Part shown: one piece after another, positions 1 through 64,000 of the stretch
Position numbering within the stretch: position 1 is the stretch's first letter
How the letters are laid out: the number at the start of each line of letters is the position of its first letter
Source of the DNA: Schizosaccharomyces osmophilus
Lineage: Eukaryota; Ascomycota; Schizosaccharomycetes; Schizosaccharomycetales; Schizosaccharomycetaceae
NCBI RefSeq assembly: GCF_027921745.1
Contig: NC_079238.1
Location: 4,960,001-5,024,000, forward strand
Length of the DNA: 64,000 nt
Direction of reading: 5' to 3'
Notes under the pieces: model-generated
What the model was told of the DNA's origin: nothing
The model's database searches: none
What the model saw: the letters and a program-made list of their open reading frames with translations, nothing else
Position numbers and translations under genes: made by a program

Positions 1-539
1 GGAAGAAGACCCAAAAGACTGAAGAAACTATCGTCGTCAAGTACCAAGATGAGCGGCTAAGGTTTGTTTTTCGACAACCAAGACTCTCCAAGGTTTCTTA
101 CTTAAATCTTCTTCAGCGGGTTTGCAAAGCCTTTGGGGTTGTTCCTGAAAAGGTATATTTGGAGTTTGATGGAAAAGAGCTTCAAGATGTCTCTCTTGCC
201 CAACAATATATAAGAGATGGATCTGTATTACATTTAAAGCCACATCCTCTTAGTCCTGCCTCACAGCAAATTGAAGCGTATAAAGCAGACCTGCAAAAGA
301 ACGTTCTTCCCCTTGTGCAGCAATTTTGCTCCTCTCCTCCCTCTGATGCGCAAGCGGTTCAAGACGAACATGTTCGTCTTACAGAGACTTTGCTTGGCAG
401 AATGATTCGCCTTGATGCTATTGATGTTCAGGACGAGCCTGATACACGTTTAAAGCGAAAAGAAACTGTCCGATGGACACAAGGGTTTTTCCAGGAACTA
501 GATATAACGAAATCTAACTCTCTAAAAGGGTTGAAATAA
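1..539 (+). CDS. bag102: BAG-domain Hsp70 nucleotide-exchange cochaperone, 5' truncated
   Basis: The frame is open from base 3 to the stop, so the N-terminus lies left of the window. The visible part starts with a ubiquitin-like fold (strand patterns around TIVVKYQDE, LEFDGKELQD and GSVLHLKPH). It continues into a helical BAG domain of about 85 residues, from LSPASQQIEAY through the helix TETLLGRMIRLDAIDV and DTRLKRKET. BAG domains bind the Hsp70 ATPase domain and promote nucleotide release. The residues match what I remember of S. pombe Bag102 rather than Bag101; in S. pombe that protein has an N-terminal membrane segment, which cannot be checked here. Convergent with gyp1 across a long gap. 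Family assignment is secure; the Bag102 paralogue call is good but from memory. Confidence 0.85.
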   Translation, partial: KKTQKTEETIVVKYQDERLRFVFRQPRLSKVSYLNLLQRVCKAFGVVPEKVYLEFDGKELQDVSLAQQYIRDGSVLHLKPHPLSPASQQIEAYKADLQKNVLPLVQQFCSSPPSDAQAVQDEHVRLTETLLGRMIRLDAIDVQDEPDTRLKRKETVRWTQGFFQELDITKSNSLKGLK

Positions 540-2836
540 CATTTTTTGGACCTGTTTGCGTCTAAATTGACTAGATAATCTGCTCACTAAAACTATATGC
601 ATTGCTTTTGCTTTTCACGACTCAATATTACTTCTTTTTCATACTTTCAAAACTTCACAGCATCTTTTTTTACACTTTCGTATGCATAAATTCTGTTGTG
701 AACAACATATGTTTACTAAAGCATTTTCCTTCTATGCCGTAAACGGAATTTACAACCTGCTTCGAACTCTTTATATGGAAAGCCAGGTCCATTCATTTTC
801 TCTTTACCACTATTGAATTCTTTCCTTTTTCTCAGTAAAAATCCCGAATTTTATACCTATGGTAAGAACCAAATTAAATAAGAAGAATTAACGGAGGGTA
901 GACCGCCATATTCAATTTTCAAAGTTTGTTGTCGGTGCTCTTGTTGACTGTCTGTACTTGTACCTACATTCACAGACAATTTCCCGCTTTATTTGATAAA
1001 AGAAAAGAAGGGTATGCCATATTTGGATTTGTAAAAGAAATATCATGGTTCTGACCGCTAATAGTGTAACTACCGTATTTTGGAAATGCGCGAGAATCGG
1101 TGAGCGTGCTAGTCCCGTATGTTTTTTTGCTTAGTAGAAATGCATCTTACCATATCAGTATATTTCTCTTTTCTGTGTTTTCATGGCCCTACGATTAATG
1201 CTTGGTTCCAGTTAAACAATCCTGGAGGATTCTCCTTCATTTTAAGAAGCAGCAGAGAAACAGAAAACCAACCGCCTTAATGCTTATGATACAATAATTA
1301 TGACCATCTCTTTCTTTTGTACGGTAATTTTGGATTCTCATCTAAACCTGTACAAGTGATTTTTCTTTTGTACCATCTACATGAACACTCATTGTATGAA
1401 CAATGTGCGTTGTAGTATTTCAATGGATTATCTCTAGAAATTATCTTAACTATCTTCTCTATGATGTTCTTTTCTGCTTTTTACCATAAAATAAGATACC
1501 CAGTCTTTCGGATTGCCAATGGGCAAAGTTTCCAATCATGATTACAGAAAATATCTTTGATCGTCGGATAGAACATGATATCGTTATTGATTTTTGAAAG
1601 TAAAAGTTGATAGGATCTAACGTGAAGTGAGAAAAATTTGTTTGTTATGAAGAACGATTATGGTCACACTGGAGGTTTAGGATTTTCATTGCTTTTGAGC
1701 TATACAAGGGCCAGCGTTGTGCACTAATGGAATTAAATTGGATGAGTAGACTATTGTATTCAAAATCGATGCAACAAATCTTTACGGATAAGAATGATAG
1801 AGATTATGAAATGGATAAAAAAAAATATTGGAAGCTTAAAGTAATCGTCTTTAAAACAGATTCAGGTGAACAAAACTAGCACTTTAAACTTGACTCTTAT
1901 AAAATGGAGAGGCCCTTTTCGTTTTCACAAAATGAAGTACGCATAATGATACTGTATGAATTTTAGAATCGGTGTAATTTTCACAAAGTAAGAATAAATA
2001 AAAGAAAAACTTAAACTGAAATTGAGGTTTTGATTACAAAGTCATTTCCCGAAATGCTTGTGGCACCGTCTGCTTCGGCGAATAGTTCATGAGTCTTTAA
2101 AAATAAATGAAAATAGAACACATTGATTCGACTGCTATTCTTTACAATATGTAGACCCTTTAAATCAACAAGCAATTATCACATCTATAGTACAAAAGCA
2201 GGACGCACGTGTACTCTAATGAAATTAACAACAATAATTTTAATTGAGAATACACTAAAAATATAAGTTACTGTATAGTAAAACAAAAGAGAAAAAAAAT
2301 TAAAATTGGATCTATGATTATTTTTTCCGGCTTATGCAATTCTGCAAAAAGTCCAACACTTTGTCATGATCAAAAGCGGTATTAAGGGTCCATGTACATA
2401 TAATCTTCTATCGATGCTTAACAATACCGTCAAAATTTAAGTCATTCACTCAACATAAATATTCAAAAGTGCCGGACTTGTAATAACGATAAAGACCTAA
2501 AAGTCATCATATATTTAAGGAGATATTGATAAAAGGAACACAGAAAGGAAGGGAAGGTTCAGAGAGAAAGTCTTATATTCATATCTCTTTGGGAAAAAGC
2601 GTGATAAATAAATAGTGATCCTATAAAGAGACGTAATCAGTCTTGCATGCGAGAAACAATATTTAGAAATTTATACCTGATAAGGGGCTAAGACATTGCA
2701 ATTAATTACCAGAGACTCATACAAATGATACAGCTTGGAATAAAAGCCGACCTTTTCATCAAAGTATACACTGACGGAACATTAGAATTTAGTAGCTTTT
2801 CGGTTTCATAAAAAAAAAAGTCCTCCACCTTTAAGG
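540..2836. other. 2.3 kb AT-rich stretch without a recognisable gene
   Basis: Lies between the convergent 3' ends of bag102 and gyp1, so it must hold two 3' UTRs and little else is expected. No open frame over 60 codons and no tRNA or snRNA signature was seen on either strand. As I recall, S. pombe has a membrane transporter gene (SPBC530.02) at this spot; it is not recognisable here. A non-coding RNA could be present but nothing in the sequence proves it. Confidence 0.6.
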
Positions 2837-4384
2837 TTATCGTCTCAAGTGGGCACCCGCTCCACTATATAGCGACTTCCAAAGAAATGCTTCAGAAAGT
2901 AAAACTTCGATATCACTGACAGTCCAGCTGTCAGTAGGGATTGACTGTAAAAACATTAATATGTCTTGGAATTCCATCTGTTGTAACCCTATGGACCATT
3001 TAACCAAAAAGGCGGCGCAAACATACAAATGAAATTCCGAGAATCCTTGTGTTCCTTCGGCCAAATATGTGTCCCACATACGAATAATGTTTGTAATGCT
3101 TAACTCACGCATCAAAAGACAATTCATCCAACGAAAACTGAATTGCATAAAGTCCACACCCTCTGCCTGGAGATGCGCAACAAGAGGCTCATCTATTCGT
3201 AATGTTAGTTCGCGAAGGTTATTGATTTGTCGATGGATTCCTGGTTGAGCATGAATATAATTGTCTTGGATTCCATCTAATAATTTGGAGAGGCACCAGT
3301 AAGAATCGGCTTCTATATTGTTGAGTGTAGGTTCATCAAAAAGAGAAACGTCATAAGTCATAGGTTCGTTATCATCAGTATATTCGAAAAGGAAGACTTG
3401 GAAAAATGGAGTTACAAGATCACTTATACCTTGAACGTAACCGCTTGCAGGGTGCCGTGAAGCCCAAACATAAAGTATGCGTTCAAGGATTCTTTGGGTC
3501 ACGGGATTTTGATAAAGGGGTATAAAAGGGTTTGTACGAGGAACATCAAGGACGATTTGACGCCAAATACTCTGATCAAGAACAGACAGATCCGACCCAG
3601 TGCGAAAATTGGCGTCCTTTGCACTTAAATACTCATCTCTTTTCCTTTGTAATGTTGAATCGCGACGAGAGGCATTACACGGCAGGTATCCTAACAAGTA
3701 CTTCCAAACGATAGGTCGTAACTGGGCGGGTATACCATTCCATGCCAAAGTTCTCAAAGCATTTAAATCAACCACAGGGGCATCTAAAATTCGTATAAAC
3801 TTCTTTATACGAGAAATATGTGCGTTTGCTTCTGCAATTTCCACTTCGACCGAACGTGGAGTAGATTGACAGGAGGAAGCTCTGCTAAATGAAGGCATCG
3901 TCCTCGAATAGGTAGGGTCTTGTCCTCCTCTTGGAAAAACGCTCCGACCAGAAGACGTAGGTGTAGACGATCTGGCAGACTTACAAAGTGATTTCGGAGT
4001 AATCACGTTAGACAAACCCCAAGCATCATCTGTTTGTGAAAGATATTTGGCAAACTTGGATGAAACTCGTTTTCCAATACCGCCTTCTAAAGAAGTACTA
4101 GATCTAGCTATTGGTGCGTGAAGAGGAGGACTTGACTTCGTCTCTGTAATTGACCGTGAGGAGGGCGAGACAACTGGGCTAGACAAAGTACTTCCTTGAG
4201 GAGAGCTTCCGTTCATTTCAGTCTTAATCGGATATATTTTTGTAGACGAACTCCTTACATGCTTAGGACGTGTGTTGTGCTTTCGGTCAACACCAGCAAT
4301 GGAATCAGAAGACGAGCCAAGAGTCCCATTCCAAATTCCAGAAAGCGTCCGCAAAGTAGACGATTTTCTTGATTGAGATTCCAT
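2837..4384 (-). CDS. gyp1: Rab GTPase-activating protein Gyp1 (TBC domain)
   Basis: Single exon of 515 residues from the first in-frame ATG. The open frame runs 25 codons further upstream but has no ATG there. The first ~185 residues are Ser/Thr-rich and probably disordered. The TBC domain fills the C-terminal ~300 residues: it has the arginine-finger motif IVLDVPR (277-283) and the glutamine-finger motif YVQG (316-319), both needed for dual-finger GTP hydrolysis, followed by the usual helices (FRWMNCLLMREL, MWDTYLAEG). Gyp1-type proteins stimulate GTP hydrolysis by Ypt1/Rab1-class GTPases at the Golgi. Both catalytic residues are present, so it should be active. Divergent from sim3 across 1.7 kb. 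Position next to bag102 agrees with S. pombe SPBC530.01. Confidence 0.93.
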   Translation of the reverse strand: MESQSRKSSTLRTLSGIWNGTLGSSSDSIAGVDRKHNTRPKHVRSSSTKIYPIKTEMNGSSPQGSTLSSPVVSPSSRSITETKSSPPLHAPIARSSTSLEGGIGKRVSSKFAKYLSQTDDAWGLSNVITPKSLCKSARSSTPTSSGRSVFPRGGQDPTYSRTMPSFSRASSCQSTPRSVEVEIAEANAHISRIKKFIRILDAPVVDLNALRTLAWNGIPAQLRPIVWKYLLGYLPCNASRRDSTLQRKRDEYLSAKDANFRTGSDLSVLDQSIWRQIVLDVPRTNPFIPLYQNPVTQRILERILYVWASRHPASGYVQGISDLVTPFFQVFLFEYTDDNEPMTYDVSLFDEPTLNNIEADSYWCLSKLLDGIQDNYIHAQPGIHRQINNLRELTLRIDEPLVAHLQAEGVDFMQFSFRWMNCLLMRELSITNIIRMWDTYLAEGTQGFSEFHLYVCAAFLVKWSIGLQQMEFQDILMFLQSIPTDSWTVSDIEVLLSEAFLWKSLYSGAGAHLRR

Positions 4385-6117
4385 GTCGATAACTATATTC
4401 GTAGTGAATAAATTATATAAGTTAGTGTTTCGGACCCGAAATTTATCGACAGCCTTCAATTAAATCGACTAGAATATGGAGCTAATAATAATTCCTGGAA
4501 AAATATATATATAGGTGAGTAAAACAAAAAAAAAAGAAATGAAAGATATTGAGGACAAAGACTATAGATTCTCCATAAGATACGAAAAGGAAGCTCCTGT
4601 GAAGAATTGAATTAAGAAAAGAGCGTTGACCTTGTTTAATAGCAACGAAAGAATTACGGAATTGCTTTTTGTATAAAGAAAAAAAAAAAAATATATCTGT
4701 ACCTTGGTCAATTATTAGGGACGTTTGATCTAGTCCAGTAACGACTCATGCAATTCAAACCAAACGGGCTATTTGAAATCAAAATATAGCTTCTTGTATT
4801 TGAAAGTAGCTTTTTCTTCTTAGAAATCAAGAAACCTCAACAGGTTCCCACGAATTCCTAAAAACAGGAGATTTGATGTTTTAGGTAGTATGCACGTTGT
4901 AGTGGTATAATGAGAAAGCAGGAATATAAACAAAGGAACTTTAGTTGGGTAGAAGAACAGTTGCTCGAATGATAATATAGAAAATAAATATCTTCTACAT
5001 TAAATTTTGTTTTATTTTTAGTTTGATAAGCCTTGTGAAACAATCTTGAACTTGTTTTAAGCATCAAACCTCATATCCCAGTCGTCAGTCGTTGGCCCCT
5101 CAAGGTCAAAAAAATAACACAAACAAAGACTAAAGAGGAAAAGATTCGTTCGTCGCTCCTAGAGTAACGTCTGCGGTTTTGAAGTAACTCGATTGTACTT
5201 GAACTTGGATTTTTTGATCTGCTGCAAGTCGTCCACATGTAAACAGCGTTTTCAGAAACCAAAGTTGTGTTATAAATCCATCTTCTCCTACTTCTAAAGT
5301 TATTTCTCGAGCTTTCCATTCCGCCGTTTTAAGCACCATCGAGTACTCATTGGTAAGTCGCTATGATGACAGTAGGAAAAGTACAAAGATCGATAGGCAA
5401 GACCATGTAGAAAAAAAGCTCTTACTCTTACTCTCGCATTCAAAGGGAAAACACACAAGGCTAACCTGTCTCGTTCAAGACTCGCAATCTCCTATGAACA
5501 GGTTCATCTCAATATTCTGCAGCTGAAGCTGGTTTAATTTGACATGAGTACAAAATCCAAAAGTGACTGAAATAGTCAATAGAGTTCTGTTTCGTTTCAC
5601 ACTTCATCTTATGTCTACACAAACAATGTAGCAACCTCTTACCAATGGAAATCTAAGTTATTAGTAGCTAGATCAAAAGTAACCTTTGAAAACTTGAAGT
5701 AACCTTCAGTAAGATTTTAAGAATGTAATCGACCGCACCTAATCATTTATGCAGGGGAAGGACGTGAATCCTATGCATCTTTAAGTGAGCGGATCAGGCT
5801 GAAATGAGGTTGTTTTTTTAAAAAATAATTCAAAAGAAGAGATTATTCTTCTGAAGTTTAAATTCAGAGAGTTCTCTTTTTGAAGAAAGCATTTCTTTGT
5901 CATGTCATTTGAGGTTATCTTCCACAATACCTTGGTTCAGAGTGGAAAGCCTCATTTTCTTTGGAAACATAACGCGTTTTTGTTGGAAGAATTAATTAAC
6001 TCTTGTTAGTAAATCGAATTTCTAAAACTCTTGAACTATTTGCATTCGTTGAGGTTTAATTTGAAAACCTTACTAGTCGTCTTGCTTTAGCTAGCAACTA
6101 ATATTTAAACTTGGAAT
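4385..6117. other. Divergent intergenic region between gyp1 and sim3
   Basis: Contains both promoters, which is long for a fission yeast promoter pair. One open frame in it is listed separately (5130-5339, minus strand). Short A and T homopolymers occur (around 4530 and 4680). No RNA gene was recognised. Confidence 0.5.
5130..5339 (-). CDS. Possible small protein of unknown function (69 codons)
   Basis: Starts with a true ATG and encodes a balanced, non-repetitive 69-residue peptide (MVLKTAEWKAREITLEVGED at the start, NESFPL at the end) rather than the low-complexity translation typical of AT-rich spacer. The frame remains open eight codons upstream to a TAG that lies in a CATCATAG context and could also be read as a splice acceptor, so it could be the last exon of a spliced gene reaching toward 5.9 kb. 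I could not build a convincing upstream exon. No family recognised. It may be a small gene or chance. Confidence 0.25.
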   Translation of the reverse strand: MVLKTAEWKAREITLEVGEDGFITQLWFLKTLFTCGRLAADQKIQVQVQSSYFKTADVTLGATNESFPL

Positions 6118-7308
6118 ATGTCTTCCGAGAATGAGAAATCTGTTGGATTACAAGAACAAAATCTTCAAGACGTTTCCTTCAAGTCTGAGAGTCATGAATC
6201 TATAGAAAAGTTCATCACTCAAGGAAACATGGCCTACGCACAAAAAGACTACGAGTCGGCAGTCGAAAAATACAGCCAGGCTTTGATTGAATCTGAAAAT
6301 AATTATGGTTCTGATAGTCTTGAAAATCGGAATATCCTATGGTTGTATGGAAAGGCACTTTTCCAAGTTGCTGTAGCAAATAGTCAAGTCTTAGGAAATG
6401 CTGTAGATCCAGAAGAGGGCGCAGAAGGAGAGGAAGAAGAGCAAGCAGAGCCCATTGGCTCCTTTTCTTTCACTGGCCAAAAGATAGAAAACCGTTATGC
6501 TGCCCCTGCAACAAATGAACAAGCAGACGGTTCAGCACAAGATAAAAAGGAAGAAGAAGAAGGACAAGAAGAGCAAGAGCAAGATGAAGATGACTTTAGT
6601 GTTGCTTGGGAAGTTTTAGATTTAACTCGGGTTATGCAAACCAATGCTATAGAAAAACACCCGGAGTCGTCAGATGAAAAGTTACGTCTTGCGGATGTTT
6701 TGGACCTACTCGGTGAGTTATCCTTAGAAATTGAAAATTTTGCACAGGCCTCTGAGGATTTGCAATCTGCTCTTCATTGGAAGGAGCAGGTTTACAAAGA
6801 AGGAAATACTTTGCTTAGCGAGGCCCATTATAAATTAGCTTTGGCTCTTGAATTTGCAAATCCAAGCGATCCTTCCACAAAGGATCGCGCCCGCGAGCAT
6901 GTTGAAACGGCAGCTAATATTTTACGGGATATTCTCGAAAAACGAAAATTAAAAGAACAGGAAAAGAAAGGGAAGGAAAGGGAAGGAATAGAGGAAATTG
7001 TCGGGTCAACAATTGATGATTTGCAAGAAATGTTGGGTGAACTGGAGCAGAAAGCTTACGATTTGAAACATGGTGCACCTTCTCTAGAGGAGGCTGTAGC
7101 TTCTAAGATGCACGAATCTTCTCTTCTTTCCGGAAAAGATGGAAATTTGGCTTCCGCTGTGGCAGACGCATTGCAGAATGCAAATGACTTGGGAGGAGTC
7201 GTCAAACGCAAACGACCCAAGCAAGAATCTCAAGCCACGCAACAAGAGGATCAGAACAAAAAGCCAAAATCAGAACCAGAATCTGATGAAAGGCAGGATC
7301 CAAAATAA
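6118..7308 (+). CDS. sim3: CENP-A/histone H3 chaperone Sim3 (NASP family)
   Basis: Single exon, 396 residues. NASP-type architecture: a first TPR (about 30-63, GNMAYAQKDYESAVEKYSQA) is interrupted by a long acidic Glu/Asp-rich segment (about 98-160). Two further TPRs follow (about 190-224 and 233-268), then a coiled segment, and then the conserved LGGVVKRKRPK element (358-368), which also serves as a nuclear localisation signal. NASP proteins use the TPR groove and acidic insert to bind histone H3; in fission yeast Sim3 delivers the centromeric variant Cnp1 to chromatin. Tandem with the antizyme gene downstream. Position matches S. pombe SPBC577.15c. Confidence 0.93.
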   Translation: MSSENEKSVGLQEQNLQDVSFKSESHESIEKFITQGNMAYAQKDYESAVEKYSQALIESENNYGSDSLENRNILWLYGKALFQVAVANSQVLGNAVDPEEGAEGEEEEQAEPIGSFSFTGQKIENRYAAPATNEQADGSAQDKKEEEEGQEEQEQDEDDFSVAWEVLDLTRVMQTNAIEKHPESSDEKLRLADVLDLLGELSLEIENFAQASEDLQSALHWKEQVYKEGNTLLSEAHYKLALALEFANPSDPSTKDRAREHVETAANILRDILEKRKLKEQEKKGKEREGIEEIVGSTIDDLQEMLGELEQKAYDLKHGAPSLEEAVASKMHESSLLSGKDGNLASAVADALQNANDLGGVVKRKRPKQESQATQQEDQNKKPKSEPESDERQDPK

Positions 7309-7782
7309 AATCTTGAAACTATGAGCAAACGGAAACTCTTTGCTTTACACACCTTCGTCTTCTGAATTTTGCCCAGTGTATTCCAAGGGGCAATTAAATT
7401 ACATGTGCTTACATGAATGATGAATGATATCTTTCAATGCCTTTCTCTTGCTTGTTTCCATTTAACCGCTGTAGTTTGTAGAGAATGTTGTATATCATAC
7501 TGAGGGTTTCTGTTATCATATTATCATTGACTACATTATCTTTTGATCCTTCGCAAAAGATTAAGTCTCACTGAATTTTCTAAGACTCATTCTAGTTTAC
7601 TGAAATTTATCTAATGTACTGTATTCCATTTAGGAATAGTTTGCGCACCTTCGTTAATTTATTACTACAGACAAGTTCAGGATTTTAACCACAGCCAGCG
7701 ACTCGAAGGATTATTTGATAATACTTTTCTACTTTACTTAGTTTGACAGTTCATACGTCGAATCTTTTAAAAAGGATAGAGA
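7309..7782. other. Spacer: sim3 3' region and antizyme promoter/leader
   Basis: About 470 bases, AT-rich, between two genes on the same strand. No open frame or RNA gene of note. Confidence 0.5.
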
Positions 7783-8559
7783 ATGGCGTTTAGAAATCCC
7801 ATGTACCAATTGTCCAATGTGGATGATATAGACAGCGAAGTTTTGAATTCGAGATTTTCATCAGAAGCCAAAGATGATGGATTGGCTCGCCGGCGTACAA
7901 CACTAGCTGTATGCGCTACGAAGAAAGATCTTTACATGTACGGCACGACCCCAGCTGGAGGGGCAGAATGGTGCTCCTGAGGTGCTTGAACGCTCAAGAC
8001 CTCGGATAGCTCACAAGCGTCAGAGGCGTCGCCATGTTCCGCGTTGGATTAGTGACAGTTTTCGAACGTGTTTGCCCAGCCCATCCGGCAAATGGAAGGA
8101 ACAGACGGCAAATGAAGGGGAGGGTCGTGTCAGAAATTCATGGCTTGCGGCCTGTGATGAGCGAATTGGTATCGCTGAACCAACGAATTACTGGCATGGA
8201 ATTATTCATACAGAAGACGATAACTCAAGAACGCTGTATCTGATACCGGAAACCTGGGAGGATGTTCACTTAAAAGAAGGGTAAAGCGGAGAAAATGTTG
8301 AAACGAGCTACTAACATGTGTTTAGATTTGTTGCTATTATTGATTTGGCAGCTGAGCGATTACGATGCACAAAACTAATTCTTTTCGTGGATAAAAATCT
8401 GTCTGCATTATGTACGTTTTCTTCCTTTCTTGCATTCCTGATCTTCATAAATACTAATTATCTTTAGCGTATCTTGTCAAAAGTCTACATTGGGTAGGTT
8501 TTGAACCCATTCCTCATTTGGATTGCGTTGATCATGTGCTTTTTGGAATGGAACTTTAG
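7783..8559 (+). CDS. spa1: Ornithine decarboxylase antizyme, +1 programmed frameshift, three exons
   Basis: The zero frame (65 codons) ends at TGA 7978-7980 in the context TGG TGC TCC TGA, the conserved antizyme shift site. Reading +1 from 7979 gives EVLERSRPRIAH and continues to 8280. Two introns follow: 8281-8325 (45 bp, CTAAC branch, TTTAG acceptor) and 8412-8467 (56 bp, CTAAT branch). The joined product (7783-7977, 7979-8280, 8326-8411, 8468-8559; about 224 residues) contains the antizyme core: LYLIPETWEDVHLKEG, then FVAIIDLAAERLRCTKLILF, then LHWVGFEPIP, which lines up with the vertebrate OAZ C-terminal domain. Antizyme binds ornithine decarboxylase, blocks it, sends it to the proteasome and restrains polyamine uptake; polyamines stimulate the frameshift, closing a feedback loop. 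Syntenic with S. pombe SPBC577.14c. Confidence 0.92.
7969..7981 (+). promoter_or_regulatory. Antizyme +1 ribosomal frameshift site
   Basis: TGG TGC TCC TGA G: the ribosome reads TCC, skips the T of the TGA and resumes at GAG. The UGC-UCC-UGA core is the same as in animal and S. pombe antizymes. The base after TGA is G here, where animal sites usually have U; this is a difference from the most-studied sites. Confidence 0.9.
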
Positions 8560-9095
8560 TATTTTTATGACTTGAATATTTTTGGCTGCATGTGGACGTC
8601 AATTATGTTCAAATTTAAACCGTATAAACTCGAAAACAGTAGATTGCCTGCTTTCTCCCCTCTTATATTATTTCAATCCGTGTAGTTTATGGTACCGAAT
8701 GTGTTGTCCTAATTTTCATTTTTTTTTCCTTTTCGATAAAGCCCATCCAAGGACACATTTCGCCAAAGATATATATATGTTGTGCCTTATTGTTTTCAAT
8801 GTCTTTATTTTCTACAAAGGTGAATTTCGTTACTAATTGTTATGTATACCGTCCTAATACGTTACCGCTCTTTTTAAATTTTGTTTTTAAATTCAATATT
8901 GTTTACATGTCGGTTAATATCATTTGTTAATTACTGGTATCTATATTACTGTTTTCTTTCTATTCTTAAAGGTTGCTTTCACCTTGTTCAATGAGTTATG
9001 TCATTTTTCTTGCTGGTCTCATTTCCAAAATTATAAATAATTATTACTCATTAAAAAAATACAAAATTTAGATAAAAAAAGTCATAACTGAGATA
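8560..9095. other. Convergent 3' spacer between antizyme and syj2
   Basis: Strongly AT-rich, with T-runs (8718-8731) and A/T-rich ends at 9030-9080. An 84-codon frame at 8582-8836 has no family resemblance. No RNA gene seen. Confidence 0.5.
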
Positions 9096-11896
9096 TCATG
9101 AAGCCTTACTCATAAAGTAAGCATTCCTAGCTTCTTTCATGATTTCACCTTCTTTGTCTTTGTTGGTTCTCACAGTGTGCAGTATGAAAGTTGATAAAGC
9201 AGGACGATGGTCTGAACAACGAACATCAACCGACGTGTATGTTGTCCTAGTAATCTAGATAATGTGTCAGTTTGCTTTCCTCCCCAATTCACAATCACTT
9301 ACATTCTTTGACGACAATATTCTATCAGTCCAGGACGGAACACGTTGTTTTTCCCTTTGAAGAATTAGTTTATCATCTCTTTTATTGGTCTTCCTTCTTC
9401 TATATCTTCTATATTCGTGAAACTTACGATGTATCATAGTCATTTGTGTTGTAGTCAAATTTGTAGGTCGGTTGAAAAGTAAGCTGACTTTCAATGAGAT
9501 TCATAAAAACGCGATTTTCATTCATTTCTTTCCGTAGCTGATCATACGAATACAGCTTACTCAAATCACCAACTTCGATCAGTTTTCGAACTTCGTCATT
9601 GTCCGCATCAATGCGATAATTAAAATCACCCAGCCAAATAATATTGCTAAATTCCTCATTAGTTGCTTTAATTTAAATAACAAAAAAGGTACCTGTGATC
9701 ATAGATCTTCATGCCAGACGAAAATACCAGTCCATCTGCAATTGATGCGTATTCCATATTTCGCTCGTTAATATTGTTAGTCTTCGGTGCGAAATGGGAA
9801 GATACAAAGCAAATGTCGGTATCAAAAAAGTTTAACTCGATCGCTACTGCTCCTTTATTTGCTGTGAATCCTCCAAAACCGGTTTTACGGGTAGCTTTCG
9901 AAACTTTCGAGATGGCATTCAGCCGGTCTTCCCGGACAATAACTGTAAGGAAAACACCCGTCAACTGAGCAGAGCTAATCAAAACATATTTATTATGAGA
10001 ATTGGAATTCAGCGTTTGCAAAATTTTTTCTTCCCATAGCTTCATTTTTTGTGAGCTTGTATTCACAAGATGGCCGATAGTTAAGTTAACGAGTTCTTGA
10101 ATACCTAGAACATATAAATCAAATGCTGGTGTTTGTTCACCATACGGTAAAAGCCACTTTTCAAATTCTTCCGTGGAAGGGATTTTGCCGTTTGTATTAA
10201 ATGTTGTGGTGTAGATTGAGCATTCATTGTGGGTAACATATTCATCATGGCGCTGATATAAAACCCCTTGAACGTAAGAAGACACTGAGTCAGCTATTAA
10301 AACAGACTTTTGCCCTACAAAGGCGCCAAGAAGGTATAGTATAGTATTTTGAGTCTCCTCATCCGGAAACCTTCCAAAATACATTCGGCCAAATGTCTTC
10401 GTCAAATCGCTTAAGGATCCAGAGAATGAAGAATACCCTCTTCGAGAAATACTTGAACCAATGGATCCAACTCCAGTCACCAACTTGGCAATTACATCCC
10501 CATTGTTGGACCAAAGATGGCCATGCAATTCACGGATTCCATCGGAAAGCTCGGTGTTTACAGAGCTGAACAAATCCTTCAGGATTGTTTCCGAAATCTT
10601 CCACTGAGCTAGGTTCGTTCGTCCAAGGCAATCAATATCATTTGTGCGAATTACACCATTTTGAACGCAGGAAGGAGTATCTGAATCGAAGTTTTGAATG
10701 TGAAAAGACATATCCTTGAGTGTATCTTGCACAAATCTTATAAAACTAGCTTCAAAATTTGACTTGCTTGTATCCAATGAATAATGAAATTGCTTTGTAA
10801 CAACAGGGAAAGGAAGCAGTATCAAATGATGCTTAAAAGCTTCTTTTAATGGACCCTCAACCTTGCCATCATCTAAAAGATCCAAAACATAAATTTTTTT
10901 GTAAGCTCTTTGCAGCTTAACGAAGTGACGATTAAAAGGACCTTGGCTTGCTTTCTCAGAAGTCGTGAACGACACGTTAGGGCCATACCAAGACGAATAC
11001 TCTTGTTCCCAAAAACAAGGGACAGTCCCGCGGATCTGTAAAAAGCTAGCAAGTTTCTTATTCGCTTGGACGACAAACTCAGTTTCCACAAATAGCGAAC
11101 AGAAAGCGTCATCATCTAAACCAGACGGAGGATACGTTTGTTTGGAGCCGTAACTACTGAGTTTCGAAATGATGGCCATTGCGAAAATGCTATTATCGTA
11201 GGATTCAACATAGCCACGAAAGCAACGTAGCAATAATGAGGGAAGTCTTTCATTTATGTGGGTTTCGTCAAAATGCGTAGCGAATTCTCGAATCATGAAT
11301 TGATTCCAGCAATAAATCTCCCAAGACGAAGTCGGCGTGTTTGGATCTAATTTGGTAAAACAGCAAATGTCAGTGGATGCATAGAAAGTGCCATCCGTGA
11401 GCAACTCACCTAAATTGGTTAACGGATGATACTCAGTTACCTTCGAAGAGCTTATGAAATTTTTGTCCCCCAACGTTGGATTGGAATCGTTTTGAATTAA
11501 CGAAGAGTATAATTGCTGTATTCCGTCGGAATCACGACCAAACTTGCCATCGTCCCAAGTATCTTGATCTAAAGAAACGAATTCAACAGACTGTATCTGA
11601 AAAGTTGGCTCTTTCGTTCCCATTTGGAGCGCTAGCTTCGCTGATCGAACAATACATACGAAAACGCTTCCATTACCGTTCCCAAAAGAGTGATAGAAGG
11701 CTCCTAATATACCAATAACTGGTCTTCCTCCATTTAAAGGTTCAAAGCCTGACAATTCTTCAAACTCTCTATGAGAAATAATACTCAAAGTAATCAACGC
11801 TTCTGAAGAACCATTGAGTGGTTTTTGCAGTATAGCTACCCAACCATTAGTAACAAAAGCTAAAGATCTTTCATGTTTTCTTATATAGCTAAACAT
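9096..11896 (-). CDS. syj2: Synaptojanin-like inositol polyphosphate 5-phosphatase with inactive SAC domain
   Basis: Four exons: 11896-9693, 9646-9428, 9354-9303 and 9254-9096, separated by 46, 73 and 48 bp introns; 877 residues. The N-terminal half is a SAC domain. Its active-site loop reads [12 protein letters not shown] (about 417-428) where active SAC enzymes have RxNCxDCLDRTN: the nucleophilic Cys is Asp420, so this domain should be dead, as in budding yeast Inp51. The C-terminal 5-phosphatase (about 560-860) keeps every signature: [46 protein letters not shown] and CSDHRPALS; several of these are reached only by joining the exons. It should remove the 5-phosphate from PI(4,5)P2 at the plasma membrane. 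Syntenic with S. pombe SPBC577.13. Confidence 0.92.
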
Positions 11897-12288
11897 CGCA
11901 GGAATCGAAAAAGCAGTTTTCCTGATTCCTGCGTTTAGTAAGGTGGTAAATTACGCCAACAGGTTAGTCTACAAGAGTGGAACCCTAAGTTGAGAATCAT
12001 TATAAATTTCCAGTAATTTTAATACAGAAAAAATAGTATAAATTTTTCTTTCGTGCATTGTTTGCTTGTTCTAGCCGGTTCTGTAAAATTTATGTTTCAT
12101 GAATTAAAGAAAGCATATATGTATCATACGCAAAAATATATTTTTGATAATTAATTTGAAAAATGAAGGAATAAAATAGAACATTACCCTGAAAGCAAAA
12201 ACAAATCCCATAAGCCGAAACGAAAATACTATACAGTGTTCATGAAAACGTAGTCATCGAAAGCAGAGTGTTTACAACAACCAAGCAG
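11897..12288. other. Spacer: mug71 3' region and syj2 promoter
   Basis: About 390 AT-rich bases between two minus-strand genes. No gene or repeat recognised. Confidence 0.5.
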
Positions 12289-14210
12289 TTAAAAGTTTTC
12301 AGGAAAACGGTTTCTAAACCGTATTTGCAAAAGTTTAGAAGATGACGGAGAATTCAAAACGAGGGAGTATAAAACAGGACTCTGGTGGTGAGCAAACGAG
12401 GATTCCAACTGCAAAGCTTTTCTGTCAAGCAATGCTGTTGTCCAGGCGGCATCGGACCCAATCAAAGTTTTGTTCGTAATAATAGCACTCAAGGGAGCAG
12501 GTTCATCTTCTGATCCGTTGCAGCATAAAACTTGCCATTCGACAGAAGCATTTCGAGGTAATTCTTCCACAAGTGCAATTGAAAGAGGGCAATCAATGTT
12601 TTTCAATTCTGTAAAATCAGTCCAAATTTTATTTATTAAAGAGGCATCCCTTGAGTCTTTAATATAAGCCAAACAGGTAACATAATGGCTCGCTTTCATT
12701 GCTGTTGCGACACGCACAGAGTGTTGAAGTGATAAAACCGCCTCTAAAACCGTATCTTGAGGTTGCAAATCCATAACGGAAGGAATTAATCCTATTTGTC
12801 CTGAAATGAACGTGACCCCATGTATTGAATTGGATTGTGAGTAGGGACCTATATTTGCAGGAGCCCAGTAGCTTTGGCCTTGAATGTGAAGGGTTTGTTT
12901 TCCGGCAGGATCTGCGGCAATACAAGTAAGAGTAATACGATGGCCATTGCTCAAGGGGGAGGCAATACAAGAACGACTTGGTGGATTGATGAAGTTAAAG
13001 TATGTTTGATAAACGCCATTTAAACTTGAAAACAGGCTCATAGATGATACCGCAATGAAAATAAAGCAAACATTTTTAGTAGTGTAGGAATGTTCAGCAA
13101 GAAGACCTGGTTTATATGTGTGTTAGTAAATTACTTTTTTTCGGATGCACATACCTTCCAAGTTTTGAAAGAGACTATTTGCTTCTTCTTCAAAGGAGTC
13201 AAACTTCGTACTTTTTGGAATAACATTTCCCAAGACCAGAAAAGGGCCTTTCTTTTGTTTGAAGATATGCTTTCGGATCGGAATAGGAACAGGCTGGACA
13301 GGTTCCTCTTCGTAGTTATCATATTCTTCATAATCATTTAAAATTTTTTCGTAGATAGATTGAAAATAGTCTTCTAGGAGAGCTTCCTTGGGGACCAAGG
13401 GTGTGCCTAATGAAACAGGCTTCCAATCGGGCTTTTCCTCCACATGAGCTATTGCTTTTAAATAACAGACTTCTCCAGAAGAATGTTCCACTATATGAGT
13501 GTCTGTCAACACGATTTTCTTTTGGAATAATGGACAGTCCAAGACTAATGTCTCGTATTCCCCGCCCTCACCACATGGGTGTAGATCAAATTTACTTTTC
13601 AAAGACATGAGCTTTTGCTGCATTTCTCCTAAAGTTTTGTTCAAATCTTTTCTGGTTAATCCAATGGCGGCGACCTTTATCAAAACTGCTTGTAGACCAG
13701 ATTGGATCATGTCATCTAATAATTTCGTTTGCTCCATTTGCCATAGGTACGAAAGACTAATAAGACCCAAACGTTTGCATACATGTTCTACGCGAGTTCT
13801 CTGATAAGTAGACAAAATGGCTCCTGTAGAAACGGCTTCCAAGTCAGGATGACATTCGAGCACACGCTTCAACAAGCGATATAAGTCTTCCGTTTCATCA
13901 TTGATAGTATAAGTATAGTCTAGGCTCTGATCAATACTGCTACCTCGGATTTCTTCTCTGTATAAAGGCAAATTTAAACACTCGGCATACAAAGGAATAA
14001 TATCGTGACCCACGCTTTGATACATAAACGAATCAATCTCATCTAAAAGAATTAATATATAGTTCATTCTGGGGACCAAACAGAGCAATTACCTTTTCCT
14101 CCTGCAGGGTACAGATTTCCTAAAGCTATAACCTCGTGTCCTAAGGACACACAATGCATTAAATTGTAGCAGCTATCTTTTCCGCCGCTAATCAAACCTA
14201 CTACTTTCAT
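12289..14210 (-). CDS. mug71: Diphthine-ammonia ligase Dph6 with C-terminal RidA-like domains
   Basis: Three exons: 14210-14093, 14042-13155 and 13106-12289 (introns of 50 and 48 bp), 607 residues, close to what I recall for S. pombe Mug71. The N-terminal ATP-pyrophosphatase domain begins MKVVGLISGGKDSCYN with the SGGKDS PP-loop; the family signature GEGGEYETLVLDCP follows. The second half holds two YjgF/RidA-type units (around KPVSLGTPLVP and YWAPANIGPYSQSNSIHGVT...ISGQIG). Dph6 catalyses the last, ATP-dependent amidation step that turns diphthine into diphthamide on elongation factor 2. The fused RidA pair is normal for fungal Dph6. The gene name in S. pombe reflects meiotic up-regulation. 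Same strand as syj2 and the DUF3074 gene. Syntenic with SPBC577.12. Confidence 0.93.
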
Positions 14211-14749
14211 TATTATTCATGAACTAGCTTTTCCAGCGGTCTCTGTTTTAATTCTTTTATTCGTACTTAGTTAGTTCCAAATTCCACTTCTATGGAATGG
14301 ATACTGTAGTCTGTTCAACGTCGCAATATATTGTGTAAACAAAGCCACTTTGCTCGATGAAAGAACAAAAGAGAATTGGTAAGAATACGAGGAATGTTTT
14401 TATTTTAGAATCATAAAGAACCATATCATTAAGGATAACTAATTGACTTGTTCAACATAATGAGTATTAGTAGCGAAAAGAAAAACAACAATAGATAGCA
14501 AACTGTTCCAAAAAAATAAAAAAATGATAAAAATCCAGAAAATTTGTGAAACCCAAATCTCTTAAATACTGGTTACAACAAGACAGTCTCTTTGAATTTT
14601 TGTAATGACATTTGTTTATAACCAAATTTAAAAAAGACAACTTTGATACCAAACAGACATCAAACTAAGGTCATTACATTATGCACTAAAGAGTAATTTC
14701 GGGTTCTTAGTTAATTTCAGCTATCCTTATTTTCCAAAGTGGCAGGCTT
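14211..14749. other. Spacer: DUF3074 gene 3' region and mug71 promoter
   Basis: AT-rich, with low-complexity frames only (for example 14467-14652, minus strand). No RNA gene recognised. Confidence 0.5.
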
Positions 14750-15790
14750 CTAACCTTTCTTTGGATAGGTTTTGTTTAGCCAGTCATTAAACAACTTGAC
14801 TTGTCGGGTAAGCAATTTTGTGAAAGTAGGACCTAAAAACCAACTCGATAGCATCTTTCCGTAATCATTTCGTACAGCACAAATCCATAAGACGCCATCG
14901 TCTTTTCCATCCTCTCGATACTTCTTGGAAACAAAATCCACCGATTCATAATAACCCGGAACCGCTTGTGAATTAGAAATAAAGGCGGGATTTGGATTTA
15001 TATATTGTACTGGTCTTTGTAACACGATAAAGGAATCGGGATCTAACATAACGGATATAACAAGCTGCTTGTAAATCCGATTCCTACAGAACCAAGGTGT
15101 TTTAAACCTATACATCCAGACTACAACTAATTAGTATCATTTTCAAATTGATGATTAAAATAAGAGCTGCCAGTAGAAGAATAGAGTAAGCATAATGTTA
15201 AAATGGAAACACCTGCTTTCTACTATCTAGTTCATTCAATCATACCTTCAATCTCATCCTCAATAATGGTTTCCAACTGGCTTGCCGAAAAAACGAGAGG
15301 ATCATAACATTCTTCTTTTTTTATATGCTCGTACAACAGACCTTTCTAGACATTTGGTAAGTTGGTGGTTCCGAGAATGGCCTGCCAGAGTAACACTTGA
15401 AGTAAAAAACATGCATACAAAAAACCAATCTGAAATTTGATTGCAGTATATTCATATATTCATACATTCCCAATGGTTCTGAACTATCTATTCAAATGCT
15501 TTCACCCTCATGGCTTGACCATACAAACGTACCTTGAAAGTTTTCAGGGATCTTTTATGTCTCGATACACGCCCATACCAGGTATTACCTCCATTAGGAG
15601 GAGCCTTTTCGTATAAAGCAACACCGTCGTGGCTTCCAAGAGACTTCCACCGAGGAATTTCCTCAACGAGTCTTAAAGCGTCTTGGATAAGTTTTTCTCG
15701 CCAACGTTCAAAATTTGGATCGGTAGCTTTTAAAACGTCGTTAGATATCAGCGGTTGTATCACTTCTGACCCAAAAAAATCCTCTTGCAT
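14750..15790 (-). CDS. DUF3074 (START-like) protein of unknown function
   Basis: Three exons: 15790-15533, 15345-15246 and 15120-14750, with unusually long introns of 187 and 125 bp; 242 residues. The joins are forced by frame and family. The first exon ends SLKTFK and the second supplies KGLLYEHIKKEE, the usual TFxxFxxGLxxxH-like segment; the third starts VWMYRFKTPWFCRNR, the DUF3074 core usually ending in a PWPLSxRDF-like stretch. DUF3074 is a START/SRPBCC-type hydrophobic-pocket fold, so lipid binding is a reasonable but unproven guess. No signal peptide or membrane segment. The first intron acceptor sits directly after an in-frame TAG. Order agrees with S. pombe SPBC577.11. Function not known. 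Confidence 0.82.
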
Positions 15791-16890
15791 TCAATTGTGG
15801 TGCTTGGTAGTTGGTGAGTACCCGAGCGCACAATCCTACTGGGAAGTTTTCTGGAACTCTTCTCTCAAACTGTTGGTATGCAATCTTCGTGGAATCATTT
15901 AATCTTGCTTGAAGTGAATTGATGTTTATACGGCCGTAATGCTTGTAGCTAGGGCCATACTAATTTTTCAGTGAAACACTCGAGATTACAAGGAAATTTT
16001 AGGGCCATTTATTCATTGAATTTTCAATGAATAAAAAAATAAAAAAAAAACCAATCCGTTCGCAGTGGAATTACTTTAATGTATTTAGCCATACATGTGG
16101 GACAAGCTGCTAGTTGAATCGGGCTCAAACTTGGAAAAGGATGAAAATGATATATCAATTCTTCATTTCTGTGAAAACTCTTCAGTCAGGATCAATTCTA
16201 AAAATACTTTGTTTCTCGTTCACCAGATCATGCATGTTACATACAATTGGAAAGTTATCATAGCTTGCTAGTGTTGCCAGTTTTTTCTCTTTCACTTGAA
16301 CATGTCTACAAAGATCAAATGACTTGTGTGTCTGTCTGTAGCTGCTAACACTTAAGACATGCTATTACTTTATTTCTCTAGCTTTTCTATTCAGAATTCT
16401 CTAGAGCCATTTTCCAAGAAGTCTGGTTTCGTATCGTATCACCATCAACATTATTTTCTGACTGTTTTCCCTTATAGTAATTTGCACTGTCAAGTTATTT
16501 GAGTCACTCTTTATACTTTTCCTGATGACCTTTTCGTATCCTGACTATTCCCAAAAGCAACTGAGCGAATGAAGACGGTTCGCGAATTTCCAGCTTTTCC
16601 AATTGTGCATTCTCTCTTATCAATAGACTCAAACCTTTCTAATTTATTTTCTTAAATCCTCGTCCTTCTCGAAAACGACAGCTATGATACCAAAAGACAA
16701 GCAAAACATCTTTTGTTTATACCCTGTTTCCAGTTTCGCTTAACTAAAACTCAAATTCGCAATTGTAAATCTTAAAACTTTGTTTTTTAAGCGAGTTTAC
16801 GAAGCGAAGGTTCTCACAAGCCATTGTCTTTCCAACAGGCTTCCTCTTCCTCTTCATTCTCTTTTTTTTTTAAAAAGGCAAAGGATCATC
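15791..16890. other. 1.1 kb divergent region before the old-yellow-enzyme gene
   Basis: Holds the promoters of the DUF3074 gene (leftward) and the flavoenzyme (rightward). Pyrimidine-rich stretches precede the flavoenzyme ATG (16850-16870). No gene or RNA recognised. The left end of the interruption of conserved gene order lies somewhere in here. Confidence 0.5.
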
Positions 16891-18117
16891 ATGACAATTA
16901 AAGTTGAAAATACTAGTATTCACGACTCCCTGCTTTTTGACCCCATAAAGGTCGGGAATATGGAACTTCAACATCGCATCGTGCATGCTCCGGCTACCCG
17001 GCTGCGCTGTCATGAAGATGGAATGGTAATGACAGATTTGGTAAAGGAATATTACAGCCAAAGAAGTGCTATACCTGGAACATTTCTTATTACAGAGTCT
17101 ATTTTCTCTGGTCCAAAGTCAGGTGGATTCACGAATATCCCTTGCCTGTATAATGAAAAGCATGTTGAAGCATGGAGGCCGATTGTTAAGGCCATTCACG
17201 AAAAGAAATGCTTTGTATTCATGCAATTTTGGAATCTTCCAGGAGAATTGAAGCCAGAGTATCTCGTTGATCAAGAAAACCTGGAAAATATTAGCCATGG
17301 AGAATGTCCCATGGATCCAACAGGACTACCAGCAGCCTTGGGCAGTGTCTATTCCATCTGTGGAGAAGAATTGTATATGGATAAGTATATGAACAAGTCT
17401 TCTATTGATGAGCATATCGCAGAGTACACCGAGGCCGCCAAACGGGCTGTATTTGGATGCGGTGCAGATGGTATAGAAGTTCACCAAGTTAACGGATTTT
17501 TACTCGACAAATTTGTCTTAAATGGTTTTGGTGAAAAGTGCGATCCAAACTACAGAGGCACATTAGAAAACCGAGTTCGATTTTGTTTGGAACTTCTTGG
17601 GTCAGTTGTCAAAGCAATTGGACAAGAAAGAGTAGGTTACCGCATATCGCCATACTCAGATATTTGGAAATCCAAGGATCATGTGGAAGCGCACGTGTAT
17701 GTGGTCCAGAAACTTCGAGAAAATTTCAAAAAGCTTGCTTATTTGCATGTGATAGAACCTCGAACATATTGGACAGGCCATCAGCATATTCTTCGAGAAC
17801 AAAATTCCCTCGAGTACCAAAAGCTATGGAAACAACCACTCTTGAGTGCCGGAGGACATGATCAGAATTCCGCTTTGCAATTGACAACCCAAGACAATGT
17901 TTTGGCAGTCTTTGGAAGATATTTTTTGGCCAATCCAGATTTGCCGTTTCGTCTCAAATACAATATTCCCCTAAATCGATGGAATCGCGCCAGGTTTTAT
18001 ACCAAAAAGAGCCCGGAGGGCTATATCGATTACCCATTTTGTGACGAATTTTTGAGCAAGGCATTAAAAGTCGAAAATGAAAAACATCCTTCGGAAAAGC
18101 AAGAATCCAAGAATTAA
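16891..18117 (+). CDS. Old yellow enzyme family NADPH dehydrogenase (atypical active site)
   Basis: Single exon, 408 residues, starting at the first in-frame ATG; 37 further upstream codons are open but have no ATG. A TIM-barrel flavoprotein of the OYE class. The flavin-site Thr is in PATRLR (36). The substrate-binding pair His198/Asn201 is in HQVNGF, the phosphate-binding Arg251 in YRISPY, and Arg343 in [11 protein letters not shown]. The proton donor Tyr expected two residues after the Asn (HxxNGY) is Phe203, and the following DEYGGSxENR-like stretch is altered to [11 protein letters not shown]. The classic reaction is NADPH-dependent reduction of activated alkenes (enones); loss of the Tyr usually slows protonation, so chemistry or rate may differ. 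It interrupts otherwise conserved gene order together with the next gene. Enzyme family sure; substrate unknown. Confidence 0.9.
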
Positions 18118-19172
18118 CCTTGTTTAGATCTATCGACTGAGCCGTATATTTTCATTCACTAGCATATGCCTTGTCCCCAATTCCCATTTTTTCGTCCACA
18201 AGAAACCACGAATGTCCCCAGACTCCCTATCAAGAGATCCTTCAATCTTTTCGGTAAGAATAGTACTTTGCTTTTGCCAATTCTATTTTATTTTATTTTA
18301 TTTTTCTACTCTTCAATTATCGTATTATTGTTCAATTTTTTTTCAATTTTGTCACTTGCTGTTCCCTAAAAGCTATTTGAGGAATCTCAAAGTCCACTCT
18401 AGTTTCAAGATTGTTTTGACATTGGTACTGAAATCATTGCAATAAAAGAATGAAATGCTAATATAAGCATTTCAACCATTTTAAATCTTTACAGAAACAA
18501 AACATTCAATCAAACTTATAGCCTCATAAAACCAGAGAGAGAAAGTCCTTCTATAAGTATACCTTAGACTTATTATGTTTTATGATCATAACGGTCATAA
18601 ACGAGATCTCATTTTTTATGAGAGTAAGTATTCGGAGGAAATTTAATTTACAGTTTTAAAAGGAAATTAAATTTAAAATTGGATGCTTTGGTACTACTTG
18701 GATTGAATAGCAATAGCTCCCAGGGATCTGATTCACTAAGCAAATTGTATGAACAATTTATTTTAGCTAGATCAGTCAAATCTTCCAATCTGAACATTTG
18801 CCAGGCAATTTGCATTTTTATAATTTGTAATAAAGTTTTCGTCTAAAACTATTTTCTTTGTCTTCTTTCAACTCTTTGTCTAAACAGTTTCTTTGTTTAT
18901 TCATTACTTTGATGAATCCTTATTGCCATAATATCACGACGTTATTAATATCGTAAATGGGTTATGACAATAACGTTCTTTATCAATATGTTCTTTTACA
19001 AATTGGTGTAGGATTTTCTTATGTGTTAGACTCTGATTCTTGAAACTCTGACTATAGCAGATCCCATTGAGCAAAGGAAAGCCTTTTCGAACTTTGCTTT
19101 AAGGACTTCGGCGAGTAGCAAAGGAAAGGAATATATATTTGTAAAGAAATATTTGAAAACAAAAACGAAAGA
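18118..19172. other. 1.05 kb spacer between the two redox genes
   Basis: AT-rich, with (TTTTA)-type low complexity near 18287-18305. Carries the promoter of the hydroxyacid dehydrogenase. No gene or RNA recognised. Confidence 0.5.
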
Positions 19173-20225
19173 ATGGAAAGTGAATTTAAGCAAGAAGACC
19201 AAGTTGAGTTGAAACGCTCAACAAAGAAACGCGTTTTATCTATTGATATCCCTCAATTTGCTACAGATTTACTCGAGAAATTAAAGGAAAAATATATCTT
19301 TGACTTTATTGTGCCGGACCCGCATAGTCGAGAGGAAACGATCAAAAAAATCCACAAAGCCGCAGAAAGAAATACATATGATGCGTGTTTTTGGGTTTTT
19401 AAGAATGCTCCTATATCCCCCTTTACTAAGGAAATGCTCGGTCCTCTAATGCCTAGCTGTCGCTTGTTCATTACAGGAGCTGCTGGATATGACGATTTAG
19501 ACATTGAATGGATGGCAGCCAATGGTGCCTATGCTGCCAATGCCCAAAATGCTCCTACAGAAGGCACAGCCATCATGAATCTTTTGCTGTTTCTTTCTGT
19601 TCTGCGTGGATCACGAGAAGCAGAGCAAACCATGCGTTCTGGTAAATGGCACGGAAATTTGCCATTAATGGAAGATCCCAGAGGTAAAATAGTAGGCATT
19701 ATCGGGATGGGTGCCATTGGGAAATCGTTTGCCCAAAAGATTATCTCTCTCGGTGGTAGGGTCATTTATAACAACAGAACACGTCTATCCAAAGAAGAAG
19801 AGGAATCGTTAGATGTTCAATACGTAAATTTTGACGAATTACTTACTACAAGCGATGTTATTAGTGTTAACTGTCCTCTCACGCTGTCTACGAAAAACTT
19901 GCTTTCTAAAAATGAATTTCAAAAAATGAAAGATGGTGTTTACATTCTTAATACTGCTCGTGGAAATATTATTGATGAAGAAGCTTTCATTGAAGCCATC
20001 CAGTCTGGAAAAGTAAGTCGAGCTGGTTTAGACGTTTTTGTTAATGAGCCGAGTCCTAATCCATTTTGGTTGACATGCGACAAAGTTACTGTTCAGCCTC
20101 ATTGGGGAGGCTTTACTACTTCTACTGCTGTCAAGGTTGAAGAAGCCATCTTGGAAAACATTGACACATTCTTTAAAACGGGAAGGCCCTTGAACCCCGT
20201 TAATACTCCTGCCATCCAACTTTGA
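19173..20225 (+). CDS. D-isomer-specific 2-hydroxyacid dehydrogenase (glyoxylate/hydroxypyruvate reductase-like)
   Basis: Single exon, 350 residues. The nucleotide-binding Rossmann loop GMGAIG is at 178-183 and the catalytic triad of the family is complete: Arg263 (NTARGNIIDEE), Glu292 (GLDVFVNEP) and His310 (VQPHWGG). After the second beta strand the sequence is YNNRTR (199-204), without the acidic residue that selects NAD, so NADPH preference is plausible (inference). Such enzymes reduce glyoxylate, hydroxypyruvate or other 2-keto acids in the cytosol. Same strand as the flavoenzyme 1 kb upstream; both are oxidoreductases and both lie inside a block where S. pombe, as I recall, has neither. 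Exact substrate cannot be told. Confidence 0.88.
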   Translation: MESEFKQEDQVELKRSTKKRVLSIDIPQFATDLLEKLKEKYIFDFIVPDPHSREETIKKIHKAAERNTYDACFWVFKNAPISPFTKEMLGPLMPSCRLFITGAAGYDDLDIEWMAANGAYAANAQNAPTEGTAIMNLLLFLSVLRGSREAEQTMRSGKWHGNLPLMEDPRGKIVGIIGMGAIGKSFAQKIISLGGRVIYNNRTRLSKEEEESLDVQYVNFDELLTTSDVISVNCPLTLSTKNLLSKNEFQKMKDGVYILNTARGNIIDEEAFIEAIQSGKVSRAGLDVFVNEPSPNPFWLTCDKVTVQPHWGGFTTSTAVKVEEAILENIDTFFKTGRPLNPVNTPAIQL

Positions 20226-20779
20226 AAGGACTCTTGAATTGGTCTTGTTGATATGCAAGTAATGATTGACTAACTTATGAGATCCTACATGTTTTAACCA
20301 TCATAAGGCATTTGTATCCAAATGTTTTCTCTATTGTATTTATTGTTTTTTTTTACTTTTAAAACTATATTAACTGATGGAATATTGAATAATTTTCACA
20401 CACTAGCAACATTTTCATAGGAGAGACTCTAGGAGAAACTTTTCCTTTTGAAAAAATATGTGCTTGTTAATAAAGGAAGTTTAAACTATGGATTTTAATT
20501 GCTTAGTTATCTTGAGAAGCTATTATGCATGCCCCATTCAAATGATTATTCCTGTTGCAGACTTCAGCTTGAAAGGGTTAATTCAAACCACTCTGCAACC
20601 TTCTTTTTATTTACACAACCCATAAAGCTTATATCAGTGTTTAACTTTTAAAATCAAGTTTACATACATTCTTTTGCTTTGAAAATTCAACTCTATACTT
20701 GATATTTTCATATGCTATCCAAACCATCTTGTCACTCTTCACTTTCATAATTCTCTGACATTACAAACTCATATCTAAA
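20226..20779. other. Convergent 3' spacer between dehydrogenase and proteasome beta-7
   Basis: About 550 AT-rich bases including a T-run at 20345-20354. No gene or RNA recognised. The right end of the interruption of conserved gene order lies here. Confidence 0.5.
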
Positions 20780-21568
20780 TTATACTTCTTGCGTGCCATA
20801 ACCATACTGCTTTTCAGCAAAAGCCCATTCAGAGGAAACGGACTGGTTGGTTTGGAAATCGACGCCACCTGCTGTAATGGTAGCAACGCTAAATTTGTTC
20901 AAACTTCTTCCATCACGGTAGTAAAGAACGCGAATACAGTCATCTATGGCTGCGCGAGCGCGCTCCTTTGACAAAGTTTTCCAGCGGTCATCGTCAGTCA
21001 CCTTACGTAACATCGGAAGGGCAAGATGAATCGCAAATCCTGTAGCAATTGCAGGTGCAGTATAAGTGTTACCACGTAGGTCAGCAAAAGCTACAAAAGG
21101 TTCTTTTTCATCTCCATCGACGCCAGCAACAATGGCCTGGTTCCAGTAAGGATCCATTTTATTACGACGAGCATAAAATACTCTAGACAAATATTCATGG
21201 ATATGGGATGGTTGTAATGCATAACCGTCTCCATAGTTATTTTCTTTTATCTCAAGATCCTCGAGGGTTCTTTGGATATGCTGATAATCTGAAACGTCGC
21301 CCCCAATACCGACGATTGTATTGTTTCCAACCTTTGTGAGACGTTCTACATCAAAAAAGCGAGCCAAAGATCCATAAGATGCTAAGTTATCAGCAGCAAT
21401 CATAACACCATCTGCGTATTTCAATGCAATTACGGAGGCACCTGTGACTATAGGTTGAGTAGTTCGTGAAATCACTGGCGCAGCATTTTGTTGAACATCA
21501 TTAGATGTAGGGAAAAAAATATTTCTGCTAGGTTTGCCCCAAGGCTCTGTTAATTCTAAGAAACTCAT
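20780..21568 (-). CDS. pre4: 20S proteasome subunit beta-7
   Basis: Single exon, 262 residues. The propeptide ends before TTQPIVTGASVIALKYADGV, the typical mature N-terminus of beta-7; the family core follows (IAADNLASYGSLARF, VGIGGDVSDYQ, TGFAIHLALPMLR). Beta-7 is a non-catalytic subunit of the inner ring; its C-terminal extension (here ending QYGYGTQEV) clamps the two half-proteasomes in the yeast structure. The symbol is that of the budding yeast orthologue; the order matches S. pombe SPBC577.10. Its promoter region is shared with whatever is transcribed rightward at 21.7-22.4 kb. Confidence 0.95.
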   Translation of the reverse strand: MSFLELTEPWGKPSRNIFFPTSNDVQQNAAPVISRTTQPIVTGASVIALKYADGVMIAADNLASYGSLARFFDVERLTKVGNNTIVGIGGDVSDYQHIQRTLEDLEIKENNYGDGYALQPSHIHEYLSRVFYARRNKMDPYWNQAIVAGVDGDEKEPFVAFADLRGNTYTAPAIATGFAIHLALPMLRKVTDDDRWKTLSKERARAAIDDCIRVLYYRDGRSLNKFSVATITAGGVDFQTNQSVSSEWAFAEKQYGYGTQEV

Positions 21569-21732
21569 TTTTGTTGAATGAGGTAGTGTTGGTTCTTGGC
21601 AGGTCTTCCACCACCAAGCCGTTAGTACCTATGCTAAGGATGGGTTTGGCCTTCCCTGGATAGATTGAAGTTTGAGTTTAAAAAAATGTTTTTTTTATTG
21701 TTTAAATTTCATTACATTTTTTTATCCCGACA

Positions 21733-21948
21733 GGTGTCTACTGGATGACAAATTAGCTGACATGCCAAGGTTTCTGATCGCTTTTCTGGATCATTACCGT
21801 TTACCGCTAGAAACTGATGGCTTATATTTGAAAAAAGGAGATGAATTATTATTCTTGGCTCTTGGTATGGTTATTTCCCTCATTTACGCCAAAAATCATT
21901 TTTCCTTATGATGTTAACATAAAGCTACAAAGCTTGAGATCTTTCTCT
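21733..21948 (+). other. Exon-like segment, possible small spliced gene
   Basis: A 130-base stretch of normal-looking coding composition (LLDDKLADMPRFLIAF, then LYLKKGDELLFLAL) is preceded by a pyrimidine tract ending TCCCGACAG (acceptor-like, 21722-21733). It is followed by GTATGG at 21865 (donor-like). A downstream acceptor (ATGTTAACATAAAG, ending about 21924) would add ATKLEIFL and a TAG. The first in-frame ATG is 21762, giving either a 49-codon unspliced frame to 21911 or a ~60-codon spliced one. No family recognised and no upstream exon found. It may be a leader exon or upstream frame of the next gene, or chance. Confidence 0.25.
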
Positions 21949-22176
21949 AGGATTTTATGTTGATTTTCCATTTACTTTCTCATACTATGCAGCTGTATAG
22001 TGTTTTGACAATTGAGAGAATTTTAGATCAAAGTGCAGCATAAAAAAGAGTTCCATTGCAGCGTGTCTGGGATTGTGCTGCTTAAAGATCGCTTGCAGAA
22101 CTAGATAGTAGCTCTTTGTTCAGGCATTTACCTTTTCAGTTTGTTCTTTTCAAGTCAAGTTTTAGCTTACTCTGTT

Positions 22177-22193
22177 GTTTGTTTGTTTGTTTG
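22177..22193. repeat. Short (GTTT)n microsatellite
   Basis: Four to five GTTT units in the leader region of the unknown 506-residue gene. Confidence 0.7.
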
Positions 22194-22353
22194 CTATCTA
22201 CTTTATTTACTTTTCTTTATTTGTTGTTCCAAACGGGCATGTTAAGGCGAAGTCTTTTTGTTTGTTTACAATGATTGAATTTCTTTTATATATATAGGAA
22301 CTGTTTCTCGTTTTTTTTCTCTATTATTCCAATCAATTTTTAAGCTGGTCAAA

Positions 22354-23874
22354 ATGAAGATCACTGAAACTCCTTCCGTCATTTTGTGCTCTTTCCAGAA
22401 GCTAGCTAAATCTTGCGAAGCATTTCTAACTAAATATGCCGTCCAGCCTTTGAATACTTTATTCTCAAAGAAATCTAAATCAGAAACAAAACCAGAATCC
22501 TCGGAAATGCCGGCACCTATTGCTAAACCTGCCGACACAGTTGAATACGCTGAAAGCGACAACCAAAGATATCAGAAATTACAGACTCCTCATGCTCCTT
22601 TGTTAGAAACTGAAACTATGAAAGTTACCAATGATACCAGGGCAACTTATGAGGATGCTTCCTATGAAAATAACTGTCACTTACAAGATGAAGAATCCAT
22701 TAACGTTGATTCAGTAGAGGTTTTAATCGAAAGTCAAAACGATGCTTACTTAAGCAACAAATCTGTCCCAGAACGTTCATCTTCAGTCACCACAGATGCC
22801 ATCGCTACCACGAAGTTATCAGCATCTCACTCGAATTGTTCCCTAAATGAAATGGACCCCATAGATCCAATTCTGATTGAACAATCCCTCATGAAAATCT
22901 TATATAAGGGTGTTCGTCCCTTTGATACAGATGAACAATGTGTTGCAAAAAATAACAACGAGCCTGCGCCAAAATCTAACAATGCTCTTAAGGATAAAAG
23001 CGCAACTAATACCATGAAAAATATCTTGACTGACCACAAAAACATGGACACCAAATATAGAAACAGTGAAAAGTCAAATATAGATTACAAACGATTGAAG
23101 TCATGTCAAGATAAATATGCAGTGCATAATTCGCCTTTTGATGATATGAATTTTGAAATCGATGCCCAGTATGATACAGAAAACAAAAACGTTTTCCTCG
23201 CAATCCCAGAGCCTCAGTATACCCTACCATCAAAAATACATTTTGAAGATCAAACGAATGAACAGCAATATCTTTATGAGGATGATTTTGGCATGTTTGA
23301 GATTAATCCGTTGTCTTCAACCAGTGATATGGAAAATGACTTGACAAGTGGAAGTGAACAACTTTGGACAGTCAAGGCAGAGTCGATGTTTTTAGATGAC
23401 GGCAATTGTGATATTGAAGAAACAATTGAATCCACTACAGTCGAAGTTGCACGAGAATCGCCTTGTAAAGAAGCACACTCTGAATCACTACACACTGGCC
23501 TAGGGCATGGAACTACAAAATCTGATGTTCTCAACCAAAGTACAGACGTTATTATACCAGGGCTTGTGAATTCTGGAATTAGTGCTGAAGAATACCCACT
23601 CTCAACACCGAGTCTTAAAATGAGTATGTCACCAGCAAAAGCAGCTCTCTCATATTTAATGCTGGGTCATGTTATATACTATATTTACCTTTTTATTCAG
23701 TGGATGCTGGACTCAACAGAAAGGCCATTTATCTTTTCCCTGTTACTCTCTGTAATTTTTTTAAAAAGATTCTCTAGTGTTACAAGTCTACAAAACTGCG
23801 CTGCTACTCAAACTTTCAAATCATGCGTAAAACTGGTTACTTCAAAGATCTCATTTTTTAGAATGAAAAAGTAG
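22354..23874 (+). CDS. Uncharacterised acidic protein with C-terminal membrane hairpin
   Basis: Single exon, 506 residues, true ATG. Not recognised as any known family. Residues 1-40 are amphipathic or hydrophobic-rich (SVILCSFQKLAKSCEAFLTKY). Residues 40-420 are polar, rich in Ser, Asp, Glu, Asn and Thr, and probably disordered. Two hydrophobic stretches, about 432-452 and 458-470, are split by a short DSTERP turn, and a Lys-rich tail (FFRMKK) follows. The layout suggests a cytosolic or nucleoplasmic domain anchored near its C-terminus in ER, nuclear envelope or another membrane (inference). It sits between beta-7 and ckn1, which I recall as neighbours in S. pombe, so it may be specific to this lineage or too diverged to place. 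Confidence 0.75.
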   Translation: MKITETPSVILCSFQKLAKSCEAFLTKYAVQPLNTLFSKKSKSETKPESSEMPAPIAKPADTVEYAESDNQRYQKLQTPHAPLLETETMKVTNDTRATYEDASYENNCHLQDEESINVDSVEVLIESQNDAYLSNKSVPERSSSVTTDAIATTKLSASHSNCSLNEMDPIDPILIEQSLMKILYKGVRPFDTDEQCVAKNNNEPAPKSNNALKDKSATNTMKNILTDHKNMDTKYRNSEKSNIDYKRLKSCQDKYAVHNSPFDDMNFEIDAQYDTENKNVFLAIPEPQYTLPSKIHFEDQTNEQQYLYEDDFGMFEINPLSSTSDMENDLTSGSEQLWTVKAESMFLDDGNCDIEETIESTTVEVARESPCKEAHSESLHTGLGHGTTKSDVLNQSTDVIIPGLVNSGISAEEYPLSTPSLKMSMSPAKAALSYLMLGHVIYYIYLFIQWMLDSTERPFIFSLLLSVIFLKRFSSVTSLQNCAATQTFKSCVKLVTSKISFFRMKK

Positions 23875-23883
23875 TATTATACC

Positions 23884-23908
23884 AAAAAAAAAGAAAAGAA
23901 AAGAAAAG
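23884..23908. repeat. Short (AAAAG)n tract
   Basis: A-run followed by AAAAG units just after the stop of the unknown 506-residue gene; purine-rich 3' flank. Confidence 0.7.
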
Positions 23909-24151
23909 AGGGAGAAGATTACTAAAGAAAATTTGTTGCATGCGAGATGAATCAAATTGGACCGGATGAATCGATTATGGGAAATTAACCTTTCATCAAA
24001 CAAACTGTTGCTAAATCCTTTATGAGAATTATAAATGCTATTTTAATAAAAATGAACATAATTCAGCAAAATAAATAAATAAGCGTTTCACATTATTACC
24101 TTTATTTTGGATAATAGACGGTGAACACCAAAAGGCAAGTAAAAATGTTTT

Positions 24152-25593
24152 TCACTGATAAGTAACTTCGACATTAGTTAAAGAGTCATAAACTTCTTGA
24201 AGAACATTTCGACGATTTTCAATGGCACTAGCCTGCAAGGGATCACGAAGTGGTTTTGGACACCATATTAAAATATTACCGCTCATATCGCCAGTGAAGC
24301 ATTGCTCTTTTTCTGAACGATAAGCTACGCAATTAATACGCTTCAAAACGTGCATTGACAGACGCTGGACAAAGGAACCGTCTAAAAGATTTATCAACGC
24401 CAAAGATCCATCGTCATTTGGGAATAAAACGTACGTATCGTCGTTTTTCGAGGGAGTCATGATATATGGGTGAACAGCAAAAGATGTTGTTTGATTGTGT
24501 ATAATCGGTCCGAAGTCACGTAAGGTGTTTAGTCCTGTTTTCATATCCCAAACTCTTAAGCGATCATCAGTTCCAGAGCTAACAAGAAAAGTACCGTCAT
24601 GAGTCCAAGCTAATCCATTTACGGTACCATAATGAGATCTTCCAGTCTGTTCTATTGGCTTCGTTTTGTTATGCACGTCTAAGCAAGCAAAGCTGGCAGA
24701 GGCTTTTCGAATATCCCAAAGCCGAACAGTACCATCAGCGGACCCAGAAGCTAATACATAATCATTTTTCGGGCACCAAGCGACAGATAGTACATTCCCT
24801 GTATGACCAATTAAACTGTGCGTATAACTACCGCTCTGCATATCGCATAAACGAATAGAGGGCGATCGATATGCCGCTATAAAGCGTCAGAACAACAACA
24901 AAAAAAAAAAGCGTACCAGCAATCAAACAGTGCGATGCAACGGGTGACCAGGCATGCGAATACACTATTTCACCTATACTAAAAGAATACGCCTCCTGTT
25001 TACTGTTAGTGAATTTGGTATAACTTACTAATAAAGTATAATACCTGTAAGGTTGCAGCATCCCAAACCCTTAAAGTATGGTCGAAAGAGGAGCTAGTGA
25101 ATATACCATTATCGAAAGGAAACCAATGCAGATCAGTAATTCCAAACCTATGACTTGAACGTCTACATTATTAATAAGGGTCTTTTATACGAAGAAAGAC
25201 ATACGCTGGTATGGCATTATGAGTATCCATAAGTATGTTTGTTTCATTTGAATCAAGAGATTCAAGATTCCAAACATTGATTGAAGAATTGGCGCCTCCA
25301 GAAATCATACTTTATGCAATTCGTGAGTAAATTAACCTCCTTTATTCAGTATCAACTTACAATTGCTGTGTTGTATTATCTATAGACAGCGCATTCACAG
25401 AGCCAAGGAGGCCGGTACCATGTCTTCGCTTGATTGTTTTATTTTGCGACAAAGCCATAGTTTGAAGACGATGCTGAAGTAGCTGGCGTCGGAAGGATGC
25501 ATTTGATTCTATCTGTCAATATTTTACCAGGTGTTAATAAGTTTTTAAATTTATACCCTGCCCCCATTCTCTGGCTAAAAGAAACGTATTCAT
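24152..25593 (-). CDS. ckn1: CSA/ERCC8-type WD-repeat protein Ckn1
   Basis: Six exons: 25593-25557, 25508-25361, 25309-25205, 25162-25045, 24995-24917 and 24876-24152, with introns of 48, 51, 42, 49 and 40 bp; 403 residues. The chain begins [11 protein letters not shown], like the MLGFLSARQTG start of human CSA, and forms a seven-bladed WD40 propeller ([60 protein letters not shown]). The [19 protein letters not shown] segment is diagnostic of CSA. CSA is a substrate receptor of the DDB1-Cul4 ubiquitin ligase in transcription-coupled repair. The first intron must use the second of two acceptors (GATAG rather than GACAG) to keep the frame. Divergent from txl1. Syntenic with S. pombe SPBC577.09. 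Confidence 0.9.
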
Positions 25594-25910
25594 TCAGAAC
25601 GTTCAAACTTCTGCAAAAGTACTATAGACCGTAATAAATCATTCAAACTCCATGAAAAGTATAGCTTCATAGAATTTACTGGTAGAGAGTATTTGTATTT
25701 GCAGCGAGCGCTTCCCTCTAGGTATTTGAGAGTCTACAAGATTTTGGCAGTATGTAACTTTACGAATTCTGAATAGTTAGGTATTTTATTTTTTGTTGTG
25801 TATATTATTTCTTCAATAAAAAACTTTTAACAAATGATTTGAAAAAGAAACTCAAAAGGCCAGTTGTAGGTACAGTCAAGACACCCCAACACTAGATAAT
25901 TTCAACCAAC
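25594..25910. other. Divergent promoter region ckn1/txl1
   Basis: About 320 AT-rich bases. No other feature recognised. Confidence 0.5.
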
Positions 25911-26794
25911 ATGTCCGTTATCGAAATTAGATCATACCAACATTGGATCTCAACAATTCCAAAGTCGGGATTTCTCGCTGTTGACTGCTATGCAGACTGG
26001 TGTGGTCCTTGTAAGGCAATTTCACCAGTTTTTTCACAATTGGCAAGCAAGTACTCAGGTCCTCAGTTTGTATTTGCAAAAGTTAATGTAGATGAACAAA
26101 CACAAATTTCCTCTAGCCTTGGAGTTCGTGCTATGTATGTTTATCGCCCTGTTTTGTTGGATTTTACTAACATTATAGGCCAACCTTCATCTTCTTTGAA
26201 AATGGCAAACAAATAGATATGCTTTCGGGAGCGAACGTGCAGGCGTTAAAAGAAAAAGTAGCTAATATTGGAGGAAAATTGAATGGAGGTAGCGCTAGCG
26301 CCTCTTCATCTGTGAACGGTTATGCTAATCTCAGGAGTTCTATCGAGAGCCCTCAATTAGAGTGTTTAAATCAAAGTGATGAGTATCACCTTCGCAACGC
26401 TCTTGATTTAGATTCTTCTAGTTACTTACAGTCCGACGCTGATGAGCAGCTTATGATTTACATCCCTTTCTTGGAAGCTGTAAAGATTCATTCGTTGTCT
26501 ATTACTCCTGTCAAAGAAAACTTAAGCAAAGCTCCCAAAACTCTCAAACTCTTTATTAATCAACCCACAGTGCTTTCATTTGAAGATGCCGAGTCTTCCC
26601 CAGCTACTCAGGTCATAGAAGAAATCGAGTACAAATCTGATGACGAGCCTTTGAATATCCCTCTAAGATTCGTTAAATTCCAACGTGTGAACTCTTTAGT
26701 AATATTTGTCTCCTCTAATGTTGAGGACGAAGAAACCACCCAGATTGGCCGTTTGGAATTCTTTGGCGAAGCAGTAGGCGATTCTAGCAAGTAA
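25911..26794 (+). CDS. txl1: Thioredoxin-like protein Txl1 (thioredoxin + PITH)
   Basis: Two exons, 25911-26134 and 26179-26794 (44 bp intron, CTAAC branch), 279 residues. The N-terminal thioredoxin fold has the active-site WCGPCK (Cys31, Cys34) and the cis-proline region restored by splicing (RAMPTFIFFENGK). The C-terminal ~160 residues form a PITH domain (LNQSDEYHLRNALD, DEQLMIYIPF, PLRFVKFQ, EDEETTQIGRLEFFG). Human TXNL1 of the same layout binds the 26S proteasome lid; S. pombe Txl1 does too. Both redox cysteines are intact. Divergent from ckn1 and convergent with ubp10. Syntenic with SPBC577.08c. Confidence 0.95.
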
Positions 26795-27125
26795 GCTATG
26801 GAAAACTGATAATTAAATGCTGCAACACAAGAAGAATTTGTTTTTGCCTTAGATTGTAACCAAACTTGATTTTAATGCGATACACATATACTCATATATA
26901 ACTGAAAAGATGATACTAGACACTAAAAGTCTTATTAACCGTAGTAATATACATTAGAAGAAAATGCGGACTGTAAAAAATAAATAAAATCTACAAAATT
27001 TTATTAAAAGCATTAGCATGTACTGCTTTTCAAGATCGACGTTTTATTTTTTTTATATTTTGTTATTCTCCTGATAACCCAAATTATTTTGATGCACTCT
27101 GAACGCTCGATTCCAACTTACAAAA
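26795..27125. other. Convergent 3' spacer txl1/ubp10
   Basis: About 330 AT-rich bases. Nothing recognised. Confidence 0.5.
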
Positions 27126-28741
27126 CTAATGTACTCGCTCCCATAATTGTATAAGACTTTCTCCCAAGTTAATCATATCGCTGCTTATTTCTTCGACATA
27201 CAAATCCTGAATTTGATACCATTTGTTCGATGCTGAATTTCGTAACTGTACTCGAAAGACGTGCGATTCCCCGTCAGCAGACAAAACTGATTCATAAACG
27301 ACATTTGCAATTAGATTGTACCTTGGTATGATTTTTGGGTGTGCTTTCAGAAACGCATCATCGATAAATGGACTCATATCCAGGTTATCAAGAGGAAACG
27401 TGACGATGGTAGGATTTCGTTCAGTAAAGTAGTTATTTTTCATAAAACGCTTCATATGAAATAGAAGATATGGCGGCGTATTCATCAAATGAAAACGCCG
27501 GCGCATACCACTTAATTCTTGAGTTGTGACGCCATTATACTTTTCCAGTAGTTTTACAAGTTCAACTTGAGGAATAATGTTTCCTTCAAATTCATCTTGA
27601 AATAAAGGCCTTGGAGGAAGATTCAGTGTAAGGTACAGATATGGAACAATGTCCGTTTTAATAACTCGGTCTCCTTCAAATACTACGTGGTCCCCATTTT
27701 CTGTATGCTGACGGATTTTTTGAGACTCGGCACGCACATGACCTTGAAAATTGTAATGAATAATAGAAGTTGGCTTTTCCATCGTTGACTTCTTCCCGCC
27801 TAAAGAAACGTGCAATGTATTCAAGAGCCATGATACAAATTCTAAAGGATCTTTTTGTTCATTCATTGAATATTTTTTATGGGATAAAAGGGTTACCTCA
27901 TGAATCAGTTCTTGTGGAGAAACATGCCCTTTAAATGCTTTGGGGTTCCATATTTTACGGACAGTAATTGCTAATCGCTGAATAATATGAGGACAGCCAT
28001 CAAAATTATTAAGTAGCAAATAATTCCGCAAAGGCTTTACATGAGAAAGTAATTGAAGGATGACGTTGAAATAGTCATTGCTTTGTATGTTATTGAGTCC
28101 GACGAAGCCTATGAATTCGGGTTAGTAAAATATACAATACACCATTTGATGAACCAACTTACCTGGTACATAAGGTTTATGCATCAAATCGTAACTGACC
28201 TGAGGAATACGGTCCAGTTTAGCAACTTCTTCACGGGTATATGTGGGCTTAATAACATAAGCAATATCTTGCAAAGCACTAGACACTACTTGATATGACT
28301 CTGGTAGAATATAAAACTTTAAAGTCGAGCAATTCACGAACACATGATGATTATCATTTAAAGCATGAAAGTATGCATGAGAAGAGGGACCTCGTCCCTG
28401 AAAATATCTTCCGCAAACTAAGCAAGCATAAACACTGAGATTCGTAAGGCTGACTGAACATACTTTTTCGAAATCAAAGTCTAATAATTTACGATTGATC
28501 TAAGTAACCCGGTTAGTCTTCACTGATCACTTACTACTTGACTTCTTACGGTATCTAGATAAAGGTCACTTGATATTGGTTTGTGTTTCTTGACAGAAGC
28601 ATTTATGGTAGTTTGATCATCGTTAGAAGTAGACCCTGAAACATTGTCAACTTTCTCTCTCTTCCTCATGGAATCCGCTTCTTCTTCATTGAAAGAGCGT
28701 TTTAAAGAATGCTTATCCTCATTTACTTCCGACATTGCCAT
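27126..28741 (-). CDS. ubp10: Sad1/USP39-type inactive ubiquitin hydrolase, tri-snRNP factor
   Basis: Three exons: 28741-28550, 28499-28163 and 28108-27126 (introns 50 and 54 bp), 503 residues. A basic N-terminus is followed by a zinc finger UBP (YACLVCGRYFQGRGPSSHAY, with Cys and His ligands) and a USP fold. Where active USPs have GLxNxGNTCYxN, this protein has GLNNIQSNDYFN: the catalytic Cys is Asp, as is normal for Sad1/USP39. The C-terminal box (YLLFHMKRFMKNNYF, HVFRVQLRN, WYQIQDLYVEEI) is intact. It assists assembly and stability of the U4/U6.U5 tri-snRNP rather than cutting ubiquitin. A second ATG lies two codons downstream of the first. Syntenic with S. pombe SPBC577.07. Confidence 0.94.
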
Positions 28742-29082
28742 AGAAGCAATCTCGACTTAACCCTACAGAAGAATCGCAGTGATGGGTACTTCGGCTCACT
28801 CAGCGTGACTCTCAAGCCTGAACCAAATTCGTAATTTTACAAACAACGTTCTTTTAGAGGTTTGTATTTACCCTTTTTCTTTCCTTTTTAACTTTAATTT
28901 GATAGTTTAGCAGAAGAATCTAAATTTATAGATCCTGTGAAAACAAGGGCTCCTTCTCATCTTTGTGAGCGATTGCCTATTTAATCGCTGGCTTTTCGAA
29001 CATAATCTCTTTTAAGTTGTAAAGATAATATAGGGAGAATTAAAATTAGCTAGAAAGCCGTTCTTTCTGCTGTTCCGTAGCA
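28742..29082. other. Divergent promoter region ubp10/stt4
   Basis: About 340 bases. Nothing beyond promoter and leader sequence recognised. Confidence 0.5.
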
Positions 29083-32000
29083 ATGGAATGGTAAGTTAAG
29101 GTACCTGTCCTTGTCTCTAACTCAGAAATAGCATAGATAGAAACATTCGGAGGGAATCTCTTCGTAGACTAGGCTCTCTTCCAACACACGGATGGTCTTT
29201 CTTCGAGCAAATTTGTCATCGAAACTCTGAGCTCATAGAAAGAAACGATTGTTTTTTCAATCTTGAAAGGATCGAAGATACAGCATTATCAATATGCGCG
29301 GTTAGCGCCGAATCTAGAAACTTAGTGGAGGCCAGAATCCTTTTTAATCAATTGCAGTTTTACTTAAAGAAGTACTTATTTATCGAAGGAAACGAAAGCT
29401 TCGAAAGTACGCTACCTTCGTTGGACGATTCCTCTTTTTGCCAAATTTTCCCCTCGTCCGCAAAATGCGTTCCTGCAATTATAAGCGGGATGCTTTGTCT
29501 AGCCAAGCAGCATGAAGAAGTAGCTGTTGATGTTATTTCTTTTTCAGAATCTATTATAAAGACCTTTAAGTCCATAATAAATGAGGAAACTGCAGATTCT
29601 ACGTCCTACATTTTACGCAGGATTTTCTATGCTTCTCATCTTGCTTTCATTTTAAATGAATTTGCTAAAAATTGCGAGGAGATGAAGGTTGAAAGCATAT
29701 GCCTATGGATTATTAATGTCTGCACGAATATACTTTCATCTGATGTTCTTCCACAACAAAAATTATCTGCCAATTCTCTTTTTATACAACCATCTCCATA
29801 CTATCAGGGTTTTGGTCTAAAGTACTTTCTATATCTTTCTTCGTTGTCCGCTTTGGTAAATGCAGCAACTTGTTTGTGGTTGGGAAATTGTGCGTTATTC
29901 TGGGATATTGGCTGTTCTCGTCCTTCTTCTCCCGAAGAGAAAGTTTATTCCAATCAATTTCAAGCTCTTTTACAGTTGTCTGAAAAAGTACTCTCGAAAA
30001 GCTATACCTCTAAATTACAAGGACAAGTATGTGTGCCTTGTGGACTGTATTTTGTTCTTGCCTTGAAACTAGCAATTTTAAGTTCCGCATATGTTGGCTT
30101 TATTCCTAACGTCTATTGTGAGTGGATTGATCTTTCTCTCCAGAATATATCTGATGAACCCGAGACGCTTCCTCATTTAGTGGATGTAATGGCTTCTTTG
30201 GCATGCGTCTTTCCAGCACAATTGCAATTCGCTTTAATACGCTTACGGTTCATTGCAATATATGCTCCTCGTGATAATGAGAATCCAGTTATTTACGCTA
30301 AATTGGCATCTCGAAAATTAGCACATTTGTTCAACTACTCATCAAAAGATGCTGCCATTACTTCAATTTATCAACTAGCAAATTTGTTGTCTCCCCTTGA
30401 TACAGCAGATAGTTTTTTCTCGCTCTCTAGGGAACACATGAATATGGAGGGTTTTGCACATCCTTCGCGCGAGCTTCCAATAAGTACTTTACCTATTTAT
30501 CTGAATATTATAGACTCTGGGCGTGAAATTGCTCTTTTAGTGAATGACGAAAAAATTCATGGACTGGCTATTTCCTTGCTAATTCAGAAATTTTCGCGAA
30601 ACTTTGATTCACGGGTTAGTGCTCAAATAATATGTGCTTTAGCTGATATCTCAATTAAAGCAAATGAACGCAATTTCTTTATTTTGATTCAGTTTTATTC
30701 TATACAGCATAAGATGTTGACAAAACAAGTGGATGAAGAGTTAGCTTTAGCAATTCTTCAATCACGCCGTTTAATTGCCAGTGGGACAGAACCGCACTCT
30801 TCCAAGCGATTGGACTTGCTTAAAAGCCTGTTGGAAGAAATTATACAAGTGGGTATTGTTCGTGATACCCCTTCGGATCAGTTAAGTGGATACTTTACTG
30901 TCCTTGTCTATGCAATTAAGGCCCTTAGTTGTTGTATCGACCAAATATGTTGGGAGAATTTACCGAAAGATGAAAACTATCCCGCGCTTTTTAGGGATAT
31001 GTGGTTCACGGTTGTTTTGAATAGATTTCGTTTTTCGGTTGACATAAGTGAGACGTTAAGACCAGAGCTAGAACAAATCGCCCGTAACTCGCCTCTTCTT
31101 GTTTTTGAAGATTTCGGAAACAACTTTGAAAGCAATTTGGAATTAAATACTGTTTTGAGGAGTCATATTGAGCATTCTGTAAGTATTTCAGTGTCAATTA
31201 TCGTTAACATATAGGTTTTATCTCGAATTAAGTCAGAATTGACAACAATTGCGGACGTGGATTTGAGGTCCTTAAATGCATCTGAAATTTGTTTTCTGTC
31301 TGCTGTTCTCTTACTCGAAGGACTACGCTGCAAAACTGGTCGGATTTCCGCTCTTGTCGAATATCTGAGTGATATTACGTTAAGTTCAAGCCATCTGCCT
31401 CCGTTCATTAGAGCCATTGCCCTACATGTAAGTTAAAATTGTCACTTTACGAACTAACCAATAGAATTTACCAATATTTGTGGATTCTCTCTTTCGTGTA
31501 AAGCGACTTCATCAAAATAGTATTAAAGAGATACAAGGACTTCTTTGCTTGTGTTGTCACAGAATCGATTCGGTGCGACGATTGGCTTTGGAATGTACCA
31601 CGTTTGTCATGCATAGCCTGCCTCACCTTCTCGGTACTGCCAATATTTTGTATAGTATCCTAGAATTGCTTACTCTTCTCTGGAAAGCCCGAAATGAAGA
31701 GTGTTATAATCAGTATATTCCTAAGCTTCAGTACTGTTCTCCAAAGTTAAATCTTACAATTGTATTGTCAGATATTTACGATGCTCGTGAGAAGGTGCTT
31801 TCTGAATTTAAAAGCAATGCTACTGATTGGATACACGTAAGCTCCAAATCTATTCCTAGACAAATCAAGAATTTATTACAATCTTATCTCGCCGAATTTG
31901 AAGACATTGATGATCTTGAGCTTGTTGAACTTGGAAGGTCACTTGCTGTCGAAATTGGGATCAAAATCCCAAGCTTTGATTGTGAAAACCGCGTCCTTTC

Positions 32001-35000
32001 TTCATTTGGGAATTGGATTCCAGATTTTAGTTCCGAGTTTATGGCGGATTATACTACACGTCAACGATATGCGCATGGTATGTTTTCTTCAAGGTTTATT
32101 CCTCCTATTGAGTAATCTTACTAAACAATTTAGATAACGTGGTCCTAAACACAGAAGGTGACATGAGTAGTGACAAGGTTAATCTTGTGCTTTCTCAAAA
32201 ACACCAACTCTTCGAGCAGAATCTATCGCTTTTAAATGATTTGGAAAATGATTATAATCAACGAAATTCAGTGTCTTCTCTGAAGCTTCGTAACAATATT
32301 CGCAAGGCTGCCTCTCATGCGGTGCAAGAATCGACATATGTATGGTAAACTTAAAACACGGTTTTATTAACTTTCTAGTTATTTTCAGTACTTACAAGAA
32401 AAATCATTCGGATCCCTTTTATTGAGTTCAGTCAAAAATCTATAAAGCTTGGTGTTAATTTATGGAATTGGATGATGAACGAGGTTCCTATTTTTAGCTC
32501 TTATATTGTGCTTAACATTATTCGTAATTGGAAAAACGAAATAATGAGGGAAAAAAGAGGTTTTTTCTCAACCATAAGAGCGAAATCTCCATTAGCCTTG
32601 CCAATGACATACTCTCCGACTGAGAGATCATCCATGATATCCTATAAGGATAAATTGAGCTCACAGATGATTCCCCATCTACTTTTATTAGAGCTTATGT
32701 CTGGTATATTTGAAGGTCTTTGGTTTAGTGATCGTCAGAATGCCATAATCATCGTCCAGTTCATGGATTTTGTGCTTAAAAAAATCGGCTCTTTGGAGTC
32801 TAGTCGTAACGCATTGGCACGAGAGCTTCACTTTAAATTTGTTTCTTTCGGATTCAAAATTGCTGATAATTTGCTAAATACGTTATTAGGTTCTAGATTT
32901 TATAATCTGTGCTTGGACGCTGCCTTATGCTGGTTTACAGAAACACCCGCATGGACTTATGGAGCAGACAAACTTAATGTCGCAACAGAAATTTCGATTA
33001 TGCGGAATTTGTGTGCAAAGATGGAAAACACATTAAATCAATACCCTCTAAAAGGTAATAAACATTATTTATAGTACAATAATTAACATGTATCTAGGTT
33101 CTACAATCAAAAAGCAGAAATTGCTAATAATTTTGTTGAAAAATGAAATGTACAGACTGTACACCTGGATTACACCTGTTGTATATGGAAGGAATTTGGT
33201 AATGACCGATCCGATACCGGAAACCTTCAGCTCGAGTTCAACAATTACTTCAGAAATGTTACGTCTGGCTTGGAAAGTTTCTCCTGCTATCGTTTTGCAC
33301 ATTCCCAAACGCTTTATCGAGCCTTCATTGATGGATATGGTGACTAGCTTTATTTTAGCTGATCCAACTTCGTGTCTTCATTACGAAGTTGCTATGGGCT
33401 ATCTGTTTGAGAAATATCCACAGGGTGATTTTCCTCTAGATAGGAAGTATCTCTTCTATTGGGATCCTATTTATCCTGTTAATGGTCCCGTATTGTTTAA
33501 GCCGAAAATCAAATGGAATCCGCAACTGTTACAGTATGCGGTGCGCTCAATGGAAAGCTACCCAGTTTCCCTTATGTTCTTCTATGTACCTCAAATCGTG
33601 CAATCTCTTCGTTACGATAAAATGGGTTATGCAGAGAGTTTTATACTTGAGGCTTCAGGAGTATCTCAATTATTTGCTCATCAAATTTTATGGAATATGA
33701 AAGCAAATCTATATAAAGATGAAAGTGCTACTGTGCCTGATTCTATAAAACCGATTTTGGATCATGTCATGGACAAAATGGTAGCTTCCCTATCTGGTGA
33801 TGATAAAAGCTTTTATGAACGAGAGTTCTTTTTTTTCAATGAAGTTACTTCCATTTCCGGGAAACTTAAGCCGTTTATTCGAAGATCAAAACCCGAGAAG
33901 AAGGTATGTATATGGCAGATTTTAATTACTTTTCTAACAAAACAGGCTAAAATTGATGAAGAAATGAGGCAAATAAAACTCGATGTAGGTGTTTATTTAC
34001 CTAGTAATCCTGACGGTGTGGTGGTTGGAATAGATAGGAAGTCAGGAAAGCCTTTACAAAGTCATGCTAAGGCACCGTTTATGGCTACCTTCAAGATTCA
34101 GAAGGAAAAGGTCATTAATTCTGATCCGGAAGAAGAAGCCATAAACGGAGACGAAGGAAACGCCTATCATCAAAAACAAAGCTATGAAGTTTGGCAGTCG
34201 GCTATTTTCAAAGTTGGAGATGATTGTCGACAAGATGTGTTAACATTACAATTAATTGCTATATTTAAAAACATTTTCAACTCTGTGGGTTTGGATGTGT
34301 ACCTATTCCCTTACAGGGTAACTGCTACCAATCCTGGTGTATGTAAAATATCAGCGAATTTTTATTAACCTATTACTAGTGTGGTGTTATTGATGTATTA
34401 CCAAACTGCATATCTCGAGATATGCTTGGACGTGAAGCTGTCAATGGCTTGTATGATTACTTTATTACTAAATTTGGTGGTGAAGACTCTATAGCATTTC
34501 AGAAAGCTCGAAGCAATTTCATTCAGAGTATGGCGGCTTATTCTGTTATTACATATCTATTGCAATTCAAAGATAGGCATAATGGAAATATTATGATCGA
34601 TGATCAGGGGCATATATTACATATAGGTATGGAGTCAGATGTTGAATTATGGTACTAACATGATAGATTTTGGATTTATTTTTGACATTGCTCCTGGTGG
34701 AATTACATTTGAAAGTGCTCCGTTTAAGTTAACTCAAGAAATGATTGCTGTAATGGGAGGCAATAATAGGTCACAACCATTTCAGTGGTTTCAAGAGTTA
34801 TGTGTAAAGGCCTTCTTGGCATCCCGCCCTTATGCTAAGTCAATTTGCCAAGCCGTCGAAATTATGTTGGATTCGAGTCTTCCTTGCTTTAAGGGACAGT
34901 TGAGTATTACGCATACTTTGGAGCGTTTTGCTTTGGATATGAATGAAAGACAGGCCGCAAATCACATGCTAAATTTGATCGATTACAGCTACAATAATAA

Positions 35001-35111
35001 ACGGACGCTAATGTATGATCAATTTCAAAAGGCGACCAACGGTAAGTTAACTAAGATTTATTTCCCAGCATCAGCAGTTTACTAATTACTACTTTAGGAA
35101 TTCCTTATTAA
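29083..35111 (+). CDS. stt4: Phosphatidylinositol 4-kinase Stt4 (type III alpha), 11 exons
   Basis: Exons 29083-29090, 29132-31178, 31215-31427, 31465-32077, 32134-32339, 32379-33054, 33098-33903, 33946-34338, 34380-34626, 34667-35041 and 35098-35111; 1865 residues, near the ~1.9 kresidue size of Stt4 proteins. Introns are only 36-56 bp. The first exon is eight bases (ATG GAA TG); the frame requires the GAAATAG acceptor, not the earlier CAG. The N-terminal ~1400 residues are helical. A lipid-kinase unique region and the catalytic domain follow: [25 protein letters not shown] (spliced), [25 protein letters not shown] (spliced), and the terminal NGIPY. It makes PI4P at the plasma membrane, the precursor of PI(4,5)P2 that syj2 removes. 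Syntenic with S. pombe SPBC577.06c. Confidence 0.95.
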
Positions 35112-35493
35112 AGTCCAGTTTTATTATGTTCTATAACAAAAAAAGTTTACTTATGACTCCTTGATGAATTGGCAAAAATAAAAACTGCCGGGTAAGTAAA
35201 TATACACACAAGTCGATTTTTAGCTTAAATTATTATTTAACACTGCATTGGTAAAATTGAAATAACCATTTTCACTTATACATTTGCTACGGGTGCTACA
35301 AAAGTAATATGTTTCAAGCACTGCGAAATCGATTCAGATCGAGTTAAGATGGAGCACAGGAAATTATTACGAGTAAAAAAAAGTTATCAAATTTATCGCA
35401 TGAAGGCTGGCAGATGTATACGTCCCTTCTTTTTTGTTATAAAAGAAACGAAACGCGCTACGCGTAACTTAGAATTAACTAACACTTGACAAC
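35112..35493. other. Spacer: stt4 3' region and rec27 promoter
   Basis: About 380 AT-rich bases. Nothing recognised. Confidence 0.5.
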
Positions 35494-35960
35494 ATGAAAC
35501 AAAGAACTGAAACAACTACTTCCAATGAATCCAAGTATGTAAATATGTTAAAAATATAGAAATTGATCTAATTTAAAAAAGTTCTGACATGATTGAACGC
35601 GTTTTGGAAGAACTGAGCATCAAACACATGGAACGCTGCATTAGGAAACGCGACCAAATTGAGCAAGAATTTACAAAGCAGATAGAACATGAAAAAGCAC
35701 AACTAACGAAAGAATTAAAACTTCTACAAAGTAAAAAGTATGAGGAATCCAGACAAGAGCTGGCATTATTATTATGCGGGTAATAAATATTGACAGATAT
35801 AAACAGCGAGGAGAATGTACAAAGAAAAACGAGCCGCTTGGACGAAATTAAATCTCGTCGTGCGCTTTTGGAAACACAAAGAGAAGCTCTTGGAAAGCAG
35901 ATTCGCCAAGAATTGGGAAACTACCTTGGAAAGCTGCAATCACTCGTTGAATCAAACTAA
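35494..35960 (+). CDS. rec27: Small coiled-coil protein, likely meiotic linear-element protein Rec27
   Basis: Exon 1 is 35494-35534; intron 35535-35581 (47 bp). Exon 2 starts at 35582 (MIERVLEELSIKHMERC) and the last exon is 35807-35960 (EENVQRKTSRLDEIKSRR ... LQSLVESN). The second donor is ambiguous. GTATGA at 35738 gives a 69 bp intron and 116 residues; GTAATA at 35780 gives a 27 bp intron and 130 residues. The latter is nearer my memory of ~134 residues for S. pombe Rec27, but 27 bp is very short for an intron. The protein is charged, almost entirely helical or coiled-coil, with no membrane segment. Rec27 is a linear-element component that binds meiotic recombination hotspots. The name rests on position between stt4 and tho5 (S. 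pombe SPBC577.05c) plus size and coil content; sequence identity was not checked. Confidence 0.62.
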
Positions 35961-36102
35961 TGAAACTGAGATGTGAGTAAAACGACTGTAAGGATTGTGA
36001 GCAGAATGTTGAACAGATAACAATATCATTTGATATACATAATCATCACTGCATGAATCGTTGACAAAAAGTAAAGATCGAACTGTGCTGTAATTATTTC
36101 GC

Positions 36103-36750
36103 TTATAGAGAAGTACTCCGATAATATTCTTGTACGGGAACGACAGATCGGAAAAAGGCTTCTAATTTATCATCAAGCTTCTCCAATTTGATCCGTTTGG
36201 CCTTGTTCTCTGAAATGAGAGTTGCTTTTCGTTTGAGTAGATCTTGTTTAAGACCAGAGAGCCGCTGGCGCTCACTTAGCTCGTCATGAAGTCTTGCGAT
36301 CATAACCTCATGATCGCTTGCATTTTGTAATTCAGAATGGTTTTTTTGAAATTCTTCCTTAGAAATCAGCGGAAGCTGGGTATACAGGTGTCTAAATGAT
36401 GGACGTTAGCGAACAGCATTCAAGAGGCATACATACTCTTTATCATGAAAGTCTTTAATGATTGCGTTTAAATGTAACTTTTGATACTGTAATGCTTGCA
36501 AATTTACTAAAGCCTGCTCGAGAGAAGCACGATGATCACCCGTTGCTCCCTTTGCTCTTTGAAGTTGCTCGTATGATTCACGATTCACAGCTCTTAATAG
36601 CAAAAGTCTAGCAGAAAGTTGCTTTCTTATTTCATGAACCTTTTGCTGGCCGTCTACTGGATCTTCATTCTTGCTATTGTGAATTTGCAAACACAAATTC
36701 TTTGCAGATTCCAACGTTCCTAAACACTCAGCTATTGCATTTTCTGACAT
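36103..36750 (-). CDS. tho5: THO complex subunit Tho5 (THOC5-like)
   Basis: Two exons, 36750-36437 and 36391-36103 (45 bp intron, CTAAC branch), 200 residues, starting at the first in-frame ATG. Coiled-coil throughout. Diagnostic THOC5 pattern: QYQKLHLNAIIKDFHDKEHL, LISKEEF, HEVMIARLHDELSERQRL, and a terminal VVPVQEYYRS matching the SLPVQEYL element of animal THOC5. It is much shorter than animal THOC5, lacking the C-terminal part, which is usual in fission yeast as far as I recall. THO couples transcription elongation to mRNP assembly and export. Convergent with rec27, divergent from the NAT9 gene. Order agrees with S. pombe SPBC577.04. Confidence 0.8.
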
Positions 36751-37062
36751 TTTACGAAGCAATTAGGCGCTAAAAAGAGCCAAATTGGTGAAACTTCCTA
36801 AGTTTACTTTTTGTTGGTGGGATTGAAAAACCTGTCAATGCCCTCTACTCCGTCACTTTTTCTCCTGTAGGGTTTTTCAATATAGAATCGCCGTTAAAGA
36901 AAAGGAAGAACTATCTTTCTTTTTTTTGTCCTTTCCTTTATAGTTAATCTTGCCTGCTTTTCAAAAAAACGGATCGATCTCTGAAAAGAAAAACTCTAGT
37001 CCAAGTTTGTTGATCGGGAATTGGGAAAGGGAATAGATACGGGAAACAAGATTAAATCAAAT
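36751..37062. other. Divergent promoter region tho5/NAT9 gene
   Basis: About 310 bases, with a T-run at 36920-36927. Nothing else recognised. Confidence 0.5.
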
Positions 37063-37783
37063 ATGAGGTTTAATCAAAGTACGAGCATAGACTGTGGAAA
37101 TTTGATTCTGGTTCCCTATTTAGAGCGCCATGTGTTGAAATACCACGAATGGATGAAAAGTCCAGAATTACGAGAATTGACGTGTTCTGAGTCTTTAACA
37201 GTGAAAGAAGAATTTCAAATGCAAAAGTCTTGGTTGGAAGATGAAGACAGTAAGTACGAATGTTTTTGAAGACGCCGAAAAGGCGTTATTGTGTTTCATT
37301 TTATCGGAATACATACATTCGATTATTTTTATGCTTTATTAACTAAGAAATTAATTAGAACTCACATTTATTGTGGTTTACAAGCATGGAGTAGAAAACA
37401 AGAAACCTCAAGTTCTTCATGAAATTGCATCCCATCACATTGATGAGATGATCGGAGACGTAAATATGTTTCTAACAGAAGGTTATGAAGATGTGGAAGA
37501 AGACCAGAATCAAATTTGCAGCACTTATATCCAGGCTGAATTGGAACTTATGATTGCAAAACCAGAATTTCGGTCTAAAGGTTTGGGGACAACGATTATA
37601 GAAGCCTTTTTGTATTATATAGAACAGAGTGGATTGCTTGAGAGCACGCATATCGCAAAGTACATCATCAGAGTTGGCAGCAAAAACTTGCCAAGCTTGC
37701 GCCTTTTCAAGAAAGAAGGATTTCAACAAACAAAGTACGTGGCTTGTTTTGATCAGGTGGAGATGGAAAAGTCTATACGTTGA
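37063..37783 (+). CDS. NAT9-family GNAT N-acetyltransferase
   Basis: Two exons, 37063-37249 and 37359-37783 (109 bp intron), 203 residues. It starts MRFNQSTSIDCGNLILVPYLERHVLKYHEWMKS, closely parallel to human NAT9 (MRLNQNT...VLVPYTSEHVPRYHEWMKS). The splice restores DEDKLTFIVVYK. The GNAT fold shows GDVNMFL, ELELMIAKPEFRSKGLGTTII (acetyl-CoA loop RxKGLG) and VGSKNLPSLRLFKKEGF. NAT9 has been tied to tubulin or microtubule stability in animals; the substrate in fungi is not established. Position matches S. pombe SPBC577.03c as I recall. Convergent with rpl38. Confidence 0.88.
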
Positions 37784-38067
37784 TTGAATTTGAATTGCTG
37801 CTCCTATAGTAAATCTTGGATAAGCTTGGCATCTACTTTACTACCATACTAGAGAAATCAACAAGAATATGATTTGACATTGATACCAAAATTTCTACAA
37901 GACTTTTCAAAAAAAAAAAAATACGCAACGTCTCCAAACATACAATTACAGTACTATAGTCATAGAAAAGCCGTGACTTGACACACACGTGATTATAGCC
38001 AGCATAAAAAACCAATGATCGTGCTGCGACCACTTTTTATTAAGTGTTTTATTCAGCTTAAGCTTGT

Positions 38068-38545
38068 TTATGCCTTCTTTCCAACCTCGGAAACAGTCAA
38101 GTCTATATAGTAAGTTAGTACTTTCATTGAAATGTCCTAATTCCTTTTCTACCGCCGGCAAGTCGATTTAAAAGGTCCTGCATCTCAACACAAGAACACT
38201 CAATAACTTGCAAGAGTATTAAAAAAGCTTTGTTACATACCAGGAGGAAGAGATTGGCGAAGCTTCTCAGCCTTCTTGGCATCAGCAACGACCAAAGTGT
38301 ACAAGTACTTAGAGCAACGGAGCTTAAACTTAACATCCTTGTTTTGATTCTTCTTGATGCGAGCAGAAGTAGCGTCCTTTCTGCGAGCGATTTCCAAGAA
38401 TTGCTTAATGTCGTTGATTTGACGAGGCTATTTCAAGTTAGTTTTCTATTTCTTGTTCAGGAAGAGCATATGCACAAGTAACTCTACCGCTAAATTCGCG
38501 ACGAGCTTGCGTTTTGCATATCTCTTTTTCACGCATTCTTACCAT
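38068..38545 (-). CDS. rpl3801: 60S ribosomal protein L38 (eL38)
   Basis: Three exons: 38545-38543, 38427-38241 and 38102-38068; introns 115 and 138 bp; 74 residues, the expected length. The first exon is the ATG alone, followed directly by GTAAGA. The product reads [20 protein letters not shown], then [29 protein letters not shown] and VSEVGKKA, which is eL38 throughout. A HomolD box lies 59 bases upstream of the ATG. S. pombe has two copies of this protein; position (SPBC577.02) points to rpl3801. Confidence 0.95.
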
Positions 38546-39260
38546 TTTGTTAAGCTTGGTGAAAGATTAGATCTGTCAGAAATTTCCGTTTTACCAAAAT
38601 TTATGTGACTGTTCAATTTGATATTTTTCTTCAAGTGCGTAAATTACTTTTAGTGATGATTAACGTAGTCTAACGAAAACGGTTGTTTTAATGGGGTATT
38701 CAAACTGAGTAAAAGAAAAGTAAATAAAACAATTGAGAGAAAAGAATATAGAAGAATTAAACAGGACTTGGAAAGTAATCATCTTGAAGTTCTCACTAGT
38801 GTCATCAAGTTGAGAATTCTTATGTTTATAAACAACATTTCGCTGCCTTGTTTATAGATACAAGGCGGAATGGAATCTTTTAATCGTTTTACAATTCTAG
38901 AAACAGCACTAACTACTTACAAAGGCTCTGGAAAACTACTTCAAAATTCATGTAGAAGTGCATATCTGAATAATATAGCTCAGTAAGACATATACAAGGA
39001 TATGAAATAAAATTGAATTAAATTATACAACAAACTACATATTTAAATATATCTTTATAAAATGTCTTCTTTTCTCCATCAACACATGCCAGCCGAACAA
39101 TAGGAATGAAAGAATTAGACTCAGTGGTACAAAAAATGTGAAAGAAACAGAAACTTTAATATCAAATAGGTTTTCAATTGTCAAATTTTATCATTAATGC
39201 ATAGAATAATGTTCGTTAACCATGTCTTGAATAAATGCATTCGATTTCCTCAAAAAGGGT
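38546..39260. other. Spacer: cym1 3' region and rpl38 promoter
   Basis: About 715 AT-rich bases between two minus-strand genes; only the HomolD box is recognised. Confidence 0.55.
38604..38611 (-). promoter_or_regulatory. HomolD box of the rpl38 promoter
   Basis: CAGTCACA read on the minus strand, 59-66 bases upstream of the ATG. HomolD is the TATA-replacing core element of fission yeast ribosomal protein genes. No clear HomolE partner was seen. Confidence 0.85.
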
Positions 39261-42200
39261 TCAAGAGCTGAGTGTGCTAATTTCCCAACCAGCCGGTTGA
39301 ATGGACATCTTGGGTCCTAAAATAGTGCTTGAAGAAATTTTTCCATTCACCAAATATTGCTTGGCAACACGGGAAACATCTTCTGCTGTTACATCCAAAA
39401 GACGTTCTCTGCGGTGTTGTAACATATCATCTGTAACACCATCTAAAAATTGTAATACGCCTTTTTGGCTTTCGCTTTGAGGAGCATCAATACCTTGGAA
39501 AACGCTTAGTTTTGCCTCATCAAGGTCAGATTCAGAAAACAGATGTGTGGCTGCCCATTCCGAGGCCTCCGTGAAAATTCCTAATGATCGAGATGGATCA
39601 GCATCACGGTAAGTAAAGAAGGAAAGGATTCCATCAACTCCACCATACGAGAGACCAGCACCATAAGCACCGCCCTTTTCGCGAATCTCTCCATGCAAGT
39701 ATTTGTGAGTAAGCAACGATGATAATATTTGTAAAGCTGCTCCATCTTCATGCGTGTATGGAACACCCACATATGACGAGGAGGCGAAGTTCGTTTGGAA
39801 AGGAAGTTCATGATAAACTTGAGTGGAAGAAGGTTCAAATTTTTTAGTGTCCTGTTGCTTGCCTACTGCGGGATCCGCAGATGGAGAAGGCAACAGATTC
39901 TTCAAAGATTTCTTCACGACTTCTTGCTGTGAAGATGCAGCATTCACTGCAACTTTTACATCACGAGTCTCCTTCATAATATGTTGAATTTCTTTTAGGT
40001 AAGAAACTAGTTGATCCAAATCTTTTGCCTTGTTCAGTTCACTAAGTACCTTCACTTGACTAAGGCCATTGAGTTGCTCAGACATACGGGCTTTATCCGT
40101 AAGGCTAGAAGCTGATGACAGGCGTGCAAATGCGTGTCCTCTTTCAGCTATGCCATCAGTAACACCACTGATAGATGTCTTGAGCATAATCGCCAATTTT
40201 TCACGATTGTCAAGGTTTGTGCCATAAAACACTTTCTTAATCAAGTCGGTCATTTTCTCCACATTTTCATCTAAACAGTATCCAGAAACATATAAGTGAA
40301 GTCCAGCTTTATACAAATCTTTAGGATCAGTAACAAGAGATGGTGAAATGTTAATACCGCCAGTGTACCGGCGAATATGTTGCTCAAGTTCAGCAATATT
40401 TTCATCAAAAGTTCCTAAACTAAGACAAGCATCACAGTATACACTAAGATAAGGGAGAAGGTGTTCAGGGAAATCTTTTAAAGGAAATAATACTCGAAGA
40501 TAAGTGAGACCCGGGCTTAATTTGTACCATTGGATAGGAACGTTGTCCATTTTGACAGAGTCAAGCTCAGTCTTTTCCGTAGTTTTACTAATGTCAGAAA
40601 CGCTAAGAGTGGGTAAACAGCTGGTATCCTCAAGCGTTGATTGCTTTTCTAGCAAATCAGCACTGACCTGCTCAATTTCTTTGATTTTGTCTGCCGAAAG
40701 AGATGAGACGTGCTCTTGCAACTTTTGAGCCTCCTTCTTCTGATAGTTCGTTGAGAAATCAGCGGAAGGATACATACTAAAAACAAATCGTGACTTGTTC
40801 TCAAAAACATACTTTTGAATCAATTTTTGGAATAATCTTCCATCTTTGTTCTCATTTTTGAACCATTCAATCTGCTTATTCCAGGAAAGATAATCTGCCG
40901 GGTCCACGCCATTGAACCAGTAAAATGGAACTGATTGAGCTAATCCCATACCAAAGTGAGCAGACTTGTGCTTCAAAGAAATTTCCATTTGATGAAGAAT
41001 AGCATCTAACTTTTCTCGTTTGAATCCGTTCTTTGCCAACTTTTCGAACACAGAATACACTTTTTCTTCTAATAAGGGAAGTGCATCATTGGCAGCTCCT
41101 TCAATTCCAACAGAGAAAACTCCCCGCTTTGTGGTAGAGTCGTAGCCACTGTTGGGAGAAAATTCTGAGCCTAGTCCCGACTCAATAAGAGCTTGGTACA
41201 TAGGTGAAGAAAAGCCGTCCAAACATAGTCTAGAAAGTAACTTCAATGCAAAGGTTTCGTAAATATCTGCCGTATCATTTGCTAAAAATGAAACTGAGAA
41301 CTTAGCCTGTTGGTCAGGAGGCATCACAGGGTCTGCAGGACCGTACTCGGTGACACGTTTTTCGGATTCGAAATCAGCCAGGTACATTTCCGGTTTATTG
41401 ATTGTTTTAGGGGAAAAATGCGAAAAGGTTTCACTTAAAGCAGCCAGATTCTCCTTTAAGGGAAATGAGCCATAAGAGAAAATCTTTGCGTTCGAAGGAT
41501 GATAATGAGTTTTGTGAAAGTTTACTAATTCTTCATAGGTCAAATCCGGAATAGCAACTGGATCTCCTCCACTGTTGCAGCCATACGCAGTTCCTTGAAA
41601 GAGACGTTGTTGAAAGAGCATGTAAAAGACGTAGGAAGAGTCGGAGACTTGTCCCTTCATTTCGTTGAAAACAACACCATTGTAGATAATAGGAGTAGAC
41701 TTGTCTTTTACATTTGAGTGTTCAAAACGCCACCCTTCTTGTAAAAAGTCAAGCTTTCTTAATTTTGGGAAAAGTGTTGCGTCTAAATAAACGTCTCGTA
41801 AATTTTTGTAATCGGTAGGATTGACAGTTGCAAAAGGATAGAATGTGAAATCTGAAGCAGTAAAAGCGTTCATGAAGTTTGCCAAACTGCGATTCAGCAT
41901 TTTAAAGAATGGATCCCTGACTGGATACTTCTTACTTCCACATAATGTAGTGTGTTCTAAAATGTGAGGAATTCCCTTATCATTATCTGCGGGTGTATGG
42001 AAGCCAATGCTGAACACATTATTAGGATCATTTCGAGAAAGATGGATCATATCAGCCTTAGTAGCATCATGCTGCAAACGAATGTACTCTAGCTCTAATT
42101 CAGGTATCTTTCTTTTCTAAAAAATGTTAAAATAAGCCTGTGCGAAACTTCTCTAGGAAGTATGAAACTTACATCTATGACAGAAAAGTCGTGAATCTTT

Positions 42201-42292
42201 TCACCGACATGAATCCAGCGACGAAAAGTTCTACCAAACTCATTTTTTATGTTTTTATTACGACAGAACGAAGATATTCTGGCGTGATTCAT
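39261..42292 (-). CDS. cym1: Mitochondrial presequence protease Cym1 (PreP)
   Basis: Two exons, 42292-42173 and 42116-39261 (56 bp intron), 991 residues. The N-terminus (MNHARISSFCRNKNIKNEFG, then RTFRRW) is basic and lacks acids early on, fitting a matrix-targeting presequence. The pitrilysin inverted zinc motif HILEH is at 91-95 and the distal glutamate lies in VVFNEMKGQ. C-terminal features such as REKGGAYGAG (the R/Y pair that closes on substrate) are intact. PreP degrades cleaved presequences and other short unfolded peptides in the matrix. It shares a 211 bp divergent promoter with the DENN gene. Order matches S. pombe SPBC119.17. Confidence 0.95.
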
Positions 42293-42503
42293 AGTTTTCG
42301 AAAAACTATGGAATATTGGTTTTGGACACGAACGTTAGGTATGGTTACCCTGTGCAGTTGAACTCATGTAAGCAATCCATTACAGAAAATCGTTGAATCG
42401 ACTCTCCTTTTACTCTTACTGTTTTTCCCATTTACCTTACCTGAGTTCCGATATAGAATACCAAAATTATTTAGCTTTGTTTCGTTTGTTGTACATTATA
42501 AGT

Positions 42504-43922
42504 ATGTCTGTTTGTGCCATCGTTGATGCTATGTTTGAAGCTAGAGAAGGCTACCAAATAAAAAGGATATTTCCCGATAACGTAAGTCTTGAAGGAATTG
42601 AATATTCTCTTTTTCCTAGCGGGATTCAACAGTTGGATCGGTGCATGGTAGCATTTCGATTTCGAAACCAGCTATGTTTAAGCGTTTACAGGAAGAAACT
42701 AGGAGAGTATTATGAAAGGAATGCATATTTCTCTTCAATTGGTATTCTCTTGGAAGATGTGAATATGAGCGTCGAGGAAGCTGCTGCGAAATACTTGAAT
42801 CTTTTGGACTTCGTATCAAAAGCCATTGTCTCCCCCAGTTCATTGAAAGATCCCGAGAATGTGCTTCAATTTGTTTACCATGATTTTCAAAAGGCCATTC
42901 AATCTTCGTACAATGCCGGTGAGCCTTTAGAAGAGTATCAGCAAGGATTGCAATCAGCCGTGATAGAGCAAGACTTCAGTGCCATTCTTTCCATCTTCAA
43001 TACTAGGGAACAACTTACGTATGATTCATTTTCTCCTAGTCTAGTTCGACATTATTATTCATTGATAGATAATTGGCTCGGTCCGGTTTTCCTCATTTTA
43101 TATAAATGTTTGATGCAAAAGAAGCGGATCCTCTTGGTTTCATCACCAAGTGAAGAGATATACTCGATTATGGATAGCATGACTCGTTTAACTTCTGTTT
43201 CTGGTGAAGAAAATCGTGTTCTTCCAAATCCCTTATGCAAGTTCTATTCTGTAGGCCTTACAGATATCGACATCCTTGAAAATTCGAATCAGGAAAGTGG
43301 GTGGATAGCCTCCACGACTGATTCGGTATTGTTATCAAAATCTTCTCTTTATGATGTTGCCTTCATTTGGCCAACAAACCCGTTATCCAAGCCGGGTCCT
43401 CCAAAAATACAGCTTTCTAATGGCTATTCTTTAAAACATTCCTATGAGGATTTATTGAATTCACGTTTGATTTCTGACAAATTTGATCCACGGATTGCAA
43501 GTACCTCAAAATTCACGAATTATTCAATTGGTGCTATAATACATATCATCCTTTTCAACTCTACACGCTTTCATTTGGTTCAATCCTTAGTTTCCACTAA
43601 TCAAACAAATTTATTTGCAGCTTTTCCGAGGTACAATCAGTTTCTTTTGAACCTCTTGAATCAGCACCATGACAGCATTGGCATTTCAGATATGAGAAAC
43701 TTTGGGTGGAACCCCTTTAGACAACTCGATCGTGATTTTGTTTTTAATGTTGCTCAGTTTTGGGTTCACAAACACGTCCATTACCGCTATCCTTCGTATG
43801 CTTACCTGATGCAACCGACTGCTTGGGGGGTCCATTCCCTTTTACTCTTTTTCAGTATATGGAAAAGGTCTGTTCCTACAATGCTTATTTATTTATTGTT
43901 GTTAAAGTGGTGGTACAGTTAG
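42504..43922 (+). CDS. DENN-domain protein, Anr2/DENND11 (LCHN)-like
   Basis: Single exon, 472 residues from the first ATG; the open frame upstream to 42393 contains no ATG. The start VCAIVDAMFEAREGYQIKR, then GIEYSLFPSGIQQL and RNAYFSSIGILLE match the N-terminal longin-like half of DUF2347 proteins. The DENN core follows: LYKCLMQKKRILLVSSPS, FYSVGLTDIDILE, and GWIASTTDSVLLSKSSLYDV (compare VACTTEKI...LYDV in human DENND11). A hydrophobic segment closes the C-terminus (SVPTMLIYLLLLKWWY), which could associate with membrane. DENN proteins act as Rab guanine-nucleotide exchange factors; the Rab partner is unknown. Corresponds in position to S. pombe SPBC119.16c. It ends about 110 bp from the convergent gpn1 stop. 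Confidence 0.82.
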   Translation: MSVCAIVDAMFEAREGYQIKRIFPDNVSLEGIEYSLFPSGIQQLDRCMVAFRFRNQLCLSVYRKKLGEYYERNAYFSSIGILLEDVNMSVEEAAAKYLNLLDFVSKAIVSPSSLKDPENVLQFVYHDFQKAIQSSYNAGEPLEEYQQGLQSAVIEQDFSAILSIFNTREQLTYDSFSPSLVRHYYSLIDNWLGPVFLILYKCLMQKKRILLVSSPSEEIYSIMDSMTRLTSVSGEENRVLPNPLCKFYSVGLTDIDILENSNQESGWIASTTDSVLLSKSSLYDVAFIWPTNPLSKPGPPKIQLSNGYSLKHSYEDLLNSRLISDKFDPRIASTSKFTNYSIGAIIHIILFNSTRFHLVQSLVSTNQTNLFAAFPRYNQFLLNLLNQHHDSIGISDMRNFGWNPFRQLDRDFVFNVAQFWVHKHVHYRYPSYAYLMQPTAWGVHSLLLFFSIWKRSVPTMLIYLLLLKWWYS

Positions 43923-44034
43923 TATAATCTTTGATGAACATGGTATATTTATATAATTCTTGTTTGCCTAAAACCCAAAAATGAAATCAACTATATCTAA
44001 GAAAAAAAAACAATGAAGTGATCAAAACTTTATT

Positions 44035-45278
44035 TTACTTTTGCATTTTTTCTGTCAAAAGTTCGAGCAATTTCTCATCAGAAACGTCATCTGGAATGCC
44101 CAAAGATATTCTATATTGCCTTAAAATATCCTCTGCGGCTTCATCCGTGGGTTCCTCTTCATCTGGTTCTACAAATTCACCATCGTACTCATCCTCTTCC
44201 GCATCAGATATTGTCTCTGCTGGAGCATCCTCTTTGGATACATGCATGTCCTTCATGAGCTTCGACAATTGAGCCTCCTTTTGTTTTTCTTTGTCCTGTT
44301 TTTGATTTTCTTTTAATCTTTCTATTTCTGGAAGATAGTCATTCTCATATTCTTGAGCTTTGGAATCCACTGCCTTCAAAAAGTCGTCCATTCCTTCACC
44401 GGTCACTGAGGAAACAGATACAAAATCCAAGTGTCGATAAAACTCTTCCAACATCAAAGACATGCTATTTACGAGAGATCCCATATATCCAGAAGTAGCA
44501 CCTTCAGCGCTTGTTCCTTCGTCCTTAACAATTGCCTGTTGAAATTCTTCAAAATCTGTCATCCACCTCTTGGCAAATTCGGCATCTTGAACATCACACT
44601 TATTGTAGACAATAATTAGAGGAAGCTTCGTCTTATATAACATAGAGCAAGCATAAAGCATCGATGACATGAAAGTAGAAGTTGATGTGGAACGAGGAGT
44701 GTCAATAACGTAGGCAATGCAGGTGGGCCATGAGCTGGCAAGCGTATCGCTGATAATAGTGCCTGATGCTGACCACTGGAAAATCTCAATTTGGCCAGGA
44801 GTATCAATCAAAATATGATCAACGGTTGGTGCGCGTTTCTCTAAAATTTTTAAAACTTGATCAAATTTGGTAACAAATAAATTCAAACTGGTCATAATGC
44901 CACCATTGGGACCCAATTTGTATCTAAACAAACCGATTAGAAACGCTCTCTTAAAAGAATTTTGATAGCAAAGTTACATACTGCTTCATAACTTCTTTAT
45001 AATTGATCGTATCGCGAATATCAATATTTGCTTCATAAGGGAGATTCTTGACAGCAGGATCTAAATTTACAATATACGGAGGATTCTCCTTAGAATGTAA
45101 GTGCGCATTCAATTGTTGTAGGAAGGTTGTTTTTCCTATAATTTTAGGTAAGCAACTGATCGAGCAAGAATGGTGACGACTCTCATTTTAACTAATTGTT
45201 TTATTTCATACCTGATCCTGCCATTCCAACAACGATAATTGAGGAAGGTTTCTTTACTTTTTCATCCATCTCTGGCAT
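44035..45278 (-). CDS. GPN-loop GTPase 1 (Npa3/XAB1 family)
   Basis: Three exons: 45278-45212, 45135-44982 and 44923-44035 (introns 76 and 58 bp), 369 residues. Walker A GMAGSGKTTF is restored across the first intron. [20 protein letters not shown] is typical for the family, and the GPN insert [15 protein letters not shown] is restored across the second. DTPGQIEIF (G3), NKCD (G4) and [10 protein letters not shown] (G5) are present. An acidic, charged tail ends in the amphipathic [16 protein letters not shown]. Gpn1 with Gpn3 is needed for assembly and nuclear import of RNA polymerase II. Order matches S. pombe SPBC119.15. Confidence 0.93.
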
Positions 45279-45541
45279 CTTTTAAATTTGGAGGGGATTT
45301 GGTAAGTGGTATGTGCAAAATCTGAAGAACGAACGAGTTGTATCCTCAAAAGGTGTTATACGACAGTGACCTAAAAGTTTTTTATTCTTTATTTTAATTT
45401 GATTTATTTGAAGATATTCCTATGTACTTCTTATGTCAAACAGACATTTAGTAATCATCAGAATCGGTAAACATGAAAAAATAAAAACACACATAGATGG
45501 CTCAGAAAAAAATATAGAATTGTTCAGATTCTTCTTGCAAT

Positions 45542-46963
45542 TTATATTTTATGAGTAAAGGGCCTACGAGTAGGCATGGATCGACTATGATCAATTCCAC
45601 TTGATTTTGGAATAGAGGTAGCTGTCGTGTGCACTTGAAAACTATGATTTTTGTTTAAACTTTCGCCTGCTAAAGCTGCTCGAGCATTCATGAACTGTAC
45701 AGGGATATTATCATCGGGCTTGTTGGAAGCATTACTTAATGATGAATCTACAACTTGTTGAGGCGGCAATGGGTCATCTGATTCTTCCAATTCATCTAGC
45801 ATTCTTTGATTCAAGTTAATAACTTTTTCATATTCCAGAAATCATACTTACTCCTCGAAATCGTCTACTCGAGGTGATTCGGGCACTAGTGGACGGTCAT
45901 TATGCATAAGAAATGTATCGAGCTCTTCATCTTAAATTTAAATAGATTAGCATTTCAGTCTTACTTTTTAATCTTGCTTACCAGCGTACAGATCCGTTTC
46001 GGAATGGGCTATTTCAGGAGACAACCTCGTGTTTGGTAAACCCGAGTAATCACTGCCTTTCGATTCGGACACTTCTTTCATTCCACGTTTCATGTTGTTT
46101 AAGCGATGGTTTGAGTTTCCTTCAGAAATCTGTTCAGTTTTGATAGGCTGTTTTGTTTCATTTGCTGCTCTTTGATTTTCTGACAGTGGCCTTAAAGACG
46201 ATGTCCTCCGACGAGGTCTGTTTCTTTGTAAAAGATTTGAATAATTAAACTCACTCTTGCAAATATGATTAGCACACTGAAAGAATACAACTGTATTAAA
46301 GTCCTTTTTATACATACCTTGGGTGCTGCCATCCTAGATATCTTCTGAATATAAGTTTTATCATAAAGACAATTCCCCATACTACTGCCAAAGTTTCTTA
46401 GCGCACGTTTCAATCCATCCGTGGTGCCCTCCTTTTTACATTTTTCAAAAGCTAGCGCTTTTGCTCGACAATTGTCTATGGATCCATATCCAACGTCCTA
46501 GTCATACCGTTAGTATCAATACAAAAGGAAGCTGGTTTCGAAAATTCTATTACTTCATGAAATGCTCCATCCTTCAGTGTTACGCGAACAATTACACTCA
46601 GGCCGATACTGTACTTTTTTGTTTCTTTTGATTCATCAACCTGCATTTGTTAGATTTATTTTTGATTTTTCATTTCATGAACAATTCTGTTGTTGAAAAT
46701 AAAGGATTTCGTACATAATCCACATGAATGCTTTGAACAGAAGAAGACCATCCATTGAACCCAAAGATTTCATTGGCAAGCTCAATTGCTTTCCATGCTT
46801 CTAGATAAGTTACGGATGAGCCGCCAGGCCCACTTCGACGGGAGATATATTCTGGTCCCAATTGCTTTCTAAGCAATTGGGACATTTCCTCGTGCTCCAA
46901 AGGATTAAATGGAGTTTTCACGTTTCTGATTTCATTCAAATTTGTACCATGTTGCTGCTCCAT
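45542..46963 (-). CDS. rti1: Rad52-family recombination protein Rti1 (Rad22B)
   Basis: Six exons: 46963-46715, 46640-46554, 46497-46318, 46276-45982, 45930-45852 and 45803-45542, with introns of 74, 56, 41, 51 and 48 bp; 383 residues from the first ATG. The N-terminal Rad52 annealing fold is complete after splicing: [76 protein letters not shown] and GNCLYDK. The C-terminal half is hydrophilic, poorly conserved and rich in Ser/Pro, as in Rad22 paralogues. Rti1 is the second fission yeast Rad52, mostly meiotic, promoting strand annealing. The third intron (41 bp) has a weak CTTTAAT branch. Order matches S. pombe SPBC119.14. Confidence 0.93.
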
Positions 46964-47425
46964 GGTTTCTTTCTGTTTTAAGGATTTCTTCACAGAATAG
47001 TTCACGTCTGGTACTGGTGTAAAAGGATTCGACGCGAATTATGTATTGCTCCAATTTGACCACGTCGCCTATATGTTTCTATAATTTTTATAATTCAGAA
47101 ATTATAAAACTATGTAAAGACTCTAAAATTCTAAATTCAACGCGTTTCTTCCTCGTTCAGTATCATACTAACGCTAATTATATTTCAGAGAATGCGTTTA
47201 TATTTATAATGTTTGGAGCTTTATAATACTAAAAAGGGTTGTATTTTGAATTGTTATTTGTAAATATAAACAATTAATTTGAAAGTAAAACAGCAAGAGA
47301 AAGATTTTCTAATTAGAAATAATAGGTTATGAGTAAATGTTTGAAACGTTGATTTAAGTTACAATATTTAACAAGCGTTGAAAGGGGTTTTCAGTTAAAT
47401 AGGTCTGTTTCAACAACTGAGTAAC

Positions 47426-47452
47426 TTTTTTTTTTTTTTTTTTTTTTTTTTT
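47426..47452. repeat. 27-base T homopolymer
   Basis: Uninterrupted run of T on the plus strand, the longest homopolymer I noticed in the window. Confidence 0.95.
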
Positions 47453-48058
47453 CTTCAAGCTAAAGGGAAAAGTAGATATGAAATTCAACTTTGCTACTGT
47501 ACCATTTATTAGGTTCATTATATTCATCTATATTATGTACAATTCCCATTCTATATAAAATGTAGTGACCAGTTCTGTTTATTTCCATTTCAGGTAGAAA
47601 CATCCAAACGATACTACACCAGCAAAAAGCAGAAATGAAGTTGAAGAGAAGATGAAATTAAAAAAAGGCAAAAGACGCTACAATGGATTTGGGGCTACCG
47701 ATGGTTCGAGAAACAAATGTTATCAACCAAGAAATTCAAACATATATTTGATCAAACAACTAACTAGAATTATCCCAAGCCATCGTTTAGATGGTAATTG
47801 AATCGTTCGCATCATTAAGGGAGTATAATTTCTGTGGTTCTCTTGTTCGTTACTTTGTTCCACATACTCTTGTAAGTATACTAACTTTATCACCGTTTTC
47901 ATGCCTAAGAACATTAGTGTCGAAGTATAAAATCAACTAAATCCCTTTTTTCATACACAACCATTCCAATCCATTTTAATATTCCCAAAACGTTTCATGA
48001 ACTGTCGATGCAATTAAATAAATTTCAGCAAAATGAATATATCCTCCAGAAACGTACT

Positions 48059-48064
48059 TATAAT
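48059..48064 (+). promoter_or_regulatory. Upstream TATA element of tRNA-Ser
   Basis: TATAAT starting 31 bases before the tRNA; fission yeast tRNA genes depend on such an upstream TATA. Confidence 0.7.
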
Positions 48065-48089
48065 GGAACATGTAAGTAAACTCAACAAA

Positions 48090-48171
48090 GACACTATGCC
48101 TGAGTGGTTAAAGGGATAGATTAGAAATCTATTGCGGTCTCCGCGCGCAGGTTCAAATCCTGCTGGTGTCG
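48090..48171 (+). tRNA. tRNA-Ser (anticodon AGA)
   Basis: 82 bases without intron. Acceptor stem GACACTA pairs with TGGTGTC (one G-T), discriminator G. The anticodon stem ATAGA/TCTAT encloses loop TTAGAAA, so the anticodon is AGA. A long variable arm (TGCGG...CCGCG) marks a class II serine tRNA. The T-arm GCAGGTTCAAATCCTGC carries the B box (48150-48160); the A box lies in TGAGTGGTTAAAGG. Encoded without CCA. Reads UCU and, with inosine, UCC codons. Confidence 0.96.
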
Positions 48172-48176
48172 TTTTT
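48172..48176 (+). terminator. Pol III terminator of tRNA-Ser
   Basis: TTTTT directly after the discriminator base. Confidence 0.85.
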
Positions 48177-48205
48177 CTACCTTTTTGCAAAAGCGAAAAA
48201 GGTAG
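48177..48205. repeat. Inverted repeat (hairpin) just after the tRNA
   Basis: CTACCTTTTTGC and GC(G)AAAAAGGTAG flank an AAAA loop: 12 pairs with one bulged G. It begins immediately after the T5 terminator and would also end in a T/A-rich stem. Confidence 0.8.
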
Positions 48206-48745
48206 ATTCAACATGTGTCCATAGATGCTATAGGAAGCTCGTTCAAAGATTTTATATTTTGAGTTCAATCGCACATATGTTGGATTCACCGTCCGTGGGC
48301 TCATTTCAGTTGAGAATATACACAGACTTATTTGAGATTTGCTTTATAGTGCGAATTTTTCCATCATAGGGATTGAGAATAATTACTTGGGATCTAAATT
48401 CATCATTTAAAGGTTGAGTGAATGAAATGCGCATTTCAAGTTCATGTACGACATGCTACTGCGGAGGAATTACTTGATGATTTGATCATTCGTAGTAGAA
48501 TCTAGATATCATGTATCCAATATTTTTAAATGCAAATAAAAAGAGGAAATAATGAAAAGCATCGCTCCAAGGGTCACTACCATAGACACACCTTTTCGTT
48601 TTAATTACTGCTTTTTTAATGCAAGCTTCAGAATACCTTTTTTGTGGTTCCCAAAGAGTAACGATTCTCATTAAAAGTATGCATACAAAGAAAAGTTTAA
48701 TTTAAGAAACTTGTCATAAAAAGGGTTCGATGCAACAAATATAGA
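48206..48745. other. Spacer between the tRNA hairpin and mdm35
   Basis: About 540 AT-rich bases with the mdm35 3' region. No gene recognised. Confidence 0.5.
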
Positions 48746-49007
48746 TTATTCCTCTTTCCTTGCAGCTTCCAACAAGGGCTCAACCTTTTTCACTTTCAGA
48801 GCTTTCAATAAACATTGCTTATAATCATAAAACAAGTCATCACACTCTCTATTGTGGATATCTCCTTTCAAAAACTTGTTTACATACCAATCGTTGAAAC
48901 AAGTATCATATTTTTGCTAAGGAAATGTTAGCATAGTCACCAGTATAACAAGCCATTCGGATTCTTACCTTTGCAGGTGTGCACTCTTCAGAAAAGGAAG
49001 AAGACAT
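48746..49007 (-). CDS. mdm35: Mdm35 (TRIAP1 family) twin CX9C intermembrane-space protein
   Basis: Two exons, 49007-48969 and 48916-48746 (52 bp intron, CTAAC branch), 69 residues. Begins MSSSFSEECTPAK and continues QKYDTCFNDWYVNKFLKGD. The first CX9C pair (ECTPAKQKYDTCF) is created only by splicing, because the intron falls inside it; the second is ECDDLFYDYKQCL. The FNDWYxxKFLKGD stretch is typical of Mdm35. The protein folds by Mia40 disulfide relay in the mitochondrial intermembrane space and partners Ups1/Ups2 in phosphatidic acid and phosphatidylserine transfer. Lies between tRNA-Ser and prp31 and is divergent from prp31. Confidence 0.93.
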
Positions 49008-49541
49008 GGTATTATTTTGGGAGTATTTTTAGGAAAAATCAAAGAGAATAGCAATCAATTGTTGGAATCTCGTTCTGCAATAGAAGAACAATCCAAAATT
49101 TTTTTTAATTCTTTAGCATAGAAACAGGAACTACTTTTAATCCTTTTCTTGGTTTTTACGCAGAATTCCACTCGAAATGAGTGTTTGGTGAAAGATGATT
49201 TCGCGTTGCCTGTTTCTGTTCCACCATCTTTCTCCATACTACCAACCCCAGTAGGAATGACATAAGATTGAACCGTTTTCGTTCAAATTTTGGTTAATAA
49301 TTCGTATTTATTTATTTATTCAGCATCAATTGAACATTGGGACGTTTGTAAAACTAAAACGGCGAAATTTGGAAAAGTCGTTGAAAACGAAGAAGAATCG
49401 AGGTTTCTTTTATACGCTATTTTATTTGTACTCTACAAGTTTCGTTTGTTAGAGTAATAATTTTTGTCTTTACAAACAAGGGACTTTGACACTGTTGATA
49501 TCCAATCTTTACAGTATTCTACATAAGCAGTTGTTGCCATT
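49008..49541. other. Divergent promoter region mdm35/prp31
   Basis: About 530 AT-rich bases, with a short TATT repeat near 49308-49320. No gene recognised. Confidence 0.5.
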
Positions 49542-51104
49542 ATGTCAAATTTAGCAGACGAATTATTAGCTGATCTAGGCGATGATTTCGAAAATCAGCC
49601 TCAAAACGCGGAAGAAGAAAACGCTGATGTTCTTGAACAAAATAACAAGAAGAGAAAATTCGAGCAGTTATCGGAAAATGGGGATGACCTTTCCTCTGAA
49701 TTGAACAATGATTTAGGTCCAATAGAAGGTGTTGAAGATGAGAATGATCAACAGCAACCTACAATCGCTGAAACTGATCGTCTAATTTACCCATTCCTTC
49801 ATTCTGATCGATTGAACGCTGTAGTCAAAGAAATTGAAAAGTACCAAGGTACTGAGAAACAAGCTATTACTGGAAACATCGAAGACGACCCAGAATATCA
49901 ACTCATCGTCGACTCGAATTCAATCGCTATGGAAATTGACGATGAGATTTTACGTCTTCATCGCTTGGTGAAAGAATGGTATTACAATCGTTTCCCAGAG
50001 TTGAGTGGACTTGTTTTGAACGCGTTTGATTATTGCAAAACCGCCTTGGCCCTTTTAAATGATCTTGAAAATAGCAAAAGCAAACTTTCTTTTCTTCCTT
50101 CCGCGACTGTCATGGTAATCGCTACAACATCAACTACCACAACAGGACGCCCATTACCAGAGGATATGATTGAGAATGTGAAACAGGGATGTATTGCAAT
50201 TGAAAAACTAAGCGCTACCAAGGCCAAAATTTTAGACTATGTGCAGTCAAGAATTAGTGTGGTTGCTCCAAACCTTTCTATCATTGTGGGCTCGACAACG
50301 GCAGCCAATTTGATCGGAATTGCCGGAGGACTTACTAGGTTGGGCAAATTTCCTGCTTGTAATTTACCGGCATTAGGTAAGAAGAGGTTGACGACAATCG
50401 GGATTAACAATCCAGCCGTTAGTGGTGATTACGGATTTCTTTACATGTCGGGTATTGTCCAAAAAACTCCACCGGATGCGCGGAAACAGGCAATACGTAT
50501 ACTTGCTGCGAAGGTAGCGTTGGCTGCTCGGATTGATTCCATTCATGAATTTTCTGATGGCTCCTTCGGTACACAAACACGAGCAGAGGTGGAAAGAAAA
50601 ATTGAAAAGTTATTAGAGCCTCCATCTCAACGACCCACCGTTGCATTACCCGTTCCTGATGATAAACCTAAACGTCGCCGCGGTGGTAGAAGAATTCGTA
50701 AGATGAAGGAGCAATATGCCGTCACTGAGCTCAGAAAAATGCAAAACCGTGTGTCCTTTGGCAAACAAGAAGCTGAGGTTCTTAATTATGATGAATCAGA
50801 AGGTCTTGGTATGCTTGGCCAAGAAGGCGAAGGCAAGATTCGTGCTGCTTCCATCGATACCCGCACCAAGCTGAAAATTCCAAAAGCAAGGAAAGCTCAA
50901 CTTCAATCAATGGCACCAAAGAATCCTCTCCAAGCAAGCGGTTTACAGAGTTCATTATCGTTTACTCCAGTGCAAGGTATAGAACTTGTAAATCCTTTGC
51001 TACAGAGACAGAAGCAAATGGAAGACGGTAATAAGTGGTTCCGCGATGGGGTGTTTACACAAATAAAAAAGGAATCGAGTGACAGCCAAAAAAAGTTTTC
51101 ATGA
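49542..51104 (+). CDS. prp31: U4/U6 di-snRNP protein Prp31
   Basis: Single exon, 520 residues. An acidic N-terminus is followed by a coiled-coil and the Nop domain: [39 protein letters not shown], and [14 protein letters not shown] with [20 protein letters not shown]. The basic [20 protein letters not shown] region and a Prp31-specific C-terminus follow. It binds the 15.5K (Snu13)-U4 k-turn complex and links U4/U6 to U5. Order matches S. pombe SPBC119.13c. Convergent with rud3. Confidence 0.96.
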
Positions 51105-51519
51105 AATATACAATGACACTTACGGTTAGGGATTTGTAATGAGAATGCTTCATGTATATAGTGCAAAAAATATACAAAGGAATGCAACATGAATAAACTA
51201 AGGTAAGAAAATAACTATTCTTTTAATAAAAAATAAGAGCACTGGATGGTTGACAGTAGAAAATCCGACGGTCCAACTCTTTCAAGTAATTCCATGAACC
51301 AGCCTGCGAGTTTTTTACACTGAAGAGGAAATAATAGACAGACACAAGTAAACGTAAAAAGACAGATCGGTATGAAAAAGATATTTAATATTACACGTTT
51401 TAAAAGAACAGCAGCCTTCACAATAAAATATATTATTGAGAATGAGGAAGATGCAAATTTGAATCGTTACAAATTGTAGACGAAGAGGAAAGAAAAAAGA
51501 GAGCGAAGTTTCACTTATT
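51105..51519. other. Convergent 3' spacer prp31/rud3
   Basis: About 415 bases. Nothing recognised beyond 3' UTR sequence. Confidence 0.5.
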
Positions 51520-52731
51520 TCAGTTTGATGGATCATGAAAAGATCCTCGTTTTGACAATGCAATGTCGGAAAAGACAGAATTGGAGGAACTGTTTTTCGA
51601 CAAACTCCAGTTTGTGAAAGCAGATCCTGGGCGCTGAAGACCGGCCTGTTCCCTCTGCTCGTCATTCCACCCCAAGACCGAGGAAATGAGCTGCAAGATT
51701 TCAAAACGCTTTGTGTCTGCCCGTGGTAAAGTAAGAAACGATACAAACAAATTTGAGATAAGTTGTTTATCAATTTTTTCTGAGCTATCACCTTCTTTTA
51801 GCATACAAAGAGCTTTTGTAAGATGCTCATTAAGAATAACAGCCTCGTGTTGTAGTTTTCCGATTAAAAGTGATTTTTCTCGTAGCTCTTGCTCCAAATC
51901 TGACACTTTGGAAATCCGAAGGTCAGCTTGACGTAGTTGTTCTTCTAAGGAACTGAAAGCAGATTCTTTAGCAGCAAATGTTTCTGATAGTTCATCCAAA
52001 CTGGTTTGATAGGTAATTTGTAACTCACTCTTGTCCTCTAAATGTTGCTCTCTGAGAGCATCCAGTTCTATTTCGAGTTTATGCTGCTTGGTAAGGTACC
52101 CTTGAATCTCTTTCTGGTAGTGTTCTTGCCGTTCAGTTTCTCCCATCAACTGCTCTTCGTAATCGGCAAGACGAGCTGCTAAAGATTCTTGCATTTCATG
52201 CTCATCTTTTGCTCTTCTTTCCCATTGTCTTACTTGTGTATTCAAGTTTTGGCTCTCTTTGGCCAGTACATCGTTCTGAGTCTGCATCTGCTTCATTTTT
52301 TCTTGGAGACTTCTCGTTTGCAGCGACAAACTTTCGGATTCTTCATTGTTAAGTTTCAGTGCATCCTCAGCTTCCTGCAATGATTCCTCTAGCTTTTGGA
52401 TCTGCGCCCGGCTTTGCGCAAGGGCCTGCGAGTCTTTTTTTAAGCGTTCGCCTAGAGTTATCTTGATTCCTGAAACTTTTGACACAAGGTTTGAGTGTTG
52501 CTTCTTCAAGGATTCGTAAGATGCTTGCAATTGCTGTAGATTCTTCTCCTTTTTCTCAAGTTCGGTTTTCAACTCTTCTGCATTCATTTCCTGCGCAGTT
52601 TTCACGGGACTTTCGGGATTCACATCAACAGGACTTTCTACATTTTGTTCTTCAATCCTTAAGTTTCCTAACTCCTCTGAAATACGCCCATTCTCTGTTG
52701 ATTCGGTCTGTTTTCCTGCATCCTGTGCCAT
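51520..52731 (-). CDS. rud3: Golgi coiled-coil protein Rud3 (GRAB domain golgin)
   Basis: Single exon, 403 residues. Residues about 50-290 are continuous coiled-coil rich in Glu, Gln, Lys and Leu. The C-terminal GRAB region is recognisable (IDKQLISNLFVSFLTLPRAD, then KRFEILQLISSVLGWNDEQR). It is followed by a Ser-rich tail (FTNWSLSKNSSSNS). GRAB golgins are recruited to the cis-Golgi by Arf1-family GTPases and tether vesicles. Shares a divergent promoter with pac1. Order matches S. pombe SPBC119.12. Confidence 0.92.
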   Translation of the reverse strand: MAQDAGKQTESTENGRISEELGNLRIEEQNVESPVDVNPESPVKTAQEMNAEELKTELEKKEKNLQQLQASYESLKKQHSNLVSKVSGIKITLGERLKKDSQALAQSRAQIQKLEESLQEAEDALKLNNEESESLSLQTRSLQEKMKQMQTQNDVLAKESQNLNTQVRQWERRAKDEHEMQESLAARLADYEEQLMGETERQEHYQKEIQGYLTKQHKLEIELDALREQHLEDKSELQITYQTSLDELSETFAAKESAFSSLEEQLRQADLRISKVSDLEQELREKSLLIGKLQHEAVILNEHLTKALCMLKEGDSSEKIDKQLISNLFVSFLTLPRADTKRFEILQLISSVLGWNDEQREQAGLQRPGSAFTNWSLSKNSSSNSVFSDIALSKRGSFHDPSN

Positions 52732-53328
52732 TCCTCTGTTTGGTTTGAATAACGAACTCTAATGTGCTTTACATGCTTGCTACTACCACACTTTTTGGTG
52801 GTGAGTTGTACTTCAAGTGCCAAGTAACAGATTCCTGTTGCTGTAGAGTACAAGTGTGCGAGATCTACCGTTAACAAAACACCTTGAAGATTGTCTGGCT
52901 GCCGGAAGCGTTGAGGAATTTAAGTTCAAATTGAAAGAAGTAAATCATTCGTATTACTTTTACAATAGAATTTTTGCGGGCCGAAAACGCTGAATTTTGA
53001 GGGAGAATCTCCTCGTCGTGTAGTTAAAAGAAGGTCTGGTTAATATAATTTATCTTTTTGCATTCGACCCTTGTTCTCAATAAGAATTCAGGAGCTTTGG
53101 ACTGATTTCGGACAGTAATACCTTTGTACTCTACGGTCGTATCTCTTGACGACTCGTGTTTGTTGGAATTCACTGTGTGTAACATACGTATGGGTGTTTT
53201 TTAAACAATCTTTTATACTTTTACTGTACCAATACATTGCTCAGTTTGCCAACATTTCAAAAAGGAGTTTGATCTGTATCTTATCACCAATTATTGCATT
53301 ACTCTTTTATTTATTCGTGTTAGGTTTA
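52732..53328. other. Divergent promoter region rud3/pac1
   Basis: About 600 bases. The frame upstream of pac1 is open from 53146 and hydrophobic, but has no ATG, so it is taken as leader. Confidence 0.5.
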
Positions 53329-54411
53329 ATGGCGAAAAGACATAGAACTGATGATAGTGATTCGGATTCAAACGATTCCGCTTCCTATTATCACCGGAAA
53401 AGAAAACATTCTCATCGCCCCCGAGATTATCATGGACCCGCAAAGAATGTCTGCATTCTTGAACGAAAAACTCAAAAATTAACATCACTTATTAAACATT
53501 ATTTGGAAGAATCAAAACGATCTACCAAAGATGATATCACTGCCGTCCTACCTGGCTATGCTTATGGTAGTTTGGAAGGTCTTTATGAAATATTAAAAAG
53601 TCGTAACAGCAATTTACAGTCAGGTACTTCAAAACCCCCGAATTTACCTACTTATGAAGTGAACCCTTCTTTACCTGTTTCTGAAAATAATACAGCTAAC
53701 CAAGAACAAGAAGAAGGAGAATACCCTCCACCCCTACCAGATCTGCATTCAGACAAGCTTCGAAGACAAGTTTTTACCCATATTTCGCGAGCCTATGAAC
53801 TCTACCCAAACCAGTCAAATCCTAGCGAGCTTCTTGATATTCATAACGAAAGGCTCGAATTCCTTGGCGATAGTTTCTTCAATATGTTTACCACGAGAAT
53901 AATTTTCAAGTCATTTCCTCAAATGGATGAGGGCAATTTATCGAAACTTCGAGCCAAGTTTGTAGGAAACGAATGTGCTGATCAGTTTGCTCGATTGTAT
54001 GGTTTTGACAAAAGGCTTGTACTAAGCTATTCTGCCGAAAAAGATCAACTTCGAAAATCACAGAAGGTGATTGCAGATACTTTCGAAGCTTACGTTGGTG
54101 CATTAATTCTTGACAATCAAGAAGAGACTGCATTCAATTGGATACGACAGCTACTTGATCCTAAAATAAAGAGTACTATTGTTCAAGGGCCTATAGATAA
54201 ACTTGCCAAGTCAAAGCTATTTCACAAATACAGCACCCAAGGTCACATAGAGTATCGTTGGGTCGATGGAGCAGGAGGTTCTTCTGAAGGATATATAATA
54301 GCGTGTATATTTAACGGTAAAGAAATTGCTCGAGCTTGGGGAGCAAACCAAAAGGATGCTGGTTCACGAGCCGCTATGGAAGCTTTAAAGGTTCTTCCAA
54401 AAGGAAGGTGA
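53329..54411 (+). CDS. pac1: Ribonuclease III Pac1
   Basis: Single exon, 360 residues from the first ATG. The basic/Ser-rich N-terminus (RKRKHSHRPR) carries a likely nuclear signal. The RNase III signature HNERLEFLGDS (172-182) and the second catalytic block ADTFEAYVGAL (249-259) supply the four metal-binding acids. A double-stranded RNA-binding domain (about 285-357) ends KDAGSRAAMEALKVL. Pac1 cleaves the 3' external spacer of pre-rRNA, snRNA precursors and other hairpins in the nucleus. Order matches S. pombe SPBC119.11c. Confidence 0.96.
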   Translation: MAKRHRTDDSDSDSNDSASYYHRKRKHSHRPRDYHGPAKNVCILERKTQKLTSLIKHYLEESKRSTKDDITAVLPGYAYGSLEGLYEILKSRNSNLQSGTSKPPNLPTYEVNPSLPVSENNTANQEQEEGEYPPPLPDLHSDKLRRQVFTHISRAYELYPNQSNPSELLDIHNERLEFLGDSFFNMFTTRIIFKSFPQMDEGNLSKLRAKFVGNECADQFARLYGFDKRLVLSYSAEKDQLRKSQKVIADTFEAYVGALILDNQEETAFNWIRQLLDPKIKSTIVQGPIDKLAKSKLFHKYSTQGHIEYRWVDGAGGSSEGYIIACIFNGKEIARAWGANQKDAGSRAAMEALKVLPKGR

Positions 54412-54883
54412 CAATCCTTCGTGAAATGATAACATTTGTCTCATTTCCAGATTTTAGTTGTCCTCCACCTTTGTCCTTTAAAATTCCTAGATGTGCCATC
54501 CAAAACTCAATTTTGTCATTTATTTTTATTATTTACTTTTGGAATAATAGGTTTTGTAAGCATAATACATTCTTTATACTTATTACGATTATTATTTTAA
54601 AAAAAGTAAATTACCATCTTTATTGTCAAGGCTTGAGTTTTAAAAACGCAGCATAATATTTTTGAAAGACTAGATTTCCTAAAGAACAGCTACGGACTCT
54701 AAGAACAAGTATTGATTCCTTTCGCGTCTTTCTAACGAGTATCGAAAACGAAAGTTATAAGAAAACCAAAAATTCACAAGAAAGTTTTTTTTCCAATTAT
54801 CGTATAGAGTGGTGGTATTATGGTCTAATTTACATATCATCACAATGTTTTTAGGAGCTAGGATGCTAGACAACGAAAACATC
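54412..54883. other. Convergent 3' spacer pac1/asn1
   Basis: About 470 AT-rich bases. Nothing recognised. Confidence 0.5.
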
Positions 54884-56560
54884 TTAGTCAAGGTGAGCAA
54901 CGTGAGAAGCCTGGAAACGACCAGAAGGATCAGCAGGACAACCCCATTCTGCCTTGGGAATCCAGCGCATAACTGTGTCGGCACATTGCGCAGGGAAGAT
55001 TTCGTCAAACATTTTACGGTACCAGTAAGCTTCCTTAGTATCAGGAATATCGCTGCCCCATTCCTTTCTAGGTACAGCGAATTCTTCATCTGATACAGCC
55101 AACTCAGCGGTATCCTTCAAAGCATCAATCCAAGAGTAACCGACACCATCTGAAAATTGTTCCTTTTGTCTCCAAAGAATGTCTTCGGGTAGGTATGGTT
55201 TGACATTTGGCTCATCGGATGTATCGAAGGCCTTACGGATGATGTGCTTCTCTTTACGGCCGTTAATGTACATCTTTTCTTTAGGATCAACGTTAAGAGT
55301 GACTTCCAAGAAATCCTTGTCCAAGAAGGGAACACGAGCTTCAAGACCCCAAGCCATGGTGGATTTGTTGGCACGCAAACAATCAGCCAAGTGCAAGCCC
55401 TTGACACGGCGAACGCATTCAGAATGGAAATCAGCAGGACTAGGAGCGTTGCCAAAGTAAAGATAACCGCCGAAGATTTCATCAGAACCTTCACCAGACA
55501 AGACCATTTTAACACCTTGGGCCTTGATTTTACGAGAAAGCAAGTACATGGGTGTACTGGCACGAATAGTAGTAACATCATAAGTTTCAAGATGGAAAAT
55601 AACATCACGAAGGGCGTCGAGACCTTCGTCGATGGTGAAGGTGTGTTCATGGTGGATGGTGCCCAAAAACTCGGCGACCTTACGAGCGGCAAGCAAGTCA
55701 GGAGAGCCTGGCAAACCGATAGCAAAGGAGTGAACCTTGGGCCAAGACATGATAGTACGGGCTTCTTCACTTTCAGTATCTTTGCTATTAACAATCTTTT
55801 CAGTTTCGCGAACAGCAATAGATGCAATCAAGCTAGAGTCCAAACCACCAGAGAGAAGAACACCATAAGGAACCTCGGCCATAAGACGCTTGCGGACAGC
55901 AGCTTCCAAAGAGTCACGAAGAAGCTTATAGTCGACGGGATTAGTGGGGATGCGGTCTTCATCCCACCAGGAGGGGTTGAAATAACGAACGGCTTGGTTG
56001 GTTTCCGAATCATAGTAATGACCAGGAGGGAAAGCAATAATTTTGTCACAGACAGGATGCAAAGCCTTCAACTCAGAAGCAAAGTGCACAGTTTCGGGAC
56101 TTTGAGAGTTGAAACCTTGATACAAAGTGGTAATACCAATGGGGTCACGAGCAGCAACCACTTTGTCCTTGTTTTGGTCATACAAGACAAAAGAAAACAT
56201 ACCATCGAGGAGGTCAGCACAAGCGGCGCCATGTTCCTGGTATAAGTACAGAATGACTTCACAATCGGAGTGAGTTCTAAAGTTGTAAGAGTTCTTCAAA
56301 GACTGGCGCAATTGAAGGTGATTGTAAATTTCACCGTTGACAGAGAGAACCAGCTTACCATCCTCAGAGGTAATGGGTTGGGCACCACTGTCGACACCGA
56401 CAATGGCCAAGCGCTCATGGCAAAGAATAGTTTTGTTACGAATAGCTTTACCAGACCAATCTGGCCCACGATGGCGCAATTGTTTTGACAAGTAAAGAGC
56501 CTTGGGCTTGAAGGCTTCAATATCCTCAGCAACACGATGAACGGCTAGAATACCACACAT
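54884..56560 (-). CDS. asn1: Asparagine synthetase (glutamine-hydrolysing)
   Basis: Single exon, 558 residues. MCGILAVH exposes the catalytic Cys2 of the class II glutaminase after Met removal; [13 protein letters not shown] and SVNGEIYNH complete that domain. The synthetase domain has the PP-loop [12 protein letters not shown] and the [11 protein letters not shown] motif. It makes asparagine from aspartate, glutamine and ATP. The gene is markedly richer in preferred codons than its neighbours, giving long spurious antisense frames, a sign of high expression. Order matches S. pombe SPBC119.10. Confidence 0.97.
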
Positions 56561-57599
56561 ATTCCTAAATTACTACAAGACAAGCAATTGGGGTTTAAAT
56601 TTGTTTCTTTGTATTATCCACGACAAAACAGGTGTTTATAAACGGGATTATTAATTTTTCGCAGATTTGCTTACAGGACCGAATTATCCGAATTATCCGC
56701 CGGACGAACGATAATACTTCTAACCAAAAAAAAAAATTGGCGATTTAGTTTCAATACAATTACCTAAAATGACAGTGTTATGGTAAAGGACAAGTTTTAA
56801 TTCCCTTTATGAGATTTCTATATTGAATCAGTGATGATCACAGATGTAACGATAAAACCCGATACCTTCTACATCAGTAAATTGCTGTAGATAAGAATAA
56901 GGCGGTACAAGGAATACAAACAATACGAATTTGTGAATCGATCAAATACCTTATATAAATACGACAGCTCCAAACAACCTACCGTAAAATAGATAACGTA
57001 TTGGACCAATCCGTGTCAAAGTTAAAGGTAATCCGATAAAAGACACTTAATCATATGATTGCGCCACTACGAAGAACCACGTTAATTCAGCCCGTTCTAT
57101 ACGAATCCATGGCACCATATTTTTACCTTTAGCTTCTACTTCCCATTTGCATTGTGCACAAATAAAGCCAAAAAAGTGCCATTGACGAAGGATTTTTGAA
57201 ATTTTTGTGGATATATAAATCTATCAGACTTGAAATACCTTAGATTCGTTGTTTTTTGAACGAAATCACTTGTATATTCATTGAGTTTGCGTCGTCGAAA
57301 GGTTTGGTAAACATTCATTCCTATCATCAAGCGACCGAATTTATTTGTTGTTTTCAGTTCCTAAACTGAGTTACATTTCATTTGTTTGTTTGGAAATTTC
57401 CTAATTGCAGAATCTTCGGTTCAAACCCTTTTCACTGGGTACATTAAGTCAATTTCTCTTTTGTTGACTAGCGCTTGTCTTTTCGAACTCTTTTATCTAT
57501 CTATACGGTATAGTCGTTTCTCTTCTTTTCTACTGTGCCGTCTTTAGCGAAAGCTATCTATTTTACTCCCTTTTTATTTTCCCTCCAATTTGACTCATT
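56561..57599. other. 1.04 kb divergent promoter region asn1/ORMDL
   Basis: AT-rich; pyrimidine-rich stretch before the ORMDL ATG (57470-57560). No other gene recognised. Confidence 0.5.
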
Positions 57600-58268
57600 A
57601 TGGGCAGCAGCAGTCGTAGAAGATCCTCTTCCTTGGTCACCAAGGTACCGAATCCAACCATTGATGACCGATTGGATCAAGGATCTGCCACTAATTATAA
57701 CTCCAATTGGGTGAACTATAAAGGTATGCATAGATGATTGAACGGGCTTTGTGTATTCTTCTGCGTTCTGCACTCATGCTCTCGTCCTCATCCTCATCCT
57801 GTATTATGTATTATGTAAACTAACTAATTTTTAGGTGCTTGGATCATTCACATAGTTCTGATTGCAGCTCTCCGTCTTGTATTCCACGCAGTTCCATCCG
57901 TCTCTCGTGAGCTTGCCTGGACTCTCACCAACTTGACATATATGGCTGGATCGTTCACGATGTTTCACTGGGTAACCGGCACCCCTTTTGAATTCAATGG
58001 CGGTGCCTACGATCGACTTACAATGTGGGAACAACTTGATGAAGGAAATCAATATACTCCAGCACGGAAATATTTGCTGGTCTTGCCCATTATCTTGTTT
58101 CTTTTGAGCACTCATTACACTCATTATAACGGTTGGATGTTTTTGGTCAATATATGGGCTCTTTTCATGGTATTGATTCCAAAACTCCCTGCCGTTCACA
58201 GAAAACGAATTTTCGGTATACAGAAATTTGCCCTTCATGACGACGAAAGTGAGACCGTATCTCGTTAG
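57600..58268 (+). CDS. ORMDL-family regulator of serine palmitoyltransferase
   Basis: Two exons, 57600-57723 and 57835-58268 (111 bp intron, CTAAC/CTAAT branch), 185 residues. The N-terminus MGSSSRRRSSSLVTK is a phosphorylation-type Ser cluster as in yeast Orm1/2. The join gives NSNWVNYKGAWIIHIVLIAAL. Four membrane segments follow, with the ORMDL hallmarks FHWVTGTPFEFNGGAYDRLT and MWEQLDEGNQYTPARKYL. Orm proteins sit in the ER and restrain the first step of sphingolipid synthesis. Order matches S. pombe SPBC119.09c. Convergent with pmk1. Confidence 0.96.
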
Positions 58269-59166
58269 ATTTGGAAATCTCCATTCACGTTTAACTTTTT
58301 TATTCCCGCGTTGATGCATCTGCTGTCTTGAAGTATTCACTGTTTGATTCACTGTTTTCTTTTCTTTCTTCCCGGATTTTCCATGAGGGTATCACCAGTA
58401 TCTCCTATGAATCTGTTAAACAACTTAAAAAATAGATTTTCTTTGATGACTCATTGTTTGACGTTGATTGTTTACTTATATATTCTTCTTTTCTATCCCT
58501 GATGTTTTTTTTTTTTTTACTTCAGTCTAACTTAGAAAATTGCTTTTATCATTTACCGTAAGGTTAAAAGACCGTTTTAAGCTCGCCGTAAGCCCTTTTC
58601 GTTGATTGTTTTCTCATTCTTCTCTTAATATCTGTTAGTTTAAAGTGTTTCTTTCAGGCGTCCCTAAAATGAAGGATAAAAGAAGTTGAAGTAGAAAAAC
58701 AAAAAAAAGAGGAAAAAAACTGACTTTTGTTTTGGAAGTTTATAAATCTCCATAGTCTGATAGAGGGTTAACACAATTGGCCCTCACATGTTTTTGAGTC
58801 AATAAATAATATTAATGTTTTTCCTGCATTTTTATTCATACGAGTTGAGTTCTACACAGTTTCTACTAGTATTTACTCGTTTGAATATAATTATTCTGTA
58901 ATTGAATGTATTGAATCCTTGCATGTCCCTACAAGGAAATATTGATTAAGCATGCGAAAAAAGTATTTAATATGAAGTCGTAGATGATAATGCAACCGTG
59001 GGGAATGAAAATGCTATGCAATGAGCGTAATGAACTAAATGTAACCACATGGACTAAGAGGGACAGTATTGAGGGCTTTAATGCGAAAAGAACGGTGCAA
59101 AGAAGAGTGACCGGAAATAAACCAATATACAAACATGAGAAACATCAGATAAACGAATAAAACCAA
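58269..59166. other. 0.9 kb convergent 3' spacer ORMDL/pmk1
   Basis: AT-rich with a T-run at 58507-58518. Long for a convergent spacer; no gene or RNA recognised. Confidence 0.5.
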
Positions 59167-60726
59167 TTATTTCCTTGGAGGAACTCCACGATAACTGGCT
59201 TGATGTTGAGCAGCCATCATCTCATTTAAATGGGCTGGGCTACCATTTTTGCCAACATGGGGTTGTTGATAAGTGCCGTTCATATGGTTGGTAAAAGGGT
59301 TTCCATAAACAATATTTTGAGTGGATTGGGGAACTGAAATACTTGGATGAGGTTGTAAGGGGGTACGACGACGTACCTTATGGCGGAACTTCAAAACTTC
59401 GTCTAATATTTCACGTTTCAGATCTTTGATGTCTTCGAGAGATTCAAAGCTAAAATCAAAATTAAAATCGCATACGGGTTCATCAGTTGGATCATGCCAA
59501 ACAGCCAAATAGGGATGTTCCAAAGCCTCCTCAACAGAAATACGCCTTTGGGGATCAAATTCCAACAATTTCGAAAGTAAATCGAGAGCTAGAGGGTTTG
59601 CTCTAGGGAAATTAACTTGAAAAGGAATTGGTTTTTGTTTGGGGAGGCTTTTCACATAATCACGAGCGCGGGAACTGCTAATATGTGAAAGCGTTTCGTT
59701 ATCAGGTGTTCCAAGTTGATGCAAAATCAAATTCAGCTGATGGACATAATCTTTTCCTTTAAACAAAGGGGTACCACCTAAAAGCTCAGCTAAAATGCAT
59801 CCCACACTCCATACGTCCACGCCTTTGTGATAACTGCTAAAAGAAAGCATAATCTCCGGAGCTCTGTACCATCTAGTAGCTACATATTCAGTCATAAAAC
59901 CAAGATTTTCGTCGGCGTTTTCGGTACAACCACGAGCTAAACCAAAATCGCAGATCTTAAGTTCACAATCTGCGTTAACTAACAAATTACCCGGCTTTAA
60001 ATCGCGGTGAATTACATTAGCCGAATGAATGTATTTCAAACCGCACAGAATTTGATAGATAAAAGACTGAAAATGAGCGTCTGTTAAAGGTTGACCGGAC
60101 TTAATGATAGCATTTAAATCGGCTTCCATCTATTCCATTATTAGTAAGCAGCACTGGGAAAAGATTTCCGGATGAGTTACGCCATCTTAATTTGAACATA
60201 CCAATTCCTCGTAAATATATACTTCATTGAAGTTATAAGGGTTGATGATGTCCAGATCGTAAATGCAAGTAATCTAGATGGTTAATTATCGTGTTCATAA
60301 GCAAATCAATAACTAAAGCTCCATTATGATTCCTATTTCTCCCATGGAGCGATGTTTTCACTTCATACGTTTCGATGATTGCGCATATGAATCAATAGCT
60401 TGATTTCTCGAAGAGCACGTTTTGTTAAAATGGGTTTAGAGAAGACATTGGTAATCTTCTTAATGGCGACTGCCTCTTGGTCTTTACTCGCTACGTTTCG
60501 AGCCGCACAAACAATTCCGTATGCACCTTGACCCAACTCTTTAACAACCTCAAAATGGTTAGCTTTAGGCTTTCTACACACTATACTCACGAAAAAACCT
60601 ATCTAACTCCGTAACAAAGCCCACAAGGTAATTTCTTTGGCATTTCAGTCGCTTTCATACCTTAAAATTTGGTTCAACATACATCTCTTGATTGAACACT
60701 CGATATACTCGATGTCGACGATCCAT
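59167..60726 (-). CDS. pmk1: Cell-integrity MAP kinase Pmk1/Spm1
   Basis: Four exons: 60726-60661, 60548-60369, 60273-60202 and 60129-59167 (introns 112, 95 and 72 bp), 426 residues. [20 protein letters not shown] leads into the kinase domain: GQGAYG loop (28-33), VAIKKI lysine, IHRDLKPGN, and CDFGLARG. The activation-loop TEY is at Thr186/Tyr188 ([16 protein letters not shown]). It is the ERK-type kinase of the cell-integrity pathway (Mkh1-Pek1-Pmk1), acting on cell wall and chloride homeostasis. The tail after ~380 is Pro/Gln/Asn-rich. Order matches S. pombe SPBC119.08. Confidence 0.97.
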
Positions 60727-60937
60727 ATTGACCAGAAATATAAAAAAAGAACGACTAGTAAGTTTGGAGAAAGGTTCGTTCTTAATCACTGGTCTTAGAT
60801 GGTTTAATGCTCAGTTGACCTCAGTAACCGGGTTAACGAAACGCAGCATTGAATTCTCGAAACAAAAAAATCGAGAGGAAGTAAGACGGAGGAATTGTTA
60901 AATCAAAAGCTATTTGTATTGTATTCATAACTTTTTT

Positions 60938-63900
60938 TTAAGTCCATAACTCTAGAGTCCCCGATGCGTCAATAAGTAGTGTAAGAGCATAAGGCCGGTA
61001 AAGGAAAGCTATGTCAACAATGGGATAGAAGCGGTTTTCATTAGGAAGATACTTTTGCTGTTGAAGAAACAAAAGTGGTCGAGAAACACCTGAGGACTTC
61101 GGCCGGACCTGTGACGGTTCTACTGTTCGTAGTTGTACTGGAGGTGCATTCTGCAGAGTTGAAATTTTGGCTGTTTCAGTAATGTTGGTAATTGACAGGT
61201 TTTTAGACGGATTGCTCGTATCCCACATGTAGGCATGAGGACTTCCAGGAGAGACGACGACAAATAGAATCTTTCTTTCCGTTTGGGTTATCGTTGAGTC
61301 CTTCTGGTAGTAAACAGGGACTGACAAGCATGGCCATCCTGAATGATACACCTGAGGATCCTCTTGGGATGAATCATTCAAGTTATTTTGGGGAGGATCG
61401 CGAAGCCAGGACTGTTGGCGCAATTTCGAATCATTTGCATCATCGAGTTCCTGGTGTGTAGGAAATGGAGGCGGCACATCGGATTCCCAATTATCCAAAA
61501 ACATTTCTTCACATTTTCCTCGCTCGACATCAAAAATCAAAACCCCGGATGATAAACGATTCATTTCCTCGAATGAATTATCTTCAAAATCTTCAGTTTT
61601 TGTTTTTTCTCTTCTGTCTTTTCTCAGCCGACTAAAACTTATCGACACAGTCGTACATCCAAATACGGTAGAAATAGCTTTTACATCTTGGCTAGCGTTC
61701 CCTAGTACTGGTGTCGTCGGCCGTAAACTTTTAGAACTTCCGCTTGAGCTTCCCCCTAGTCCCATGGAGGATGGAGAGTCTATGTTTGGATTGTTAATCC
61801 CATCGCCGAACAGCGAAAATGCTGGTTCCTTTCTGAATCTTCCTGTCAAAAAATCGATTTTGTCTACTTTTGCTGATATCTTCCATGCTGTTGACAGAAT
61901 ATTGAAACGCAAATCCCACAACAGTAGCCAGCCTTTGGAAGTCCCTATAAGTGCCCATAGACATCCGTCAGAGACGGCAACTGAAGTGGCCGATCCACGG
62001 TCAATTGGCAACTGTATAGAAGCCAACGATTGCAAAGTTCCTGCTTCTAAATAGTAAAGCTTAGACCAAGCAGTTACTATTACTATGCGGATACTTCCGT
62101 CGTAAAAGTTTGCTGATTCCATTGATGTTATGGAATCATTGATGTCCATATTAGGAAGCCTGCTACTTGAAATAATTTTATGCTTTTGGTTGTAAACATC
62201 AAGCTGATGGACTTCAATAGATCCTTCTTGTGTAACAGATGCAAATGAATACGTATTTCCCATAAAGCATCCATTGACAACAGGAAACCGGCTTCTTTCT
62301 CCATTTCGACGAGTATGGCCATATGCCAATCGACATTCACACTTCCAAAGCGGAATTTGATGATCACTTTCAACCAATTGCCATGCCCGAACTAGCCCAT
62401 CTAATCCCAGTGTAACGAAAAACAAAGAATCAGGGCTTGCAATGATTCGCTTCATACCTCCCTCTTTGACATTTCCCAAATTCACCTGGGTAACACGGGA
62501 TCCCTCTGGTTGCCAGTCAGTCCCTTGTAAACCTTTATTCGATTGTTTGTTCGAGTTTGTAATTTTTCCTCTTCTGCGGAGTGAGATAGATGATGCCCAG
62601 CTAGGAGCGACGACAGGTCCAAAATCGACCGCAGCTACTGCAGCTTCGGCATAAATTTTATTAAGGTAGTTGGCTACATATGGGTTGCTTCCTGTATAAG
62701 AAGATTTCTTGGCGCCATCTCTTAAACTGAGTTCGTTCGCAACAAGGCCGAGTAACGTATTTGAGTTTGTCGACATAGTAGGACTTGACTGCTCTAGACC
62801 AGAAACCTTCGAGTCAACAGTTAAGCCATACTTGCCCATTCGCTTGTTTTTTCCAATTAATTCCCCTTCGACAGACGGTTCCCTGCTTAGTTGCTCATCG
62901 TTATTATGCATTCGATGTTGTATCAATTGAGTTGAAGACTCGTTGTCAGTAGAAAGCATAGAATTTTCCGTGGAATCAGTTCTTCTTCGCTGGTTAGTTG
63001 GTTTTCTGCGGTGCATGATTGCCTCAGACAAAGTATTAGCTTCGGAAGATTTGGATTTTTGGTGATGTTGCTTATCGTTTGCTCTTTCTTTCAACGACTT
63101 AGTAGTAGATCCAAACGCATTGGTCATGTCAGTTCCAACATAAGCTGCAGATTCAGGTGAAACCACATCTTCGGTTTGTGAATGCTTGGTGTGCGTGGAT
63201 TCTGCATATTTATTAACAACTGCTTCCACGTTTTCGGTTAATATATATGGTGAATAAGGAGCTTCAGGATTCCAAAATATCATCTCGGGCAATATGTGCA
63301 AAGGCGATTTGGGAGCTTCCTTTGATTGATTAAAAGCAAGCTCACTTTCCCGTTTTCTTATTAAAATTCCAGAGTTGGTAATCGTTCTAAATATGTATTC
63401 ACGAAGATTTCCAAGAATAAACAAATGCTCCTCCTTTATACCCATCTTCTGAATAATATCAATCCACTTGCGATCATTATTATTCAATTCGAGTGCTTCC
63501 GATGAAGTTAGTATCGTATGTCCCAAAATATAGAGCTTCTTTCTAGGTCGTAAATTTGAAATGAAATAATTTCCATTTTTTGTTCTCTCCGAACTCAGTT
63601 GTAAATCACCTATTTCATCATCATTGTTGGAAAGGTTAGGTGAGCGAACAGCCTTCCAAAATTCAGAGCTGTTGTCAGACTCAACAAACCAGTGTGTTAG
63701 TGTTGACCAAACTGAAGCCGGCACCATCGGAATAATAAAAAGATCGAGTTCTTCTAGACTATTTATGTCGTAAATAGGAGACAATAAATACGGAAGAAGC
63801 ACAGGCATTAAAATGCACTGTCGATCAACCTCTTCCAAACATTTGTAGGTGGAGTAAATTACTGAAAGGGTAGCCTTCCTAGTATAGATATTGGGTATTA

Positions 63901-64000
63901 TGGAAAAGGGTAGAATGAGATGAAGGATCTTAAGGATAACGAGTTTGTCAAACAAGTGAAGCTCAATGAGTGCAGCAAACGATTCTAATACGCTCTCCAA
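60938..64000 (-). CDS. ppk19: Vps15-type regulatory kinase of PI 3-kinase, C-terminal part only
   Basis: The frame is open through the right edge, so the kinase domain and myristoylation site lie outside. Visible are ~1020 residues. First comes the end of the helical (HEAT-like) region (NLRPRKKLYILGHTIL, WIDIIQKMGIKEEHLFILGNLREY). A long Ser/Asn-rich linker follows, and then the WD40 propeller opened by VNLGNVKEGGMKRIIASPDSLFF and closed by ALTLLIDASGTLELWT at the very C-terminus. Vps15 anchors and activates Vps34 for PI3P synthesis in autophagy and endosomal sorting. An extra Ser-rich loop interrupts the propeller (about 61690-61770). Order matches S. pombe SPBC119.07. Confidence 0.93.
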   Translation of the reverse strand: MESVLESFAALIELHLFDKLVILKILHLILPFSIIPNIYTRKATLSVIYSTYKCLEEVDRQCILMPVLLPYLLSPIYDINSLEELDLFIIPMVPASVWSTLTHWFVESDNSSEFWKAVRSPNLSNNDDEIGDLQLSSERTKNGNYFISNLRPRKKLYILGHTILTSSEALELNNNDRKWIDIIQKMGIKEEHLFILGNLREYIFRTITNSGILIRKRESELAFNQSKEAPKSPLHILPEMIFWNPEAPYSPYILTENVEAVVNKYAESTHTKHSQTEDVVSPESAAYVGTDMTNAFGSTTKSLKERANDKQHHQKSKSSEANTLSEAIMHRRKPTNQRRRTDSTENSMLSTDNESSTQLIQHRMHNNDEQLSREPSVEGELIGKNKRMGKYGLTVDSKVSGLEQSSPTMSTNSNTLLGLVANELSLRDGAKKSSYTGSNPYVANYLNKIYAEAAVAAVDFGPVVAPSWASSISLRRRGKITNSNKQSNKGLQGTDWQPEGSRVTQVNLGNVKEGGMKRIIASPDSLFFVTLGLDGLVRAWQLVESDHQIPLWKCECRLAYGHTRRNGERSRFPVVNGCFMGNTYSFASVTQEGSIEVHQLDVYNQKHKIISSSRLPNMDINDSITSMESANFYDGSIRIVIVTAWSKLYYLEAGTLQSLASIQLPIDRGSATSVAVSDGCLWALIGTSKGWLLLWDLRFNILSTAWKISAKVDKIDFLTGRFRKEPAFSLFGDGINNPNIDSPSSMGLGGSSSGSSKSLRPTTPVLGNASQDVKAISTVFGCTTVSISFSRLRKDRREKTKTEDFEDNSFEEMNRLSSGVLIFDVERGKCEEMFLDNWESDVPPPFPTHQELDDANDSKLRQQSWLRDPPQNNLNDSSQEDPQVYHSGWPCLSVPVYYQKDSTITQTERKILFVVVSPGSPHAYMWDTSNPSKNLSITNITETAKISTLQNAPPVQLRTVEPSQVRPKSSGVSRPLLFLQQQKYLPNENRFYPIVDIAFLYRPYALTLLIDASGTLELWT

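What the first reader, a model, noticed from the sequence alone, without database searches (positions are those of the whole stretch)
7783..8559. Antizyme gene combining +1 programmed frameshift with two downstream introns
The zero frame stops at TGG TGC TCC TGA. Only a +1 shift there, followed by removal of 45 and 56 bp introns, yields the complete antizyme core (LYLIPETWEDVHL...AAERLRCTKLILF...LHWVGFEPIP). Frameshift and splicing must both work to make the protein, so an automatic gene finder will break it into two or three false genes. The base after the UGA is G rather than the U common in animal sites.
Basis: partly seen in the sequence, partly recalled or inferred. Interest (0 to 1): 0.75.

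Follow-up and report, generated by a model that had tools for sequence, protein, structure and literature searches.

The report
Fission-yeast antizyme gene with known frameshift
This is the fission-yeast version of a well-known polyamine-control gene that is read by a deliberate ribosomal slip; the gene is ordinary, but the database protein for it appears to be wrong around the slip site.

Summary
ORF1 (7783-7980) ends TGG TGC TCC TGA. A +1 shift at TCC, then removal of introns 8281-8325 (45 nt) and 8412-8467 (56 nt), gives a 224-aa protein that passes Pfam ODC_AZ (7.4e-12).

It is the spa1 gene of, most likely, Schizosaccharomyces osmophilus, already in databases as [quoted passage not shown] (P0001). 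The phenomenon is textbook: the S. pombe orthologue was cloned and deleted long ago (review passage).

Two modest additions. (1) The deposited protein is not the frameshift product: removing a 19-nt pseudo-intron (7909-7927) reproduces it exactly, with 17 wrong-frame residues in place of 23. Of the 6 relatives found, only one (P0005) carries the true junction. 63 GT-AG joins could bypass the UGA; none contains a CTRAY branch site. (2) Models of two relatives place an ORF1-encoded strand in the antizyme core, so the shift site may lie inside the folded domain; confidence is low.

Frameshifting itself was not measured here. Verdict: real, already known, mis-annotated at the junction.

The parts
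7783..7980 (+). spa1 ORF1, zero frame, 65 codons plus UGA
   Evidence: 49% identical to the first 60 residues of S. japonicus P0005
7969..7980 (+). +1 shift site TGG TGC TCC TGA; P-site codon TCC 7975-7977, stop 7978-7980, first +1 codon GAG 7979-7981
   Evidence: [quoted passage not shown]
7906..7917 (+). ORF1 codons for AVCA, predicted first strand of the antizyme core (tentative)
   Evidence: strand at the same motif in models of P0005 and P0002; alignments to human AZ1 start just before it; position
7909..7927 (+). 19-nt GT..AG stretch that the deposited protein P0001 treats as an intron (artefact); removing 7908-7926 gives the same protein
7979..8280 (+). ORF2, +1 frame, first exon part
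8024..8074 (+). codons for a 17-residue run invariant across five fission yeasts (RRRHVPRWISDSFRTCL)
8281..8325 (+). intron 1, 45 nt, GTAAAG...CTAAC...TAG
   Evidence: relatives read K(E/N)G(F/L)VAIIDLA without a gap
8326..8411 (+). ORF2 exon 2
8412..8467 (+). intron 2, 56 nt, GTACGT...CTAAT...TAG
   Evidence: relatives continuous across it
8468..8559 (+). ORF2 exon 3 with stop TAG

Best explanation
The locus is spa1, the ornithine decarboxylase (ODC) antizyme gene, most likely of S. osmophilus. The transcript loses two short introns. Ribosomes translate ORF1 to UCC-UGA; some terminate, and a polyamine-dependent fraction shifts +1 at UCC and reads ORF2. The product binds ODC, blocks its dimerisation and sends it to the proteasome, closing a feedback loop on polyamines. 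Shown here: gene anatomy, family membership, antizyme fold of close relatives, presence of an ODC gene. Inferred from orthologues: the frameshift event, its polyamine response and ODC degradation.
Against: No RNA or protein data were available. P0005 is itself an annotation that presumes the shift, so it is not experimental proof. Intron 1 has an atypical donor (GTAAAG), though fission-yeast splice signals are described as degenerate (PMC5728500 passage). Downstream RNA folds no better than shuffles (z 0.23) and no Rfam element is found, so no 3' stimulator is identified.
Confidence: 0.96

Rival explanations
1. The zero-frame UGA is avoided by splicing, as the deposited gene models imply, and no frameshift is needed.
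For: P0001, P0002, P0003 and P0006 bypass the shift; P0001 and P0003 both leave the zero frame after TTLA. 63 GT-AG joins of 19 nt or more would open a continuous frame here, 11 of them from donor GTATGC at 7909.
Against: The join behind P0001 is only 19 nt, below the 29-nt minimum used for read mapping in the S. osmophilus genome paper (passage). None of the 63 joins contains a CTRAY branch motif, while both accepted introns do. The removed stretch is conserved coding sequence in the zero frame. The four models use four different joins; the shared left edge of P0001 and P0003 may come from S. octosporus proteins having been used as evidence for the S. osmophilus annotation (inference). A branch site weaker than CTRAY was not excluded.
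Confidence: 0.02
2. The shift at UCC is -2 rather than +1, adding a Pro (WCS-P-EVL), as reported for the mammalian cassette in budding yeast.
For: -2 and +1 reach the same frame; a mammalian antizyme cassette gives predominantly -2 in S. cerevisiae (PMC5009743 passage).
Against: The same passage reports mostly +1 in S. pombe.
Confidence: 0.02
3. Pseudogene or sequencing error with a one-base insertion.
For: Two frames, one interrupted by a stop.
Against: The same shift site and both conserved frames are implied by the S. japonicus entry; ORF2 is intact and highly conserved.
Confidence: 0.005

Closest known systems
NCBI protein P0001, Spa1 'with +1 programmed ribosomal frameshift' (species label cut in the output; its 5,565,604-base contig equals S. 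osmophilus chromosome 1)
   Same: Same gene: 42 N-terminal and 159 C-terminal residues identical
   Different: Deposited sequence carries 17 wrong-frame residues instead of the 23 before the shift
S. pombe SPA / spa1 antizyme
   Same: Orthologue (P0004 72% identical over 74% of the query); same P-A-G-G-A before the shift; first fungal antizyme cloned, deletion raises polyamines (review passage PMC3432380)
   Different: Only an S. pombe protein without ORF1 was found; its introns could not be compared
S. japonicus antizyme, UniRef entry OAZ_S... (P0005)
   Same: 56% identical over the full length, includes GGAEWCS-E across the shift
   Different: Divergent linker of different length
Mammalian antizyme 1 (OAZ1)
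   Different: A conserved 3' pseudoknot (PMC9841425 passage) has no counterpart detected here; core strand 1 is encoded after the shift in human (recalled), possibly before it here
S. cerevisiae OAZ1
   Same: Antizyme made by +1 frameshifting at UGA
   Different: Shift site GCG_UGA_C (PMC5009743 passage)

Membership tests
ODC antizyme (Pfam ODC_AZ) | Profile match above the curated cut-off | tested here: met
   45.6 bits, cut-off 24.2, residues 138-209 of the spliced +1 product
ODC antizyme (Pfam ODC_AZ) | Antizyme core fold | tested here: met
Antizyme-type +1 programmed frameshifting | Two overlapping ORFs, ORF1 ending UCC_UGA, ORF2 in +1 | tested here: met
   overlap 74 nt
Antizyme-type +1 programmed frameshifting | Ribosomes actually shift +1, more so with polyamines | not testable with these tools
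   needs reporters, ribosome profiling or mass spectrometry
Antizyme-type +1 programmed frameshifting | 3' RNA stimulator | tested here: inconclusive
   No fold beyond shuffles, no Rfam match; no orthologous DNA to test covariation
Polyamine feedback circuit | ODC present as target | tested here: met
   One match, 433-aa ORF with PF02784 and PF00278
Polyamine feedback circuit | Antizyme binds and degrades ODC | not testable with these tools
   inferred from S. pombe (PMC3432380 passage)
Single-copy spa1 | No second antizyme in the genome | tested here: inconclusive
   One DNA match; the PF02100 genome search rang nowhere, not even at this locus, so it cannot show absence

The most novel reading that the evidence does not exclude
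In fission-yeast antizymes ORF1 is not a disposable leader: it encodes the first strand of the antizyme core (AVC[AT], window codons 7906-7917), so the shift site sits in a long loop inside the folded domain. Termination at the UGA would then release a piece of the core, and bypassing the shift site in gene models removes real structure.
Probability: 0.3. Interest if true: 0.4.

Novelty: already known. Interest (0 to 1): 0.18.

Why it matters
As a gene it is a further, already named example of the classic frameshift-regulated gene. The practical point is that of the 6 deposited fission-yeast antizyme proteins found, only P0005 carries the shift-site junction; P0001, P0002, P0003, P0004 and P0006 lack or garble it, so proteomic searches against those five would miss the junction peptide. 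The strand-in-ORF1 idea, if right, would link frameshifting to folding of the product.

Tried and rejected
Rfam scan of 7600-8600 at E<=10: three chance matches far below their cut-offs, no antizyme frameshift element. RNA folding downstream and upstream of the shift, 5 stretches: none beyond shuffles, z from -0.56 to 1.11. Profile search of the PDB with alignment A1: only an NKG2-D match at E 0.0044, none of whose stretches passes on its own; the single-sequence search gave rat antizyme at E 0.46. Profile search for more distant antizymes: the same 6 proteins, with only 7,997 candidates scored. PF02100 over the own genome: no match, uninformative because exons are searched apart. Donor survey around TACTAAY anchors: 16 anchors, GTRNG donor within 110 nt in 10, GTANGT in 6 (intron 2 among them, intron 1 among the 6 without either); shuffles gave 5.94 anchors per strand and 0.8 with GTANGT, so many anchors are chance and the survey cannot judge GTAAAG. 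Nonsense-mediated decay coupling through the two introns 3' of the ORF1 stop: considered, no data; a preprint passage says that of three S. cerevisiae frameshift genes only EST3, so not OAZ1, is significantly NMD-sensitive; the listing was not read further apart from passages of PMC5728500. Orthologous DNA of other fission yeasts was not available (the public genome collection on hand is bacterial and archaeal by its description and was not scanned), so synonymous-site conservation could not be tested. Papers not held: the antizyme survey and the S. pombe paper that I asked for by DOI.

Full report
What was checked. The S. osmophilus reference has three chromosomes of 5,565,604, 3,504,162 and 2,346,755 bp (PMC10085805 passage), 11,416,521 in sum, about 4 kb more, so G000 may be another version or strain. 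Protein P0001 lies on a contig of 5,565,604 bases (its species label is cut off after 'Schizosaccharomy') and is reproduced letter for letter from the window by one 19-nt deletion, so S. osmophilus is the likely species.

Anatomy. ORF1 runs from ATG 7783 to TGA 7978-7980. A +1 shift at TCC followed by removal of 8281-8325 and 8412-8467 gives 224 aa. Without splicing the +1 frame ends just past KEG. Intron 2 has GTACGT and CTAAT; intron 1 has CTAAC but donor GTAAAG, fixed by the unbroken K(E/N)G-F/L-VAII of the relatives. Splice junctions lie 300 and 386 nt after the UGA in the mRNA.

Frameshift versus splicing. P0001 shares 42 residues before and 159 after a block where it has IFTCTARPQLEGQNGAP and the window product has 23 residues ending WCS. 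Among single deletions of 1-159 nt starting within about 60-480 nt of the ATG, with introns 1 and 2 removed, only 7909-7927 (or the equivalent 7908-7926) reproduces P0001. This stretch begins GT and ends AG, so a gene finder probably took the Val-Cys codons GTATGC for a donor (inference). The genome paper used MAKER with protein evidence from four other fission yeasts and a 29-nt minimum intron for read mapping (passages); the same paper notes, for a retrotransposon, an intron wrongly annotated presumably because of a programmed frameshift (passage). P0003 leaves the zero frame after TTLA like P0001 but resumes elsewhere; P0002 and P0006 omit the shift region, each at its own place; P0004 lacks ORF1. 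That these are splice joins is inferred, as only protein was seen. P0005 and the window agree in the zero frame up to GGAEWCS and then on E; P0001 aligns less well to P0005 (119 of 232 identical) than the +1 product does (129 of 232). Of 63 GT-AG joins of 19-299 nt with a donor in 7786-7980 that would restore a frame, 62 are at least 29 nt; none of the 63 contains a CTRAY motif, the only CTRAY between 7786 and 8280 being at 8240.

Context of the shift site. The UGA is followed by G. Glu is the first +1 residue in P0003, P0004 and P0005 as well, so a purine follows the UGA in 3 of 3 other species readable; P0002 and P0006 lack the position and P0001 is the same locus. Only the U of the stop was universal in a published logo of 153 OAZ sequences (PMC2375905 Background).

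Stimulators. No stable or family-matching RNA structure was found. The longest invariant stretch of the protein in five species (window, P0002, P0003, P0004, P0005; P0001 and P0006 left out as duplicates) is 17 residues at 81-97, starting 43 nt after the UGA; the next longest runs are 7 residues, in the antizyme core. This could reflect a coding-region RNA signal; with protein sequences alone it cannot be told from protein constraint.

ORF1 and the fold. Both models give a strand at AVC[AT] (P0005 37-40, P0002 42-45), encoded before the shift, and the alignments to 4zgy_B start just before it (model 33 or 38, chain 101; only first and last aligned residues are given). The two predictions use the same six sequences, block pLDDT around the strand is only 53 and 43, and P0002 lacks the shift region, so this is a lead only.

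Novelty. Antizyme frameshifting from yeast to mammals is textbook (PMC5009743 section 17 read). The S. pombe gene was cloned and deleted (PMC3432380 passage). That standard pipelines fail on antizymes was stated in 2008, with a tool made for spliced or intronless sequences (PMC2375905 abstract), and a false intron standing in for a +1 frameshift was recently reported in S. cerevisiae YJR112W-A (PMC12661321 passages). In the held open library 0 papers hold both 'osmophilus' and 'antizyme', and PMC10085805 has 0 occurrences of antizyme or spa1; subscription papers were not searched.

Noticed in passing
window 7909-7927: The deposited Spa1 protein (P0001) is explained by a 19-nt pseudo-intron; its 17 residues before the junction are wrong-frame.
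   Followed up: yes
window 7309-7782: Nine ATGs lie between the upstream gene's stop and the antizyme start, each opening a frame of 4 to 29 codons, the last ATG at 7614; with the transcription start unknown, uORFs in the leader are possible.
   Followed up: no
window 8281-8286: Intron 1 donor GTAAAG lacks G at +5; retention would truncate the antizyme, so inefficient or regulated splicing is conceivable.
   Followed up: partly
window 6118-7308 (+) and 9668-11896 (-): Neighbours are a SHNi-TPR (NASP/Sim3-like) protein and a SacI plus inositol phosphatase (synaptojanin-like) protein; recalled S. pombe neighbours of spa1 are sim3 and a synaptojanin gene, suggesting conserved synteny.
   Followed up: partly
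window 8024-8074: 17 consecutive residues invariant in five fission yeasts just after the shift site, longer than any run in the antizyme core.
   Followed up: partly
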